Shown here: piece after piece, positions 1 through 64,000 of the stretch
How the letters are laid out: each line of letters starts with the position of its first letter
Numbering within the stretch: position 1 is the stretch's first letter
Assembly (NCBI RefSeq): GCF_000426645.1
Contig: NZ_AUFT01000018.1
Span: forward strand, 62,001-126,000
DNA: 64,000 nt
Reading direction: 5' to 3'
Origin: Nakamurella lactea DSM 19367
Lineage (GTDB): Bacteria; Actinomycetota; Actinomycetes; Mycobacteriales; Nakamurellaceae
Position numbers and translations under genes: made by a program
Notes under the pieces: model-generated
The model's input: only the letters and a program-made list of their open reading frames with translations
The model's database searches: none
Told to the model about the DNA's origin: nothing

Positions 1-698
1 GTGGCCGGCCGAACGCCGGGAACGGTGACGCTCCAGAACGACTTCCAGGCGCCGGCGCCGTCGGTCGATGCCGATTCGTACAACTCCTTGGGCACGCTCT
101 GCAAGGCCGCCAGGTACAGCAGGATGAAGAACCCCAACTGCTTCCAGGTGACGAAGAAGGCGATCATCGGCATCGCCCAGAAGCTGCTGACCAGCCAGCT
201 CGGATCCGGCGCCAGCGGGCCGAGGATCGAGTTGACCAGGCCGTGCGAGTTGAACAGGAACAGCCACACCCCGACAACGGCGACGCTGGCCGTCACGTAT
301 GGCACGTAGAAGGCCACCCGGAAGAAGGCCCTGGCCCTGATCGCCTTGTTCAGTGCCGTCGCGAGTACCAGCGACAGGATCACTGTCAGCGGGACGTTGA
401 TCAGGATGAAGACGCCGACGTGGCGGAACGAGTCGAGCACGTCCGGATCCGTCAGCACCGATTTGTAGTTGTCCAGGCCGACGCCCGGGGTGGCGACCTT
501 GACACCGGGGGCGGTGAAGCGGAACTTGTGGAAGCTCATCCACACCGCGAAGCCCAGCGGGAAGGCGAACACCACCGCGAGGAAGACCACGTACGGGGCC
601 GACAACAGCAGCCCGATCGGCTGGCGGCCGACGACTTTCGCCATCAGGCCGCCGGCCGACCGCTGCCGCGACTGCGTCGTCGGGGCGATGGTCGACAT
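1..698 (-). CDS. Sugar ABC transporter permease (partial, C-terminus outside the window)
   Basis: Inner-membrane permease of a carbohydrate ABC importer (MalF/UgpA type). The visible 232 residues begin MSTIAPTTQSRQRSAGG. A first membrane segment lies at about residues 28-48 (LLLSAPYVVFLAVVFAFPLG). Further membrane segments follow (VGVFILINVPLTVILSLVLA; AFYVPYVTASVAVVGVWLFL). The stretch LYLAALQSVPKELYESASTDGA is the EAA-type loop that contacts the ATPase. The gene runs off the left edge, so the end is missing. It starts 5 bases after the stop of the solute-binding protein, so the two are co-transcribed. The ATPase is not seen here; many such importers share an MsiK-type ATPase encoded elsewhere. 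The exact sugar cannot be told from sequence. Confidence 0.9.
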   Translation of the reverse strand, partial: MSTIAPTTQSRQRSAGGLMAKVVGRQPIGLLLSAPYVVFLAVVFAFPLGFAVWMSFHKFRFTAPGVKVATPGVGLDNYKSVLTDPDVLDSFRHVGVFILINVPLTVILSLVLATALNKAIRARAFFRVAFYVPYVTASVAVVGVWLFLFNSHGLVNSILGPLAPDPSWLVSSFWAMPMIAFFVTWKQLGFFILLYLAALQSVPKELYESASTDGAGAWKSFWSVTVPGVRPA

Positions 699-703
699 GG
701 TGA

Positions 704-2089
704 TCAGCCCGCGGCGAGCTTGTCGATCTGGGTGGCCGCGTCGGCGAAGGTGGACTGTGGGTCCGCCTTCCCGAAGATCACGGCCGTGCTCCAGGCCTTA
801 CGGAAGTCCTGCCAGATCTCCACCGAGTTCGGCACGTTCGGCACCTCGACGGTGCGGGCGGCCTGCGAGGCGAATTCGGCGTACTCCGGGTTCTTCTTGA
901 AGTAGTCGGCGTAGGTGGTGGGCAGGTCGGTCCGCAACGGCATCTGCCCGGTCAGCTCCAGCAGCTTGCCGTCCTGCTCCTCACTCGTGGCGAATTTCAG
1001 GAAGTCCCAGGCAGTGCCGGTGTTCTTGCACGAGGTGTACAGCCCGACGTTCTTGGCATCGGAGAAGGTGTGGATCTGATCGGCGGGCATCCCCTTGCTG
1101 GTCGGCACCGGGACCACTCCCCAGTTCACCTTGCCCTTGTAGCTGGCGATCGCCCACGGGCCGACGGTCGACATCGCGGCCTTGCCGTCGGCGAACGAAT
1201 CACCTTGGTACACCTCGGTTCCGGCCAGCTTGTCGGCGTAGATCTGCCGCCAGAAGTTGATGACGTTCATGCCCTCGGCCGAGGTGAACTGCGACTTCCC
1301 GTCGACGATCAGCTGCTTGCCGCCGGTCTCGGCGGCGAACATCGGGTAGAAGTCGAACCAGGGCTGATAGAAGTCGGCGCTGGGCGAGGGATAGATCGCG
1401 TACTGCGCCGCCTTGGAATCCACGACCTTCTTGGCCGTCGCCAGGAACTCGTCATACGTTGCAAGCGGTGGCTTGTCGGTGTCGATCCCGGCCTTGGTGA
1501 AGATGTCCTTGTTGTAAAAGATCATCACCGGATTCGACTTCCACGGCAGCTGGTAGTAGTGGCCGTCTGCGCTCTGGTACTGCTTGGCGACATCGGCGCC
1601 GGTGCGCGTCTCGATGTACGAGGCGCCGTCCGGGAACGAGCTGAGATCGACCAGGCCACCGGCGTCCTGGAACTGCGGAACCGCGGCCGGCGAGGTGTTG
1701 AAGATCAGGCACGGAGTGGTGCCCGCGGTGATCGCGGCGCCGATGGTCTCCTCGGACGACTTGCCCGCCGGGATCTCCTCGCCGGTCACTTTTTGGTCGG
1801 CGTGGGCGGCGTTCCAGGCGGCCACCACCTGTTTGCCCCAGGCGACCTCCTGCTCGTTGTTCGAGTACCAGATCTTGATCTCGCCGGTCGGCCCGACCGG
1901 GGCGGCCGCGCCGGCCGAACCGGTTGCCGCGCCGCCGGTTGCCGCGCCTGCGGTGGCGGCGCCGCCGGCCGGAGTGCTCCCGGCGTTGTCGCCGCCGCTG
2001 GAGCCGCAGGCGGATACGGCGAGCACGGCCACGGTGGCGGCGACCAGCGCGGCTCTCCTGCGGGTGCCGGATCGTTGGGTGATGGTCAT
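704..2089 (-). CDS. Sugar ABC transporter substrate-binding lipoprotein
   Basis: Extracellular solute-binding protein family 1, 461 residues. It captures a sugar outside the membrane and hands it to the adjacent permease. It starts at the ATG giving MTITQRSGTRRR, because an AAGGAG ribosome site sits 5 bases upstream; a longer reading frame to 2311 exists but would run into the lacI gene. A lipoprotein signal ends in AVSAC (Cys about 28). An Ala/Gly/Thr-rich linker follows, then the binding domain beginning GEIKIWYSNNEQE. The motif DGKAAMSTVGPWAI is typical of family 1 binding proteins. It lies downstream of the LacI gene and upstream of the permease on the same strand. The substrate is unknown. 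Confidence 0.92.
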   Translation of the reverse strand: MTITQRSGTRRRAALVAATVAVLAVSACGSSGGDNAGSTPAGGAATAGAATGGAATGSAGAAAPVGPTGEIKIWYSNNEQEVAWGKQVVAAWNAAHADQKVTGEEIPAGKSSEETIGAAITAGTTPCLIFNTSPAAVPQFQDAGGLVDLSSFPDGASYIETRTGADVAKQYQSADGHYYQLPWKSNPVMIFYNKDIFTKAGIDTDKPPLATYDEFLATAKKVVDSKAAQYAIYPSPSADFYQPWFDFYPMFAAETGGKQLIVDGKSQFTSAEGMNVINFWRQIYADKLAGTEVYQGDSFADGKAAMSTVGPWAIASYKGKVNWGVVPVPTSKGMPADQIHTFSDAKNVGLYTSCKNTGTAWDFLKFATSEEQDGKLLELTGQMPLRTDLPTTYADYFKKNPEYAEFASQAARTVEVPNVPNSVEIWQDFRKAWSTAVIFGKADPQSTFADAATQIDKLAAG

Positions 2090-2204
2090 CTTGACTCCTT
2101 TGTCGCGATGGGTGGGGTCGGTCAGGTGAGTGACGTTCGGTGCTGCAGTGACGATCTGGTGCGCGGTGACGATCGGTGCTGCGGTGAAGACGGATGGATC
2201 GCGG

Positions 2205-3224
2205 TCAGCTGCCGCCGGGTCGCCCGATCGACCCGCGGGGAACGAATTGCGCGGCAGGAAGTTCCAGGTCTGTCGCGTCCTGGTTGTCGATGTGCTCGGT
2301 GAGCCGGCCACCGGCGGCGGCGCCCCAGCCGTAAGCGTCGGTGCGCACGCTGGCCAGCGCCGGATGCAGGTAGCCGGAGATCTCGGTGTCGTCGAAGCCG
2401 ATCACCGACAGATCCTCCGGCACCCGCAGGCCCTTTCGCTGCGCCACCGACATGCCGGCGATCGCCATCAGATCGTTCGCGTACAGCAGTGCGGTCGGTC
2501 GGTCGGCCAGTGCCAGCAACCGCTCGGTGGCCGCGGCGCCGCTGCCGGCCGTGAAGTCGGTCTCCACCAGCGGTCCCGGCGGCAGGCCCGCGGCGGCGAG
2601 CGTGCCGGCCCACTCGGCCTGCCTACTGTTCGCATGCAGGAATTCCGCGGGACCCGCGATGTGACCGATCCTGGTGTGGCCCAACGCGATCAGCCGGTTC
2701 ACGGCGTCGCGGACGCCGGGCCGGTCGTCCAGGCAGACTGCCGGACCGAGACCGGCGGTGTCCGGTCGGTTCAGGCTGACGAACGGCACCCGCAACTCGG
2801 CCAGCAAGGCCGGTCGCTGATCACCCACTCGCAGGTCGGCGACGATCGCACCGTCGATCCGGTTGGATCGGGACAGCTCGGTGTACGCGGCCATTTCGTC
2901 GACGGCGGACACGAACCGCAGGACCAGTGAACGACCGGTCGGGGCGAGTACCGATTCCAGGCCGGCGATGAACGGCGGGAAGAACGGATCGGCCCGCAAC
3001 AGTTCCGGTGGCCGCGCCAGCACCAGACCGATCGCGTCGGCGCGGCGGTTCGACAGCGACCGGGCCGAGTAGCTGGGCGCGTACCCGAGTTCGGCGGCAG
3101 CGGCCAGGATCCGCTCCTTGGTGGCCGAGGCGACGCCGGGCCGGCCGTTGAACGCGAAGCTGACGGCACCCTTGGAGACACCGGCTCGCTCGGCGACATC
3201 GGCAATCGTCGGATTGCGCGCCAT
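2205..3224 (-). CDS. LacI-family transcriptional regulator
   Basis: A 339-residue LacI/GalR repressor. The N-terminal helix-turn-helix reads TIADVAERAGVSKGAVSFAF (residues 5-24), followed by the hinge NRRADAIGLVLARP near residue 63. The periplasmic-binding-protein-like effector domain fills the rest, with the conserved DLSVIGFDDTEI motif near the end. The start is supported by a GGAGG site just upstream. It probably senses the sugar imported by the two genes downstream. Two operator-like palindromes lie in its own promoter (3266-3301), which implies autoregulation and, through read-through, control of the importer. Confidence 0.93.
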   Translation of the reverse strand: MARNPTIADVAERAGVSKGAVSFAFNGRPGVASATKERILAAAAELGYAPSYSARSLSNRRADAIGLVLARPPELLRADPFFPPFIAGLESVLAPTGRSLVLRFVSAVDEMAAYTELSRSNRIDGAIVADLRVGDQRPALLAELRVPFVSLNRPDTAGLGPAVCLDDRPGVRDAVNRLIALGHTRIGHIAGPAEFLHANSRQAEWAGTLAAAGLPPGPLVETDFTAGSGAAATERLLALADRPTALLYANDLMAIAGMSVAQRKGLRVPEDLSVIGFDDTEISGYLHPALASVRTDAYGWGAAAGGRLTEHIDNQDATDLELPAAQFVPRGSIGRPGGS

Positions 3225-3265
3225 CGGAGCCTCCGCTGCATCGTCGCCGCCGCCGGTTCAACAAC

Positions 3266-3301
3266 TAAACCGGTTTAATGTTGTTCTCTTTAAACCGGTT
3301 C
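3266..3301 (-). promoter_or_regulatory. Paired LacI-type operators upstream of the lacI gene
   Basis: A perfect 12-bp palindrome TAAACCGGTTTA (3266-3277) is followed by a second copy TAAACCGGTT (3291-3300) whose centre lies 25 bp away. The central CG and AAACCGGTTT form match the known style of LacI/GalR operators. The site lies 40-75 bases upstream of the lacI start, where bound repressor would block transcription of the regulator-transporter operon. Confidence 0.75.
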
Positions 3302-3350
3302 AGAACGGCTGGGTCAAGAGCCAGGAGGTTTTATCACCCGATCGGGTCAG

Positions 3351-4559
3351 TCAGCGGTCTCCGCGCAACTCCGGGCGCAGTCCGGCACCTGGCGAGCGGT
3401 CCCGCCGCAGCTCACCGAACCGGCGGCGCAGCCACGGCGTGGCGAACGCCAACAGGATCAGGATCGGCAGGAACGGCAGCAGCGCCCCGAACACCACGGC
3501 CATGCCGGCGCCGATGTTCTTCAGCACGGTGATCGCGCCGAGCACACCGCCGACGAACCCCGAGGGTCCCGGCGACCCGAGCTGGGCAACCGGCAGCACC
3601 AGCGCCGGGTTCGACTTCTCGGTGGCCGCCACCACCTTCCCGGAGATCACCAGCGTGATGGTGGACAACGCGACCTGATCGGCCATCGCCGCCCGTTTGC
3701 GCATGATCGCCTCGAGATCGGCCTCCCGACCGGACAGCTCCGACTCGATCGCGATGATGTCGGAGATCTTGGTCGCCTTCGTCAGCAACTGCCGCAGCCG
3801 GCCGACGGCGGCCTTCATGGTGGCGATCCGGCCGTCCATATCGGCCAGCGCCCCGGTCACGTCCTCGGAGCTCTCCGTGCCGGTCAGTTCGCCGAGCCCG
3901 GCCAGCGCCCTGCGCGCCGCGTCGTACTTGCTCACCGGTACCCGCAGGGTGATCGACTGGGTGGTTCCTTCACCTTCGGACGCGCTGACGTAACCACCGA
4001 CCCCGGTGCCGGCCGCCCTGGCCTTGATCGCCAGCTCGGACACCTTCTGCCGCAACGCTTTCTGATCCGCATCGGAGTCCTTGGTGGCGGGCACGGTGAC
4101 CTCGACGGCGAAGCTGGCGGTGCGGATGATCTGCCGCCCGTCCATGGCGACCGGCTCCGGATCGGTCGTCGCCGGTGCCTTCGAGCCACCCTTCGCCGCA
4201 CCCGATCCGCCGTCGGCCGAGTCCCCCGCGGCCGAACCGGCCGAGCCCGATTCCGCTGCCGCGGACGCGGCTGCACCGGCGGACGAGGCCGCCGACGGCG
4301 CAGCCGCACCGACGGTGCCGGCCGCCCGTTCTTGCTCAGTTGCCCCGCCGGCCGGGCCGGACTCCGCCGAGTCGTTGCCGAAGGACGCGGCGTCACCCGC
4401 CGCTGAGTTCTCGTTGGAGTTGGTACAGGCCGACACCGCAGCGCCGGACACGACCAGCGCGGCCAGCAGGCCGGCTGCCCACCGGCGACCGGATCGGGGG
4501 CGGCCACCGTCAGCCGCGGTTGTTCGTCGTTGAGCTCTCCGCTTCGCTGCTGACCCCAT
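3351..4559 (-). CDS. DUF4349-domain lipoprotein
   Basis: About 402 residues. The start at 4559 (MGSAAKRRAQRR) is chosen because GGGAG lies 6 bases upstream. A longer GTG-initiated frame to 4658 lacks a ribosome site. A basic N-terminus leads to a lipoprotein signal ending AAVSAC (Cys about 45). A long Ala/Gly/Ser-rich linker follows, then the DUF4349 domain starting near RQIIRTASFAVEVTV. That domain includes a predicted coiled-coil stretch (SDIIAIESELSGREADLEAI). A C-terminal membrane segment (MAVVFGALLPFLPILILLAF) is followed by a basic tail. Molecular function is unknown for the family. The protein would be held to the membrane at both ends. Confidence 0.85.
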   Translation of the reverse strand: MGSAAKRRAQRRTTAADGGRPRSGRRWAAGLLAALVVSGAAVSACTNSNENSAAGDAASFGNDSAESGPAGGATEQERAAGTVGAAAPSAASSAGAAASAAAESGSAGSAAGDSADGGSGAAKGGSKAPATTDPEPVAMDGRQIIRTASFAVEVTVPATKDSDADQKALRQKVSELAIKARAAGTGVGGYVSASEGEGTTQSITLRVPVSKYDAARRALAGLGELTGTESSEDVTGALADMDGRIATMKAAVGRLRQLLTKATKISDIIAIESELSGREADLEAIMRKRAAMADQVALSTITLVISGKVVAATEKSNPALVLPVAQLGSPGPSGFVGGVLGAITVLKNIGAGMAVVFGALLPFLPILILLAFATPWLRRRFGELRRDRSPGAGLRPELRGDR

Positions 4560-4673
4560 CGCTGCTCCCAGGACTGACGCGCGGCCGCCGAACGCAGCAA
4601 CGCTGGTTGTCCGTGGGGACGGAACAGGGGGTCCGGTCGGCTGCACCCCCGAGGTCACGATCGCATTACGAGC

Positions 4674-5180
4674 TCAGGTATCGATCAGGTGCCGGAACGC
4701 CTCGAGGTTCTTCGCCGACTCGCCGCGGGAATGCCGCCAGGCCCACTCGCGCCGGATTGCCGAGGCGAAGCCACGTTCCAGAATCGGGTTGAAATCGGCG
4801 TCCGAGGCGGACAACACGGTGCCGAGCAGGGTGTCGATCTCGGCCGTCACCCGGTCGGCAGCAACAGCCGTCAGCCCGAGCCGGCCGACCAGATGGATAT
4901 CGCCCACCGCGTCCAGTGCGTAGGCCACGGTGCGCAGGGACGCGTTGCGCTGCAACAGATACCGGTAGACGCCCTCGGCGTTCTCGTCCGGCCGGCGGCA
5001 GACGAACGACTCGATCAGCAGGTCGTGGGTGCCGACCATCAGCCAGACAAGGGTGCGGTGTCGGCGCTCCCCCGGCAGCGTCACCAGGAAGGCATCCGGA
5101 CTGCCGGGCGAGCCGTCACCCTCGTGGACGAACTGGGCCCCCAGTTCGTCCAGTGCGGCCGCGAGGCGCCGGGCCGTCAG
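4674..5180 (-). CDS. YbjN-domain protein (apparent CTG start)
   Basis: About 168 residues matching the actinobacterial YbjN family (similar to Mycobacterium Rv0487). Characteristic stretches are VTLPGERRHRTLVWLMVG, FVCRRPDENAEGVYRYLL, DAVGDIHLVGRL and a C-terminal FASAIRREWAWRHSRGES. Function is not established; the fold resembles secretion chaperones. No ATG, GTG or TTG lies in frame near the expected N-terminus. The best site is a CTG at 5180 whose bases overlap the TGA of the L,D-transpeptidase gene (CTGA), so translation is probably coupled. The next in-frame GTG would remove about 30 conserved residues. The reading frame is sure; the start is not. Confidence 0.75.
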   Translation of the reverse strand: MTARRLAAALDELGAQFVHEGDGSPGSPDAFLVTLPGERRHRTLVWLMVGTHDLLIESFVCRRPDENAEGVYRYLLQRNASLRTVAYALDAVGDIHLVGRLGLTAVAADRVTAEIDTLLGTVLSASDADFNPILERGFASAIRREWAWRHSRGESAKNLEAFRHLIDT

Positions 5181-6496
5181 CCCAGTGCCGATAGGTTCTT
5201 CCAGTCTTCCCAGGAGAACGCCCAGTCGTAGACATAGTCCTTGGCGCTCATCTGCACCGAGGTACCCGTCACCTCGACCGGGTCGCCGTAAATCACCATC
5301 TTGTACAGCTCTTCGGCGTCCTTGCCGCCCATGTTGATGCAGCCGTGCGACACGTTCCGTTTGCCGAGGTACCCAGCCGCCTCCACGCCCTTGTTCTCGT
5401 GGATGAACTCGCCGTTGTTGTTGATCCGGATCGCCCACCGCTCCGGCAGGTTGTAGTAGCCGAACTCCGGGTTCGTCATCTTGTACTCAAGGTCCTTCCT
5501 CTGCACGATGTGGATCCCGCTGACCGTGGTCCTCCCCGGTTCGGATTCCTTGCCGTAGGAAACGGGATAGTTGCGGAGAATCTTCCCGTCCTTCCAGACC
5601 ACCAGATGCTTGGTCTCCACCGCAGCCACCATCACCAACTTGCGCCCGATGGTGAAGTGCCGGACCAGGTCCTCGCGGCCCCAGGCGCCATCGCCGAGGT
5701 TCACCCCGGCCAAGTCGGCGGTCACCGTCACCTTGGTGTTGGCCGGCCAGTACTCCTTCGGCCGGAAATGCACCTGGGATTGCTGCGAGCCTTGGTTCAT
5801 GAAGTCCTCGTCCTGCAGCCAGCCCCACGATCCCTCGATGTCGCCCTTGTCGGTGGTCACCTTCAGCGCCTTCTCGGCGGCGGCCTTGTCGGTGACCGGA
5901 GTCAGGAAGGTGAGCACGATCGGGGCGCCGACCCCGACGGTCCCGCCCTCGGGGATCTGGATCAGGGCCTGCACAGTGGATGTCGGCTTGACCGTGGAGA
6001 TCTTCCCGGAGATCTTCTTGGTGCTGTTGTCCGGCGCCACCGCGGTCCCGGCGAACGTGTAGGTGACGCCATAGGTCATCTTGTCGGTGGTGGTGAAGGT
6101 GGCCTTGTCGTCACCGACCTTGCCCTCGATCGTCGACCCGTCGTCCCCGGTCACCGTCATCTCGGCGATCTTTCCGGAGAAAACGGTGATGGTGACCGGG
6201 TCGTTCGGGCCGTTGTTCTTGCTGCCGAAGGCCGGTTTCGCACTGATCCGGATCGCGTCGGCAAGCTTCCCCGAGCTGGTCTCGGCGGGCGGCGCCTGCT
6301 GGCTGCCGCTCGGATCGGCCGCGGCATCCTGCCCCGGAACGGTGACCGGGGCCGAGCTCTGCGCCACCCCGGGGGTGGTGAGCACGGTAACCACGACTTC
6401 CCCGCCCGACGAGCACGAACTGAGCACCATCGCGACCGCGGCTGCCAACGCACCGACCATCGTCGCCCGGCGCGCAGCCGGCCGTCTTTTCCTCAT
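5177..6496 (-). CDS. L,D-transpeptidase lipoprotein (LprQ/LdtMt-type)
   Basis: A 439-residue membrane-anchored enzyme that makes 3-3 cross-links in peptidoglycan. The N-terminus MRKRRPAARRAT leads to a lipoprotein signal ending VLSSC (Cys about 28). Two Ig-like domains follow (about residues 60-190 and 190-280; for example NGPNDPVTITVFSGKI). The YkuD catalytic domain contains IHENKG and the signature HGCINMGGKDAEELYKMV, with catalytic Cys in SHGCINM. The order murB, then this gene, then YbjN parallels M. tuberculosis Rv0482-Rv0483-Rv0487, but mshA and two other genes of that block are absent here. The frame extends far upstream through murB, but the lipoprotein signal fixes the start at 6496. 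Confidence 0.93.
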   Translation of the reverse strand: MRKRRPAARRATMVGALAAAVAMVLSSCSSGGEVVVTVLTTPGVAQSSAPVTVPGQDAAADPSGSQQAPPAETSSGKLADAIRISAKPAFGSKNNGPNDPVTITVFSGKIAEMTVTGDDGSTIEGKVGDDKATFTTTDKMTYGVTYTFAGTAVAPDNSTKKISGKISTVKPTSTVQALIQIPEGGTVGVGAPIVLTFLTPVTDKAAAEKALKVTTDKGDIEGSWGWLQDEDFMNQGSQQSQVHFRPKEYWPANTKVTVTADLAGVNLGDGAWGREDLVRHFTIGRKLVMVAAVETKHLVVWKDGKILRNYPVSYGKESEPGRTTVSGIHIVQRKDLEYKMTNPEFGYYNLPERWAIRINNNGEFIHENKGVEAAGYLGKRNVSHGCINMGGKDAEELYKMVIYGDPVEVTGTSVQMSAKDYVYDWAFSWEDWKNLSALG

Positions 6497-6570
6497 GATC
6501 GCTGAGGATACCGGCGGACCATGTGAGACCCGTGGGCACCGACCTGCGGGTACGCCGAGCAGAGCCCCCG

Positions 6571-7617
6571 TCAGCCCAGGCTCACCCCGACCAACACGGG
6601 CTCCGGCTGCAGCCGGACACCGAACGCGGCCTGCACGCCGTCGCGGATCTCGCCGGCCAGCGTCAACAGATCGGCGGTGCTGCCGGTGCCCCTGTTGGTC
6701 AGCGCCAGGGTGTGCTTGGTCGAGATAGAGACTCTGCCACCCGGACCCTGATAGCCCTTGGCGAAGCCGGCCCGCTCGATCAACCAGGCCGCCGACAGTT
6801 TGGTGCGCCCCGGACCGGCCGGATAGGCCGGCACCGCCACGTCGGGACCGAGCCGGGCCGCAATCGCCGCGGTGGCGGCGGCGAACTGCTGCTCGTCCAG
6901 GATCGGATTGGTGAAGAACGAGCCGGCGCTGTTGGTGTCCGGATCGGCCGGATCGAGCACCATCCCCTTGCTGCGGCGCAGCGCCAGCACCGCCTCGCGG
7001 ACCGCCGCGGGTGGCGCCTGGTCCCCCGCCTGCACGCCGAGCCGACGGGCAAGTTCCGGGTAGCGCACGGCGGTCGACCCCTGGTGCAGCCGCAGCGTGA
7101 CCTCCAGGATCACCGCCCGATCGGTGCCGCGCAGCATCGAGCTGCGGTAGCCGAGCTGCAGCTCGTCCGCCCGGATCAACCGGATCTCCCCGCGATGACG
7201 GTCGAACGCGGTGACGCTGTCCAGGAAGTCGGCCAGCTCGGCGCCGTAGGCACCGACGTTCTGCACCGGGGTGGCACCGACCGAGCCCGGAATGCCGGAC
7301 AGCGGCGCGACCTCGGCCAGGCCCTCGACGGTCAATTCGGCGACCACGTCGTCCCAGTTCAGGCCGGCCCCGATGGTGACCAGCTCGGCGCCGTCGGCGG
7401 CCCGCTCCCGGGCGATGCCACCGATCGCGATCTGCACCACCGGGACCTCGACACCGGCGTCGGCGACCACCAGGTTCGACCCGCCGCCGAGCACCAGCAC
7501 ATCCCGGCGGCCGACCGACTCGGCGACCTGCTGCGGCGTAGCTGCCCTGATCAACTCGGGCGCGGGGCCGCCCAACCGCAGAGTGGTGAGGTCGCAGAGC
7601 ATGAAGGGGGCGGGCAC
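6571..7617 (-). CDS. murB: UDP-N-acetylmuramate dehydrogenase
   Basis: MurB, 348 residues. This cytoplasmic FAD enzyme reduces UDP-GlcNAc-enolpyruvate to UDP-MurNAc in peptidoglycan precursor synthesis. FAD-binding stretches are LVLGGGSNLVVADAGV, TIGAGLNWDDVV and GIPGSVGATPVQNVGAYG. Catalytic-region motifs include LGYRSSMLRG, NSAGSFFTNPI (active-site Ser) and AAWLIERAGFAKGYQG. The start is a GTG; a -10-like TAGTCT lies 6 bases upstream, so the mRNA may be leaderless. An ATG five codons downstream is the alternative. It is divergent from the DUF2505 gene and followed by the L,D-transpeptidase, a cell-wall grouping conserved in Mycobacterium. Confidence 0.95.
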   Translation of the reverse strand: MPAPFMLCDLTTLRLGGPAPELIRAATPQQVAESVGRRDVLVLGGGSNLVVADAGVEVPVVQIAIGGIARERAADGAELVTIGAGLNWDDVVAELTVEGLAEVAPLSGIPGSVGATPVQNVGAYGAELADFLDSVTAFDRHRGEIRLIRADELQLGYRSSMLRGTDRAVILEVTLRLHQGSTAVRYPELARRLGVQAGDQAPPAAVREAVLALRRSKGMVLDPADPDTNSAGSFFTNPILDEQQFAAATAAIAARLGPDVAVPAYPAGPGRTKLSAAWLIERAGFAKGYQGPGGRVSISTKHTLALTNRGTGSTADLLTLAGEIRDGVQAAFGVRLQPEPVLVGVSLG

Positions 7618-7706
7618 CTTGCAAGACTAGAGCTGCACGTGATTTCGCCCGCAATACGGTTTACTGGGGCGCGACCAGTTCCGACCCGAACCCCACAGGA
7701 GCCTCC

Positions 7707-8219
7707 GTGTCGACCGATCTGCATGCTGTCCAGAACTACGACGCCGATCCGGACACGGTGTTCGGCAAGTTCTCCGACCGGGGCTTCCTGGAGGGCAGAC
7801 TGCAGGCGGCCGGCGGCATCGACCCCGAGATCACCGAGCTGACGAGCACCGGCGACGGCACCGATCGCACCGTGAAGATCGCCACCAAGCAGGCGATCCC
7901 GGCCTCCGCGATGCCCACCATGGTCGCCTCACTGCTGCCCGGCGACCCGGTGATCTTGCGGACCGAGACCTGGCGGCCGACCGACGACGGCAGCTACCGG
8001 GCGGACTTCGACGTGGTGATCAAGAACGCCCCGGCCACCCTGAACGGCACGATGACGCTGAGTCCGGCGGACACCGGGAAATCGGTGCTGACGGTGCAGG
8101 GCCAGGCCTCGGTGCCGATCCCGCTGTTCGGCGGGAAGATCGAGAGCGTGATCATCGAGCAGGTCGGCAAGCTGCTGGACGCCGAGGAGATCTACACCCG
8201 CAAGGCGCTGGCCGGCTGA
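7707..8219 (+). CDS. DUF2505-domain protein
   Basis: 170 residues, GTG start with AGGAG upstream. The whole protein matches DUF2505 (similar to Mycobacterium Rv0481c), a START/SRPBCC-like lipid-binding fold by inference. Visible conserved parts are YDADPDTVFGKFSDRGFLEGRL near the N-terminus and GKIESVIIEQVGKLLDAEEIYTRKAL at the C-terminus. It has no signal peptide or membrane segment, so it is cytoplasmic. It is divergent from murB, as in mycobacteria. Its biochemical role is unknown. The stop codon is followed at once by the four-copy 23-bp tandem repeat. Confidence 0.85.
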   Translation: MSTDLHAVQNYDADPDTVFGKFSDRGFLEGRLQAAGGIDPEITELTSTGDGTDRTVKIATKQAIPASAMPTMVASLLPGDPVILRTETWRPTDDGSYRADFDVVIKNAPATLNGTMTLSPADTGKSVLTVQGQASVPIPLFGGKIESVIIEQVGKLLDAEEIYTRKALAG

Positions 8220-8224
8220 CCCGC

Positions 8225-8310
8225 CGGGACAACCCCGCTACGCGCACCGGGACAACCCCGCTACGCGCGCCGGGACAACCCCGCTACGCGCACCGGGACA
8301 ACCCCGCTAC
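8225..8310. repeat. Four-copy 23-bp tandem repeat with a 17-base core shared with the nitrobindin gene
   Basis: The core CGGGACAACCCCGCTAC occurs at 8225-8241, 8248-8264, 8271-8287 and 8294-8310, separated by CGCGCAC-like 6-base spacers. The last copy overlaps the stop codon of the minus-strand gene ending at 8307. Each core can fold as a small hairpin (CGGG-loop-CCCG). It sits between two convergent genes, where it could act as a two-way terminator. The same core in reverse complement occurs five times at 52696-52856. Confidence 0.95.
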
Positions 8311-9029
8311 GGCTGGGCGCGCACCAGCAGCAGCGGCTCGGTGTGCCGGTACCAGATCCAGGTGGTGACCGGCCGCGGACGAACGACGCCGTCCAGGGTC
8401 GGCGTCATCGGTTCGCCCGTCACCTGGACGGCCCGGGCCGCGGTGGTGCCCGAGCCGCCGCCGAACACTCCGAACCGGCGACGGCGGGTGACGGTCACCG
8501 TCAGCCCCTTGCTGTCCAGGTCGTCCGGTCTCACCAGCAGCCGGGTCGCCGGGCCGGCCAGCAGCCGGTGTTCGTCGGCGTAGACCAGCCCGGTGATCGG
8601 CGCGATGATGCCCTCGGCCAGCAGCACCCCGCCGGAGTCGTCGCGGAGCAGCGTGGTCGGCGTGGCCACCCCCTGCCCGGCCGTGCGCAGTCCGGCCGGC
8701 CCGGTGGGCAACCGGCGGGCCGCGGTGAACGCGGTGGGCAACCGGCTGACGTAGGCCAGCTCGACCGAGCCCAGCCCGTCGGTCCGCAGCAGCCGCAGGG
8801 CCACCGCGGCCAGATCTGCATCTTCGCCGATCACCAGCACCCGCCCGACCAGCAGCGGATCGATCTGCTTGCCGGGGCGTGGCCCGACCCGGTGTCCGTT
8901 CTGGCAGTCGAGCAGCCGGCCGACCCCGCGGAGCCAGGGCGAGGCGGCCACGGCGGCGGGATCGGCGAAGGCGTCCTCCGACAGGCAGCCGAGTACCGTG
9001 ACGCCGTTCGTCCCCGTCGGTTCTCCCAC
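8307..9029 (-). CDS. Conserved actinobacterial protein of unknown function
   Basis: About 240 residues from a GTG giving VGEPTGTNGVTVLG. I do not recognise a named family. The N-terminal part has SPWLRGVGRLLDCQNGHRVG. The middle has a Rossmann-like strand-turn-helix (GRVLVIGEDADLAAVALRLL) followed by an Arg-rich stretch. The C-terminal half looks beta-rich (GVLLAEGIIAPITGLVYADE; GLTVTVTRRRRFGVFGGGSG). There is no signal peptide or membrane segment. It is divergent from the PAC2 gene. The open frame continues far upstream, so the start is uncertain; the codon bias and lack of stops support a real gene. Its stop lies within the 23-bp repeat array. Confidence 0.6.
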   Translation of the reverse strand: MGEPTGTNGVTVLGCLSEDAFADPAAVAASPWLRGVGRLLDCQNGHRVGPRPGKQIDPLLVGRVLVIGEDADLAAVALRLLRTDGLGSVELAYVSRLPTAFTAARRLPTGPAGLRTAGQGVATPTTLLRDDSGGVLLAEGIIAPITGLVYADEHRLLAGPATRLLVRPDDLDSKGLTVTVTRRRRFGVFGGGSGTTAARAVQVTGEPMTPTLDGVVRPRPVTTWIWYRHTEPLLLVRAQP

Positions 9030-9203
9030 CCGTGCAGAATCCCATGGCCCGGCGCCTGGGTCGTCGGCAACGGGTCGTGGGCACGGGCCCGCCAGGTCAC
9101 GGTTCGCTCTCGGCGAAGGGGAATACTGCCCCGGGAATCCCCATCCGGCCGCCGCTGTTGCATCCTTGAGGGGCAACGACTCGAAGGAGTGCTGAGGAAA
9201 CAC

Positions 9204-10148
9204 ATGCTGGAGCCGGGAGATCTGTACACCCTGAACGCGCAGGCCGCCGACGGCCTGGGCGAGCCGGTGCTGCTGGTCGCCCTCGACGGTTACGTGGACG
9301 CCGGGAACGGTGTCCGGATCGCGGTCCAGCATCTGCTGCAGGGCACCGAGGCGCTGACGGACGAGGGTGGCCCAGACTCCCCCGACGCCGGCAACGTGGT
9401 GGTCCGGTTCGACGCCGACGTGCTCACCGACTACCGCTCGCGCCGGCCGACCCTCACCTACACCGACGGCGCGTTCACCGCCTACGAGGGTCTCGACCTG
9501 CAGATCCGGCGGCTCACCGATACCGCCGGCACCCCGTACCTGCTGCTCACCGGCCCGGAACCCGACCTGCTGTGGGAGCGGTTCACCGCGGCCATCGTCG
9601 ATCTGGTGCACCGGCTCAACATCCGCCTGGTGATCGGCCTGATGGCTATTCCGATGGCCGTGCCGCACACCCGGCCCGCCGGCATGTCCAAGCACTCCGG
9701 CCAACCGGGCCTGGTCTCGACGTCCGAGGCATTCATGGGCACCATGCAGGTGCCCGGCCACGTCGCCGGGCTGATCGAGTACCGGCTCGGCGAGCTGGGC
9801 CTGAACGCGATCGGGCTGGCCGCGCACGTCCCGCACTACCTGTCGCGCAGCGATTACCCGGTCACCGCGCAGCACCTGCTGCGGACCGTCGGCGAGTTGG
9901 CCGCCCTGCAGTTGGACCCCGAGGGCCTGAACGCCGCGATCGGCACCTTCGACAGTGAGCTGGCCGGCGAGCTGGAGGGGAACGCCGAGGTGGCCGAGGT
10001 GGTGCAGGCGCTGGAGCGGCAGTACGACACCTTCGTGGCGGCCACCGGCCGCGGTCTGCTGGCCGAGTCCGAGCCGCTGCCGACGGCCGACGAACTCGGC
10101 GCCCAGATCGAGGCCTTCCTGGCCGATCAGGACCCGCACACCAACTGA
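9204..10148 (+). CDS. PAC2-family protein (proteasome-assembly-chaperone fold)
   Basis: 314 residues from an ATG with GAGGAAA upstream. Matches the PAC2 family: the N-terminal strand VLLVALDGYVDAGNGVRIAVQHLL, the central VVRFDADVLTDYRSRRPTLTY, and LLLTGPEPDLLWERFTAAIV. The glycine-rich segment VPGHVAGLIEYRLGELGLNAIGLAAHVPHYL follows, as in actinobacterial members of about 300 residues. The C-terminal ADELGAQIEAFLADQ is also typical. The eukaryotic relatives help assemble proteasomes; the bacterial role is not settled. It is cytoplasmic, with no membrane segment. Confidence 0.87.
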   Translation: MLEPGDLYTLNAQAADGLGEPVLLVALDGYVDAGNGVRIAVQHLLQGTEALTDEGGPDSPDAGNVVVRFDADVLTDYRSRRPTLTYTDGAFTAYEGLDLQIRRLTDTAGTPYLLLTGPEPDLLWERFTAAIVDLVHRLNIRLVIGLMAIPMAVPHTRPAGMSKHSGQPGLVSTSEAFMGTMQVPGHVAGLIEYRLGELGLNAIGLAAHVPHYLSRSDYPVTAQHLLRTVGELAALQLDPEGLNAAIGTFDSELAGELEGNAEVAEVVQALERQYDTFVAATGRGLLAESEPLPTADELGAQIEAFLADQDPHTN

Positions 10149-10207
10149 TCGGGTGGCCCCGACCGGCCCTGCGCCGATGCCGCGCCGAACGGCAGTAGGG
10201 TTCGGGC

Positions 10208-11329
10208 GTGTCCAAGGAACTGCCGGTCCGGCTGGCGCTGCCGGAACGTGAACACGGTCCGCTGCGGGCGATCCTCATCCGCATCGGCATTGCCTTCGCC
10301 TGCATCGTGCTGACCGCGACCATCGTCTACCTCGAACGCGACGGCTACCGGGATCTCGATGGCAAGGTGGACAGCTGGCTGGACGCCTTCTACTACGCCA
10401 CCGTCACCCTGTCCACCACCGGATACGGCGATGTCACCCCGGAAACCCCGGCGGCGCGGCTGACGAACATCATCGTCATCACCCCGCTCCGCTTTCTGTT
10501 CCTGATCGTGCTGGTCGGCACCACCATCGAGGTGCTGACCGAACGCAGCCGCCAACAGTTCCGCTACGCCCGCTGGAGAAGACGCGTGAAGAAGCACACG
10601 GTGGTGATCGGTTACGGCATGAAGGGCCGCTCGGCGGTCGCCGCACTCATCGACCAGGGTTGTCCCGCAGAGACGATCGTGGTGGTCGACAACGACAGCG
10701 CGATGATCAAGGTGGCCACCGGCGACGGTTGTGTCGGGGTGGTCGGCGATGCCCGGCGGGAGGAGGTCCTTGTCCGGGCGGCGGTTCCCGGCGCCCAGCG
10801 GGTGATCGTCGCTGCCGATCGGGACGACACCAGCGTGCTGGTGACGCTGACCGCGCGCCGGCTGGCTCCGCACGCGACCATCGTGGCGGCGGCGCGAGAA
10901 GAGCAGAACATCGGTGTGCTCCGGCAGGGCGGCGCCGACGTGGTGATCCCCACCGCAGAGTCCGCCGGCCGGCTGCTCGGGTTGTCGACCATCGCGCCGG
11001 CCGCCGGCGAACTGCTCGAGGATCTGCTGGAACCCGTTGCCGGACTGCAGATCTCGGAGCGCGTGGTGCGTCCGGAGGATGTCGGGCTGGCGCCGTCCCG
11101 GTTGTCCGCGCAGGGTGAGATCGTGCTGACGGTGATCCGGCACGGGGTGTCCCACCGGTTCGATTCCGGTGGCGTCAAGGTGTTCCAGCCGGGCGATCGG
11201 ATCGTGGTGATCCGTGGCACCGAGGGCACCGCCGGCGGGGCCGAGGGCCGCCGCGAATCGTCGGCATCAGCCCGGTCGGCGGTGCCACCGATGACGCCGC
11301 CCGCCGATTCCTCGAACGGTGCCCCGTGA
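10208..11329 (+). CDS. Potassium channel with TrkA-N (RCK) regulatory domain
   Basis: A 373-residue two-membrane-segment K+ channel. TM1 is at about residues 22-42. The pore helix and selectivity filter TTGYG are at 70-74, and TM2 is at about 85-110. From about residue 130 a Rossmann RCK domain begins with VVIGYGMKGRSAV (GxGxxG nucleotide site). A TrkA-C-like domain lies at about 260-345 (APSRLSAQGEIVLTVIRHG). A GTG start is used; TAGGGT lies 6 bases upstream, consistent with a leaderless message. The stop overlaps the next start (GTGA), so it is coupled to the GAF-ANTAR gene. The Ser/Ala/Gly-rich last 30 residues are probably disordered. Confidence 0.93.
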   Translation: MSKELPVRLALPEREHGPLRAILIRIGIAFACIVLTATIVYLERDGYRDLDGKVDSWLDAFYYATVTLSTTGYGDVTPETPAARLTNIIVITPLRFLFLIVLVGTTIEVLTERSRQQFRYARWRRRVKKHTVVIGYGMKGRSAVAALIDQGCPAETIVVVDNDSAMIKVATGDGCVGVVGDARREEVLVRAAVPGAQRVIVAADRDDTSVLVTLTARRLAPHATIVAAAREEQNIGVLRQGGADVVIPTAESAGRLLGLSTIAPAAGELLEDLLEPVAGLQISERVVRPEDVGLAPSRLSAQGEIVLTVIRHGVSHRFDSGGVKVFQPGDRIVVIRGTEGTAGGAEGRRESSASARSAVPPMTPPADSSNGAP

Positions 11330-12075
11330 CGGCCGCCGCCGACCCCACCGGCGACCGGAAGCCCAGGACGGACCCGGAGCCCGTCGATCACCTCGGATCC
11401 GACCCGCTCGAACTGGTGCTGGCCGAGAGGTTCCGGCACCTGGCGGTCGGCGACCTGTCGACGACGCTCGCCTCGATCACCGCGCTCGCGGTTGAGACGA
11501 CGGTCTCCGACCACGCCAGCATCACGCTGATCGACCGACCGGGGTCGTTGAGCTCGGCCGCCGTCACCGACGATGCCGCAGCGGCGGCCGACCGGTTGCA
11601 GTACGAACTCGGCGAGGGGCCCTGCCTGACCGCAGCCGCCGACGGCGGCTACTACGCGATCGCCGACACCGCCACCGATCCGCGCTGGCCGCGCTGGGGC
11701 CCTGCGGTGCGGCAGTCCGGGATCCGCAGCGTGTTGTCCATCCATCTGTTCACCGCGAACCGGATGCTCGGCGCCCTCAACCTGTACGACGAGCAGAGTC
11801 GTGGCTACACCGACGAAGAGATCATCGCCTGCCGGGTGGTGGCCGCACACGCGTCGGTGGCACTGGCCAGGAGCAGAACCGAGCAGGACCTGTGGCGCGC
11901 AGTCGATGCCCGGCACCTGATCGGCCAGGCCCAGGGCATCCTGATGGAACGCTATTCGATCAATGCCGAGCAGGCATTCTCGGTGCTGCGCCGGTATTCG
12001 CAGAACAGCAATCGCAAGCTCAGCGCGGTGGCCGGGCATCTGGTGTCGACCTCGAAACTGCCTGACAGCAACTGA
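11326..12075 (+). CDS. GAF and ANTAR domain protein (putative antiterminator)
   Basis: 249 residues, GTG start overlapping the K+ channel stop by 4 bases. The GAF domain spans about residues 40-170 (DHASITLIDRPGS; ELGEGPCLTAAADGGYYAIAD; RSVLSIHLF). The C-terminal ANTAR RNA-binding domain at about 185-240 has the typical ARHLIGQAQGILMERYSINAEQAFSVL pattern. Such proteins bind paired RNA hairpins and stop early transcription termination; the GAF part would be the sensor. It is convergent with the sigma factor gene, 18 bases apart. Coupling to a K+ channel suggests a shared stress signal, but that is inference. Confidence 0.93.
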   Translation: MTAAADPTGDRKPRTDPEPVDHLGSDPLELVLAERFRHLAVGDLSTTLASITALAVETTVSDHASITLIDRPGSLSSAAVTDDAAAAADRLQYELGEGPCLTAAADGGYYAIADTATDPRWPRWGPAVRQSGIRSVLSIHLFTANRMLGALNLYDEQSRGYTDEEIIACRVVAAHASVALARSRTEQDLWRAVDARHLIGQAQGILMERYSINAEQAFSVLRRYSQNSNRKLSAVAGHLVSTSKLPDSN

Positions 12076-12093
12076 TTCCGCGCCGCTCCGGGC

Positions 12094-12894
12094 TCAGTTC
12101 TCCCAGCGGAGGCGCAACTTGCCGTAGATGTCCCGCAGGATCCGGGAGACCTGCATCTGACTGACCCCGATCCGCTCACCGATCTTCGCCTGCGACCACG
12201 ACCGGAAGAACCGCAGCTGCACCACGGTCCGCTCCCGCTCGCTGAGGGTCTCCAGCATGCGTTGGACCGTCAACCGGTCCTCGACCCGGCGCAGGTTCAC
12301 ATCGTCGGTGGCCAGTGCCCGGTCGTAGCTGCCGTTGTCGGCCTCGGCGGCCGCCTCCAGCGATGACGGACGGGCCCGCTGCCGCACCTGCTTGGCCTCC
12401 CGGACGGTGTCCAGGCCGACGCCCAACTCGGTGGCGGTGCGCCGCTCGCCGGGCTCGCGCCCGGTGTCCTGTCGGTAGTCCTGCTCGAACTGCGCCATCG
12501 CGGCCCTGGTCTCCTGCAACCGCCGCGGCGGGCGCACCGTCCACCAGTGGTCGCGGAAGTAGCGCTTGATCTCGCCGGTGATCGTCGGCACGGCGAACTG
12601 CAGGAAGTCGTCGGACAGCCCTGGCTTCCAGCGCCGGACCGCCTTGACCAGCCCCAGCGCGGCGATCTGCTCCAGATCGTGCTGATCGACGCCCCGCCCG
12701 CGATAGCGTGCGGCGACCGAACGGGCGACCGGCAGGCTGGCCAGGATGACGGCGGTACGCAGCTGACGGCGCCGGGTCGGGTCACCGGCCGCCGAGAGCT
12801 CGGCGAGCAGCCTGCCGACCTTGGCCGACCGGCCGCTCGATGGCCGTCCGGCCACGACCGCACCGGCCTTGCCGGGCGAGGATACAACGGACAC
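12094..12894 (-). CDS. SigB/SigF/SigG-type RNA polymerase sigma factor
   Basis: 266 residues from a GTG with GGAGG 4 bases upstream. Region 2 is at about residues 50-125 (GVDQHDLEQIAALGLVKAVRRW; FAVPTITGEIKRYFRDHWW). Region 3 contains GREPGERRTATELGV. Region 4 at about 215-260 reads LSERERTVVQLRFFRSWSQ, then the helix-turn-helix IGERIGVSQMQVSRIL. This is the alternative stress sigma family. No anti-sigma or anti-anti-sigma gene adjoins it, unlike many members, so its control must lie elsewhere. Confidence 0.93.
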   Translation of the reverse strand: MSVVSSPGKAGAVVAGRPSSGRSAKVGRLLAELSAAGDPTRRRQLRTAVILASLPVARSVAARYRGRGVDQHDLEQIAALGLVKAVRRWKPGLSDDFLQFAVPTITGEIKRYFRDHWWTVRPPRRLQETRAAMAQFEQDYRQDTGREPGERRTATELGVGLDTVREAKQVRQRARPSSLEAAAEADNGSYDRALATDDVNLRRVEDRLTVQRMLETLSERERTVVQLRFFRSWSQAKIGERIGVSQMQVSRILRDIYGKLRLRWEN

Positions 12895-13106
12895 AGCGCC
12901 TCCGCATGGGACAGAAATACAGGTGGCCGCGCTGTTGGACCTGGATCATCAGACCACACCGACACCACGGCCATCAACGGAACTCGCGGGCATTCCCACC
13001 ATCGGGGACCGCGGGCACGAACCGTCACTCCGGCCTTCGCACCGAATCGCGGGAATCACGGGCCGTCACCCGATCCGGTGCGCCGCCGCCGGCCGCCGCG
13101 AGACGG

Positions 13107-13143
13107 CCGGAGCCCGGGTCGCCGTTGACGGCCCGGGCTCCGG
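13107..13143 (-). terminator. GC-rich hairpin terminator after the nuclease/nucleotidase gene
   Basis: A perfect 12-bp stem, CCGGAGCCCGGG (13107-13118) with CCCGGGCTCCGG (13132-13143), encloses a 13-base loop. It begins 14 bases beyond the stop of the gene at 13157 on the minus strand. There is no U-tract, as is common for actinobacterial terminators. Confidence 0.75.
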
Positions 13144-13156
13144 TGGTGAACCGACG

Positions 13157-16100
13157 TCAGTTTTTGATCTTCACCGTGACGATCCCCGAACCGGACCGGG
13201 CCAGGTTCGGATCGGTCGGCAGGAAGGTCGCGATCACCGTGGCGGTGCCCTTGGCAACGGGGATGACGGCGGTCTTCGCCTTGCCGTTCTTGACCGTCAC
13301 CGACGCGGCCTTGCTGCCGTTGATGTTGACGTTGAGCACCCCGTTGGCCTTCACCGTCGAGTCGCTCACCACCACCGTCGCGGTGAGCGTCAGACCCGAT
13401 GTGAAGCCGCTCTGCTCGGCCAGCTTCTTCGACAGCGCGGAGACCTTGCCGGTGACCGAGGTGTCGGTCAACGCCGTGTACACCTGGAACTTCGTCTCCG
13501 CCGAAGTGGCACCGGCGACATCCGCCGGATTCGCCGGGACGAACTCCGCGGTGACCCGCAGCACCCCGGCCGGCGTCTTCCTGACCACCTTGAACTTCGC
13601 CTTGCCGTTCTTGTTGACCGGCACGGTCGCCAACTCGGTGACGCCGTTGCGGAACACCACGGTGCCGGCCGCCTTCGACCCGTCGGCCAACGCCACCGAC
13701 GCCGTCAGCGTCTGCGGCTTACTGGTGCCGTAGGTTTGGCCGGCCGCGCCGCTGAGCGTGACCGTCGAGGTCACCCGGCAGTCGATCGCCAGATACGGCG
13801 CCTTCAGGCTGACGTACGACCCGACCCCGTTCACGTAGGTGTACGCGGCCACCGTGGCATTCCCGGCTTCGACCACCTTGGTCGGTGCGTAGAAACCGTT
13901 GTAGGCGGCCTTGCCCGGAGCGACCTTGTCGAACTTCTTGTCGCCGAACGGCGTGGTGAGCCGGATATCGGTCGGCACGGTACCGGTGTTCAGCGCGTAC
14001 ACCGCGACCACGGCCTTGCCGTCCCAGCACTGCGAACGGGCATTGATCGACAGCTTCGGCGGCACGCCTTCCTTGGCCTTGACCGTGATCGGGATCCGCA
14101 CCGTGGTGCCGGACGGCGCCGCGGTGACGGTCAGGTCGTAACTGCCGGCCGCCAGCGATGCCGGGACGGTCGCGGAGACGTCCGCCTTGCCGTTGAGCAC
14201 GCCGTTCTTCAACGCGTCGTTGGCATCCAGCACGGTGCTCACCGGGAAGTCACCCAGCGAGGTGTCACCGATCTTGACCGTCACCGAGGTGTTCCTCGGC
14301 GACCCGAGGCTGGTCAGGTTCAACCCGCCGACGGTGAAGGCCAGTGCGCTGCCCGGTGCCACTTCTGCCGGCACGTTCGGCAACGAGACGGCGTGCCGGG
14401 CGAACGTCGGCGACACCGGGGCGTTGTCCTTCAGGTACTGGATCCAGGCGTCCCGGTCGATCAGACCGGAGTCCTTGACGTCGGTGCCGGAGGTGAAGAT
14501 CCGGAAGTTGTCGCCGCCGGTGGCCAGGAACGAGAAGGTGCCGATCCGGTAGTTCGCCGCCGGATCCAGCTTCTTGCCGTCGATGGTCACCGAGGTGATG
14601 TGGCTGCCCTGCGCCGCGTTCGCGTCGTAGGTGTAGCTGACGTTCTTGCTCAGACCCAGTTGCAGGTAGTTCCGCGACGGGATCGTGCCGTCGGCGTTGG
14701 TCTGCCACTGCTGCTCGAGCATGGTCTTGAACTGCGCACCTGTCAGGGTGACCGTCCACAGGTTGTTGACGAACGGCAGCACAGCATTCGCCTCGGCGTA
14801 GGTGATCACGCCGTCGTTGCCCTTGAGCAACTCGGCCCGCAGGCCGCCGGGGTTGACCACGCCGATGGTGGCGCCGCCGCGATCGGCCGACGACATCGAA
14901 TCGACCAGTGAATCGGCCACCAGGTTGCCCAGACTGGACTCCTTGCCGCGGTCGTCCCGGGTCGGAGCGACGTAGGTATCACCGGGACCGGTGTAGCCCG
15001 CGCCGGTGCCACTGAACGCGGTGGTGATGTCCGCCGTGACGGACGACACCGGCTGATCGCCGATCACCGCGGCCCTCGCGAGCGCACCGTCCACGATGGT
15101 CTTGACCGTCGCCACCCGCGGGTACGTCGCGACCAGGGTCGCATCGTCGGTGGTGACCCGCGCGACGTTGCGGGCGGTGTAGGAGGCGACCGTGTTGTCG
15201 GCATTCAGGGTCAGCTTGATCTGACCGATCCGCTCGCCGTAGGAGCCGGTCTGCAGGATCGGCCTGGTCTTACCGGCGACACCGGGAATCGGTGCGTCCC
15301 AGACATATTCCTTGTGGGTGTGGCCGGTGAAGATGGCCGCGACCTTCGGGCTGGTCTTGGTGACGATGTCGGCGAAGGCACCACCGGCCGCCACTTCCTG
15401 CTCCAGCGTGGCGCCGTCCGGGGTGCCCGATCCGGCGCCCTCGTGGTACTCGGCGATCAGCACGTCCGCCTCGCCGTTGGCCTGATTGCCGTCGGTCAGC
15501 TGAGCGGCAACGCGGTTGACGGCGGCGACCGGGTCGCCGAAGTCGAGGCTGGCGATTCCGGTCGGGGTCACCAGGGAGGGGGTCTCCTCGGTGACCGCGC
15601 CGATGACGCCGACCTTGACGCCGTCGACCGTGAGGATCTCGTACTCCGGCAGCGCCGGGGTCTGGGTGCCCTTTTCGTACACGTTGGCGCCCAGGTACTT
15701 CCAGTTCGCGCCGCCCAGCGGGTTGGTGGTGGCGTCGTAGGGCGCCTGGATCCGGTTCTTCAGATCGTCGATGCCCTTGTCGAACTCATGGTTGCCGACG
15801 GCAGATGCCTTGAGATCCAGGGCATTCAGCACATCGATAGTTGGCTTGTCGTCCTCGAAGGCGGAAGCGAACAGCGAGGCGCCGACATTGTCGCCGGCCG
15901 ACAGCATCAGCGTGTTGGCGTCGCCGCCCTCGGCGCGGAGTTGCTCGACGGTGCCGGCGAACTTCACCGTGTTGGCATCGATGCGGCCGTGGAAGTCGTT
16001 GATGTTCAACAGGTTGAGCGTCTTCGGCGGGCTCGTGTTCTTGAAGCTGTTCTTGAAGCCGAGGATCACCGGGTCGTGATCGGAAGCCGCGTACTCGTCG

Positions 16101-18535
16101 GGCGCGTAGAACAGCGTGCCGTGGTAGTTGTACCTGCTGTACTGCAAGGCCACCGACTCCGGCGAGTTGATGTTCCAGATGTCGGCGCCGGTCGCGCGCT
16201 GCTGGGCCTTCGCGTTCAGCAGTACGTGATCCAGCGAGCCGGACAGCCCGGAGAACGAGTAGGAGTACTTGCCGACGTTGAAGTCGTGCTCGGCATCGGT
16301 GTAGCCGGCCGCGTACAGCACCTGCAGCGGGTCCTCCTGCGAGTACGAGTTGTAGTCGCCGACCATCACCACGGCCTCTGCGGCCGGATCGACGATCGTC
16401 GGGATCCAGTCCTTGAGCGCGGTGGCCTGCCGGACCCGGGACTCGTTGGATGCTCCCTGACCGTCACCGGTGTCGGTGTCACCGGGCCACGGACCGGCAG
16501 ATCCCTTGGACTTGAAGTGGTTCACCACGAACAGGAACTTGTCGCCGCCGGCCGCCGGAACGAATTCCTGGGCGATCGGCTCGCGGGCGTTGCCGAACGC
16601 CTGGTCGTCAGCGCTGAGGGTGCCGAGCGCGTGCGAGGCGCCGACCGGGGTGACCTTCGCGGGCTGGTAGATGATCGCGTTGCTGATGACGTCCATCTCG
16701 GAGGCCGGCGGCAGTTCGGTCGACGACGGGACGAAGGCCCAGGTACCCGCGCCGGCATCGGCGTTCAGCGCGTCGACGAGGTGGGCGACCGTGCTGTCTG
16801 TCGTTTCTCCGAGGACGACCGAGTTCTCGATCTCCATCAGACCGGCGACATTCGCGCCGGAACCGTTGATGGCGGCGACGATCTTGTCCTGCTGACGCTG
16901 CAGGTTCGCCGCGTCCCAGGCGCCCCGCGGGCCGTTGCCCGGGCAGCTGTTGACGGCGATCGGGTTGCCTTCGCGGTCGTTGTACGAGGTGCAGCCGGCG
17001 ACGTCGGCGCCGAGCTTGGTGAAGTAGTTCAGCACGTTGAACGAGGCGACCTTGAAGTCGGACTGCCCGTCAGCGTTGATCTTGGCGTCGTCCGGTGCTG
17101 CGGTGCGGGTGTCGGTCCAGGTGGCCGGGTAGGCGGCGGCGTCGGCCGGGGTGACCTGCGCGGTCGGCTGGAACTTCCAGGCGTTGTTCGCGTAGTCGAC
17201 GATCACGTCCTTGGTGAAGGTGACCGGCGCACCGACCCGGATCGGATCGCTCATCGAGATATACGGCGGGGTCTGCGCGCTGTTGGCCGCTGACAGGAAG
17301 TTCGTCGTCGCGCCGTCGTCCAGAACCACTGCCCTGGCGGCGTTATCGGCCTTGACGGCGTTCGCCTCGGCGGTGCCCGGCTTGGCCACCTCGGTCCACT
17401 GCAGCAGCGGCTGGTCGCCGGATGCCAGGCCGAGTTCGCCGTACTGGTTGGTGCCGTAGGTGTTGGTGATCGTGTAGTCGCCGGTCGGCCGGTACAGCAT
17501 CGACTCGAGGGACTCGCGCTGCACATCGGTGCTCAGCGGCGCGGTGGTGGTGGCCGCGGTGGGCGCTTCGACGGTGTCGGTCAGCTTGACCAGGTCCGCT
17601 GCGGTGCTGACGGTCACCTCGGTGAGCCCATTGAACTCGCTGACGATTCCGGTGACCTGCACGTAGTCGCCGATGGCGACGCTGCCCACGGTGGCCGCCG
17701 AGAAGACGAAGACGGCATCGGAGCCGGTGTGGCTGGCGAAGTCGATCGCGCCGCCGGTCCCTGGGGTCTGGATGGTGTAGCCGTTCTTTCCGCCGACCGG
17801 GTACGCCGCTGTGACCACACCCTTGGTGATGACGGCCTTGCCGGCAAGTGGCGAAGCCGCACCGGTGCCCTGGATCTCCTCGATGGTCTTCGGTTGCGGG
17901 ACGCCGGGATCGGTCGGGCCGGTGCCCGGGGTGGCCGCGCCGGCGATGAAGTCGACGGCGTTGTTGCCGGTATTGGCGTGGGCAGCATTGCGGGCGACCG
18001 AAGTGCTGTTGGTGGTGGCCGGCGCCGGCGATCCGGCGGAGTCGTTGGCGGTCGTGCCCCAACCGACGAAATCGACCACTGCGGCATTGCCGTCACAATC
18101 GGTGCCGCAGGCCAGCGCGGTCTGGTTGTTGACCAGCGCCACCTTGCCGCCCGTCCCGGACATCGGGATGGTGCCGGTCACGTCCGGTGTCGGAAGTGGG
18201 GTCGCCGACGTGTTGGCGCCGTCGGCCTCCTTGACCAGGTAGTACGCGCCGGGCGCGACCGAGCCGGAGAGGGGCGTCTGTGCCCAGTTTCCTCCGGCGC
18301 TGGAGGCGTACTGCACCGAATAGCCGCTCAGATCGATCGGCGTGGTTCCGGTGTTGAACAGCTCGATGAAGTCGCTCAGGTAGGTGGCGCCGGCGTTGCC
18401 GCCGCCGCCGTAGACCTCGTTGATGACGACCTTGCTGGTCAGGTCGACGGCCTGGGCCGTCGACGGCACCACCAGCGCAGTTCCCACTGTCAGACCGAGG
18501 GCCGAGAAGCCGGCGATCCATCGATTTCTGTGCAC
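13157..18535 (-). CDS. Large secreted nuclease / 5'-nucleotidase (ExeM/NucH-type fusion)
   Basis: About 1792 residues from a GTG (VHRNRWIAGF) with GGTGAG just upstream. A signal peptide ends near STAQA. Order of domains: lamin-tail domain about 30-170 (KVVINEVYGGGGNAGATYLSDFIELFN); OB-like segment about 215-330; endonuclease/exonuclease/phosphatase domain about 494-820 (FKVASFNVLNYF; LMEIENS; ASDHDPVILGF); metallophosphatase domain from about 845 (LNLLNINDFHGRID; AVGNHEFDKGIDDL; FTGHTHKEYVW); 5'-nucleotidase C-domain about 1150-1345 (GVVNPGGLRAEL; FLATGGDNFRIF); then Ig-like repeats to the C-terminus. It should degrade external DNA/RNA and dephosphorylate the nucleotides. No membrane or sortase anchor is seen. 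The gene is monocistronic with a terminator behind it. Confidence 0.93.
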   Translation of the reverse strand: MHRNRWIAGFSALGLTVGTALVVPSTAQAVDLTSKVVINEVYGGGGNAGATYLSDFIELFNTGTTPIDLSGYSVQYASSAGGNWAQTPLSGSVAPGAYYLVKEADGANTSATPLPTPDVTGTIPMSGTGGKVALVNNQTALACGTDCDGNAAVVDFVGWGTTANDSAGSPAPATTNSTSVARNAAHANTGNNAVDFIAGAATPGTGPTDPGVPQPKTIEEIQGTGAASPLAGKAVITKGVVTAAYPVGGKNGYTIQTPGTGGAIDFASHTGSDAVFVFSAATVGSVAIGDYVQVTGIVSEFNGLTEVTVSTAADLVKLTDTVEAPTAATTTAPLSTDVQRESLESMLYRPTGDYTITNTYGTNQYGELGLASGDQPLLQWTEVAKPGTAEANAVKADNAARAVVLDDGATTNFLSAANSAQTPPYISMSDPIRVGAPVTFTKDVIVDYANNAWKFQPTAQVTPADAAAYPATWTDTRTAAPDDAKINADGQSDFKVASFNVLNYFTKLGADVAGCTSYNDREGNPIAVNSCPGNGPRGAWDAANLQRQQDKIVAAINGSGANVAGLMEIENSVVLGETTDSTVAHLVDALNADAGAGTWAFVPSSTELPPASEMDVISNAIIYQPAKVTPVGASHALGTLSADDQAFGNAREPIAQEFVPAAGGDKFLFVVNHFKSKGSAGPWPGDTDTGDGQGASNESRVRQATALKDWIPTIVDPAAEAVVMVGDYNSYSQEDPLQVLYAAGYTDAEHDFNVGKYSYSFSGLSGSLDHVLLNAKAQQRATGADIWNINSPESVALQYSRYNYHGTLFYAPDEYAASDHDPVILGFKNSFKNTSPPKTLNLLNINDFHGRIDANTVKFAGTVEQLRAEGGDANTLMLSAGDNVGASLFASAFEDDKPTIDVLNALDLKASAVGNHEFDKGIDDLKNRIQAPYDATTNPLGGANWKYLGANVYEKGTQTPALPEYEILTVDGVKVGVIGAVTEETPSLVTPTGIASLDFGDPVAAVNRVAAQLTDGNQANGEADVLIAEYHEGAGSGTPDGATLEQEVAAGGAFADIVTKTSPKVAAIFTGHTHKEYVWDAPIPGVAGKTRPILQTGSYGERIGQIKLTLNADNTVASYTARNVARVTTDDATLVATYPRVATVKTIVDGALARAAVIGDQPVSSVTADITTAFSGTGAGYTGPGDTYVAPTRDDRGKESSLGNLVADSLVDSMSSADRGGATIGVVNPGGLRAELLKGNDGVITYAEANAVLPFVNNLWTVTLTGAQFKTMLEQQWQTNADGTIPSRNYLQLGLSKNVSYTYDANAAQGSHITSVTIDGKKLDPAANYRIGTFSFLATGGDNFRIFTSGTDVKDSGLIDRDAWIQYLKDNAPVSPTFARHAVSLPNVPAEVAPGSALAFTVGGLNLTSLGSPRNTSVTVKIGDTSLGDFPVSTVLDANDALKNGVLNGKADVSATVPASLAAGSYDLTVTAAPSGTTVRIPITVKAKEGVPPKLSINARSQCWDGKAVVAVYALNTGTVPTDIRLTTPFGDKKFDKVAPGKAAYNGFYAPTKVVEAGNATVAAYTYVNGVGSYVSLKAPYLAIDCRVTSTVTLSGAAGQTYGTSKPQTLTASVALADGSKAAGTVVFRNGVTELATVPVNKNGKAKFKVVRKTPAGVLRVTAEFVPANPADVAGATSAETKFQVYTALTDTSVTGKVSALSKKLAEQSGFTSGLTLTATVVVSDSTVKANGVLNVNINGSKAASVTVKNGKAKTAVIPVAKGTATVIATFLPTDPNLARSGSGIVTVKIKN

Positions 18536-18768
18536 GCACTCACCACTTTCTGCGGGTCCGGATTGTGTCCGGAACGTGAAGATCGAGCCCCCCGGCAGCA
18601 CCGTTGAGGTGCGGCCGGGTCAGTGTGGGCGCTCAGGTGGTCCACCAGCACACGCCTGAGTGAACTTTGTGTGACGAGCCAAGCAGCCCGGAGGCGTCCG
18701 GGCAATCAGGTCACCCGTTCGGCGGCGCTCCTTGCCCGAATCGTTATCCGAGACCTCGCCCGAAGGAG

Positions 18769-19596
18769 CTATTTGCCGCCGCCGGGAAATTCGGTCAACA
18801 CGGCATGCAGGCTCGGGCCGGCCGCCAGCCAACCGCTCGGCTGGCCCGTAGGAGTGAACTCCGTCATCAGCCCGCCGGCCTCCCGGACGATCAGGGCCCC
18901 CGCTGCCCGATCCCAGTGCTGGATCCCTTCCTCGAAATAGGCGTCGACCGTGCCGGCCGCGACCGCGCACAGGTCCAGCGCGGCCGAGCCCATCCGGCGG
19001 ATGTCCCGCACCCGGGGCAACAGCCGCGCAACGAAGGCGCCCTGGGCAGCCCGCCGGGCCGGGTCGTAGCCGAAACCGGTGGCCACCATCGCCCGGTCCA
19101 TCGGCACCGGCTCGTTCACCTGTAGCCGACGGCCGTCGAGGAACGCGCCGCCGCCGCGGGTGGCGGTGAAGGTGCGGCCGGTGACCGGATCGCACACGAC
19201 GGCGACGACCGGATCGCCGGTGCCGTCCGGGGTCTCGCCTTCGGTCGCGGCTTCCACTGCGATACTCACCGAGAAGTTGTCCAGCTGGTAGAGGTAGTTG
19301 ACGGTGCCGTCCAGCGGGTCGATCACCCACGTGTAGCCGCTGGCGCTCCGATGATCCGCGCCCTCCTCGCCGATGATCCCGTCATCCGGCCGCTCGGCCA
19401 GGATCATCTCGACGAGCATCCGCTCGGAGGCGCGATCGGCGTCGGACACCGGATCGGTGGCCGACGATTTCGTCTCCAGCCCCTCGATCCGGCCGTATCG
19501 CCGGAGCAGTTCAGCGCCGGCGGCGTGTGCCGCCCTCGTCGCGAGATCGAGCAGCTGCTGCGGTTCTGAGGTCGAGGGTGTTGGCATGGAGGTCAT
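18769..19596 (-). CDS. Inositol monophosphatase family protein
   Basis: 275 residues; start MTSMPTPSTS chosen for AAGGA just upstream and a 4-base overlap (ATGA) with the upstream acetyltransferase. Metal-binding motifs of the family are present: GEEGADH (about 76-82), IDPLDGTVNYLY (about 92-103) and WDRAAGALIVREAGG near the C-terminus. It is a Mg2+-dependent, lithium-sensitive type phosphatase acting on inositol-1-phosphate or a similar sugar phosphate (histidinol phosphate and fructose-1,6-bisphosphate are alternatives in this family). It is cytoplasmic. Confidence 0.92.
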   Translation of the reverse strand: MTSMPTPSTSEPQQLLDLATRAAHAAGAELLRRYGRIEGLETKSSATDPVSDADRASERMLVEMILAERPDDGIIGEEGADHRSASGYTWVIDPLDGTVNYLYQLDNFSVSIAVEAATEGETPDGTGDPVVAVVCDPVTGRTFTATRGGGAFLDGRRLQVNEPVPMDRAMVATGFGYDPARRAAQGAFVARLLPRVRDIRRMGSAALDLCAVAAGTVDAYFEEGIQHWDRAAGALIVREAGGLMTEFTPTGQPSGWLAAGPSLHAVLTEFPGGGK

Positions 19597-20156
19597 TGTC
19601 CTTGACCTGCGGCCAGCTGCCCGCCCCGGGACAGCCGACGGGACATACCGATCTGCGGCACCTGCCATTCGGGATCCGTGAGCTCGCGACCGTCGGCGAC
19701 GAAGCCGGCAGCCTCGTACAGCCGGCGGGCGCGCTGGTTGTCCCGGAACACCCACAGCCGGATGAATTGCTTGCCGTGCTCGGCCTGGGTCCGACAGACG
19801 TGATCGAGCAGGTCCCGTCCGATCCCTGCACCCGCGGCCGCCGGATCGACGTAGAGCGAGGCCAGGTAGCCGGTTCGGTCTTCGCTGTCGTCGGCGACAT
19901 CGTTCCCGAAGCGAGCGAAACCGACTGCTGCTCCTCGCTTCTCGGCGAGGACGGTCTGCAGACCCGGAGAGGCGCTCCAGTTGTTGAAGATATCGATCGT
20001 CCACGGCAGGTCAACCCTGGCCAACACCTCCGCCGGCAGCACGGAGGGATACGCGTGCTGGAACGCCGCGACGAAAATCCGTGCCAGCGATTCGATGTCG
20101 GCCGGCCCTGCGGGCCGCAACCGAATCGCCGCGCCCGGTGGTGAGGTCGTCGACAT
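19593..20156 (-). CDS. GNAT-family N-acetyltransferase
   Basis: 187 residues starting MSTTSPPGAAIRLRP. The acetyl-CoA-binding core reads GYLASLYVDPAAAGAGIGRDLLDHV (about 95-120), with the Q/RxxGxG/A-type loop as AGAGIG. The C-terminal LWVFRDNQRARRLYEAAGFVADG is the usual motif B. The substrate cannot be inferred. The stop overlaps the start of the inositol-monophosphatase gene (ATGA), so the two form a coupled pair. A longer open frame upstream is not supported by conserved sequence. Confidence 0.88.
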   Translation of the reverse strand: MSTTSPPGAAIRLRPAGPADIESLARIFVAAFQHAYPSVLPAEVLARVDLPWTIDIFNNWSASPGLQTVLAEKRGAAVGFARFGNDVADDSEDRTGYLASLYVDPAAAGAGIGRDLLDHVCRTQAEHGKQFIRLWVFRDNQRARRLYEAAGFVADGRELTDPEWQVPQIGMSRRLSRGGQLAAGQGQ

Positions 20157-20340
20157 CCGCCCATTGTCACAGCCGTCAGATCCGGCGCTGTCGGTGGTGC
20201 GTTCTACGGTGGGCCGATCACGCCGGACGGAACCGCCGCTGGTTCCGGATGTGCTCGCCGATGGCGGCGGCCGCGTGGATCGGGTGCTGCCCTGCCGAGA
20301 TTCGGTCGGGTTCACCGGAAGCGAACAGAGATCAAATCCC

Positions 20341-20383
20341 TTGCAGTGTCGGAGGTTCGGAGTAGAATCGAACGTATGATCGA
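20341..20383 (+). promoter_or_regulatory. Promoter and SOS-box-like palindrome of the DUF222-HNH gene
   Basis: TTGCAG (20341-20346) and TAGAAT (20363-20368) form -35/-10 boxes 16 bases apart. The ATG at 20376 lies 7 bases after the -10 box, so the transcript is probably leaderless. TCGAACGTATGATCGA (20368-20383) overlaps the start codon. It matches the actinobacterial LexA consensus TCGAAC-N4-GTTCGA at 11 of 12 positions. Confidence 0.65.
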
Positions 20384-21896
20384 CACGGGTGGGGTACCGG
20401 AAGGCAGAGCGGCCGTGCTGGCGGCGCTGGCACCGTCGTGGGCGCCGATCCGGCTCACCGCGGGCGAAGGGTTCGCCGAGCAGGCGGCCCGGCTGCTGCG
20501 GCCGCTGGGCGACGGGATGATCCGCTCGACCCGGGCCTTCACCGACATCCTGCACACGTCCGCACCGGCCGCGGACCCGGGAACCCGGATCGATCGGATC
20601 GCCGCGCTGGAACAGGCCCGGGCGGTCCTGGCCGCCGCGTTGTTGGCGGAGGAGGTCGCGTTCGCCGAACAGCAACGCGCCGCACAGGCCGCCGCCGGGG
20701 TGGCGGCCTCGAAACAGGGCCGCGGCATCGGCGAGCAGATCGGCTTCGCCCGCCGGGTGTCGCCGGTCGCGGCGTCCCGGCACGTCGCTCTGGCTGTCAC
20801 GTTGCGGGACCGGCTACCGCAGGCGTTGCAGCAGCTGTGGGCCGGTGCGGTGTCTGAGGAGCAGTGCGCGATCCTGGCCAACCGCACCTCGCACCTGACC
20901 GATCTGGACGCGACGATCGTCGATGCCGGGATCAGCCCGTTGATGCCGGGGTGGAACAAGAAACAAACCGAACACGCCGCCGACCAGGCCGCCTACGCGA
21001 TCGACCCGAAAGGCCTGATCAACCGCCGCACTGCCGCGGAGAAGGACCGGCGGGTCTGGGTGCGGCCGGGTAAGGACGGGATGGCGAACCTCGGGGCCTC
21101 GCTGCCGCTGGCGCAGGGTGTGCGGGTGTACGCGACCCTGCTGAAGAGGGCGAAAGCGATCCGCGGTGTCGGCGGCGAGACCCGCACCCTGAACCAGATC
21201 ATGGCCGACCTGCTGGTCTGTGCGGTCACCGGCGAACGCGACCCGCATCTGGTGCCCGTCGTGATCAACCTGACCGTCACCCCGGACACGGTATTCAACG
21301 GCGGTGACGAACCGGCCTACCTGAACGACTTCGGTCCGATCCCGGCCGAACACGCCAGAGCCATCATCGCCGGCCAACCACCCGACAACGGTCCACCAGC
21401 CAGCGGAACACCAGCCAGCGGACCACCCGCCGCGTCCGCCGGCCAGCACCCACCGGGCGAATGCACCTGCGAAACCACCAACCCCGAACCCGATGTGACC
21501 GCCCGCGAATTCCGCCGCGCGAAGGTGTGGCTGCAACGCGTGCTGGTCAACCCGGTCACCGGCGTCGCGACCAACATGGACTCCCGGAAACGCGAGTTCG
21601 ACGGCATCCTGCGCAGGTTCATCACCCTGCGGGACCGGGTCTGTCGACACCCCTACTGCGCCGCCGCGATCCGGCACGCCGACCACATCACCCCCTACCG
21701 CGACGGCGGCGACACCAGCATCGACAACGGCCAAGGACTCTGCGAATCCGGGAACTACGCCAAAGACATCCCCGGCTGGCACACCCAACCCGGCGACCAA
21801 CCCGGCGAAACCATCGTCACCACCCCCACCGGCCACCAATACGCCACCCTGCCACCCCACCAAACCGGCATGCCCGGCCAGACCCAGCGCCGATGA
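20376..21896 (+). CDS. DUF222 / 13E12-repeat protein with HNH endonuclease domain
   Basis: 506 residues. The N-terminal two-thirds is the helical DUF222 domain (AALEQARAVLAAALLAEEVAF; GFARRVSPVAASRHVALAVTL; RLPQALQQLWAGAVSEEQCAIL). A Pro/Ala-rich linker follows at about 340-365. A C-terminal HNH nuclease has CRHPYCAAAIRHADHITPYRDGGDTSIDNGQGLCESGNY. The start at 20376 is preferred over an upstream GTG (20346) because the latter lies in the -35 box. These genes occur in many copies in actinobacteria and are often called 13E12 repeat proteins; mobility or DNA-damage roles have been suggested but not proved. Confidence 0.9.
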   Translation: MIDTGGVPEGRAAVLAALAPSWAPIRLTAGEGFAEQAARLLRPLGDGMIRSTRAFTDILHTSAPAADPGTRIDRIAALEQARAVLAAALLAEEVAFAEQQRAAQAAAGVAASKQGRGIGEQIGFARRVSPVAASRHVALAVTLRDRLPQALQQLWAGAVSEEQCAILANRTSHLTDLDATIVDAGISPLMPGWNKKQTEHAADQAAYAIDPKGLINRRTAAEKDRRVWVRPGKDGMANLGASLPLAQGVRVYATLLKRAKAIRGVGGETRTLNQIMADLLVCAVTGERDPHLVPVVINLTVTPDTVFNGGDEPAYLNDFGPIPAEHARAIIAGQPPDNGPPASGTPASGPPAASAGQHPPGECTCETTNPEPDVTAREFRRAKVWLQRVLVNPVTGVATNMDSRKREFDGILRRFITLRDRVCRHPYCAAAIRHADHITPYRDGGDTSIDNGQGLCESGNYAKDIPGWHTQPGDQPGETIVTTPTGHQYATLPPHQTGMPGQTQRR

Positions 21897-21906
21897 CGAG
21901 CCGGTG

Positions 21907-23574
21907 TCAGACGGTCAGCAAACAGCGAGCCGGCAGGTGGAAGTCCCGGAGATGCTCCAGTTCGGGCGGCAGGCCGCTGGGTCGATCCTCGAGGTCATAG
22001 CTGGTGGCGGACAGCAACTCCCGAGCCATCGCGAGATAGCTCGGCAGCACCTCCTCGCCGACGGCCGGAGACCACGGCGGACCGACCTGGACCGGCGCGT
22101 CGAGCAGCGCACCGAAAGACGGCTCGGGGTCGGCCGGCGCGCAGCGATGCCGCCATCGTCCGCTGCGCGGTTCGAAGAGGTAGTCGTCGAGCAGCCGATA
22201 GCCGTCCGTTGCCACCAGTTCGATGGCCTCGATCACGAAATCCGCGACCTCGTCCGTCATGAAGTAGGCGAAATTCACGCGTGCCCACCCCGGTTTGATG
22301 CCGAGGAATCCGCGGCCCGCCTGCTCCTGCAGGGCCGCCGACCGCCGCGGGGTGATGCAGAGCAGCTGGTGCCCGTACGGACCCGCGCACGAGCACCCGC
22401 CACGGGCCTGGATCCCGAACAGGTCGTCCAGCAGCGCGACGACGAAATTGTGGTGCAACACCCGGCCGTGCCGGTGAACCCGGAACGACACGATCGGCAG
22501 CCTCGGCGCACGAAGGTCGCCGAGCAGCTCCAGATGCGGATTGCGACTCCACCGCAGAGCCGCCTTTCGCCAGAAGTGCTGCTCCCGCTGTTCGATCAGC
22601 TCGGTGCCGACCAGCTCCTTCACGGTGACGGCGAGCGCCGCCCGGATCGACTCGACGATGGCCGGAGTGCCGCCCTCTTCCCGGGCGACCGGGTCGTCCA
22701 GGTACCGCACCGCATCCGGGCCGACGAACGCGATCGTTCCGCCCGCGGGCACCGTCGGGACCGGGCCAGGCACCAGCCCGCGGCGCACGACCAGCACCCC
22801 AGGGGACTGCGGGCCGCCGACGAACTTGTGCGGGGAGAAGACGATCGCGTCGCTGTGCTCCGCCCGGATCGGCAGGTACGGCGCCGCGGCGGTGTAATCC
22901 CACACCGCGAGCGCCCCGCGGGAGTGCAGGCACCGGCTGATCCGGTCGACGTCCGCAAGGATCCCGGTGACGTTGGAGGCCGCGGAGAACGCCCCGACGC
23001 GCAGCGGCCGGTCCGCGAACGTGGCCAGCCGCTCGTCCAGCATCGACAGGTCGAGCACGCCGCTCCCGGTCTGCCCGATCGACACCACATCGACGTCGGA
23101 CTCGCGCCACACCAGCTCGTTCGAGTGGTGCTCGTGCGGACCTACGAACACCACCGGTCGGGGCCCGGACCCGGTCTTCGGTCCGCGCACGCCGAGCAAC
23201 CGGGCCAGCTTGTCGATCGCAGCAGTGGATCCGGAGCCGCAGAAGATGACCAGATGGTCGTCGGTACCGCCGACCGCGCGGTGAATGACGCTCCGCGCAT
23301 GCTCGCGCCAGCGGGTGCTGCGACGGCCGGTGGTCGACGTCTCGGTGTGAGTGTTGGCGTAGCCCGGCAGGATCTGGCGGCGAATGAAGTCCTCGACGAA
23401 ATCCAGCGAGCGCCCGGACGCGGTGTAATCGGCGAAGGTGATCCGTCTGGGTCCGTAGGGGCCGTCGACCACGTCACCGTCGCCGATCACCCCCCGACGG
23501 ATCCGACTGAGCAGCGCCACCGAATCGGTGGGTGACGCCGACCGTAGAGACAGAGCTGGCATGGTGCCGATCAT
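21907..23574 (-). CDS. Class-V aminotransferase (cysteine-desulfurase-like, extended)
   Basis: 555 residues, longer than the usual 400. PLP-fold motifs: YANTHTETSTTG (70s), FCGSGSTAAIDKLARLL (111-127), WDYTAAAPYLPI (225-236) and the probable PLP lysine in FSPHKFVGGPQSPG (Lys 250). The C-terminal half has ARGGCSCAGPYGHQLL, a Cys-rich loop placed like the catalytic Cys loop of SufS-type enzymes. An extra C-terminal region (MTDEVADFVIEAIELVATDGYRLL) is also present. It may release sulfur from cysteine or act on another amino acid; no Suf genes are near. It stands alone between the DUF222 and LuxR genes. Confidence 0.85.
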   Translation of the reverse strand: MIGTMPALSLRSASPTDSVALLSRIRRGVIGDGDVVDGPYGPRRITFADYTASGRSLDFVEDFIRRQILPGYANTHTETSTTGRRSTRWREHARSVIHRAVGGTDDHLVIFCGSGSTAAIDKLARLLGVRGPKTGSGPRPVVFVGPHEHHSNELVWRESDVDVVSIGQTGSGVLDLSMLDERLATFADRPLRVGAFSAASNVTGILADVDRISRCLHSRGALAVWDYTAAAPYLPIRAEHSDAIVFSPHKFVGGPQSPGVLVVRRGLVPGPVPTVPAGGTIAFVGPDAVRYLDDPVAREEGGTPAIVESIRAALAVTVKELVGTELIEQREQHFWRKAALRWSRNPHLELLGDLRAPRLPIVSFRVHRHGRVLHHNFVVALLDDLFGIQARGGCSCAGPYGHQLLCITPRRSAALQEQAGRGFLGIKPGWARVNFAYFMTDEVADFVIEAIELVATDGYRLLDDYLFEPRSGRWRHRCAPADPEPSFGALLDAPVQVGPPWSPAVGEEVLPSYLAMARELLSATSYDLEDRPSGLPPELEHLRDFHLPARCLLTV

Positions 23575-23632
23575 CGGCCGTCAGCATCGTTCCCGGATGA
23601 GTAAGCGCCGCTCATCTTGGCCACCCGACTAC

Positions 23633-26236
23633 CTAGGGCATCGGGCGATCCGGCAGCAGGCCCAGCCGGCGGGCGGCCCGAACCGCCTCGGTGCGGGAGC
23701 CGACGCCCAGTCGCTGCAGGACGACGGCGACGTGGTTGTCCACGGTTCGCGGCGAGAGCACCAGGCGTTGGGCGATCTCGGCATTGGTCAACTCCTGCGC
23801 GAGCAGCGTCACCACTTCCCGCTGACGGCCGGTCAACAACCCCGGGTTCGCCCTCGTCGACGGCCGCGGACCTCGTGGCACCCCGGAGATGCCGGCCTGC
23901 CGCAGCCGACGCCGGGTCCGGGTCGCCGGCACCGTGGCGCCGAGCCGGTCGAAGAGCTCCAGCGCCTCGAAAACCACTGCGGGATCCGGTGATTCGCTCA
24001 ATTCCAAGGCTTGCTCGTACGGGTTGCCGGCCAGCGCCCACAGCCTCGCGGCCTCGGCCCAATCGCCGCGCAGTCCCGCGGCGAACGGTGGCGGGCAGCC
24101 GGTGAACGGTTCCACCGGGGTACCCGTCCGGCGCAGGTAGCGGAGAACCTCCGCCTGCCCGAAGCGATTCCCGGCCCGCGCGATGATCGGCAGGGCGCTG
24201 TTCGCCTCGGCCCTGAGCCGGACGGGATCATCGGTGAGCCAGCAGTTCTCGATCCGCGCGGCAGCCGCCACCGACAGCTTCTGGTCCTCGCCGCTGGCCA
24301 CCGCCAGCCGCCACGCCTGCTCGAGCAGCTCGACGCCGGCCGGATCGCCACGCCGGCAAAGGATCCGGCCCAACAGGCTCAGGGGATTCACCGCCACCGC
24401 GCCCGCGTCGGTGGCGCCCGCCAACTGTTCGCGCAGGCCGGCCTCCGCCGACGACCACTCCCCGCGCAGCAGCTGACACAGGCACAGCTGGGCCTCGATC
24501 CGGAACAGCGCGTTGTCCAGGTTGTGCTCCCGCGCCACCGAGCGTGCCCGCACCAGTAGCGGTTCGGCCTCACCGACCCGGCCGGCCCGCAGATGTATCA
24601 CCGCGAGGTTGTGCGCCGCCACCGTTTCGTAGTCGGCCTGCCGCAACCGTTCGGCGATCGCGATCGACCGCTGCAGGTCGGCGATGCCACGGTCATCACC
24701 CTGCGACGACCGGGCCACGCCGCGATAGTTCAGCGCATAGGCAACCACGTCCTCGGCCTCGACCAGCCGGGCCAGCTGCACCGCTCGCTCCACCCGGTCC
24801 GCCGCGTCGGCATAGCGGGCCTGAACGGTGTCCTGGGCGGCGAGCATGGCGACGCCGAGAGCCAACGCCTTGCTCGGTCCCAGCGGTTCGAGCAGTTCGA
24901 CCGCCTGCAGGGCCAGGGTCCGGGCCATCCGCGGCTCGGCCAGCAACGTCCGGATCCGGGCGGACATCAACAGCGCTTCGCCCAACTGGAGGGGCTGCAA
25001 TCCGTTGTCCCGCAACAGGTCCACCGCCCGATCGGCGTGACCCACCGCCGCGCTGAACTCGTTGCTGCTGTAATGCGCGGCCGCCGCCAGCACGTGCAGG
25101 CCGGCCCGTCGGGCACCGGCGAGCCGGCCGTGCTCGAGCGCGATGGTGCAGAACCGGATCACCTCGCGATGACCGTTGACCTGCGCGGCTTGTTCGGCGG
25201 CCCGCTCGGCGTGCTCGACGAGCGCATCGTCGTCACCCACCGCCATCGCATGGTGGACGAGCTGGGACGGATCCGCACCGAGTTCGATCAGTGCCGCCAA
25301 TACCTGGCGGTGCGCGGTGATCGCCCGCGATCGGCGCAGCGAATCCTCCACCGCTCGCCGGGCGAGCTCGTGCCGGAAGTGCATCCCGGCGTACGAAGGC
25401 ACCAGGATCCCCTGCCGCTCGGCCGGATCGAGCACCGCGACGTCGCCGAACAATCGGGTGATCAGCGCCCAGCCGATCTCGGCGACCACCACCGACAGAT
25501 CCTCGACCGCCGCCCGGCAATCGGCCGGCAGGGTCGCCATCCGACCGATCACGGCGTGCCGGATCGAGATCGGCACCTCGGTGGCCGGGGCCGCGATCAC
25601 CTCGCTCAGGTAGAACGGGTTGCCGCCCACCCTGGCGACGATCGGCGCCGGATCGACCCCGGCCTCGGAAGCCAACATGGCCACCGCGGTATCGGACAGG
25701 CCGGTCAGCGGCAGCCGCAGGACCGCGGCGGCGGGAATGGAGGCCACCACCCGGAGCAGTGGATGTTCGTCGGCGAGGTCGGGCTCGCGATAGCTCACCA
25801 CCAGCAACGCGGGCAGGCCGGCCACTCGGCGCGCGAGGAACCGCAACACGTCCAACGACGCCTGGTCGGCCCACTGGATGTCTTCGACGATCACCACGGC
25901 AGGTCGCTGGACGAACGACATCTCGGTGACGAGCGAGTCGATCAGCGCATCCCGGTCGTCGAGAATGCCGGTCCCCAGGGCCCCGTTCGCGTCGCGGGCC
26001 ATGTCCCGGAACGGACCGAGCGGGCGGGGGGTGAGCAGGTCTTCGCAGGTGCCGCGGAAGACCCGGGTGCGGGCCTCGACGAGGTCGGTGAATCGGGCCA
26101 GCAGGCTCGTCTTGCCGATGCCGGCCTCGCCGGAGACGAGGACGATGGTGCCGCCACCGAGCCTCGCCCGATCCAGAGCGGTGGCGAGCCCGGCGAGCTC
26201 GCGTTCACGCTCCGCGAACCTCATTACGGACAGCAC
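23633..26236 (-). CDS. LuxR-family regulator with N-terminal AAA ATPase (LAL/MalT type)
   Basis: About 867 residues. The GTG at 26236 has GAGG 5 bases upstream; an ATG four codons later is also possible. Walker A is VSGEAGIGKTSLL (about 34-46). Walker B is VVIVEDIQWADQASL (about 115). Next come a helical ATPase region and a long TPR-like central part (many Leu/Ala helices). The C-terminal LuxR helix-turn-helix reads LTGRQREVVTLLAQELTNAE and continues to VDNHVAVVLQRLGV. These are large ATP-dependent activators. The 105-residue gene lies upstream on the same strand with a strong terminator between, so they are probably separate units. Its target and inducer are unknown. Confidence 0.93.
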   Translation of the reverse strand: MLSVMRFAERERELAGLATALDRARLGGGTIVLVSGEAGIGKTSLLARFTDLVEARTRVFRGTCEDLLTPRPLGPFRDMARDANGALGTGILDDRDALIDSLVTEMSFVQRPAVVIVEDIQWADQASLDVLRFLARRVAGLPALLVVSYREPDLADEHPLLRVVASIPAAAVLRLPLTGLSDTAVAMLASEAGVDPAPIVARVGGNPFYLSEVIAAPATEVPISIRHAVIGRMATLPADCRAAVEDLSVVVAEIGWALITRLFGDVAVLDPAERQGILVPSYAGMHFRHELARRAVEDSLRRSRAITAHRQVLAALIELGADPSQLVHHAMAVGDDDALVEHAERAAEQAAQVNGHREVIRFCTIALEHGRLAGARRAGLHVLAAAAHYSSNEFSAAVGHADRAVDLLRDNGLQPLQLGEALLMSARIRTLLAEPRMARTLALQAVELLEPLGPSKALALGVAMLAAQDTVQARYADAADRVERAVQLARLVEAEDVVAYALNYRGVARSSQGDDRGIADLQRSIAIAERLRQADYETVAAHNLAVIHLRAGRVGEAEPLLVRARSVAREHNLDNALFRIEAQLCLCQLLRGEWSSAEAGLREQLAGATDAGAVAVNPLSLLGRILCRRGDPAGVELLEQAWRLAVASGEDQKLSVAAAARIENCWLTDDPVRLRAEANSALPIIARAGNRFGQAEVLRYLRRTGTPVEPFTGCPPPFAAGLRGDWAEAARLWALAGNPYEQALELSESPDPAVVFEALELFDRLGATVPATRTRRRLRQAGISGVPRGPRPSTRANPGLLTGRQREVVTLLAQELTNAEIAQRLVLSPRTVDNHVAVVLQRLGVGSRTEAVRAARRLGLLPDRPMP

Positions 26237-26304
26237 AGCAGCCTCTGATCGGGTCGTCAAGATGCCCGGCGCGATGTGCACCGAAGCACCGGCAACGACA
26301 GTGC

Positions 26305-26339
26305 CGCGGCGCGGGAACCCCGGCGGAGCCCGCGCCGCG
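26305..26339 (-). terminator. Terminator hairpin after the 105-residue gene
   Basis: A perfect 11-bp GC stem, CGCGGCGCGGG (26305-26315) with CCCGCGCCGCG (26329-26339), encloses a 13-base loop. It begins 10 bases past the stop at 26349 on the minus strand, between this gene and the LuxR gene. Confidence 0.78.
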
Positions 26340-26348
26340 ACGACCGCG

Positions 26349-26666
26349 TCACTTCTTGTTGGTGATCTGGTAGTACAGCTCGTAGTGCGTCCCAGAGGTC
26401 TTGAACACCAACGGAACCTGGTTCCCGCCGCTCGCCGAGACCGTGTACGCGGTCCCGATCTGCTGCGGCTTGCTGCCGTCCAGCTCCTGCAGCACGACGG
26501 TCGCGACATCGTCGAACTCGACCGAGGTCGAGAGCGTCTGGGTGTCCCCCTTGCCGATCGCGCCGGTCCAGGCGGCCTTCTTGTTCACCACGATCTGTGG
26601 TTCGTCCAGTCCCTCCAGGTCGTTACGACGCTGGCAATGCAGGGACGTGAGCTTGAGTGTTGCCAT
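26349..26666 (-). CDS. Small orphan protein, 105 residues, beta-rich
   Basis: Starts MATLKLTSLHCQRRNDLEGL with a strong AAGGAAAG ribosome site 5-6 bases upstream, and ends TNKK just before a strong terminator. I do not recognise a family with certainty. The pattern is short alternating strands (PQIVVNKKAAWTGAI; TQTLSTSVEFDDVATVVLQEL; YTVSASGGNQVPLVF; THYELYYQITNK) with acidic loops, suggesting a small beta-sandwich. It has one cysteine (Cys 11), no signal peptide and no membrane segment. The strong translation signal and own terminator suggest high expression. It lies between AnmK and the LuxR regulator. Confidence 0.8.
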   Translation of the reverse strand: MATLKLTSLHCQRRNDLEGLDEPQIVVNKKAAWTGAIGKGDTQTLSTSVEFDDVATVVLQELDGSKPQQIGTAYTVSASGGNQVPLVFKTSGTHYELYYQITNKK

Positions 26667-26744
26667 GATGCTTTCCTTCCTTCGGTGTGCTGCGACTGTG
26701 TGGTGATGCTCTGCAGTGCGCTCTGCTGGAAGGAAGAGGTGATC

Positions 26745-26764
26745 GGGCGCCGGCGCGGGCGCCC
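26745..26764 (-). terminator. Short GC hairpin after anmK
   Basis: GGGCGCC (26745-26751) pairs with GGCGCCC (26758-26764) around a 6-base loop, starting 7 bases after the stop of the kinase gene at 26771 on the minus strand. There is no U-tract. It probably separates the kinase operon from the small downstream gene. Confidence 0.5.
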
Positions 26765-26770
26765 CGCCAG

Positions 26771-27982
26771 CTACCCAGCTTGGTCCGACGGCATGCCTAG
26801 GTTTGCCGCGATGTCGCCGACGATCAGCCGCCTGGGTGCCTGCGACCCGGCCGGCGGCAGCTGCCAGCCTCGCGGCCCCGGGGTCACCGAGCCGAGGATC
26901 GACCCGACCGGCGCACCGGTCGCGCCCGGCAGGGTTCCGGGCAGACCGTGCACGGTGAGGTAGCCCAGCAGTGCGAAGGCGTAGGCCTCCTTCGCCTGCG
27001 CCGGCAGCCCGAACACGTCGACCGATCGGACCGCACACGGCTGCACCAGGTCACGGATCCGCTGCATCAGCACCGGGTTCCGTGCGCCGCCACCGGCCAC
27101 CACCAGATCGGTCAGCCGGTGCCGGGTGCACGCCTGGGCGACCACCCATGCGGTCAGCTCGGTCAGCGTGGCGACCAGGTCGTCGTCCGCGATCTCCGGA
27201 AGCCCAGCACGCAGGCTGTCAAGATAGCCGCGGTGGAACAGTTCCTTGCCGGTCGATTTCGGCGCCGGCGCCGCATAGTACGGCTCGGCCACCAGCCGCT
27301 CCAGCAGATCCGTCCGCACCGCACCGCGTGCGGCCCGGCGACCGTCGATGTCGAAACCTTCTGCACCGCCGGAGATCTCGACGACCGCCGCATCGATCAG
27401 GGCATTCGCCGGACCAAGATCGTAGGCCAGGACGCCATCCGGACCGGTCACCGTGATGTTCGCGATTCCGCCGAGGTTCAGCGAACCGCGGGTCGGCGCG
27501 TCGGCCAGGATCAACAGCGCGTCGAGGATCGACACCAGCGGAGCGCCCTGGCCGCCGGCGACGATGTCCCGGTTGCGCAGATCGGAGACCACCGGCAACC
27601 CGGTGGCCTGCGCGATCCAGGCGGGATTGCCGAGCTGGATGTCGCCGTACGCCACCCCGTCGTCGACGCCGTGGAACACGGTCTGCCCGTGTGATGCCAC
27701 CAGATCTGCTGCGCCACCAGCGGTCTCGTCCCGCGCGCGGGCAGCGACGGCGCCGAACAGCCGACCGAGCTCGGCGTCCAACCGGGTCACCGCTTCCAGG
27801 CTGACGGTGTTCGGCGGCAACACGTCGGCGATCTGCCGGCGGACCGCCGCGGGCATCTCCATGCTGGTCAGGCCGAGTGGCGTCATCGTCAGCGTCTCGC
27901 CGTCGAGGGAGAAGTCGGCCACCGCTGCGTCGATCGCGTCGTAGGAGGTGCCGCTGATCATCCCGATCACTCGTAGGTCCAT
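26771..27982 (-). CDS. anmK: Anhydro-N-acetylmuramic acid kinase
   Basis: 403 residues. AnmK phosphorylates and opens 1,6-anhydro-MurNAc to MurNAc-6-phosphate, a step in reuse of cell-wall sugars. The ATP/substrate motif GMISGTSYDAIDAAV lies at residues 7-21. Further motifs are VASHGQTVFHGVDDGV, LRNRDIVAGGQGAPLV, LNLGGIANITV, YDLGPANALIDA and VVAGGGARNPVLMQRI. The start ATG lies inside the end of the upstream serine hydrolase gene (16-base overlap), so translation is coupled. It is followed by a hairpin. With the adjacent importer and RpiR regulator it suggests uptake and reuse of muropeptides. Confidence 0.94.
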   Translation of the reverse strand: MDLRVIGMISGTSYDAIDAAVADFSLDGETLTMTPLGLTSMEMPAAVRRQIADVLPPNTVSLEAVTRLDAELGRLFGAVAARARDETAGGAADLVASHGQTVFHGVDDGVAYGDIQLGNPAWIAQATGLPVVSDLRNRDIVAGGQGAPLVSILDALLILADAPTRGSLNLGGIANITVTGPDGVLAYDLGPANALIDAAVVEISGGAEGFDIDGRRAARGAVRTDLLERLVAEPYYAAPAPKSTGKELFHRGYLDSLRAGLPEIADDDLVATLTELTAWVVAQACTRHRLTDLVVAGGGARNPVLMQRIRDLVQPCAVRSVDVFGLPAQAKEAYAFALLGYLTVHGLPGTLPGATGAPVGSILGSVTPGPRGWQLPPAGSQAPRRLIVGDIAANLGMPSDQAG

Positions 27983-29148
27983 TCGGCCTGCCCTTCGTCG
28001 GTGTGCAGAGAATCGGTGTGCAGAGAATCGGTCTGCAGAGAATCGCTGTGCAGAAATCTGTGCCCGGCGGCCAGCGCGGCGTCCCACAGCGGACCGAAGG
28101 CCGCGGGTTCGGTGTCCACGTGCAACCGGTTGGTGGCCAGCACCAGGGTGGCATCGTGCTCGGGGATGACGGCCAACCCGATCCCGGGGAACCCGGTGTG
28201 CCCGATCAGCTCGGCCGAACACCCGGCGCAGCTGTCGCGCCAGCTGCGGAACCCGAGCAGCTGACCGGGATCCGGCCCGACTTCGAAGAACCCGGCCGCA
28301 GCCGGCCGGGCGCCCTCGCGCCTTCGAGCCGCCAGCACGGCGGCGCCGAACTGATGCAGTGCCGTCACCGTCCCGAACAGGCCGGCGTGACCGGCAGCGC
28401 CGCCGAACGCATGGAAGGCGTTGCCGTCGTTCACCTCTCCGACCAGCACCCGCTCCCGCCAGCCGTCGAACCCGCTGGCATCGACCCGAACCGGATACGG
28501 CTGACCACTGGAGACCATCTGCCGTTCGATCCGATCGCCGCGCGAGCTCGCGGCCACCGGATGGTCGGGCGGCGGGGCCCCGTACTGCAGCCCGACGATG
28601 CCGAGCGGACCGCAGACCAGGTCCACCAGCGCCGCCGGCAGTCGTTGCCCGGTAACGGTTTCCACCACCCGGCCGAGGATCATGAAGCCGAGGTCCGAAT
28701 AGTGCCGCCCGGTTCGCGGCGGGTAACGCAGCGGCAGCGCCAGCACTGTCGCCAGCGGGTCCGCCGGTTCCAGATAGGTCGGCCACCACTCCCACAGGCC
28801 GGACCGATGGGTCAGCAGGTCGCGCAGTGTGGTCCCGGCCGATACCTGGGAGCCGATGTCCAGGAACCGGTCGAGACGGTGGTCGACCGACAGTTCGCCG
28901 GCCGATGCCAGCGCCATCAGCATGGCGGTGGTCCCGACGATCTTCGTCACCGAACCCAGATCGTGGGCGGTGTCGGCGGTCAGCGGCCGGTGCAGCCGGC
29001 CGGCATCGTCGAATTCCTGGGCAGCCCCCGCCCACCGATCGGCGGCCGCCCCGGGCGCCCGGACGGACAGGTGGGCGCCGGGGACGCCGGCACGGAGCGT
29101 GAAGCGGATCGCCGCGTCCAGCGTTTCGGTTGCGCCATTCGGCTGCAT
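27967..29148 (-). CDS. Serine hydrolase, class-C beta-lactamase / penicillin-binding family
   Basis: 393 residues starting MQPNGATETLDAAIRF. Catalytic motifs: SVTK (66-69) in DLGSVTKIVGTTAMLM; YSDLGFMILGRVVE (the Tyr motif, about 153); and HTGFPGIGLAV (KTG-equivalent, about 328-338). It has no obvious signal peptide, so it may act in the cytoplasm on imported peptides or muropeptides. That fits its position in one operon with AnmK. A -10-like TAACTT lies 6 bases before the ATG, so the mRNA may be leaderless. The last residues are a tandem HTDSL repeat encoded by 15-bp repeats. Confidence 0.88.
   Translation of the reverse strand: MQPNGATETLDAAIRFTLRAGVPGAHLSVRAPGAAADRWAGAAQEFDDAGRLHRPLTADTAHDLGSVTKIVGTTAMLMALASAGELSVDHRLDRFLDIGSQVSAGTTLRDLLTHRSGLWEWWPTYLEPADPLATVLALPLRYPPRTGRHYSDLGFMILGRVVETVTGQRLPAALVDLVCGPLGIVGLQYGAPPPDHPVAASSRGDRIERQMVSSGQPYPVRVDASGFDGWRERVLVGEVNDGNAFHAFGGAAGHAGLFGTVTALHQFGAAVLAARRREGARPAAAGFFEVGPDPGQLLGFRSWRDSCAGCSAELIGHTGFPGIGLAVIPEHDATLVLATNRLHVDTEPAAFGPLWDAALAAGHRFLHSDSLQTDSLHTDSLHTDEGQAEWTYE
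28001..28060. repeat. 15-bp tandem repeat in the C-terminus of the serine hydrolase
   Basis: Four head-to-tail copies of GTGTGCAGAGAATCG (two exact at 28001-28030, then two diverged) encode HTDSL-type pentapeptides near the C-terminus. The repeat length is a multiple of three, so copy-number change would keep the frame. Confidence 0.93.
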
Positions 29149-29255
29149 CCGGCCAAGTTAGCAGGTTACCCATTGCCCGGGGCCTGAGTAATTGACTACC
29201 GTCGCCTCAGTGTCAGGGTGATGGCGGATCGCCGGTCGAGCCTGGAGGAACAGCC

Positions 29256-30935
29256 GTGAACAGCAGGAGCAGCAGGGTCGCCGCAGCAGCAATTGCCGTC
29301 GCAGTCGGACTGGTCGTCGCGAGCTGTTCGCCGGCCGGTTCGACCGGCAACAGCTCGGCGGAACAACCTGCGTCGGTGGGCAACTCGGGCACCGACAGCA
29401 CGGCAGCCGGCGAGACGACCGGCGCCGCCGACAGCGGCGCGGCCGCGTCCGGTTCGGCGACGGCGCCCGGTTCGGCGACGGCGGCCGCGGCACCGTCCGG
29501 CACCTTCGTGGTCGCCCGCACCGGCGACGTCGACAAGCTTGACCCGCACCTGGCCACCGCGTTCCAGACCATCGAAACCCTCGGCCTGGTTTACGACTCG
29601 CTGGTCAAGACAGATGCGGACGGCAAGCTGATCCCCGGGCTGGCGACCAGCTGGAAGACCTCAGACGGCGGCAAGACCATCACCTTCCAGCTCCGGGACG
29701 GGGTGAAGTGGCAGGACGGCGACGCCTTCACCTCCGCCGACGTCAAGGCCTCGATCGAGCGCATCCTGGACGAGAAGACCAGCGCCGTCGGCCGCTCCAA
29801 CCTCTCGCTGATCACCTCGGTCGACGCGCCGGACCCGGGCACCGCGGTATTGCACCTGTCCGCGCCGGACACCGCGATCTACTACGCACTGGCCTCGACC
29901 AACTCATCGATCCTGCACGCCAAGGACATCACCGCCGGCACCGTCGGCAAGACGCCCGACGGCACCGGGCCGTTCAGCTGGAAGAGCTGGCAGCCGGAGC
30001 AGCGGGTCACGCTGGCCGCGAACGCCGACTACTGGGGCGGCGCGCCCGGCGTCGCCTCGCTGGAATTCCGGGTGATCCCGTCCGAATCGTCGATCCTGGC
30101 GGGCATGAAGGCCGGCTCCTTCCAGCTCGGCGTGCTGTCCGACCCGAGTGTCGCGGCCCAGGCCGAGGGCGCGAGCAACTTCGCGCTGGTCAAGCAACCG
30201 GTGCTGTCCTACCACGTGATGCAGCTCAACGGCCGGCGTCCGCCGCTGGACAAACTCAAGGTGCGGCAGGCGATCGCCTGCGCCGTCGACCGTCAGCAGG
30301 TGATCGACACCGCGGCCTTCGGAGACGGTCAGGTGACCGGGCCGATCACCAGCCCCGGCTACCAGTTCGATCCCACCGAGGGACTGCCGTGCAAGCCCGG
30401 TGACCTGGACGCCGCGAAACAGCTGCTGGCCGATGCCGGTGAGGGCGGCGGGTTCCACCTGAAGACCATCGTGGAGACGGGCGAGTACGCCACCAGCGTC
30501 GCCGAGGGCCAGAACCTGCAGGCGCAGTTGGCCAAGATCGGCGTCACCCTCGACCTGCAGCAGCTGACCACCAGCCCGTACGTCAAGGCCTGGCTGGACG
30601 CCGACTACGACGCAGCGGTGGCCCTCAACGGCGGCAGTTCCGATCCGTTCCTGATGTACGGCAGGTACTTCACCACCGACGGCAGCCTGACCAAGCCCGC
30701 CGGGCTGGAGTCCAAGGAACTCAACGAGCTGCTCGTCAAGGGCAACTCGACCGACGACGAGACGGTCCGGCAGCAGACCTACCAGCAGCTGCAGAAGACC
30801 CTGCTCGAGCAGTCGCCGTGGGTCTGGATGTTCCGCGGTGACGACTACTACCTGGTGTCCTCGAAGGTGCAGGGCTTTACCGCCAGGGCGGACGAGTCGC
30901 TCACCAGCCTGGGTTCCGCGACCCTGTCGGGCTGA
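29256..30935 (+). CDS. Peptide/muropeptide-type ABC transporter substrate-binding lipoprotein (family 5)
   Basis: 559 residues, GTG start with GGAGGA 6 bases upstream. A lipoprotein signal ends VVASC (Cys about 24). A Ser/Ala/Thr linker leads to the family-5 binding domain (LDPHLATAFQTIETLGLVYDSLV; TFQLRDGVKWQDGDAFTSADV; VRQAIACAVDRQQVIDTAAFG). It binds peptides or other large solutes outside the cell. It is the first gene of a five-gene importer operon and is divergent from the serine hydrolase and AnmK pair. The context points to cell-wall peptides as cargo, but the sequence alone does not fix the substrate. Confidence 0.93.
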   Translation: MNSRSSRVAAAAIAVAVGLVVASCSPAGSTGNSSAEQPASVGNSGTDSTAAGETTGAADSGAAASGSATAPGSATAAAAPSGTFVVARTGDVDKLDPHLATAFQTIETLGLVYDSLVKTDADGKLIPGLATSWKTSDGGKTITFQLRDGVKWQDGDAFTSADVKASIERILDEKTSAVGRSNLSLITSVDAPDPGTAVLHLSAPDTAIYYALASTNSSILHAKDITAGTVGKTPDGTGPFSWKSWQPEQRVTLAANADYWGGAPGVASLEFRVIPSESSILAGMKAGSFQLGVLSDPSVAAQAEGASNFALVKQPVLSYHVMQLNGRRPPLDKLKVRQAIACAVDRQQVIDTAAFGDGQVTGPITSPGYQFDPTEGLPCKPGDLDAAKQLLADAGEGGGFHLKTIVETGEYATSVAEGQNLQAQLAKIGVTLDLQQLTTSPYVKAWLDADYDAAVALNGGSSDPFLMYGRYFTTDGSLTKPAGLESKELNELLVKGNSTDDETVRQQTYQQLQKTLLEQSPWVWMFRGDDYYLVSSKVQGFTARADESLTSLGSATLSG

Positions 30936-30941
30936 CCGCAG

Positions 30942-31904
30942 GTGATCGGCCTGCGCTGGGCGGCCGTCAGGTTCGGCGGCGCCCTGTTGACGCTGTTCGG
31001 CGTCGCCGTGGTGGTCTTCCTGGTGCTGCGGGTGATCCCCGGCGATGCGATCACCGCGTCGATGGGCATCGAGTCCGGCACCCTCACCGAGGTGCAGCGG
31101 GCGAGCCTTGAGCACTACTACGGCCTGGACAAACCGCTGGTGGTGCAGTTCTTCTCCTGGCTGGGTCAGGTGCTCACCGGCAACCTCGGGGTGTCGCTGA
31201 TCAGCGGGCAGTCGGCCGCCTCGCTGATCGGAGCGGCGCTGCCGATCACCGTCGAACTCGCGGTGCTGGCCGCGGTCATCGGCACCGCCGCCGGGGTACT
31301 GCTCGGCATGTTCGCCGCCAGCGCGCCGGGACGGTGGCGGGACGGCACCGCGCAGACCGTCGCGCTGCTCGGGCTGGCGGTGCCGGAGTTCGTCCTCGGC
31401 GCGGTGGTGGTCGCCGCGCTCGCCAGCTATTTCGGGTACTTCCCGGACACCGGCACCTTCGTCCCGCTGACCTCATCGGTGACGGGCAACCTGAGCCAGA
31501 TGATCTACCCGGCGCTGGTGCTCGCCGTCGGCTTCGCGGCGAACGTCATGCGCACCACCAGGTCGGCCGCCGTCGAGGTGGCCGACGCCGACTTCGTGCG
31601 CACCGCCCGCGGCAAAGGCGTGCCGGCCGGCCGGATCCGCAGCCGGCACATCCTGCGGAACGCGTCGGTTCCCATCGTCACCATCACCGGCATCCAGTTC
31701 GGCTACCTGCTCGGCGGCACGGTGATCATCGAGCAGATCTTTGCACTGCCCGGTCTGGGCAGGCTGTTGTTCACCTCGATCGAGAACCGGGACTATCCGT
31801 TGGTGCAGAGTTCGGTGTTGGTGGTGGCGGTCGGATTCGTCGTGGTGAACCTGTTGGTGGACCTTCTGTATCGGGTCATCGATCCCCGGACCCGGGCCGC
31901 ATGA
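30942..31904 (+). CDS. ABC transporter permease, DppB type
   Basis: 320 residues, GTG start 6 bases after the binding-protein stop. The N-terminal membrane segment LTLFGVAVVVFLVLRVIPGD is typical of DppB/OppB. About six membrane segments follow. The EAA loop is in RTARGKGVPAGRIRSRHILRNASVPIVTI, contacting the ATPase. It forms a heterodimer with the next gene product, which starts within its stop codon (ATGA overlap). Confidence 0.94.
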   Translation: MIGLRWAAVRFGGALLTLFGVAVVVFLVLRVIPGDAITASMGIESGTLTEVQRASLEHYYGLDKPLVVQFFSWLGQVLTGNLGVSLISGQSAASLIGAALPITVELAVLAAVIGTAAGVLLGMFAASAPGRWRDGTAQTVALLGLAVPEFVLGAVVVAALASYFGYFPDTGTFVPLTSSVTGNLSQMIYPALVLAVGFAANVMRTTRSAAVEVADADFVRTARGKGVPAGRIRSRHILRNASVPIVTITGIQFGYLLGGTVIIEQIFALPGLGRLLFTSIENRDYPLVQSSVLVVAVGFVVVNLLVDLLYRVIDPRTRAA

Positions 31905-32854
31905 GCACCAGCGCACCGCCGCCGATCGCCGAGCCGGTCGAGTCGGGCCCGCCGACCGGCCGCCGGTCGCCCACCGCGCTGTTGCGCCGGGTCTGGCGCG
32001 ACCCCGGTGGCCGGATCGGCATCGTGCTGATGGTGCTGATGATCCTGCTGGCGCTGCTCGGGGTGTCCGGACTGCTGCCGCACGGCCCGATCGACCAGGC
32101 TCCGCAGGACCGGCTGCAGGGGCCGTCGGGGCGCTACTGGTTCGGCACCGACCAGTTCGGGCGGGACATCGCCGCCCGCACCTTCGCCGGCATCTTCACC
32201 TCGCTGCGGGTGTCGGTGGTGTCGGTGCTGGCCGCCGCGGTGATCGGAACGTTCCTCGGCGTGCTGGCCGGCTTCCTCGGTGGCTGGGTCGATCAGGTGA
32301 TCGGCCGGCTGATCGACATCCTGTTCGCCTTCCCGGCCATTCTCCTTGCCCTGGCACTGGTGTCGGCGCTGGGCAGCGGCTGGGTGAACACCGCGATCGC
32401 CATCACCGTCGTCTATGCGCCGATCTTCGCCAGGGTGGCGCGGGGACCGACCCTGTCGGTGGCCGGCAGCGAGTACATCAGGGCGGGCCGGGTGCTGGGC
32501 ATCCCCACCTCGCGGCTGCTGCTGCGGCACGTGCTGCCCAACGTTGCGGCGCCGATCGTGGTGCAGGTGACCCTTGCCCTGTCCTGGGCGATCCTCACCG
32601 AATCCGCGCTCTCCTTCCTCGGACTCGGCACCCAGGCGCCGGACGCCAGCCTCGGCCTGATGGTCTCGGACGCCCGGAACCTGGTGTCCACCGCGTGGTG
32701 GACGCTGGTGTTCCCGGCCGCCGCCATCGTGCTGCTGGTGATCGGCCTCAATCTGCTCGGCGACGGCCTGCGGTCCGCGCTGGATCCGCGTCAGACCAGC
32801 GGCACCCGACCACGTCGTCAACGGCTGACCGGGACGCGCGGGAGGACCTCGTGA
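31901..32854 (+). CDS. ABC transporter permease, DppC type
   Basis: 317 residues starting MSTSAPPPIAEPVESG, overlapping the previous stop by 4 bases. After a 35-residue soluble N-terminus comes TM1 (GIVLMVLMILLALLGVSGLL). The conserved RYWFGTDQFGRDIAART motif follows. The BPD permease domain has five more segments. Its EAA loop reads IRAGRVLGIPTSRLLLRHVLPN, and the C-terminus has ALSFLGLGTQAPDASLGLM. The frame is open far upstream, but the overlap and family length fix the start. Confidence 0.94.
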   Translation: MSTSAPPPIAEPVESGPPTGRRSPTALLRRVWRDPGGRIGIVLMVLMILLALLGVSGLLPHGPIDQAPQDRLQGPSGRYWFGTDQFGRDIAARTFAGIFTSLRVSVVSVLAAAVIGTFLGVLAGFLGGWVDQVIGRLIDILFAFPAILLALALVSALGSGWVNTAIAITVVYAPIFARVARGPTLSVAGSEYIRAGRVLGIPTSRLLLRHVLPNVAAPIVVQVTLALSWAILTESALSFLGLGTQAPDASLGLMVSDARNLVSTAWWTLVFPAAAIVLLVIGLNLLGDGLRSALDPRQTSGTRPRRQRLTGTRGRTS

Positions 32855-33822
32855 GTGCAGTGCTGCAGGTATCCGGCCTGCGCACCGCGGTGGCCACCGC
32901 CGACGGTCCGTTGGAGATCGTCCGCGGGGTCGATCTGGCCGTCGAGGCCGGCGAAACCCTCGCGGTGGTCGGCGAATCCGGCTCCGGCAAGTCGTTCACC
33001 GCGCTCAGCATCGCCGGCCTGCTGCCGGCCGGCGCCACGGTCACCGCCGGCTCCATCAGGATCGACGGACAGGAGACCGCCGACCTGCCGGAGCCCGCCC
33101 GGCGCCGGATCCGCGGCGCCCAGATCGGCATGGTCTACCAGGATCCGATGACCTCACTCAACCCGATGATGCGGATCGGCCCCCAGGTCCGGGAGGCACT
33201 GACCGTGCACGGCTGGACCGCCGCTGAGGCCACCCGTCGGACCATGGAGGTGCTGGACGAGGTCGGCCTGCCGACCCCGGGCGCGATGGCCAGGCTGTAT
33301 CCGCACCAGCTGTCCGGTGGGATGCGGCAGCGGGTGCTGATCGCCATCGCGCTGGCGCCGCGGCCGAAGGTGCTGATCGCCGACGAACCGACCACCGCGC
33401 TGGACGTGACCATCCAGCAACAGATCCTGCAGTTGGTCGGCGGGCTCCGCGACGAGTACGGACTGGCCGTCGTCTGGATCACCCACGATCTCGGGGTGGT
33501 CGCCAGGATCGCCCGGCAGGTGTCGGTGATGTACGCCGGCCGGATCGTCGAACAGGCCAGCGTGCTCGACCTGTTCGGCGCACCCACCCATCCCTACTCG
33601 GCGGCCCTGGTCGCGTCGGTGCCACCGATGCGGGGCACCGACCGCGGCGACCTGCCGCAGATCGGTGGCTCGGCGGTCCCGCTGGCGGACCTGCCGATCG
33701 GTTGCCCGTTCCGTGAGCGATGCCCGCAGAGTATCGAGATCTGCGCCGAGCGGGAGCCGGACCTGCTGCCCCGCAACGGATCGCACGCCGCTTGTTGGGT
33801 CGAGCCCGGGGACTGGACATGA
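32851..33822 (+). CDS. ABC transporter ATPase, DppD type
   Basis: 323 residues, GTG start overlapping the DppC stop (GTGA) with GGAGGA upstream. Walker A is VVGESGSGKSFTAL (about 42-55). The signature is LSGGMRQRVLIAIAL. Walker B is VLIADEPTTALDVT. The switch His is in WITHDLGVVARI. The C-terminal oligopeptide-transporter domain contains Cys-rich CPFRERCPQSIEICAE. It powers the importer together with the next ATPase. Confidence 0.94.
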   Translation: MSAVLQVSGLRTAVATADGPLEIVRGVDLAVEAGETLAVVGESGSGKSFTALSIAGLLPAGATVTAGSIRIDGQETADLPEPARRRIRGAQIGMVYQDPMTSLNPMMRIGPQVREALTVHGWTAAEATRRTMEVLDEVGLPTPGAMARLYPHQLSGGMRQRVLIAIALAPRPKVLIADEPTTALDVTIQQQILQLVGGLRDEYGLAVVWITHDLGVVARIARQVSVMYAGRIVEQASVLDLFGAPTHPYSAALVASVPPMRGTDRGDLPQIGGSAVPLADLPIGCPFRERCPQSIEICAEREPDLLPRNGSHAACWVEPGDWT

Positions 33823-34874
33823 CCGACAGCACCGGGAGCAGCCCGATGATCGAGGTACGTGACCTGGTCAAGCACTACCGCACCCGTGGCCGCGGCACCG
33901 TCCACGCGCTGGACGGGGTCAGCTTCTCGGTCGGGCGCGGCGAGACCCTCGGCCTGGTCGGCGAGAGCGGCTGCGGCAAGTCGACGGCCGCCCGGCTGCT
34001 GGTCCAGCTGGAACGCCCGACCTCGGGGCAGATCCTGCTGGACGGGCGCGATCTGCTGGCCGGCGGACACCGAAGTCGCAGCGGACGCGGCCGCCGACGC
34101 AGCCGCACCATCCAATTGGTCTTCCAGGATCCCTATGCCAGCCTCGACCCGCGGCAGCGGGTCGGCGACGCGCTCGGCGAGGTATTGACGGTGCACCGTC
34201 TGGTCTCGGATGCGGCGGGCCGCCGGCGACGGATCGGGGAATTGCTGGAAATGGTCGGGCTACCGGCCGGGACCGCCGACCGCTACCCACACCAGCTCTC
34301 CGGCGGCCAGCGGCAACGGATCGGCATCGCCAGGGCATTGGCGGTCGAGCCCGCGGTCCTGGTGCTCGACGAGGCGCTGTCCGCGCTGGACGTGTCGGTG
34401 CGCGCCGAGGTGATGAACCTGTTGGCCAGGCTCCGGCGCGAGCTGGGGCTGACCTACATCTTCATCTCCCACGACCTCGGCATGGTCCGGCACATCGCCG
34501 ACCGGATCGCGGTGATGTACCTGGGCCAGGTGGTCGAGATCGGCAGCTGGGACACCGTTTCGGATGCGCCGGCGCACCCCTACACCGCTGCGCTCAACAG
34601 CGCGGTGCCGGTCGCCGATCCGGTCGTGGAGGCCGCGCGGCCGGCGCTGACCGTCCGCGGCGAGGTGCCGGACGCGGCCCGGCCACCCGGCGGCTGCCGC
34701 TTCCATCCCAGATGCCCACTGGCGCAACCGATCTGCAGTTCCGTCAACCCGGCACTCGAGCCGTTCGGGCCGGCCGGGACCGGCCACCGGGTCAGCTGCC
34801 ATGTGGTGGAATCTGCCCAACGCCCGGCCTCCGATCTGCTGCTGGCCCACCGACAGGAGCACAGCGGTGAATGA
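33819..34874 (+). CDS. ABC transporter ATPase, DppF type
   Basis: 351 residues starting [16 protein letters not shown], overlapping the previous stop by 4 bases (ATGA). Walker A is [14 protein letters not shown]. The signature is [15 protein letters not shown], Walker B is [14 protein letters not shown], and the switch His is in [14 protein letters not shown]. The C-terminal Cys-rich block is [15 protein letters not shown] basic insert ([17 protein letters not shown]) lies before the Q-loop [15 protein letters not shown]. It is the second ATPase of the importer. Confidence 0.94.
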
Positions 34875-35742
34875 ACTACTGCCGAAGCTGCGCGGGCTGG
34901 CCCCGAGCCTGGTCCCGTCGCTGCGCCGGGTCGCCGACGTCCTGCTCGCCGATCCGGGAGTGGCCGCCGGGCTGACCATCAGTGACCTGGCCACCGCTGC
35001 GCACACCTCCAAGACCACGGTGCTGCGACTGTGCCGCGAACTCGGGGTGCCCAGCTACCGGGACCTGCGGGTGCGACTGGCCGCCGAGGGCGGGCGGGCC
35101 GAGGCCCGGGCGGAGCGGTACGCCGCCGGGGCCGACATCTCGCGGACCGACAGTCTGGACGATGTGATCGCCAAGATCACCTTCGCCGACTCGCAGGCCA
35201 TCGCCGAGACGGCGCGACTGCTCGATCGAGACCACCTGGCCGCAGCGGTCGCCGCGGTCGCCGCGGCACGCCGGGTCGACGTGTTCGGCGTGGGCGCCAG
35301 CGCCTTCGTGGCAATGGATCTGCAGCAGAAGCTGCACCGGATCGGGCTGATCAGCTTCAGCTGGTCGGATCAGCATGCCGCGCTCACCGCGGCGGCGCTG
35401 CTGACGCCCGGCGACGTCGCCATCGCCATCTCGCACACCGGCTCGACCAGGGACACGGTCGAGACCATCGGACTGGCCCGCCGGCACGGCGCGACCACCG
35501 TTGCACTGACCGCGGTACCCCGGTCGCCGCTGGCCGTTGCGGTCGACCACCAGTTGATCACCGCGTCCAGGGAGACCACCTTCCGCTCCGGCGCGATGGC
35601 TTCCCGGATCGCCGCCCTCAGCGTCGTCGACGTGCTGTTCGTCGCGGTGGCCCAGGCCCGGTACGACCGCACCGTCGCCGCCCTGGAGGCCACCCGCAAG
35701 GCGGTCGGGATCCGCCGGTTCGACAGCGATGAGACCCGCTGA
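34867..35742 (+). CDS. RpiR/MurR-type transcriptional regulator with SIS domain
   Basis: 291 residues; the GTG at 34867 overlaps the end of the ATPase gene by 8 bases. The N-terminal HTH_6 domain (about 1-77) reads LTISDLATAAHTSKTTVLRL and continues to CRELGVPSYRDLRVRL. The SIS sugar-phosphate-binding domain (about 110-250) has VDVFGVGASAFVAMDLQQKLHRIG and DVAIAISHTGSTRDTVETI. Family members such as MurR respond to MurNAc-6-phosphate, the product of the AnmK gene in this locus, which is the main reason to read the cluster as muropeptide recycling. It is the last gene of the importer operon. Confidence 0.92.
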   Translation: MNELLPKLRGLAPSLVPSLRRVADVLLADPGVAAGLTISDLATAAHTSKTTVLRLCRELGVPSYRDLRVRLAAEGGRAEARAERYAAGADISRTDSLDDVIAKITFADSQAIAETARLLDRDHLAAAVAAVAAARRVDVFGVGASAFVAMDLQQKLHRIGLISFSWSDQHAALTAAALLTPGDVAIAISHTGSTRDTVETIGLARRHGATTVALTAVPRSPLAVAVDHQLITASRETTFRSGAMASRIAALSVVDVLFVAVAQARYDRTVAALEATRKAVGIRRFDSDETR

Positions 35743-35777
35743 ACCCGCCGTCCGACATCTCCAACTACCGTCGCCCT

Positions 35778-36719
35778 ATGGACCTGAGGATCTTCACCGA
35801 ACCGCAGCAGGGCGCCTCGCACGCCACCCTGCTGAACGTCGCGCTGGCCACCAAGGACGCGGGCTTCTCCGCGTTCTTCCGCTCCGATCACCTGATGAGC
35901 ATGGGCGCCGGCGACGGACACCCCGGCCCGTCCGAATCGTTCGTCAGCCTGGCCGGGATCGCCGCCGCGGTGCCGGACCTCCGGCTCGGCACCCTGGTCA
36001 CCTCGGCGACCTTCCGTCATCCCTCGATGCTGGCGATCGCCGCCGCCAACCTGGACGACATCTCCGGCGGCCGATTCGAGCTGGGGCTCGGCTCCGGCTG
36101 GTACGAGCAGGAGCACACCGCCTACGGCATTCCGTTCGGCGACTCGTTCGGCGAGCGGTTCGACCGGCTCACCGAGCAGCTGGAGATCATCACCGGGCTG
36201 TGGGACACCACCGTCGGTGGCACCTTCGACCACACCGGAGCGCACTACACACTGACCGGGGCGCCCGGACTGCCCAAGCCCGCGCAGATCGGCCGGACCG
36301 GAACGCCACGGGTGCCGATCATCGTCGGCGGGCACGGACCGAAGCGGACACCCGCGTTGGCCGCGCGATTCGCCGACGAGTTCAACGTGGCGTTCTCGCC
36401 GCTGGACGTGGTGACGAAACAGTTCGACCGGGTCCGGGCCGCCTGCGAGGCGGTCGATCGCGACCCGGGCTCGCTGGTCTACTCCGCCGCCCAGGTGCTG
36501 TGCCTCGGCCGCGACGACGCCGAGGTCGCCCGGCGGGCGGCGGCAATCGGTCGCGATCCGCAGCAGGCCAGGGAGAACGCCACCGGCGGCACCGTCGCCG
36601 AGGTGGTCGACAAGCTCGGCCGCTGGGCCGAGGCCGGCGTGCAGCGGGTGTACCTGCAGGTGTTGGACCTGGCCGACCTCGATCACATCGCACTGGCCGG
36701 CGAGCAGCTGCGGTCGTAA
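35778..36719 (+). CDS. LLM-class flavin/F420-dependent oxidoreductase
   Basis: 313 residues starting MDLRIFTEPQQGASH. A luciferase-like TIM barrel. Conserved stretches are FFRSDHLMSMG, LRLGTLVTSATFRHPSMLAIAAANLDDISGGRFELGLGSGW (cofactor/phosphate loop region) and PIIVGGHGPKRTPALAARFADEFNVAF. This TIGR03560-like group probably uses F420, but the cofactor cannot be proved by eye. TACCGT lies 6 bases before the ATG, consistent with a leaderless message. It is followed 19 bases later by dusB. Confidence 0.9.
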   Translation: MDLRIFTEPQQGASHATLLNVALATKDAGFSAFFRSDHLMSMGAGDGHPGPSESFVSLAGIAAAVPDLRLGTLVTSATFRHPSMLAIAAANLDDISGGRFELGLGSGWYEQEHTAYGIPFGDSFGERFDRLTEQLEIITGLWDTTVGGTFDHTGAHYTLTGAPGLPKPAQIGRTGTPRVPIIVGGHGPKRTPALAARFADEFNVAFSPLDVVTKQFDRVRAACEAVDRDPGSLVYSAAQVLCLGRDDAEVARRAAAIGRDPQQARENATGGTVAEVVDKLGRWAEAGVQRVYLQVLDLADLDHIALAGEQLRS

Positions 36720-36738
36720 CTTCTGGGACACTGGACCC

Positions 36739-37920
36739 ATGACAGCCGCCGGCGAACTCGTGCGCGTTGGCCCGCCGCGCCCGGAAACGGCGGTCGCGGA
36801 TCCGATGACCATCGGCCGGTACGAGGTGTGGCCCCCGGTCGAACTGGCCCCGATGGCCGGCATCACCAATCGCAGCTTCCGCAAGCTCTGCCGGGAGTTC
36901 GGTGCCGGGCTGTACGTCTGCGAGATGATCACCACCCGGGCACTGGTCGAGGGCGACCCGAAGACCCGGGAGATGATCCGGTTCGGCCCCGAGGAGTCGC
37001 CGCGGTCGCTGCAGTTCTACGGCGTCGACCCGGCGACGGTGGAACGCGCGGTGCAGCTGGTGGTCGACGAGGACCTGGCCGACCACATCGACCTCAACTT
37101 CGGTTGCCCGGTGCCGAAGGTCACCAAGCGTGGCGGCGGCGCCGCCCTGCCCTACAAGCGCCGGCTGTTCGAGCAGATCGTCAGCCGCGCGGTCCGGGCC
37201 GCGGCGCCGGCGAACATCCCGGTGACGGTGAAGATGCGGATCGGTATCGATCCCGACCACATCACCTATCTGGACGCCGGCCGGATCGCCGAGGCCGCCG
37301 GCGTCGCGGCGGTCGCGCTGCACGGTCGGACCGCCATGCAGCACTACTCCGGAACCGCCGACTGGTCGGCGATCGCCCGACTCAAGGAAGCGGTGACGAC
37401 GGTGCCCGTCCTGGGCAACGGCGACATCTTCTCGGCCCAGGACGCGCTGGACATGATGGCCGGAACCGGGTGTGACGGGGTGGTGGTCGGCCGCGGCTGC
37501 CAGGGCCGACCGTGGCTGTTCGCCGACCTGGCCGCTGCCTTCGACGGCCGGGCCGAGCCGGAGCCGCCGACCCTGCGCGAGGTGGCCAAGATGCTCCGCC
37601 GGCACGCCGAGCTGCTCATCGAGGAGATGGGCGCCGACCGCGGGATCCGCGACCTGCGCAAGCACATCTCCTGGTATCTCAAGGGTTTCCCGGTCGGCTC
37701 GTTGGTCCGGCTCGACCTCGGCATGGTCTCCAGCCTGCAGGATCTCGACGACCTGATCCGCCTGATGGACCTGAATCAGCGCTTCCCGGCCGGCGCCGAA
37801 GGTCCGCGCGGACGGCAGGGTTCACCGCAGCACCGGGTGCATCTGCCGCACGGCTGGCTGGACGATCCGGAGGACGACCTGGTTCCGGTCGGCGCCGAGC
37901 TGGACTCCAGCGGCGGCTGA
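36739..37920 (+). CDS. dusB: tRNA-dihydrouridine synthase
   Basis: 393 residues. Reduces uridine to dihydrouridine in tRNA, using FMN. The TIM-barrel start VELAPMAGITNRSFRKLCREFG lies at about residue 34-55. The catalytic-Cys motif is HIDLNFGCPVPKVTKRGGGAAL. Further motifs are VKMRIGID, ALHGRTAMQHYSG, VLGNGDIFSAQDAL and GVVVGRGCQGRPWLF. The C-terminal helical domain has RKHISWYLKGFP. The N-terminal 30 residues before IGRYEVWPP are extra and the start could be 22 codons later (ATG). It is followed after 1 base by a secreted protein gene. Confidence 0.95.
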   Translation: MTAAGELVRVGPPRPETAVADPMTIGRYEVWPPVELAPMAGITNRSFRKLCREFGAGLYVCEMITTRALVEGDPKTREMIRFGPEESPRSLQFYGVDPATVERAVQLVVDEDLADHIDLNFGCPVPKVTKRGGGAALPYKRRLFEQIVSRAVRAAAPANIPVTVKMRIGIDPDHITYLDAGRIAEAAGVAAVALHGRTAMQHYSGTADWSAIARLKEAVTTVPVLGNGDIFSAQDALDMMAGTGCDGVVVGRGCQGRPWLFADLAAAFDGRAEPEPPTLREVAKMLRRHAELLIEEMGADRGIRDLRKHISWYLKGFPVGSLVRLDLGMVSSLQDLDDLIRLMDLNQRFPAGAEGPRGRQGSPQHRVHLPHGWLDDPEDDLVPVGAELDSSGG

Positions 37921-37921
37921 C

Positions 37922-38398
37922 GTGCGCCACCCGGTGCGACGCGTCGCCGTGGCGGCGATCGGGGTGCTGTTGGTGACCTTCGCCGGACTGCTCTCGGCCG
38001 CGCGCGGATCTGTGGTCCCGACCGAGGACGGCGTCCGCCAGACCGCCACCGCGGTGGCCCCATCGGCGGCCGAGCTCGCCGAGATCCATCGGACGATCGA
38101 TGCGGTCAACGCCGTCGCGGACACCGATCCGGCCCGGCAACGAGCCGTGCTGCAGGCCCTGGTGGCCGACGACCGCGCCGCAGATCAGCGCAGTTGCGCG
38201 CCGGCCACCACCACCGTGCGGTTCGAGCCGGTGTGGACCGGCCTTCGCCCGGACCCGAACGGCAGTCCGAACACCTTCGTGCTGCCGACCCTGGTCCGCA
38301 GCTACACCGGCGGCCGGATCACCGGGACCGACACCGCCGCGCTGTTGATCAGCATCTTCAGTGACGGAGCCCACCTGCCACCGCTCTGCGTGGCCTGA
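37922..38398 (+). CDS. Small secreted protein of unknown function
   Basis: 158 residues, GTG start one base past the dusB stop. An N-terminal hydrophobic segment RVAVAAIGVLLVTFAGLLSAARG (about 6-28) is a signal peptide or anchor. The mature part has no recognised domain; it contains a helical EIHRTIDAVNAVADTDPARQRAVLQALVADD stretch. A small beta-like C-terminal half has two Cys (SCAP and LCVA) that could form a disulfide. The position in the dusB operon may be only economical. Confidence 0.7.
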   Translation: MRHPVRRVAVAAIGVLLVTFAGLLSAARGSVVPTEDGVRQTATAVAPSAAELAEIHRTIDAVNAVADTDPARQRAVLQALVADDRAADQRSCAPATTTVRFEPVWTGLRPDPNGSPNTFVLPTLVRSYTGGRITGTDTAALLISIFSDGAHLPPLCVA

Positions 38399-38526
38399 GG
38401 ATGTCCCGGTCAGCTACCGACACCCGGAATCGATCCGTACCATCGTGGAGTCCGTCCCGGGACATTCCGGGGCCATGGTGGCGCGCCCGATCCGTGGCCG
38501 CGCTGAACTGAGCAAGGAGGGGTCGC

Positions 38527-41283
38527 GTGAGCGAACCGCCGCGCGATCGCAGCGACGGCGACGCCGGCCGTGGTGAGCACCCCCGCGGCGGCGCTGCCGG
38601 CGACGACGCGGCCGGCTCGGCGCCCTGGGAGCGTCCGCGCAGGTGGAACCAACAGCGGCTGAACGCGACGAGGGTGGACGAGCTGCTGGCCAGGCTCGGG
38701 AACGAGGAAGAGACCGGCGGTCGGCGGCGGCGCCGCCGGGAGGCGGAGGAACGCGCGGCCCTGGCCGGGACCGGTGACGACGCGGGTGACGAGACCGCGG
38801 GTGACGGCACCGCGGGTGACGAGACCGCAGGCGACGGCACCGCGGGTGACGGCACCGCGGGTGACGAGACCGCGGGCGACGAGACCGCAGGCGACGAGAC
38901 CGCAGGCGACGAGACCGCAGGCGACGGGACCGCGGCCGACGGGACCGGGGAGAGCCCGGCCGGCGACTCGGCCGGCGCGGCACCGGACGAGCCGGGTCGG
39001 CGCAGTGAGCGGGCCGACCAGATCTCCGCTGCCGACCTGATCGCCGCCTTCGGCGGCACCGTGCCGGGTCGGCAGACGCCGCCGGACGCGCCGACCCCGA
39101 CCCCGGCGCCGGAGATCCCCGGCGCCAGCGAGACCACCGACATCATCGATCCGCAGGCGGCCGCCGCGCTCAGGAGCCAGGCTGATGCCGCCCCGGCAGA
39201 GCCGCACCCCCCCGCTGCCGACGTGCGACCCCGGTTCGGCGGACCCGGTGTGGTCAGCATGCCGGGGCACGACGACGACGGCACCGATCAGATGCCGTTG
39301 ATCGGCCCCCAGGAAGACATCAGTTCGATCCGCGAGTCGCTGCGCCGTCAGCACCTGACTGCACCGGTTGCCGGAGCCGTCGCCGCCTCCGCAGCCCGCG
39401 AGGACCGCCCGGCGGCATCGCCGGCCGGGACCGGCGTGGGCGGACAGGCGACGACCGGACAGGCGACGACCGGGCACGCGGCGACCGGGCACGCGGCGAC
39501 CGGGCCGCGGCGATCCCGCACCTCAACGCACGGATTCCTCTGGGCCGGCCGGGCGGCCATCGCCGCCGTTTCCGCGCTGATCCTGGTGTTCACCGGCATC
39601 TACTGGAACCTGACCAAGACGGCCGATGCCGACATCGCCGGTAACAGCGGGAACGGTTCCTACGTCCAACCCACCGACACGCACATCTCGACCCCGTCGA
39701 CCAAGTCCAAGGATCCGACGGCCGCGGCAGCGCCGGTCACCTTGTACGAGCCGGAGAACATCCTGCTGTTGGGCTCCGACACCAGGGCCGGGGCAAATGC
39801 CAACTCCGGCAACAGCGACGGCACCCAGAACACCGCGCAGTCGGACACCATCATGATCGCGCACCTGTCCGCCGATCGGCAGAACGTCACCGTCCTGTCG
39901 ATCCCGCGAGACCTGCACGTCACCGCCCCGCACTGCAAGATCTGGAACTCCGAGACCGGCAAACTGTCCGACGAGGAGCAGCCGGTCAACGACACCACCC
40001 AGTGGAAGATCACCAACGCCTACTCGGTCGGCGGACCGGCCTGCTCGGTGAAGGCCGTCCAGCAGCTCACCGGACTGCGGATCGACCGGGTGATCGGCAT
40101 CGACTTCGACGGCTTCAAGTCCATGGTCGACGCGCTCGGCGGGGTCACCGTCAATGTCTGCAAGCCGATCGTCGACGCCGAACTGCAGACGGTGGTACCC
40201 ACCGCCGGCGTGCAGACGATCCGCGGCGACCAGGCCCTCAACCTGGTCAGGGCGCGCAAGGTGATCGGCGATTCGACCGGCGACTACGGCCGGATCCGCC
40301 GCCAGCAGGTGGTGCTGTCGGCCATGCTGCGGCAGCTCACCAGCGCCGGCACTCTGCTCCGCCCCGGCAAGCTCAACGACTTCCTGAAGGCGTTCACCTC
40401 GGCCACCTTCACCGACAACGTCACCTTCGACTCACTGCTGGATCTGGCCCATTCGCTCGGCGATCTCGCGCCGGGCAAGGTCACCTTCTTCACCGTCCCG
40501 GCCCGCCCGAACCCGGTTGACGACGGCGATTCCCAGGTGCTGGTCAAGGACAAGGCCGAGCCGATGTTCGCCGCTCTGGTCAACGACGAACGGCTGCCAG
40601 GCGAGACCGTTTCCAGCAGCAGCGCCGCGACCAAGGGGAGCACAGCGACCAAGAGCGGCACGGCGTCCAAGAGCGCGTCTGCGTCGAGCAGGTCGACCAG
40701 CTCCGAGGCCACCACCTCGACCAGCGCCGCCCCGCAGACGCTGTCCGTCGACCCCGGCTCGATCAAGCTGCAGATCGTCAACATGACCGGGGTGGCCGGC
40801 AAGTCCACCGAGGCGATGGACATCCTGAACGGCTACGGATTCGCCGTCACCCCCGATGACCTGTACCGGCCGGAGGACCAGACGCAGAACGGTCTCACCG
40901 TCGAGTACACCGCCGGCAACCGCGATGCCGCGGTGGTGGTGGCGGCTGCGGTGCCGGGCTCGCAGCTGGTAGCAGTGGACGACACCGGGAGCTACCAGGT
41001 GCGACTGGTACTGGGCACCAGCTACGACGGCAATCTGTCGTCGGTCGCCGTCGGCCAGACCGTGCCGACCCGGCTGCAGAGCACACCCGCGACGTCGCCT
41101 TCGTCGTCATCCGCGACCTCGAACTCGACACCGACACCGACCACCGACACCGGCGGTTCCGCCGCCGGCGCGGGCGTCAACGCCGGTGGCGCCGGGGCGG
41201 CAACCCCGAAGACCACGGCGGCCAGCCCGCTCGACAGCACCGATCTGAACGCGGTGAACGCCGAGCAGACCGGCTGCGTCTGA
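38527..41283 (+). CDS. LytR-CpsA-Psr (LCP) family protein with repeat-rich N-terminus
   Basis: 918 residues, GTG start with AAGGAGG upstream. LCP enzymes attach teichoic-acid-like or arabinogalactan polymers to peptidoglycan. The 330-residue cytoplasmic N-terminus is unusually long and acidic, with ten GDETA/GDGTA pentads (residues about 87-136) and four GQATT/GHAAT pentads (about 306-325). A membrane anchor lies at about 338-358. The LCP domain spans about 410-640 (ENILLLGSDTRAG; MIAHLSADRQNVTVLSIPRDLHV; NAYSVGGPACSVKAVQQLTGLRID; LVRARKVIGDSTGDYGRIRRQQ). A Ser/Thr-rich linker and a LytR_C domain (about 746-840) follow. It precedes the phoU gene. Confidence 0.94.
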   Translation: MSEPPRDRSDGDAGRGEHPRGGAAGDDAAGSAPWERPRRWNQQRLNATRVDELLARLGNEEETGGRRRRRREAEERAALAGTGDDAGDETAGDGTAGDETAGDGTAGDGTAGDETAGDETAGDETAGDETAGDGTAADGTGESPAGDSAGAAPDEPGRRSERADQISAADLIAAFGGTVPGRQTPPDAPTPTPAPEIPGASETTDIIDPQAAAALRSQADAAPAEPHPPAADVRPRFGGPGVVSMPGHDDDGTDQMPLIGPQEDISSIRESLRRQHLTAPVAGAVAASAAREDRPAASPAGTGVGGQATTGQATTGHAATGHAATGPRRSRTSTHGFLWAGRAAIAAVSALILVFTGIYWNLTKTADADIAGNSGNGSYVQPTDTHISTPSTKSKDPTAAAAPVTLYEPENILLLGSDTRAGANANSGNSDGTQNTAQSDTIMIAHLSADRQNVTVLSIPRDLHVTAPHCKIWNSETGKLSDEEQPVNDTTQWKITNAYSVGGPACSVKAVQQLTGLRIDRVIGIDFDGFKSMVDALGGVTVNVCKPIVDAELQTVVPTAGVQTIRGDQALNLVRARKVIGDSTGDYGRIRRQQVVLSAMLRQLTSAGTLLRPGKLNDFLKAFTSATFTDNVTFDSLLDLAHSLGDLAPGKVTFFTVPARPNPVDDGDSQVLVKDKAEPMFAALVNDERLPGETVSSSSAATKGSTATKSGTASKSASASSRSTSSEATTSTSAAPQTLSVDPGSIKLQIVNMTGVAGKSTEAMDILNGYGFAVTPDDLYRPEDQTQNGLTVEYTAGNRDAAVVVAAAVPGSQLVAVDDTGSYQVRLVLGTSYDGNLSSVAVGQTVPTRLQSTPATSPSSSSATSNSTPTPTTDTGGSAAGAGVNAGGAGAATPKTTAASPLDSTDLNAVNAEQTGCV
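38785..38934. repeat. Ten-copy 15-bp tandem repeat in the LCP gene
   Basis: Ten head-to-tail 15-bp units (GGTGACGAGACCGCG and variants) encode GDETA or GDGTA in the cytoplasmic tail. Units differ mainly at GAG/GGC and GGT/GGC positions. All copies are in frame. Confidence 0.95.
39442..39501. repeat. Four-copy 15-bp tandem repeat in the LCP gene
   Basis: Units GGACAGGCGACGACC (twice) and GGGCACGCGGCGACC (twice, with small changes) encode GQATT and GHAAT just before the membrane anchor. Confidence 0.9.
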
Positions 41284-41310
41284 CAGTTCGCCGACGACGA
41301 TCCATCCGCC

Positions 41311-41328
41311 ATTCACCCTGCGTTCACC
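41311..41328 (+). promoter_or_regulatory. PHO box upstream of phoU
   Basis: ATTCACC (41311-41317) and GTTCACC (41322-41328) are direct repeats with the 11-bp period of the actinobacterial PhoP operator. TAGGCT (41360-41365) follows as a -10 box, 6 bases before the phoU ATG. The PHO box lies just upstream of the -35 position, as expected for an activator. Confidence 0.8.
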
Positions 41329-41371
41329 GGATCGGTGGGAACCGGCATCACCCTGGGCCTAGGCTTGGGTC

Positions 41372-42049
41372 ATGCGCCAGGCCTATCAGACCCAGCTCGC
41401 CGACCTCGGCGAACACGGCTCGCGGATGTGCGACCTCGCTTCGACGGCGATCCGCGACGCGAGCCGCGCCCTGTTGGACAGCGACCTCGCGCTGGCCGAG
41501 CAGGTCATCGCGATGGACGTCAGGCTGGACGAAATGCGTGCCACCGCCGAGGATTCAGCACTCGAGCTGCTCGCGCTGCAGGCCCCGGTGGCCTCCGACC
41601 TGCGGGCTGTTGTGTCGGCGATCTGGGTCGTCGCCGACGTGCAGCGAATGGGCACCCTGGCGATCCACATCGCGAAGGCGGCCCGCCGCAAGCACCCGCA
41701 CTCGGTGGTGCCGATGGAGATCCGGCCGATCTTCGAGCGGATGAGCTCGGTGGCCCAACACATGGCGGGCCGGGCATCGCAGGTGCTGCGAACCCGCGAC
41801 CTGCAGATCGCCAACGGGATGGACGCCGAGGACGACCTGATGGACGACCTGCACCGGCAGATGTTCACCGCGCTGCTGGCGCCGACCTGGACCCACGACG
41901 TGCCGACGGCCATCGACCTGGCGCTGCTCGGCCGGTTCTACGAACGGTTCGCCGACCACGCGGTGGCGGTGGCCCGCCGGATCGTCTTCCTGGTGACCGG
42001 CGACAATGTCGGTGGCGACACCACGGTGGTCCTGACGCCGCCGGAGTGA
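41372..42049 (+). CDS. phoU: Phosphate-signalling protein PhoU
   Basis: 225 residues starting MRQAYQTQLADLGEHGSRM. Two tandem PhoU three-helix domains: the first about 10-105 (LLDSDLALAEQVIAMDVRLDEM; LLALQAPVASDLRAVVSAIWVVADVQRMGTLA), the second about 115-215 (MSSVAQHMAGRASQVLRTRDL; IDLALLGRFYERFADHAVAVARRIVFLVTG). It restrains phosphate uptake and the PhoR/PhoP response when phosphate is ample. It is about 3 kb from pstB and on the opposite strand, with its own PHO box, like phoY2 of Mycobacterium. It is likely leaderless. Confidence 0.95.
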   Translation: MRQAYQTQLADLGEHGSRMCDLASTAIRDASRALLDSDLALAEQVIAMDVRLDEMRATAEDSALELLALQAPVASDLRAVVSAIWVVADVQRMGTLAIHIAKAARRKHPHSVVPMEIRPIFERMSSVAQHMAGRASQVLRTRDLQIANGMDAEDDLMDDLHRQMFTALLAPTWTHDVPTAIDLALLGRFYERFADHAVAVARRIVFLVTGDNVGGDTTVVLTPPE

Positions 42050-42073
42050 TCGGCACCGGCTAGCATCGCCCGG

Positions 42074-43609
42074 GTGCCCGATGACGCAACGAATCCCACC
42101 CCAGAACACGGCCGCTCCGCCGCGCAGGCAGTGCCGACCGACAAAGCAGTGCCGACCGACAAAGCAGGGCCGGCCGACAAGGCAGGGCCGACCGACGACC
42201 TGGTCACCACCCGACACACCCTGACCACGCCCGACGGCGCGCTCGAGTACACCGCCACCGCCGGACGGATCGTGGTGCACGAGGAGAAGCACACCGACGG
42301 CGCCTTCGACGGCCACCGTCCGGCCATCGAGATGTTCGTCGTCTCCTACACCGCCGATGACGCCGATCCGGCGACCCGACCGGTGACGTTCGCCTTCAAC
42401 GGTGGGCCCGGCAGTTCATCGGTCTGGCTGCACATGGGCCTGCTCGGCCCGCGCCGGGTACTCGCCGGCGACGCCGGCGCTCCCGTGCCGCCCCCTTACC
42501 GACTGGTCGACAACGCCGAAAGCCTGCTGGCGCACAGCGATCTGGTGTTCATCGACCCGGTTTCGACCGGCTACAGCCGGCCGGTGGCCGGCGGCAAGCC
42601 TGCCGACTACCACGGCTTCACCGCGGATCGGGACGCGATGGCCGAGATGATCAGGCTCTGGACCACTCGCCATCAGCGCTGGCTGTCCCCCAAGTTTCTG
42701 GCCGGCGAGTCGTACGGGACGCTCCGGGCGGCCGCGCTGTCCGCGCACCTGTCCCGGCGGATCGGGATGACGCTGAACGGCCTGATGCTGATCTCTTCCG
42801 TGCTCGACATGGGCTCGGTCCGGTTCACCGAGGGCAACGACGCGGCCTACATCGGTTACCTGCCGACCTATGCTGCCTACGCGCACTACCACGGTCTGCA
42901 CGGATCCCGGAGCCTCGACGAGGTACTGGCGCAGGCCAGCGAACTGGCCGAGCACGACTATCCGTGGGCGTTGGCCCGCGGCTCCCGGTTGACCGCCGCC
43001 GAACGCGCCGACATCGTCGCCAGGGTCGCCGCCGTCACCGGATTGAGCACCGAGTACGTCGACCGGGCGAACCTGCGGATCGAACACCAGCGCTTCTTCG
43101 CCGAGTTGTTGCGCAACCGGGGCGAGACGGTGGGGCGTCTCGACGGCAGGTTCACCGGACCGGCCGCCGATCGCAACGCGGCTGCTGCCGACGGTGACGT
43201 TTCCTACTCCGCCTTCCAGACTCCGTACACGGCCGCGGTGAACCACTACCTGCAGGCCGAACTCGGGTACACCAGCGATCTTCCGTACGAGATCCTCACC
43301 GACCGGGTACAGCCGTGGTCGTACGCCGAGTTCGAGGGCCGCGGCGTCTCGGTAGTCTCCGACCTGGACGCGGCACTGCGGGCGAATCCGTTCCTGAAGG
43401 TGAACGTCGCCCTTGGCTACTTCGACGGGGCAACGCCGTTCGCCGCGGCGGAGAACACCCTTGCCCGGATGGACCTACCGGAGTCGTTGCGGGACAACAT
43501 TTCCTATGTCTACTACCCCGCCGGACACATGATGTATCTGCACGAGCCGTCGCGGGCCCGACAGTCCGAGGACCTGGCGGCCTTCGTCCTCGGCGCCTCC
43601 GGGACCTGA
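42074..43609 (+). CDS. Serine carboxypeptidase-like protein (peptidase family S10)
   Basis: 511 residues, GTG start; TAGCAT lies 7 bases upstream, so probably leaderless. Alpha/beta-hydrolase motifs in order: FNGGPGSSSVWLHMGLLGPRRV (oxyanion region), FIDPVSTGYSRP, the catalytic Ser in LAGESYGTLRAAALSAHL (about residue 216), Asp in ALGYFDGATPFAAAENTL and His in YYPAGHMMYLHEPSRARQ. It removes C-terminal amino acids from peptides. No signal peptide is seen. The first 45 residues hold VPTDKA repeats encoded by an 18-bp tandem repeat and may be disordered. Confidence 0.9.
   Translation: MPDDATNPTPEHGRSAAQAVPTDKAVPTDKAGPADKAGPTDDLVTTRHTLTTPDGALEYTATAGRIVVHEEKHTDGAFDGHRPAIEMFVVSYTADDADPATRPVTFAFNGGPGSSSVWLHMGLLGPRRVLAGDAGAPVPPPYRLVDNAESLLAHSDLVFIDPVSTGYSRPVAGGKPADYHGFTADRDAMAEMIRLWTTRHQRWLSPKFLAGESYGTLRAAALSAHLSRRIGMTLNGLMLISSVLDMGSVRFTEGNDAAYIGYLPTYAAYAHYHGLHGSRSLDEVLAQASELAEHDYPWALARGSRLTAAERADIVARVAAVTGLSTEYVDRANLRIEHQRFFAELLRNRGETVGRLDGRFTGPAADRNAAAADGDVSYSAFQTPYTAAVNHYLQAELGYTSDLPYEILTDRVQPWSYAEFEGRGVSVVSDLDAALRANPFLKVNVALGYFDGATPFAAAENTLARMDLPESLRDNISYVYYPAGHMMYLHEPSRARQSEDLAAFVLGASGT
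42131..42196. repeat. 18-bp tandem repeat in the N-terminus of the S10 peptidase
   Basis: GTGCCGACCGACAAAGCA occurs twice exactly (42131-42166), followed by a diverged copy (42167-42184) and a partial copy (to 42196). They encode VPTDKA, VPTDKA, GPADKA and GPTD. Confidence 0.93.
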
Positions 43610-43635
43610 CGACCCGGTCAGCCGACCGAGCCGGT

Positions 43636-43666
43636 GACCCAGCGCGAATCCATCGGGTCCTGGGTC
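43636..43666 (+). terminator. Possible terminator after the S10 peptidase
   Basis: GACCCAG (43636-43642) pairs with CTGGGTC (43660-43666) around a 17-base loop, 27 bases past the stop at 43609. The stem is short and there is no U-tract, so this is tentative. Confidence 0.35.
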
Positions 43667-43761
43667 GTCGCCGGATAGGCTGTACCGGCAGTCAGTACGC
43701 AGGTTTCGCCCCGTCCCGTACGTGCTCACATCCGGTCACCCCTCGAGAGGCGACGAACACG

Positions 43762-44580
43762 ATGGCAATGAACAACCCGGCGTACAGCCGGAACGAGGCC
43801 TTCAGCGACAAGCCGCAGGCCTCAGCACAGGTGAGTGCCGCCCAGCTGGAACAGCTGTACAACCAGCCGACCGCCCACGACCCGCACGCCCCGGGCGCCG
43901 AGCGGATGTCCATCGACGACACGTTGATGAAGTCGTTCGCCTGCTTCGGTGTGCTCCTGGTCGGCGCGGCAATCGGCTGGGCGACCGTCGACGCGATGCC
44001 GTATCTGTGGATCGGCGCTGCGGTGGTCGGTTTCGTGCTGGCCCTGGTCAACATCTTCAAGCGCGAGCCGTCGCCGGTACTGATCCTCGCGTACTCACTC
44101 GCCCAGGGTGTGTTTCTCGGCGGCATCTCGGCCTTCTACGAGTCGAGCTACCCGGGCATCGTGCTGCAGGCCGGGCTGGCCACCCTGTGTGTGGTCGGGG
44201 TGACCCTCGCCCTGTTCGCCAGCGGCAAGATCCGGGCCTCGGCCAAGGCCACCAAGGTCTTCCTCGTCGCCATGCTTGGTTACCTGGCGTTCTCGCTGGT
44301 CAACCTGATGATCATGATCTTCGGCGGGGCGGGCGCCAATCCGTGGGGGCTGCGCGGCAGCGTGGAGATCTTCGGCATCCCGCTGGGCCTGATCCTGGGT
44401 GTGTTGGTGGTCATCATGGGCGCCTACTCGCTGGTCCTGGACTTCGACTTCATCCAGCGTGGGGTGCGCAACGGCGCGCCGCGCAAGTACGGCTGGACCG
44501 GGGCGTTCGGCATCATGGTCACGGTGATCTGGCTGTACCTGGAGATCCTGCGGCTGATCGCGATCGCCCGCGACAACTGA
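43762..44580 (+). CDS. Bax inhibitor-1 / YccA-family membrane protein
   Basis: 272 residues from MAMNNPAYSRNEAFSD (an ATG two codons later is also possible). About 65 soluble N-terminal residues are followed by seven membrane segments: SFACFGVLLVGAAIGWATV, YLWIGAAVVGFVLALVNIF, VLILAYSLAQGVFLGGISAF, LATLCVVGVTLALFAS, VFLVAMLGYLAFSLVNLMIMIFG, PLGLILGVLVVIMGAYSLVLDFDFI and TGAFGIMVTVIWLYLEILRLIA. The acidic pair in LVLDFDFI is typical of the family. It may affect calcium leak or membrane stress; the role in actinobacteria is not known. It is convergent with pstB, 12 bases apart. Confidence 0.92.
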   Translation: MAMNNPAYSRNEAFSDKPQASAQVSAAQLEQLYNQPTAHDPHAPGAERMSIDDTLMKSFACFGVLLVGAAIGWATVDAMPYLWIGAAVVGFVLALVNIFKREPSPVLILAYSLAQGVFLGGISAFYESSYPGIVLQAGLATLCVVGVTLALFASGKIRASAKATKVFLVAMLGYLAFSLVNLMIMIFGGAGANPWGLRGSVEIFGIPLGLILGVLVVIMGAYSLVLDFDFIQRGVRNGAPRKYGWTGAFGIMVTVIWLYLEILRLIAIARDN

Positions 44581-44592
44581 CCCCGGACGGAA

Positions 44593-45372
44593 TCAGCCGA
44601 ACCGGCCGGAAATGTAATCCTCGGTGGCCTTCTCGGACGGGTTGGAGAAGATCTTGGTGGTCTCGTCGTACTCGACCAGTCGGCCGGGCTGACCGACCCC
44701 GGCCAGGTTGAAGAAGGCGGTGCGGTCGGAAACCCGGGCGGCCTGCTGCATGTTGTGGGTGACGATCACGATGGTGTACCGGGTCTTCAACTCACTGATC
44801 AGATCCTCGATGGCCAGCGTTGAGATCGGGTCGAGTGCCGAGCACGGCTCGTCCATCAGCAGCACCTGTGGCTCCACGGCGATGGCCCGGGCGATGCACA
44901 GTCGCTGCTGCTGACCGCCGGACAGCCCGGCGCCCGGCCGGTTCAGCCGGTGCTTGACCTCTTCCCACAGGTTCGCGCCGCGCAGCGACCGCTCGACGAT
45001 GTCGTCGAGTTCGTTGCGCCCCTTGCGGGTGCCGGCGATCTTGTAGCCGGCGATCACGTTGTCGTAGATCGACATAGTGGGGAACGGATTCGCCTTCTGG
45101 AACACCATCCCGACCGTCCGCCGGACATTCACCGGATCGACGCCCGGACCGTACAGATCCTCGCCGTCCAGCATCACCTTGCCGTCGACCCGGCCGCCGG
45201 GAATCACCTCGTGCATCCGGTTCAGCGTCCGTAGGAAGGTCGACTTGCCGCAGCCGGACGGCCCGATGAAGGCGGTCACGGTGAGCGGCGCAATCTTGAT
45301 CGAGGCGTCCTGCACCGCCAGGAAGTCGCTGTAATAGACGTTCAGGCTTTCGACGTCGATGCGCTTGGCCAT
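44593..45372 (-). CDS. pstB: Phosphate ABC transporter ATPase PstB
   Basis: 259 residues starting [19 protein letters not shown]. Walker A is [13 protein letters not shown] (about 36-48). The Q-loop is [12 protein letters not shown], the signature is [15 protein letters not shown], Walker B is [13 protein letters not shown], and the switch His is in [14 protein letters not shown]. The end [18 protein letters not shown] is typical of PstB. It drives high-affinity phosphate import with PstS, PstC and PstA, encoded just upstream on the same strand. Confidence 0.97.
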
Positions 45373-45386
45373 GGTGACAATTCCTC

Positions 45387-46448
45387 TTACTTGGTCTTCG
45401 GCTGGGCCAACCTGGCCAGCAATCGGGCGATCACGTTGAGCAGCAGCACCAACAGCACCAACAACAGCGCCGCTCCCCAGGCGCCGGCGTCGGTGCCGGG
45501 ATTGCCGGTCCGTTTGCCGAGCTGGTCCCAGACCATCATCGGCAGGGTGGCCTGGTCGCCGGAGAACGGGTTGGCGTTGAGGAAGCTCGAGTAGCCGGTG
45601 AGCAGGATCAGCGGTGCGGTCTCGCCGGCCACCCTGGCGACGGCCAGCAGGCCCGAGGTGATCAGGCCGGACATCGCCGTCGGCAGCACGATCATGATGA
45701 TCGTCCGCCACTTCGGCACCCCCAGGGCGTAACTCGCGTCCCGCAGGTCGCGCGGCACCAGCCGCAGCATCTCCTCGCTGGAGCGGACCACCACCGGCAA
45801 CATCAGGATGGCCAGCGCGATCGAACCGGCGAAACCGAACGGTCGGGCGCCGAAGCCCAGCAGCAGGAAGGTGTAGACGAACAGCCCGGCGACGATGGAC
45901 GGCACCCCCGTCATCACATCGACGAAGAACGTCACCGCCCGGGCGAACCGACCCTTGCCGTACTCCACCAGGTAGATCGAGGTGAAGATGCCCAGCGGGA
46001 TGGCGATGATCGCCGCCATCCCGACCTGTTCCAGCGTGCCGATCAGACCGCCGACCAGCAGGCCGCGCAGGTCGGGGTCCGACAGTCCGGTGGTCAGCGC
46101 CGGCAGGCCGCGCTGCAGCATGTAGACCAGGATCAGCAGCAGCGGCACCATCGCCGCCACGAAGCAGGCGTGGATCAGCGTGCTGGCCACCCGGTCCTTG
46201 GCCCGCCGACGGCCCTCGACCGAGTACGACCAGGCGCTCAGCACCACGATGTACAGCGCCGCGGCGGTGAAGAACGCTGTGTACCATCCGGTCCAGCCCA
46301 GTCCGTACTTCGCACCGACCGCCAGCGCGAGCGCGATCAGCGCGGCAACGTACGGCGCCCACTTCGGCAGCCTGGCACCGACCAGGGCTGACGGCAGAGC
46401 CCGCCCGGCGGGCGGGGTGGTCGGCGCCGGCGAGGTCAGAGTGCTCAT
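45387..46448 (-). CDS. pstA: Phosphate ABC transporter permease PstA
   Basis: 353 residues starting [15 protein letters not shown]; it overlaps the PstC stop by 4 bases. Two extra N-terminal membrane segments ([33 protein letters not shown]) precede the standard six-segment core. Conserved PstA stretches: [53 protein letters not shown] and [26 protein letters not shown] (EAA loop). The last of these contacts PstB. The open frame runs upstream into pstC, but the overlap and family length support this start. Confidence 0.96.
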
Positions 46449-47578
46449 GCCGTGAAGTCCTTCTTCCTGGCGATGATCGCCCGGGCGATCGAGTTCACGA
46501 TCAGGGTGATGACGAACAGGAACAGTCCGGCGGTGATCAACGCCGGGATGCCCAGCGGGGTCCCGGACGCCTCGCCGAACTTCAGCGCGATGGTCGAGGC
46601 GAAGGTGTCGCCGGCCTTCTCCGTCAGATGGCCGTTGATCTTGAACGCCGAGCTGAGCAGCAACGCGACCGCGATGGTCTCGCCGAGCGCCCGGCCGAGT
46701 CCGAGCATGGCCGCCGAGATCATCCCGGCCCGGCCGAACGGCAGCACCGCGGTCCGGATGGTCTCCCATTTGGTGGCGCCGAGAGCCCAGGCGGCGTCAA
46801 CGGTCTCCCGTGGGGTCTGCAGGAACACCTCGCGACAGACCGCCGAGACCACCGGCAGGATCATGATCGCCAACACGATGCCGGCCATCAGCAGGCTCTG
46901 CCCGTACTGGTTCGGATTGGTGAACCTGGTGTTGTCGAAGATGTACGTCCAGCTGAAGTACTCGTTGAGCCACGACTGGAAGCCCTGTGTCTTGGGCACC
47001 AGCAGGTACAGGCCCCACATGCCGAAGACCAGCGACGGAACTGCGGCCAGCAGGTCGACCAGGCCGCCGAGCACGGTGGCCAGCCGGCGCGGTGCGTAGT
47101 GCGAGATGTACAGCGCGATACCGATGGCGACCGGCACCCCGATCGCCATCGCGATGGTCGCCGAGACGATCGTGCCGAAGGCCAGTGCGGCCACCCCGAA
47201 GTTGGACGGCCCCTCGCTGGAAAAAGACCACTTCTGAGTGGTGAACAGGTTGCCCTTGTTGGCATCTCCGGCGAACAGCGCCGGCCAGGCCTTCCAGACC
47301 AGGAACGCCGCGATGGCCGCCATCACCACCAGCAGCACCGCGCCGGAGCCGGCCGCCAGGCCCTTGAACACCCGGTCCCCCCGGCGCACCGACTGCCCGG
47401 AGATGCTGGACCTGACCGTCCCGGACCCGCCTGCGGCCGAACTCGGGGGGTCGGCCGGACCCCGGGTCGGGGCGGGCGCCGCGCGCCGCTGTTCGTCAGC
47501 GACGGCGCCCGCCGACCGCAACTCCTCCTCCAGCGGATCCGGTTCGGTCATCGACCCGCTGCCAGCTGTGCTCGACAT
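46445..47578 (-). CDS. pstC: Phosphate ABC transporter permease PstC
   Basis: 377 residues; start [14 protein letters not shown] supported by GAGGA 5 bases upstream. The first 70 residues are hydrophilic and Ala/Pro/Ser-rich. A first membrane segment ([20 protein letters not shown]) follows. A periplasmic loop and the permease core come next ([46 protein letters not shown]). The EAA loop is in [29 protein letters not shown]. It pairs with PstA to form the phosphate channel. A gap of 86 bases separates it from pstS. Confidence 0.96.
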
Positions 47579-47664
47579 GTGTCCTCGCCCGCGCCGGCAG
47601 GCCGGCCGCTCGATGTCATCGGGTAATGGTGACCCATGGTGGGTAGCTGTCGGAACTCCTGCCG

Positions 47665-48924
47665 TCAGCTCAGGCCGCTGACAGCCGCGATCACCTTGGT
47701 CTGGATCTCGGCCGGCAGCGGCGCCGCGCCGACGTCCGTGAGCATGGCCTGGCCGTCCGTCGCGGCGTACCCGAGGAAGCTCTTCAGGGTGTCCAGCTTG
47801 TCGCCGTTGTTGGCCGAGCAGGCGATCTCGTAGGTCACCAGGATGATCGGGTAGGCCCCGGCCTGCTTGGTGGCGTAGTCCAGCTCCAGCGACAGGTCCT
47901 TGCCGGTGCCGACCACCTTGGCGGCGGACACGGCCTTGCCGGCCGACTCGGCGGTCAGCTCGACGGCGCCGCCGCCGTTGTCGATCTTCGCGACGGTCAG
48001 GTTGTCGGCGGTGGCGTAGCCCCACTCGATGTAGCCGATGGCGCCGTCGGTGCCGGCGATCGCCTTGGCGACACCGTCACTGCCGTTGGCACCGGTGCCG
48101 CCGTTCGCCTCCCAGGCCTTGCCGCCCTCGTAGGCCCAGTCGGAGTTGGCCTTCAGGTACTTGACGAAGTTCTCGGTGGTGCCGGAGTCCTCGGAGCGGT
48201 GCACCGACTGGATCGCGGTGGCCGGCAAGGTGACGTCCGGGTTCGCGGCCTTGATGGCCGCATCGTCCCATGAGGTGATCTTGTCGTCGAAGATGCCGGC
48301 CAGGATGGCCGGGGTCAGGGTCAGGCTGTCGACGCCCTGCAGCTTGAAGGCGATCGCGATCGGGCCGGTGACCATCGGCAGGTCGATGGCGTCGGCGCCC
48401 TGGCAGCGGTCCTTGGCGGGGCCGGTCTGGTCGTCCTTGAGCGCCGAGTCGGAGCCGGCGAAGTCGGTCTGGTTCGCGGTGAAGTCGGTGATCCCCTTGC
48501 CGGAGCCGCCGCCGCCGTAGTCGTTGACCTTGGCGCCGCACTTGGCGTTGTAGGCCTTGATCCAGGCATCGATCGCCTTGCCCTGCGCGGTCGAACCCGA
48601 GGACCGGAGTTCACCGGTCGCGCAGGTGAACCCGGCCGCGTCGAAGCTGACGCCGGCGGCTGCGCCGCCCGCGGTGCCCGCGGTGCCCGCGTCCGAGGAG
48701 CCCGCTGCGGACGAAGCGCCCGAGGTGGCGGCCCCGGAGGTGGCTACCTCCGCTGAGCCCGCCGCTGACGAAGCGTCCGACGAGGCGGCGGCCTCGGAGG
48801 TGGCCGACTGGGTCGCGGCGCTCGACGTCGGGTCGGAAGCCGCGGGATCGGAGCCGCAACCGGCCAGCACCACAGCGGCGGCTGCGATGAATGCGGCGAA
48901 GCCGCTGATGCGCGTGATCTTCAC
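47665..48924 (-). CDS. pstS: Phosphate-binding lipoprotein PstS
   Basis: 419 residues, GTG start with GGAGGA 6 bases upstream. A lipoprotein signal ends VVLAGC (Cys about 23). A long Ser/Ala linker follows, then the phosphate-binding domain: TGELRSSGSTAQGKAIDAWI, YGGGGSGKGITDFTANQTDFAGSDSAL, VHRSEDSGTTENFVKYL and IGYIEWGYATADNL. The SGST and GSGKG loops and the RSEDSGTT loop are phosphate ligands in known structures. It is the first gene of pstSCAB, behind a PHO box and a 5' leader with a 9-bp hairpin. Confidence 0.97.
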   Translation of the reverse strand: MKITRISGFAAFIAAAAVVLAGCGSDPAASDPTSSAATQSATSEAAASSDASSAAGSAEVATSGAATSGASSAAGSSDAGTAGTAGGAAAGVSFDAAGFTCATGELRSSGSTAQGKAIDAWIKAYNAKCGAKVNDYGGGGSGKGITDFTANQTDFAGSDSALKDDQTGPAKDRCQGADAIDLPMVTGPIAIAFKLQGVDSLTLTPAILAGIFDDKITSWDDAAIKAANPDVTLPATAIQSVHRSEDSGTTENFVKYLKANSDWAYEGGKAWEANGGTGANGSDGVAKAIAGTDGAIGYIEWGYATADNLTVAKIDNGGGAVELTAESAGKAVSAAKVVGTGKDLSLELDYATKQAGAYPIILVTYEIACSANNGDKLDTLKSFLGYAATDGQAMLTDVGAAPLPAEIQTKVIAAVSGLS

Positions 48925-49010
48925 GCTGGATCCTCCATGAGTCTGCGTCTGCCAGATGGCACGTCGGGGGTGTCGCCCGGATCCTGTGCGTGCGGACTTC
49001 CCGGGCGGCG

Positions 49011-49033
49011 CGGATAGCCGTTCGGGCTATCCG
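49011..49033 (-). other. Perfect 9-bp hairpin in the pstS leader
   Basis: CGGATAGCC (49011-49019) and GGCTATCCG (49025-49033) enclose the 5-base loop GTTCG. It lies about 90 bases before the pstS start and close to the likely transcript start (-10-like CATAGC at 49048-49043). It may protect the 5' end of the mRNA or be an operator. Confidence 0.7.
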
Positions 49034-49077
49034 ATCGGTGACGCTATGTGCCCCGGGTAGCCGAACGGATCGTTCTG

Positions 49078-49095
49078 GGTGAACGGCAGGTGAAC
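49078..49095 (-). promoter_or_regulatory. PHO box upstream of pstS
   Basis: On the minus strand two perfect GTTCACC units (49095-49089 and 49084-49078) lie exactly 11 bp apart, the classical actinobacterial PhoP operator. It lies between pstS and the mshD stop (49147), about 150 bases before the pstS start, so activation leads to pstSCAB. Confidence 0.85.
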
Positions 49096-49146
49096 GAGCG
49101 GTCCCGACCGCCGTTTCGGCCTGTGATCTTCGTCGTCCCGGGCGTA

Positions 49147-50064
49147 TCAGGGCAGGTCGCGGGGCGCGTAGACGACGTCGGTGACGGTGGTCCGGAAGCC
49201 GAACCGCCGGTACAGCGCGACGGCCCGCTCGTTGTCACCCTCCACGTACAGCATCACCGTCGGCAGCCCGGCGGCTGCCAGGTGCCGCAGGCCGGCCGCG
49301 GTCAGCGGTGCGCCGAGACCGCGGACCGGCGCCTGTGGGTCGACGGCCAGCACGTACACCTCGCCGATCGGTCCCGGCTCCCCGGTACCGGCCTGCGGGG
49401 TGGGATCGATCGGGTGCACCTTGGTCCAGTGGAAGCCCAGCACCGTGTCGTCACGATCGACCGCGAGGAAGAACCCGGCCGGGTCGAACCAGTCCTTGGC
49501 CATCTCGTCGGCCAGCCCCGCCGCGTCCAGCCGACCCTGTTCCGGGTGCCAGGCAAAGGCCCTGGCGTTCACCCCGAGGAACTGCTGCTCGTCCTGCCCG
49601 GGAACGAAGGATCGCAGGCGAATCCCTTGCGGCAGGGGCGCTTCCAACTCCGCGGGCAGCGAGCGGCGCATCTGCAGCAGGGTCCGGACCACCGTCAGCC
49701 CTCGGGCGTCGGCCAGTGCCTGCGCGGCCGGCAACTGCCCATGCGCCCAGACCCGGCCGGCCCGTCCGATCGCCGCGTCCAGCAGCCACCCGCCGATGCC
49801 GTGGCCACGAGAGTCGGGGTGCACCACCAATTCCGCGGGATCATCGGGCCGGAGCACCGCCACCCCGACGAGCCGGTCGCCGTCCGTCCGGAGCAGGAAT
49901 TCGTCAGTCCCGGCGGCGGTCAGCGACTCGAGGACGTGGCCGGAGAGCGGAGCCACCCCGTCGACGTCCCTGGCCAGCTCGGCCAGCTGCCGAACCTGTT
50001 GGGCAACAGTCGGTTCCACGCCGCGTTGCCACTGCCGCCCGTTCGCCGGTGTCGGATCGGTCAT
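49147..50064 (-). CDS. mshD: Mycothiol synthase (acetyltransferase)
   Basis: 305 residues starting [11 protein letters not shown]. MshD acetylates Cys-GlcN-Ins to give mycothiol, the main thiol of actinobacteria. It has two GNAT domains. The N-terminal one holds [21 protein letters not shown]. The C-terminal active domain holds [28 protein letters not shown] and [43 protein letters not shown] is characteristic. The start overlaps the glnR stop by 4 bases. The order glnR-mshD-pst is the same as Rv0818-Rv0820 in M. tuberculosis. Confidence 0.9.
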
Positions 50065-50753
50065 GCCGGGTTGGCCGCCTCGTCCCTGGTCGCGGAGCGC
50101 GGCGGCACCATCTTGTAGCCGACGTTGCGCACGGTGCCGATCAACGCCTCGTACTCGGTGCCGAGTTTCGCCCGCAGCCGCCGGACATGCACGTCGACCG
50201 TGCGGGTACCACCGAAGAAGTCGTAGCCCCAGACCTCGGTGACCAGCTGCTCGCGGGTGAACACCCGGCCCGGGTGCTGGGCCAGGAACCGCAGCAACTC
50301 GAATTCCTTGTAGGTGAGCTCCAGGATCCGGCCGCGCAGCCGGGCGGTGTAGGTGTCTTCGTCGATGCTCAGGTCGCCGACGCTGACCAGTCCGCTGTTC
50401 CCACCGACCGACGTCCGGCCGACCAGCAGCCGCAACCGGGCGTGCACCTCGGCGGGGCCGGCGGTGGCCAGCACGATGTCGGCCACCCCCCATTCGGGGC
50501 CGACCACCACCATGCCGCCCTCGTTGACCACCGCCAGCACCGGGACCGCGAGTCCCTGCGAGCCGAGCAGCTTGCACAGCGTCCTGGCGCCGGCAAGGTC
50601 GTCCCTGGCGTCCACCAGCACCACGTCGTACGGGCCGGCGGTCACCAGCGAGGCCGCCTCGAAGGCAGCGGCGCGCAACGTTACCGGCAGCAGATCGGCG
50701 GCCGGCAGGACGGCGACGGGGTCGGACTCGGAGGTCAGCAACAGCACGTCCAT
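50061..50753 (-). CDS. glnR: GlnR-like OmpR-family response regulator
   Basis: 230 residues, ATG with GGAGG upstream. The N-terminal receiver-like domain (about 1-115) is degenerate: it has VLVDARDD in place of the usual phospho-Asp region and lacks clear flanking acidic residues, as in GlnR, which acts without phosphorylation. The C-terminal winged helix (about 130-220) reads [25 protein letters not shown], then [25 protein letters not shown]. GlnR controls nitrogen assimilation genes. Assignment rests on the atypical receiver and on the linkage to mshD, pst and lmeA; no histidine kinase is adjacent. Confidence 0.8.
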
Positions 50754-50928
50754 GGCTGCCTCCTGCCTGGTCGAGCCGGGTGTCAGGGCATTCTATTTCA
50801 GCGGTGTCCGGCGGTTCGGCGCGCACTGCCGAACGGCCGGTTGCCGGCCCGGGTTCCGGGCCGACCCGGCAGCTGACCAACCCGCGGCAGGGATAATCGG
50901 TATGACGAGGGACGGGAGGAACCGGTTG

Positions 50929-51762
50929 ATGACCGTTGGCACCGGCCGCCCCGGCCGCACCGGCCGCGCCCGCCTGCCGCCGTACCGGCGGCAGACCCGG
51001 CCACCGGGCCCGGCGAACGGGCCCGCCGCCGTACCGATGACGGCCGTCACCAGCGACGGTGTGACGCTCCGCGGGCTGCGGCTGCCCGGGCCGGTCGGTG
51101 TCACCTTCGTGGTGGCGCACGGGATGAGCCACTCGACCGCCAGGCCCGCGACCCGCCGGGTGATCGAGCGGCTGGCCGGCCACGGCAGCGTGCTGGCCCT
51201 GGACTTCCGCGGCCACGGACGCTCGGCGGGCCGGTCTTCGGTCGGCCGGGACGAGCCACAGGACCTCGACGCCGCGGTCGCACTGGCCCGCGAGCACGCT
51301 CCCGGCGATCGAATCGTGCTCGTCGGGTTCTCGATGGGCGGCGCGGTGGCCCTACTGCAGGCGGCCGCCGGCGCGCAACCGGTGGACGCCGCGGTCGCGG
51401 TGTCGCCGGCCGCCCGCTGGTACATCCGCGACTCGGCGCAGATGCGCCGGGTGCACTGGATGCTGGAGCACCCGCTCGGGCCGCTGGCCGGTCGCTGGCT
51501 GGGTGTGCGGCTGGGCAAGCCCTGGGATGACGTACCGCCCAGCCCGCTCGAGGTGATCGACCGGGTCACGGTGCCGCTGCTGCTGGTCCAGGGCACCGCG
51601 GACCGCTATTTCTCCCCCGCCGACACCATCGCCCTGCAGCGCGCCTCCGGCGGGCACGCCCAGCTCTGGATCGAGCCGGGGATGGGCCATGCCGAAACCG
51701 GCAGTTCGGATGAGCTGATCGACCGGATAGCGGCCTGGGCCGTCGCCTCCCGAACCCCCTGA
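50929..51762 (+). CDS. Alpha/beta-hydrolase family protein
   Basis: 277 residues. The ATG at 50929 is chosen for GGGAGGA 8 bases upstream; a -10-like GATAAT at 50892-50897 would start transcription near an earlier in-frame ATG (50902), ruling that out. Hydrolase motifs: VAHGMSHSTA (oxyanion), LALDFRGHGRSAG, the nucleophile Ser in VLVGFSMGGAVALL (GFSMGG), Asp in LVQGTADRYFSPADT and His in EPGMGHAETG. The first 35 residues are Arg/Gly/Pro-rich. Substrate unknown; the family includes monoacylglycerol lipases and esterases. Confidence 0.87.
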   Translation: MTVGTGRPGRTGRARLPPYRRQTRPPGPANGPAAVPMTAVTSDGVTLRGLRLPGPVGVTFVVAHGMSHSTARPATRRVIERLAGHGSVLALDFRGHGRSAGRSSVGRDEPQDLDAAVALAREHAPGDRIVLVGFSMGGAVALLQAAAGAQPVDAAVAVSPAARWYIRDSAQMRRVHWMLEHPLGPLAGRWLGVRLGKPWDDVPPSPLEVIDRVTVPLLLVQGTADRYFSPADTIALQRASGGHAQLWIEPGMGHAETGSSDELIDRIAAWAVASRTP

Positions 51763-51835
51763 CCTCGCCCCTGATCTCGCCGCGGAACGGCCCGTTCGTC
51801 CGCCGACGGAGTTCGCGGCAGGCACACTGGCAGCT

Positions 51836-52549
51836 GTGCGCAAGCTTCTGATAACCCTCATCGTGCTGATCCTGCTGGTGATCGGCGCGGACTTCGCCGG
51901 CCGGGCGATCGCCGAGTCGAAGGCTGGCGAGGCCATCGCCACCGAAGGCGGCGTCAGCCCGGCGCCCGACGTCGACATCCACGGGATGTCGTTCCTCTGG
52001 CAGGCCATCGCCGGCAACTACCAGCACATCACGGTGGCCAGCCACGACCTGAGCACCGGGAAGCTGACCGGCGTGGACGCCACCGTCGAGCTCTACGACG
52101 TGCGGCTGACGATTTCCGACGTGCTTGACGGCAACGTCGACAGCCTGACCTCAGGACACGCCGACATCACGGCGAGCATTCCGGCGCCGGTGCTGGCCTC
52201 GGTCCTCGAGCAGCAGGAGCTCACCGTCGCGGCGGGTGACAACGGCGCGCTGCGGCTGGGCACCACCGTCGCGGCCGCCGGACAGACCTTCCCGGTGACG
52301 ATCGACGTGACCCCGACCTACGCCGACGGAACCCTGCGGCTGGGCAACGCGAAGGTGGTGGAGGCGCCGGCCGCGGTGCCGACCGCCCTGACCAACGCGC
52401 TGATCAAGGACTTCAGCATCGACCTGCCGCTGACCGGACTGCCGTTCCGGTTGGACTCGGCCACGGCCCGGGTCGACGGGTCGGCGCTGGTGCTGACCGG
52501 CTCGGCGCGCGACGTGCAGCTCGGCCAACTGTTGCAGGCCGCCGGGTAA
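51836..52549 (+). CDS. lmeA: LmeA-like (DUF2993) phospholipid-binding protein
   Basis: 237 residues, GTG start. The N-terminal membrane segment KLLITLIVLILLVIGADFAG (about 3-22) is a signal anchor. The rest matches DUF2993: VDIHGMSFLWQAIAGNYQHITVAS, LTGVDATVELYDVRLTISDVL, ADITASIPAPVLASVL and SIDLPLTGLPFRLDSATA. LmeA of mycobacteria (Rv0817c) binds phospholipids and helps lipomannan elongation. The gene beside glnR there is also Rv0817c, which supports orthology. Whether this organism makes lipomannan is not shown here. Confidence 0.82.
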   Translation: MRKLLITLIVLILLVIGADFAGRAIAESKAGEAIATEGGVSPAPDVDIHGMSFLWQAIAGNYQHITVASHDLSTGKLTGVDATVELYDVRLTISDVLDGNVDSLTSGHADITASIPAPVLASVLEQQELTVAAGDNGALRLGTTVAAAGQTFPVTIDVTPTYADGTLRLGNAKVVEAPAAVPTALTNALIKDFSIDLPLTGLPFRLDSATARVDGSALVLTGSARDVQLGQLLQAAG

Positions 52550-52560
52550 GGTCGCCAGAC

Positions 52561-52662
52561 ATGTGGCAGGCCATGTTCACCGCGCTGCTGATCGCCCTCG
52601 CCCTGCTGATCGCGGCCGGCGCCGGCTACCTCAGCTACCGGCTTGCCAGGAACGACCGATGA
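52561..52662 (+). CDS. 33-residue single-pass membrane protein
   Basis: A short gene, MWQAMFTALLIALALLIAAG followed by AGYLSYRLARNDR. One membrane segment (residues 5-22) is followed by a basic C-terminal tail, suggesting an inside-facing C-terminus. It starts 11 bases after the LmeA stop and its stop overlaps the ATG of the nitrobindin gene (ATGA), so it is probably translated as part of the lmeA-nitrobindin operon. No family recognised. Confidence 0.65.
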   Translation: MWQAMFTALLIALALLIAAGAGYLSYRLARNDR

Positions 52663-53495
52663 GTGAGCACGAGAGCAAAGACCCCACCCGCCGGCGTAGC
52701 GGGGTTGTCCCGCCCGGCGACCAGGAACGGCGTAGCGGGGTTGTCCCGCCCGGCGACCAGGAAGGGCGTAGCGGGGTTGTCCCGCCCGGCGACCAGGAAC
52801 GGCGTAGCGGGGTTGTCCCGCCCGGCGACCAGGAAGGGCGTAGCGGGGTTGTCCCGGGCAGCGGCGATGCCGCCGTGGCGGCGGCGGCCGCCCGCGCCGC
52901 CTCCACCAGGGAGCGGAACATCGCCGACGCCCCCGAGTTGCCGATCCCGGCCGACACCGCGAATGTCCGGCTCGGGCCGGAGATCCACCCCGACTGTCTG
53001 AGCCTGTTGCCGCTGGTCGGCGTCTGGCGAGGGACCGGCAGCTACGGCAACGAACCCCTGGCTGACGACGGCGCCACCGGCGCCCACCCGGATTTCGGCC
53101 AGCAGATCGTGGTCTCGCACGACGGACGGCCGTTCCTGCGGTTCGAGTCGATCGTCTGGAACCTGCCGCCGGCGATTCGCAGCGACGACGACCCGATGCC
53201 GGCATCGCGCGAGGTCGGCTGGCTGCGGCCCCAGCCGGACGGCTCGATCGAACTGCTGCTGGCGCACGCCGAGGGCCGGGTCGAGGTGTTCTACGGCCAG
53301 GCCCGCTCGCTGACCGCCTGGGCATTGTCGACCGACGGGGTGCTGCGCACGCCGACCGCGACGCCGGTGATCGGCGCCACCCGGCTCTACGGGATCACTG
53401 CCGACGGCCGGCTCGCGTACGTCGAGGAACGCGCCCACACCGACGCCGAGCTGGCCCCGCACTCATCCGCGCTGCTGGAGCGGTTGGTCGGCTGA
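52659..53495 (+). CDS. Nitrobindin-family heme-binding protein with repeat-encoded N-terminal extension
   Basis: 278 residues. The C-terminal 165 residues form the nitrobindin/FABP-like beta-barrel: LVGVWRGTGSYGNEPL (GxWxGxG motif), FGQQIVVSHDGRPFLRFESIVWNL, ASREVGWLRPQPDGSIELLL, HAEGRVEVFYGQ, and LAYVEERAHTDAELAPHSSALLERL. The late His is the likely heme ligand. Known members bind heme and turn peroxynitrite into nitrate. The first 65 residues carry 12-residue repeats SGVVPPGDQERR/SGVVPPGDQEGR (four full, one partial), not part of the usual family. It is convergent with pgm and parallels Rv0813c next to pabC. Confidence 0.88.
   Translation: MSEHESKDPTRRRSGVVPPGDQERRSGVVPPGDQEGRSGVVPPGDQERRSGVVPPGDQEGRSGVVPGSGDAAVAAAAARAASTRERNIADAPELPIPADTANVRLGPEIHPDCLSLLPLVGVWRGTGSYGNEPLADDGATGAHPDFGQQIVVSHDGRPFLRFESIVWNLPPAIRSDDDPMPASREVGWLRPQPDGSIELLLAHAEGRVEVFYGQARSLTAWALSTDGVLRTPTATPVIGATRLYGITADGRLAYVEERAHTDAELAPHSSALLERLVG
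52696..52856. repeat. Five-copy 36-bp tandem repeat inside the nitrobindin gene
   Basis: GTAGCGGGGTTGTCCCG occurs at 52696, 52732, 52768, 52804 and 52840 (starts), with a 19-base second part, CCCGGCGACCAGGAACGGC or the same with GAAGGGC. The two second-part variants alternate, giving a 72-bp higher-order unit. The 17-base core equals the reverse complement of the core at 8225-8310. Each copy can form GCGGG-loop-CCCGC. Confidence 0.96.
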
Positions 53496-53502
53496 CGCCT
53501 GC

Positions 53503-55140
<1,638 letters not shown>

Positions 55141-55157
55141 GCCGCTATTGAACCCCG

Positions 55158-56015
55158 TCAGCGGCCGTTCGGCGCACCAGGCAGTTCCAGCAGCGCCGCC
55201 AGTTCCGCGGTGCGCGGCCCGATCGGCCGGGCCGTGCCGTCGACGCTGACGATCGGCGCCAGGATCCGGGCACTGGACAACAGGTAGGCGCCCCCGGCAC
55301 TCAGCAGCCGCTCCGTCTCGAACTCGGCCCTGCGGGTGGTCCAGCCGGCCTTCTCGGCGGCGGCGAACAGTCGGCGGACGGTGATGCCGTCCAGGATGCC
55401 GTCCCGCGGCGGCGTGGTCAGCGTGTCACCAACGGCCAGCACCACGGTCGCGGTCGGCCCCTCGAGCACGGTCCCGTCGGTGCCGACGAACACCACGTCC
55501 TGGTCGCCCAACGACTTGGCGTGCCGGATGGCAGCCATGTTGATCGCGTACGACAACGTCTTCGCGCCGGGCAGCAACCACGGCATCACGACGATTTCCC
55601 GACCGGCGAAACCCCTTGGCAGGACCCGGATCCGGACTCCGTCGCGTTGCGCACAGGTGGCCTCGGGCAATGGGCCGCCGGTGACGTAACAGGTGGGGAC
55701 GTCGGCGTGCTCGGGGCCGCGGGTGGCGATCAGCCTGAGCACCATTTGTCGATCAGGCAGCGGGGTCCAGGCCTGCAGCACCGCGTCGATGCCGCGGCGC
55801 CATTCATCATCCGCCGGTAGTTGCAGGTCGATCATCGTCGCCGACACCGCCAGCCGGGCGAGGTGTTCCTCCAGATCACGGGGCACACCGTCGACCACCA
55901 AGGTGGTCTCGAAGACACCGTCGCCGCGGAGCACTCCGACGTCGTCCGGTCGTAGCAGCGGTTGGTCGGAAGGATGCAACACGCCATCGAGGGTGGCGAC
56001 GATCATTTCGGTCAC
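55158..56015 (-). CDS. pabC: Class-IV aminotransferase (aminodeoxychorismate lyase-like)
   Basis: 285 residues. Fold-type IV PLP protein: [18 protein letters not shown] near the N-terminus, the PLP lysine in [18 protein letters not shown] (Lys 152), then [27 protein letters not shown] and [12 protein letters not shown]. PabC makes 4-aminobenzoate for folate; branched-chain or D-amino-acid aminotransferases are related alternatives. The assignment leans on the linkage to nitrobindin seen in Mycobacterium (Rv0812-Rv0813c). Start [11 protein letters not shown]; an ATG three codons later is possible. Confidence 0.8.
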
Positions 56016-56128
56016 GATCGTCAGCGTAAGCGGGCCCCGCGCCGATCCGTCGCCGCACCCCGGGCTGACGTCGACCCGAGTGCGCGAGGGACATGGTCCG
56101 TGACGTGACCCAGCTCCACCGACAGGGT

Positions 56129-57163
56129 TCAGCCGGCTCCGTCGGTCGCCCGGTGGGCGAGGTGCCAGGCGGCCCAGACCGACGGCTTGAGCCGGCCACG
56201 GTCGGGCACCTCGAGGCCGACTTCCCGGGCCCAGCGCCGCACCTCGGCAGTCTCCGGCTCGGGGGCGAGTGGTGCGGCATCAGCCGCGTCGGCAGCTTCG
56301 TCGTCAGCTCCGTCGTCAGGTCCGGCGAAAGTCCGCACGGCGATGTCCGGCCGAAGACTGATCGCGGCCTCGGTCTCGGCCCAGACCCTGGCGGCGCCCA
56401 GGAACCGGTAGGTCCACTCGGCCGCCAAGGTCCTGGTCTCGCAGAAAACGATCGGCACGTTCGGGTAGCGCACCTGCAGCTCGGCCAGCCCCTCGGCGAC
56501 CACCGCCGGCCGGATGACGTCGAGCTTGAACACCGCCGAGTACCGCTCCTCCACCACCACCGCGGCCCGCGGTAGCGCCGCCAACTCACCGAGGGCGAAC
56601 CGCAGCTTGCCGTTGGTCAGGCTGGACACCAGGTCCGGCAACGACTTCCGCTCCACCGAGGCGACCAGCCGGCCGCCCTCGATCAGCCCGTAGTCCCCGC
56701 ACGGTAGCGCCCGCCGGACGGTGGTCGCCTGCCGGTCGGCGAACGTGTACGGGTACCGCTCATGCGCGTCGACCACGATCTGCAGGTCCGTCAGCCCCGA
56801 TGCCCTGGCGGTCGGCACCCGCACGTTCGGGCGGGCCTGCTTGCGGGTCCGCGGTGCCTGCCAGAACACCACGTCGCGGCCCCGCGCCTTCGTATAGACG
56901 ATCTGCGAACGACTCTCCCGGCCGCGGTCGGCGATCAGGTCGATCGCCGCCCCGCGTCGGATGCAGGATCGCAGGGCGACCCGCTCGACGATCTCCGGTT
57001 CTTCCGGCCACTCGTCGGCCGACACGGAATAACAGAACAGTGCCTTGGTCCGCGGCCAGGTGTCGCTGGTCCGAAAGACCGTGCCCCCGGCCAGCGGCAA
57101 CCTGATCAGGAATCCCAGCCGGGAATCCGGTGACGGGTTGCGTGCGATCAGCAATTCGCTCAC
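56129..57163 (-). CDS. ERCC4-domain nuclease with C-terminal Lsr2 DNA-binding tail
   Basis: 344 residues. The N-terminal 120 residues are an unnamed domain (LLIARNPSPDSRLGFLIRLPLAGGTVF; ALFCYSVSADEWP). An ERCC4/XPF-type nuclease follows at about 127-270: IVVDAHERYPYTF, LPCGDYGL and the catalytic VERKSLPDLVSSL (ERK-x3-D). An acidic linker (GPDDGADDEAADAADAA) leads to the last 35 residues, VRRWAREVGLEVPDRGRLKP and onwards, the Lsr2 DNA-binding fold with its RGR minor-groove clamp. It probably cuts branched or AT-rich DNA; partners are unknown. It stands alone, divergent from the MerR gene. Confidence 0.88.
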   Translation of the reverse strand: MSELLIARNPSPDSRLGFLIRLPLAGGTVFRTSDTWPRTKALFCYSVSADEWPEEPEIVERVALRSCIRRGAAIDLIADRGRESRSQIVYTKARGRDVVFWQAPRTRKQARPNVRVPTARASGLTDLQIVVDAHERYPYTFADRQATTVRRALPCGDYGLIEGGRLVASVERKSLPDLVSSLTNGKLRFALGELAALPRAAVVVEERYSAVFKLDVIRPAVVAEGLAELQVRYPNVPIVFCETRTLAAEWTYRFLGAARVWAETEAAISLRPDIAVRTFAGPDDGADDEAADAADAAPLAPEPETAEVRRWAREVGLEVPDRGRLKPSVWAAWHLAHRATDGAG

Positions 57164-57212
57164 GACGGCAGCCTACGGCCGGCTGCGCGATCCAACCGAT
57201 TCCGTCCGGTTC

Positions 57213-57243
57213 TTGACATTGACGCGGCGTCAACGTTCATCAT
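57213..57243 (+). promoter_or_regulatory. MerR-type promoter with palindromic operator
   Basis: TTGACA (57213-57218) and CATCAT (57238-57243) are 19 bases apart, the long spacer typical of MerR-controlled promoters. The spacer holds a perfect palindrome TTGACGC-G-GCGTCAA (57219-57233). The MerR ATG is 7 bases past the -10 box, so the transcript may be leaderless and autoregulated. Confidence 0.7.
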
Positions 57244-57249
57244 CGGTGC

Positions 57250-57993
57250 ATGCGGATCGGCGAATTGGCGGCGTTGGCGGGGGTGAGCACCAGGGCGGTG
57301 CGCCACTACCACGCCAGCGGGGTGCTGCCGGATGCCGCGCGCCGGTCCAACGGCTACCGCGACTACACCGCCGCCGACCTGATCCGGCTGCTGCGCGTGG
57401 TCCGGCTGACCGCGCTCGGACTGACCCTGGCCGAGGTCAGGTCCGTGCACGCAGATGAACAGGACCTGCGGGTGCTGCTGGCCGATGTGGTGGCCGATCT
57501 CGCCGAACAGCAGGCGACCCTGGACCGGCAGCGCGCGGACCTGCTGGCGCTGATGGCCTCCGACCACGACCTGACCTCCTCCCCAGGAGTGGCCGCGTTG
57601 CTCGTCGAACTGGCCGCCGTGGCGCCCGAGGTCGCCGGGCGGTCGAGCGAGCGGACATTGCTGGAGCTGATGCGCGCCGGCAGCACCGATACCGAGTTCG
57701 CCGAGTTCGCCGGCGCCTATCGGGACTCGCTGCGGGATTCCGAAGCGGTGGCCACCGGCCGCCGGATCGACCGGCAGCTGGCGGAGCTGGCCGACGCGGA
57801 TCCGGGCGATCCGCGCCTCGAGGCGGTTGCCGCCGAGCTGGCCGCGGTCGGACGTCAGCACTTCGGCTCGATGACGGCCGCCGGATCCGCACTCGCCTGG
57901 GAGCTTGCCCTCGACACCATGACCCCCGCCCAGCGCCGCTGCCTGGAACTGGCCGCCGAAGCCTTCGAAACCGAAACCGGATCGACGTCATGA
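57250..57993 (+). CDS. MerR-family transcriptional regulator
   Basis: 247 residues. The N-terminal winged helix begins MRIGELAALAGVSTRAVRHY and continues HASGVLPDAARRSNGYRDYT, then TALGLTLAEVRSV. A long dimerising coiled coil (about 80-105) follows (DLRVLLADVVADLAEQQATLDRQRADLLAL). The C-terminal half is helical with no clear ligand pocket and no metal-binding cysteines, so the signal is not a simple metal. Its stop overlaps the start (57990) of a small upstream reading frame of the next gene. Confidence 0.92.
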   Translation: MRIGELAALAGVSTRAVRHYHASGVLPDAARRSNGYRDYTAADLIRLLRVVRLTALGLTLAEVRSVHADEQDLRVLLADVVADLAEQQATLDRQRADLLALMASDHDLTSSPGVAALLVELAAVAPEVAGRSSERTLLELMRAGSTDTEFAEFAGAYRDSLRDSEAVATGRRIDRQLAELADADPGDPRLEAVAAELAAVGRQHFGSMTAAGSALAWELALDTMTPAQRRCLELAAEAFETETGSTS

Positions 57994-58006
57994 GCTTCCC
58001 GCCGCA

Positions 58007-58585
58007 ATGGTTGCTCGCCACCGGCCGGCAGCTTCGGGATGCGCTCGCCTGGGCCAGGGCCACCGCGACATCCCGCCGGGCGCAACGGCTATCGCCTATG
58101 GCCGATCGACGACCACCTTCCTCTGGGTCATCATCGCGATGACGGCGGTGGAGACAGCGATCGTCGAGCTGGCGGTGCCGTGGTGGTGGCTGCGGGTCGC
58201 GCTCGCCGTGGTGTGCATCGGCAGCCTGCCGCTGATGGCCGGGATGGTGGCCGGCTATCGGATCCGCCCGCATCTGCTGACCGAACGGTCCCTGTTGGTG
58301 CGGTGCGGCAACGCGATGGAGGTTCAGATCCCGCTGTCGTTGATCGCCTCGATCGGCACCACCCTCGGCACCCCGCCGCGGCGGCCCGGCGTGGTCGGCC
58401 GTGCCCTGGAGTTGGGCATCGGCACCACCGACGTGGTGATCACCCTGCGGTCGCCGCAGCAGGTTCCGGCCGACGAGTCAGGGGCAACGGCAGAGGTTGA
58501 CCGGATCCGGTGCTCGGCCGACGACCCCGGCACGTTCGTCCGGCTGATCTCCGATGCGCTCTCGCGTCAGAGCTTGCGCAGGTAG
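58007..58585 (+). CDS. Membrane protein, probably the frameshifted remainder of a longer gene
   Basis: The frame encodes 192 residues. Two adjacent membrane segments ([47 protein letters not shown]) are followed by a beta-rich, PH-domain-like tail ([30 protein letters not shown]). The first 20 residues look out of frame. A second frame from 57990, overlapping the MerR stop as ATGA, encodes [20 protein letters not shown], a plausible N-terminus, and then runs to a stop at 58142. Joining them near 58050-58065 by a one-base shift would give one ordinary protein. A sequencing error, a mutation or programmed frameshifting could explain it. It overlaps the end of coaA by 19 bases. Confidence 0.6.
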
Positions 58586-59610
58586 ATCTTCTCCACCGCG
58601 TGCTGAGGGCCCTTGCGGAGCACCAGGTGCGCCCTGGCCCTGGTCGGCAGGATGTTCTCCCGCAGGTTGGGCTCGTTGATCGAGCGCCAGATGCCGGTGG
58701 CCAGTTCCACTGCCTGGCCGTCTGTGAGCGCCGAGAACCGGTGGAAGAACGAGTCTGGATCGGCGAAAGCGGTGCGGCGCAACGACAGGAAGCGCTCCAC
58801 GTACCAGCGTTCGATGTCGTCCGGCGATGCGTCGACATAGATGGAGAAGTCGAAGTAGTCGCTCACCACCTGGGCTCCGGTGGCCGCCTCGCTGGCCCTG
58901 GCCGGCTGCAGCACGTTCAGCCCCTCGACGATCAACACATCGGGATGACGGACCACGACCTCGTCATCCGGCACGATGTCGTAGGTCAGGTGGTCGTACT
59001 TCGGCGCTCGCACCTCGGTCGCCCCCGACTTGACCTCGGCAACGAAGTTGAGCAGCGCCCGCCGGTCGTACGACTCGGGAAAACCCTTGCGGTTCATCAG
59101 GTCCCGCCGCTCCAACTCGGCGTTCGGGTAGAGGAACCCGTCGGTGGTGAGCAGTTCCACCCTGGGGGTGTCCGGCCAGCGGGCCAGCAACTCGCGCAGC
59201 ACCCTGGCGGTGGTGGACTTGCCGACCGCGACCGATCCGGCCACGCCGATGACGAACGGGGTGCGTTCGGCGCGTTCGCCCAGGAAGGTGGAGGTGATCT
59301 TGTGCAGGACGCCGGTGCCGGCCACGTACAGGCTCAGCAGCCGCGACAGCGGCAGGTAGATCTGCTCGGCCTCCCCCGAATCGATCGGGTCGGTGAGGCC
59401 ACCGAGCCTGGTGACCTCCTCCTGGGTCAGCGTCATCTCGGTCTGCTGACGCAACCCGGCCCATTCGGCCCGGTCCAGTTCCAGGTACGGGCTGACGCCG
59501 TTGGCGCCGCCCAACTCCCGGACCGGCGCGTCGGACGGCGGTGGGACCACCGGATCGATCCCGGCCAGCTGGGCCAACTCGTCGGCGACGACCCTGTTCG
59601 GGTTGTTCAC
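58567..59610 (-). CDS. coaA: Type I pantothenate kinase
   Basis: 347 residues, GTG start. Phosphorylates pantothenate, the first step of coenzyme A synthesis. The P-loop is [18 protein letters not shown] (about 121-138). Further motifs: [59 protein letters not shown] and [18 protein letters not shown]. The C-terminal [21 protein letters not shown] is typical of actinobacterial CoaA. The enzyme is usually inhibited by CoA. Confidence 0.96.
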
Positions 59611-59809
59611 AACGATCCAGCGATCGTCGGGCCGAAGGTTCGGCGTGGGCGATCGTTCGGGGTGGAACTTCGCGATGGGCGCTCACCCGAGGGAACAACC
59701 CGAACCTTGAAGACGACATTGTCTGGTGCCATAGCCAGCGATTGTGCACGGTGCACGGGCCCGATGGTGCCCGGCCGACTGTGAACTATCGCACCCGACA
59801 GGACACAAT

Positions 59810-60862
59810 GTGCCGGTGCGAGCACTCTTCAAGGCGACCGCGGCGCCTGGCTTCGAGATGACCGAACGACCCGAACCCGAGGCCGGCCCAGGCGAGGTGA
59901 AGATCCGGGTGCTGCGTACCGGGATCTGCGGCACCGACCTGCACATCCACCGCTGGGACGGCTGGGCACAGGGCGCGATCCACCCGCCGCTGATCCCCGG
60001 GCACGAGTTCTGCGGCGAGGTGGTGGATCTCGGCGAGGGCGTCCAGGACGTGCGGCTGGGCGATTTCGTCTCCGGCGAGGGGCACATCGTCTGCGGCACC
60101 TGCCGCAACTGCCGGGCCGGTCGGCGGCACCTGTGCATCCGCACCTCCAGCATCGGGGTCGACCGCGACGGCGCGTTCGCCGAGTTCGTGGTGATTCCGG
60201 AGACCAACGTCTGGGTGCACAAGAAGCGACTCGACGACGCTTCCGGGGTCGACCTGGACATCGGCGCGATCTTCGACCCGTTCGGCAACGCGGTGCACAC
60301 CGCGTTGAGTTTCCCGCTGGTCGGCGAGGATGTGCTGATCACCGGCGCCGGCCCGATCGGGTTGATGGCCGCGGCGGTGGCCCGCAAGGTCGGCGCCCGG
60401 TTCGTGGTGATCACCGACGTCAGCGAGCCGCGGCTGGCGCTGGCCCGGCAGCTCGGGGTCGATCTGGCGGTGAACGTCGCCGACACCCAGGTGTCCCAGG
60501 CGCAGGCCGAACTGGGCATGGTCGAGGGCTTCGACGTGGCCATGGAGATGTCCGGCAACCCGGCCGCGCTGCCGGAGATCATCGCCAACCTCAACCACGG
60601 CGGGCGGATCGCCATGCTGGGGCTGCCCAGCCAACCGATCCAGATCGACTGGGCGAAGGTGGTGAGCCACATGATCACCATCCGCGGCATCTACGGCCGG
60701 GAGATGTTCGAGACCTGGTACGCGATGAGCTCGCTACTGCGCTCCGGACTGGACATCTCGCCGGTGATCACCGACCGGTTCCCGGCCTCGCAGTGGCAGG
60801 CAGGGTTCGACGCAGCCGCCCACGGCACCGGCGGCAAGGTGGTCCTCGACTGGACGGTGTGA
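59810..60862 (+). CDS. tdh: L-threonine 3-dehydrogenase
   Basis: 350 residues. Zinc-dependent medium-chain dehydrogenase oxidising L-threonine to 2-amino-3-oxobutyrate. The catalytic-zinc region is [17 protein letters not shown] with [14 protein letters not shown]. The structural-zinc cysteines are in [15 protein letters not shown]. The Rossmann motif is [20 protein letters not shown]. The GTG at 59810 is chosen for AGGA 6 bases upstream; a GTG two codons later is the alternative. Its partner kbl lies downstream but separated by a secreted protein gene. Confidence 0.92.
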
Positions 60863-60890
60863 CGGTCGGCCGCCGACTTCCCGGGGACTA

Positions 60891-60919
60891 TTGACCCGCC
60901 GAAACACCGGGCCTAGCTT
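60891..60919 (+). promoter_or_regulatory. Promoter of the beta-propeller gene
   Basis: TTGACC (60891-60896) and TAGCTT (60914-60919) are 17 bases apart, a near-consensus vegetative promoter located 29 bases after the tdh stop and about 110 bases before the start at 61029. It suggests the secreted protein is transcribed independently of tdh. Confidence 0.6.
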
Positions 60920-61028
60920 GAACATCGATGCTCTGGCATCACCCGCACGCGACGGCCCATCTGGTCGAGGACGTGACCCACCAGGCCACGTAGGGTGCCC
61001 CGCTGCCTCCATACCCAGGAGGTTGTCC

Positions 61029-62831
61029 ATGAGAAAGATCCTGACCCTGTCCGCCGGCGCGGCCGTCATCGCCGCGTTGCTGTTGGCCGGCCCGCCCGCC
61101 AACGGTGCGTCCAACGGCGGTGCATCCAGCACCGCGCCGGCGTCCGCACCCAAGTACGACATCTCGACCCTGGCCGGAAAGGTTGCCTCGCTGCACGGCA
61201 CCGCCGGCCTGCAGATCCGATTCTCGGCCTATCTGGAGGAAGAGGCCGAAGAGGATTCCGCACCGACGGCGCCGCCGATCACCCCGATCAACATCCTGAG
61301 CAGCCCGCTGGACGGCACCTCGATCACCCCACCGGCCGTCACGGTGAACCAGGACACCGCCGCCGCCCCGCAGAACGAGACGGCGATCGCCGTCGACCCG
61401 AACAACCCGCACCGGGTGGTGGCCGCCGCCAACGACTACGTGACCCGCAGTTGGACCTGCACCATCGCCGGTACCCCGTGCAGCGCCCTCGGCGACGGCT
61501 ACTCCGGCACCTACTACTCGAACAACGGCGGCACCACCTGGTGCTGCACGTCTTCCGACCCTGCTCATCTCGGCACGCTGATCCCGGGCGTCAACCGGCT
61601 GGCCGGCGGCCAGTACGACGCCGGTGGCGACCCGGCGCTGGCCTTCGACAGTCGCGGCACCGTCTACTACGCCGGTCTCGGCTTCAACCGGACCAGCGCA
61701 CCGAACACGGTCGCGGTGAACCGGGGCACCTTCGACGGCGCCGGCGCCCTGCACTGGAGCGCACCGACGTTGATCAACCCGACGACGTCACCGGCGACGC
61801 TGAACGACAAGGAGTGGATCGCGGCCGACGCGTCGACCAGCAGCCCCTTCCGCGACCGGGTCTACGTCACCTGGACCCGGTTCATCTTCAATGCGCACAA
61901 CGGCAACTACGTCCAGTCGCCGATCTTCTTCGTCTCCTCCTCCGACGGTGGGCGGACCTTCACCACTCCCGCATCGATCAGCCGGAATGTGCTGTACGAC
62001 CAGGGATCTCGGCCCGTTGTCGGCCCGGACGGCACGGTATACGTGTTCTTCGAAGGGTCGACGAGACAGGCCACCGCCAGTTCCACCTACGTGGTTCGCT
62101 CGACCGACGGCGGGGCGAGTTGGGATGCACCGCATGCCATCGCCACCGTGGCGGACAGCCATGTACTGACCGACACCGCGTTCCGGGACAACAGCTTCCC
62201 GGCCGCGGCGGTCGCCCCGAACGGTGACCTCTACGCCACCTGGACGACGATGATCGGGAACGTCTCGACGGCCGTCTACAGCAGGTCGACCGATCGCGGC
62301 GCCACCTGGACGGCGCCCGCTCGGGTCTTCGCCGCCGCGAACCGAATGCCGGTCGGCTATCCGGCCACGCAGCCCGGCGGCGGCACACTGGCGGCGCCGA
62401 CGCCGGCCGGCGCGGTGGAGGACATCTTCCCGGCCGTCGATGTCGGTACCAACGGTCACGTCTATTTCGGCGCCTACCGCGGCGACGTGGTCTCGCCGTG
62501 GCAGACCTGCCAGGTCGAGCAACCGGCTCCGGTCGGCCGGATCACCTGCGACACGCTGGGTCCGTACATCCACAACACCAGGCTCGACTACGTGGTGACG
62601 GATCTGAGCAGCACCTCGACGGTGAGCACTCAGCCGATCAACACCCGCTACGGGTTCGGCGGCGGCTTCTTCGGCGACTACACCGATCTGGCGGTCGGGT
62701 CCGACGGCATGTTCCACGCACTCTGGACCGATAGCAACAATGTCCAGACGGTGGTGTGGTTCTACGGCGCCGAGTTCACACCCAGCCAGATCCACCAGGA
62801 GGACGTCGCGCACGCCGCCGGCCACCTCTGA
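61029..62831 (+). CDS. Secreted sialidase-like beta-propeller protein (BNR/Asp-box repeats)
   Basis: 600 residues, ATG with AGGAGG 6 bases upstream. A signal peptide (KILTLSAGAAVIAALLLAG) ends near NGAS. The mature protein holds Asp-box-type repeats: YYSNNGGTTWCCTSSD, VSSSDGGRTFTTP, VRSTDGGASWDAP and SRSTDRGATWTAP, spaced as in a six-bladed sialidase-like propeller. Paired Cys (SWTCTIAGTPCSALG; WQTCQVEQPAPVGRITC) suggest disulfides, fitting export. Catalytic residues of true sialidases (Arg triad, Tyr) could not be confirmed, so it may be a structural or binding propeller. No anchor is seen at the C-terminus. Confidence 0.85.
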   Translation: MRKILTLSAGAAVIAALLLAGPPANGASNGGASSTAPASAPKYDISTLAGKVASLHGTAGLQIRFSAYLEEEAEEDSAPTAPPITPINILSSPLDGTSITPPAVTVNQDTAAAPQNETAIAVDPNNPHRVVAAANDYVTRSWTCTIAGTPCSALGDGYSGTYYSNNGGTTWCCTSSDPAHLGTLIPGVNRLAGGQYDAGGDPALAFDSRGTVYYAGLGFNRTSAPNTVAVNRGTFDGAGALHWSAPTLINPTTSPATLNDKEWIAADASTSSPFRDRVYVTWTRFIFNAHNGNYVQSPIFFVSSSDGGRTFTTPASISRNVLYDQGSRPVVGPDGTVYVFFEGSTRQATASSTYVVRSTDGGASWDAPHAIATVADSHVLTDTAFRDNSFPAAAVAPNGDLYATWTTMIGNVSTAVYSRSTDRGATWTAPARVFAAANRMPVGYPATQPGGGTLAAPTPAGAVEDIFPAVDVGTNGHVYFGAYRGDVVSPWQTCQVEQPAPVGRITCDTLGPYIHNTRLDYVVTDLSSTSTVSTQPINTRYGFGGGFFGDYTDLAVGSDGMFHALWTDSNNVQTVVWFYGAEFTPSQIHQEDVAHAAGHL

Positions 62832-62907
62832 CCGCCGTCGCTGGAAGACCGGACGCCGTCCTTCGGTACTGTGACGGCGTCCGGCCAGCCAACCCCGGGA
62901 GGATCCG

Positions 62908-64000
62908 ATGTACGGAACGGTTCGCGAGCAGCTCGAGGCCACCCTCACCGAGATTCGCGACGCCGGCCTGTACAAGGCAGAGCGGCAGCTCGGCGGACCG
63001 CAGGCGGCGACGGTGAGCGCCGGCGGCGCCCGGGTGCTGAACTTCTGCGCCAACAACTATCTCGGGCTGGCCGATCATCCGGCGGTGCTCGACGCTGCTC
63101 GAAACGCGTTGGACGACTGGGGATTCGGCATGGCCAGCGTCCGGTTCATCTGCGGCACCCAGACCCAGCACGCCGACCTGGAGAACGCGATCGCGGAGTT
63201 CCTGCACACCGACGCGGCGATCCTGTACTCGTCCTGTTTCGACGCCAACGGTGGTCTGTTCGAGGTGCTGCTCGGGCCGGACGACGCGGTGATTTCCGAC
63301 GAGCTGAACCACGCATCGATCATCGACGGTATCCGGCTGTGCAAGGCCCAGCGGTACCGCTACAAGAACCGGGACATGGCCGACCTCGAGCAGCAGCTGA
63401 TCGCCGCCGGCGGCGCCGGCCGGCGGTTGATCGTCACCGACGGGGTGTTCTCGATGGACGGCTATCTGGCGCCGCTGGACGAGATCTGCGATCTGGCCGA
63501 GAAGTACGACGCGTTGGTGATGGTCGACGATTCGCATGCGGTCGGATTCGTCGGCCCCGGCGGGGCCGGCACCCCCGAGCTGTTCGGCGTGCAGGACAGG
63601 GTGGACATCGTCTCCGGCACCCTCGGCAAGGCCCTCGGCGGAGCCTCCGGCGGCTACCTGGCAGCCCACCAGGCGATCGTCGACCTGCTGCGACAACGGT
63701 CCCGGCCGTACCTGTTCTCCAACGCCGTCGCACCGCCTGTCGTGGCCGGTTCGCTCGCCGCCCTGCAGCTGATCGCCGGGGGTGACGAACAACGGAAGAC
63801 CTTGCGGGCGAACACCGAGCTGTTCCGCGAGCTGATGGCCGAGGCAGGCTTCGACCTGCTGCCCGGCGAGCACCCGATCACCCCGGTGATGTTCGGCGAC
63901 GCCAAGCTGGCCGGCCGGATCGCCGACGCGATGCTGCAGCTGGGGGTGTACGTGATCGCCTTCTCCTACCCGGTGGTGCCGCAGGGCAAGGCCCGGATCA
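62908..64000 (+). CDS. kbl: 2-amino-3-ketobutyrate coenzyme A ligase (partial, runs off the window)
   Basis: 364 residues visible of about 400. Converts 2-amino-3-oxobutyrate and CoA to glycine and acetyl-CoA, completing threonine breakdown begun by Tdh. ATG with GGGAGGA upstream. Motifs: [15 protein letters not shown], the conserved [52 protein letters not shown] and the PLP lysine in [15 protein letters not shown] (Lys 241). The end of the gene is outside the window. Confidence 0.95.

Follow-up and report, generated by a model that had tools for sequence, protein, structure and literature searches.

A nitrobindin-family gene of Nakamurella lactea DSM 19367 carries, ahead of its β-barrel domain, an in-frame array of a short DNA element that is dispersed through the genome of this strain. 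We consider it likely, taking the explanation as a whole, that a REP-like element in a tolerant linker was duplicated in tandem and is now translated in frame as a tolerated insert. The gene and its array were analyzed within a stretch of 64,000 nucleotides (the window), where the following features were identified:

52561-52662, plus strand: 33-codon, single-TM-like ORF, the stop of which overlaps the nitrobindin start (ATGA); similar coupled ORFs occur in 13 of the 17 genus genomes, counting this one
52648-52652, plus strand: AGGAA, which may serve as a ribosome binding site and lies 6 bases ahead of the ATG, read from the sequence
52659-53495, plus strand: nitrobindin-family ORF of 278 amino acids (Pfam PF08768, 1.3e-35; 2fwv, 5.7e-49 over residues 57-278)
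52695-52856, plus strand: in-frame array over codons 13-66, in which four 18-bp spacers separate five exact copies of the 18-bp element (TRF, sequence comparison)
52695-52766, plus strand: first 72-bp higher-order unit (E-T1-E-T2)
52767-52838, plus strand: second 72-bp unit, identical to the first
52839-52856, plus strand: fifth, closing copy of the 18-bp element
52857-52898, plus strand: conserved GSGDAAVAAAAARA motif directly 3′ of the array, within which the next start codon is found (GTG at codon 73)
52995-53483, plus strand: β-barrel domain, residues 113-275 (PF08768 match)
8225-8311, minus strand: the window's other cluster of the element, with four exact copies at a 23-bp period, located outside genes except for the TAG stop of a minus-strand ORF (8307-9029)

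The array has the layout E-T1-E-T2-E-T1-E-T2-E, in which E is the 18-bp element and T1 and T2 are spacers differing at a single position (C/G). Units 1 and 3 are the same, as are units 2 and 4, and the 72-bp repeat is perfect. TRF described the array with a period of 36, 4.6 copies, and 97% matches. Translation from the ATG at 52659 yields MSEHESKDPTRR, followed by RSGVVPPGDQE(R/G) units. The original prediction of an array with a 72-bp higher-order unit before a nitrobindin barrel was thus correct in its coordinates and units. Allowing up to three mismatches, the 18-mer was found nine times in the window, each time as an exact copy (five in the array, four at 8225-8311), compared with 0.28 matches expected; none of 100 shuffles reached nine or more. 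The array is not a chance pattern. Its GC3 is 0.74 versus 0.93 in the remainder of the nitrobindin gene, a difference that foreign sequence would be expected to show. Elsewhere in the window, at 38781-38947, there is a tandem array with periods of 15 bp and 45 bp that is unrelated.

The barrel of the ORF scored well above the Pfam cut-off for PF08768 (THAP4/nitrobindin; 123.2 bits, cut-off 25) and below that of the peroxynitrite isomerase equivalog NF045819 in NCBIfam (55.9 bits, cut-off 225). The best solved relative is the nitrobindin-like protein 2fwv of M. tuberculosis, which we take to be Rv0813c and distinct from the heme protein Rv2717c. The GSGD.AVAAA motif and the barrel are common to both proteins, whereas the repeat array remains unaligned and the matched chain starts at query residue 57. 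His268 aligns with the C-terminal histidine of the At1g79260 nitrobindin chain, presumably the proximal heme ligand. At codon 268 (53460-53462), six of the 16 congeners (L039, L040, L041, L043, L045, and L046) encode Tyr or Phe instead of His; because of this exchange, heme binding may not be general across this family. A structure prediction from a 5-sequence alignment reached a mean pLDDT of 36.2, too low to draw on.

The extension had originally been attributed to a dispersed 17-base element. The dispersal was confirmed by 142 exact copies in the 5.82-Mb genome (76 on the forward strand and 66 on the reverse; the reversed-pattern control gave 0), but the length was too short, as the element, CGTAGCGGGGTTGTCCCG, comprises at least 18 bp. 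It usually follows GG (of 69 outermost copies, 61 have G at −2 and 50 have G at −1). All 142 exact copies were recovered in the fetched surroundings and the window, where they group into 58 clusters. Variant forms of the element, with GTGG or GCAC replacing GGGG, for example, form arrays of their own or are paired with the standard form (L075, 5726-5905; L085, near 3030; L089, near 3068). Within the 17 genus genomes, own included, the exact element was found only in the genome of origin, and the relaxed form CGTAGCNNNNTTGTCCCG gave 208 matches there and none in the 16 congeners. Six matches to the relaxed form were obtained in five of 380 other genomes of the order; since the reversed control gave five, the relaxed form is no commoner in these other genomes than chance would predict. 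The absence from all 16 congeners searched suggests that the spread of the element, as seen in the one genome of the species that was analyzed, is confined to this lineage. A spread from viruses was rejected, because the viral collection contained no exact match.

The element carries a GTAG tag at one end, with one core base before it (C-GTAG in 142 of 142 exact copies). Its predicted hairpin has a 4-bp stem and a 5-base loop (−5.0 kcal/mol with RNA parameters; a G.U pair would give a stem of 5), which is shorter than the 5-13 bp stem that serves as a criterion for GTAG-tagged REPs, and for one observed variant of the element no hairpin was predicted. Among neighboring copies, defined by up to three mismatches and a distance within 80 bp, 95 are arranged head-to-tail, 14 are inverted with GTAG outside, and seven are inverted with GTAG inside; inverted dimers, also a feature asked of GTAG-tagged REPs, are therefore present. 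The arrays carry locus-specific spacers of mostly 4-8 bp. Based on gene calls from our own codon-usage script rather than from an annotation, 22 of the 58 clusters lie in unidirectional, 21 in convergent, and four in divergent gaps, while ten are located inside genes and one at a stretch edge; the gaps of at least 20 bp in the same stretches, cluster gaps included, are 122 unidirectional, 42 convergent, and 55 divergent. With the same calls, the clusters lie at a median of 12 bp from gene 3′ ends (n = 64) and of 84.5 bp from 5′ ends (n = 30), and the element supplies the TAG stop to eight called genes (seven via exact copies, one via a one-mismatch copy). High copy number, a mostly intergenic location, and proximity to 3′ ends, which are likewise criteria for such repeats, were all found for the element.

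A REP with its own RAYT had been predicted, and this was rejected: in the assembly (98.27% complete, 27 contigs), the PF01797 search retrieved no RAYT transposase gene, only an interrupted IS605-type tnpA, which is also the sole PF01797 match across the 17 genus genomes. No copies of the element with up to three mismatches were found near this tnpA within the fetched 10 kb. The locus (L054, 1483-3180; C9 near 135.7 kb) is an IS605-type pair of a tnpA with an internal TGA and an open tnpB. RAYT genes may get lost in REP-bearing genomes, according to the available part of Di Nocera et al. (2013; PMC3733652). Because no RAYT was found, the stem has only 4 bp, and head-to-tail neighbors dominate, we refer to the element as REP-like and withhold its assignment as a proven REP. 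By analogy, it might have been dispersed by single-strand transposition via an HUH enzyme, itself not found.

The nitrobindin ATG at 52659 overlaps the stop of the upstream 33-codon ORF by four bases, which supports a translational coupling of the two. Because coupled ORFs of this kind occur in 13 of the 17 genomes, the nitrobindin gene most likely starts at 52659, before the array, and the array is probably translated as protein; the start ahead of the repeats assumed in the original prediction is thereby favored as well. Between this ATG and the GTG at codon 73, no start codons were detected. Initiation at this GTG would turn the array into an untranslated leader, perhaps functioning as mRNA structure, as is suspected for many REPs at gene 5′ ends (available part of PMC3733652). 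We regard such a downstream start as unlikely. It is consistent with the choice of the codon-usage gene caller, which placed the start after the array, with the lower GC3 of the array, and with the fold predicted for one 36-base unit (−12.2 kcal/mol). However, the ATGA-coupled start is common to the congeners, codon 73 is situated inside the GSGDAAVAAA motif conserved in the congeners and 2fwv, and the length of the array preserves the reading frame.

The region between start and SGD motif is of free length in congeners. In the 12 congeners with a coupled start, 12-78 residues separate the start from the conserved SGD motif, compared with 67 in N. lactea, of which 54 are contributed by the array. 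Two congeners have linkers of 76 and 78 residues in genomes without the element, exact or relaxed. A variable-length linker therefore appears to be native to this place; the array would have filled a tolerant linker, growing where length is free, as congeners carry 12-78-residue linkers without the element. The element seems to account for only part of the extension. Evidence against a repeat-derived extension had been specified beforehand as relatives that share the extension but lack a nucleotide repeat, and the two long congener linkers correspond to such relatives in presence and length, but not in sequence.

Ten of the 58 clusters are located inside genes, namely six arrays and four single exact copies. 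Besides the nitrobindin gene, the following genes contain the element:

L100: YggS-like protein, N-terminus, ADDAG-RDNPAT units of 33 bp
L062: PntA-like protein, linker, five units of 24 bp
L063: GH3 enzyme, two units of 24 bp
L057: PaaA/PaaC-like protein, C-terminus, three units of 24 bp
L088: cytochrome bd subunit II (CydB-like), C-terminus, five units of 24 bp
L058, near 3024: MenD, single exact copy
L060: 3-hydroxyisobutyryl-CoA hydrolase-like protein, single exact copy
L070, near 3010: kinase, single exact copy
L080: short-chain dehydrogenase, single exact copy

Of the six frames of the element, five are open, and each of them is used (RSGVVP, VAGLSR, RDNPAT, GQPRY, and GTTPLR). The periods are multiples of three in all six intragenic arrays (17 of 17 steps) and in seven of the 34 other arrays (19 of 78 steps; Fisher p 4.5e-4, counted by arrays), a comparison that is biased in that a frame-breaking array is hardly recognizable as coding and the coding class was assigned by the analyst, in the nitrobindin and YggS cases contrary to the start that the script had chosen. 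It shows that intact genes hold frame-keeping arrays and is no independent proof of translation. Arrays were compared with congeners in the PntA-like and the nitrobindin case, while those of the GH3, YggS-like, PaaA/C-like, and CydB-like proteins were placed by Pfam/PDB matches. The PntA-like array is the best case: it lies between the domains of one ORF, at a place where the proteins of the three closest congeners are shorter by 46 residues. The notion that a repeat was visibly turned into protein thus holds insofar as a dispersed element encodes the extension, yet the nitrobindin array is one of ten intragenic clusters, and this kind of event has already been published (available part of PMC3733652).

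An interpretation of all intragenic copies as insertions was rejected. The MenD copy adds no residues relative to 16 of 16 congeners and the kinase copy none relative to three of four close relatives; judged by these alignments, the single intragenic copies do not look like plain insertions. The copy of the hydrolase-like protein is situated in a loop of variable length, and the dehydrogenase exceeds its three closest relatives by three residues. In the congeners, 7-14 of the 18 bases aligned to the MenD copy agree with the element (mean 10.5, compared with 12.1 for the flanking 18-mers). Chance identity of the single intragenic 18-mers seems unlikely, because even the relaxed pattern is rare elsewhere; convergence, replacement, and conversion would all fit.

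In the preferred reading, a species-specific REP-like element, consisting of the GTAG tag and a short hairpin, would have landed in the N-terminal linker of the nitrobindin-family gene and been duplicated in tandem together with 18 bp of adjoining DNA. A single-base change in one copy would then have given a 72-bp dimer, which would itself have been duplicated. The gene would have stayed in frame because the unit is 36 bp long and only one of the six frames of the element is closed, and the array would be translated as a flexible insert of 54 residues, which is most likely tolerated rather than selected. Such a course most likely represents the mechanism already described in other phyla for REPs inside genes; in this case, the host is an actinobacterium, and the element is unusually short and mostly tandem. 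A selected repeat domain with a function in binding, spacing, or localization could account for the frame being kept across four units, but in unrelated proteins this one element gives rise to five distinct peptides, it is absent in 16 congeners, and the congener linker varies freely in length, all of which renders selection extremely improbable. For the single copies, the element might spread at least partly by overwriting existing sequence with an 18-bp patch, via conversion or template switching, instead of inserting. The exact 18-mers in MenD and the kinase, at unchanged protein length, point in this direction; arrays such as the PntA-like one, however, clearly add DNA, the dehydrogenase copy is accompanied by three extra residues, and convergence is conceivable at single sites in view of the partial matches in MenD of the congeners. 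We therefore rate patch copying as very unlikely. The boldest reading, and in our estimate a decidedly unlikely one, is that of a RAYT-less actinobacterial REP-like family that partly overwrites 18-bp coding patches at unchanged length, as in MenD and the kinase, and is then amplified in tandem with local DNA, by which the 18-mer would have entered proteins in five frames.

On the preferred reading, this genome offers a clear view of a dispersed DNA element turning into protein sequence in several of its genes, where the array periods preserve the reading frame. No report of such an element in Nakamurella and none of GTAG-type repeats in Actinobacteria was found in the literature searched, and an actinobacterial GTAG-type repeat would widen the known range of such repeats. 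It also raises the testable question of how the element moves if it does so without a RAYT. Repeats turned into protein and REPs inside genes have already been published for other phyla, and the phyla named for GTAG repeats in the available part of PMC3733652 do not include Actinobacteria. As described there, GTAG-tagged REPs/REPINs share with the Nakamurella element the GTAG tag, the hairpin, the high copy number, and the dimers, as well as clusters repeating with flanking DNA, the location near gene 3′ ends, and the provision of TAG stops for genes. In contrast, the published stems span 5-13 bp instead of 4 bp, head-to-tail neighbors are rare in published REPs and dominant here, and RAYTs accompany those repeats, unlike the element of Nakamurella, for which none was found. 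GTAG-tagged REPs also occur inside ORFs, where their clusters encode 43-82 residues (available part of PMC3733652). The palindromic elements of Rickettsia, as far as they are covered in the same source, are set apart by their descriptions (a CGTC tag in RPE-4/6 and a greater length of RPE-1, versus the GTAG tag here), but they likewise represent repeat DNA translated in frame within unrelated proteins.
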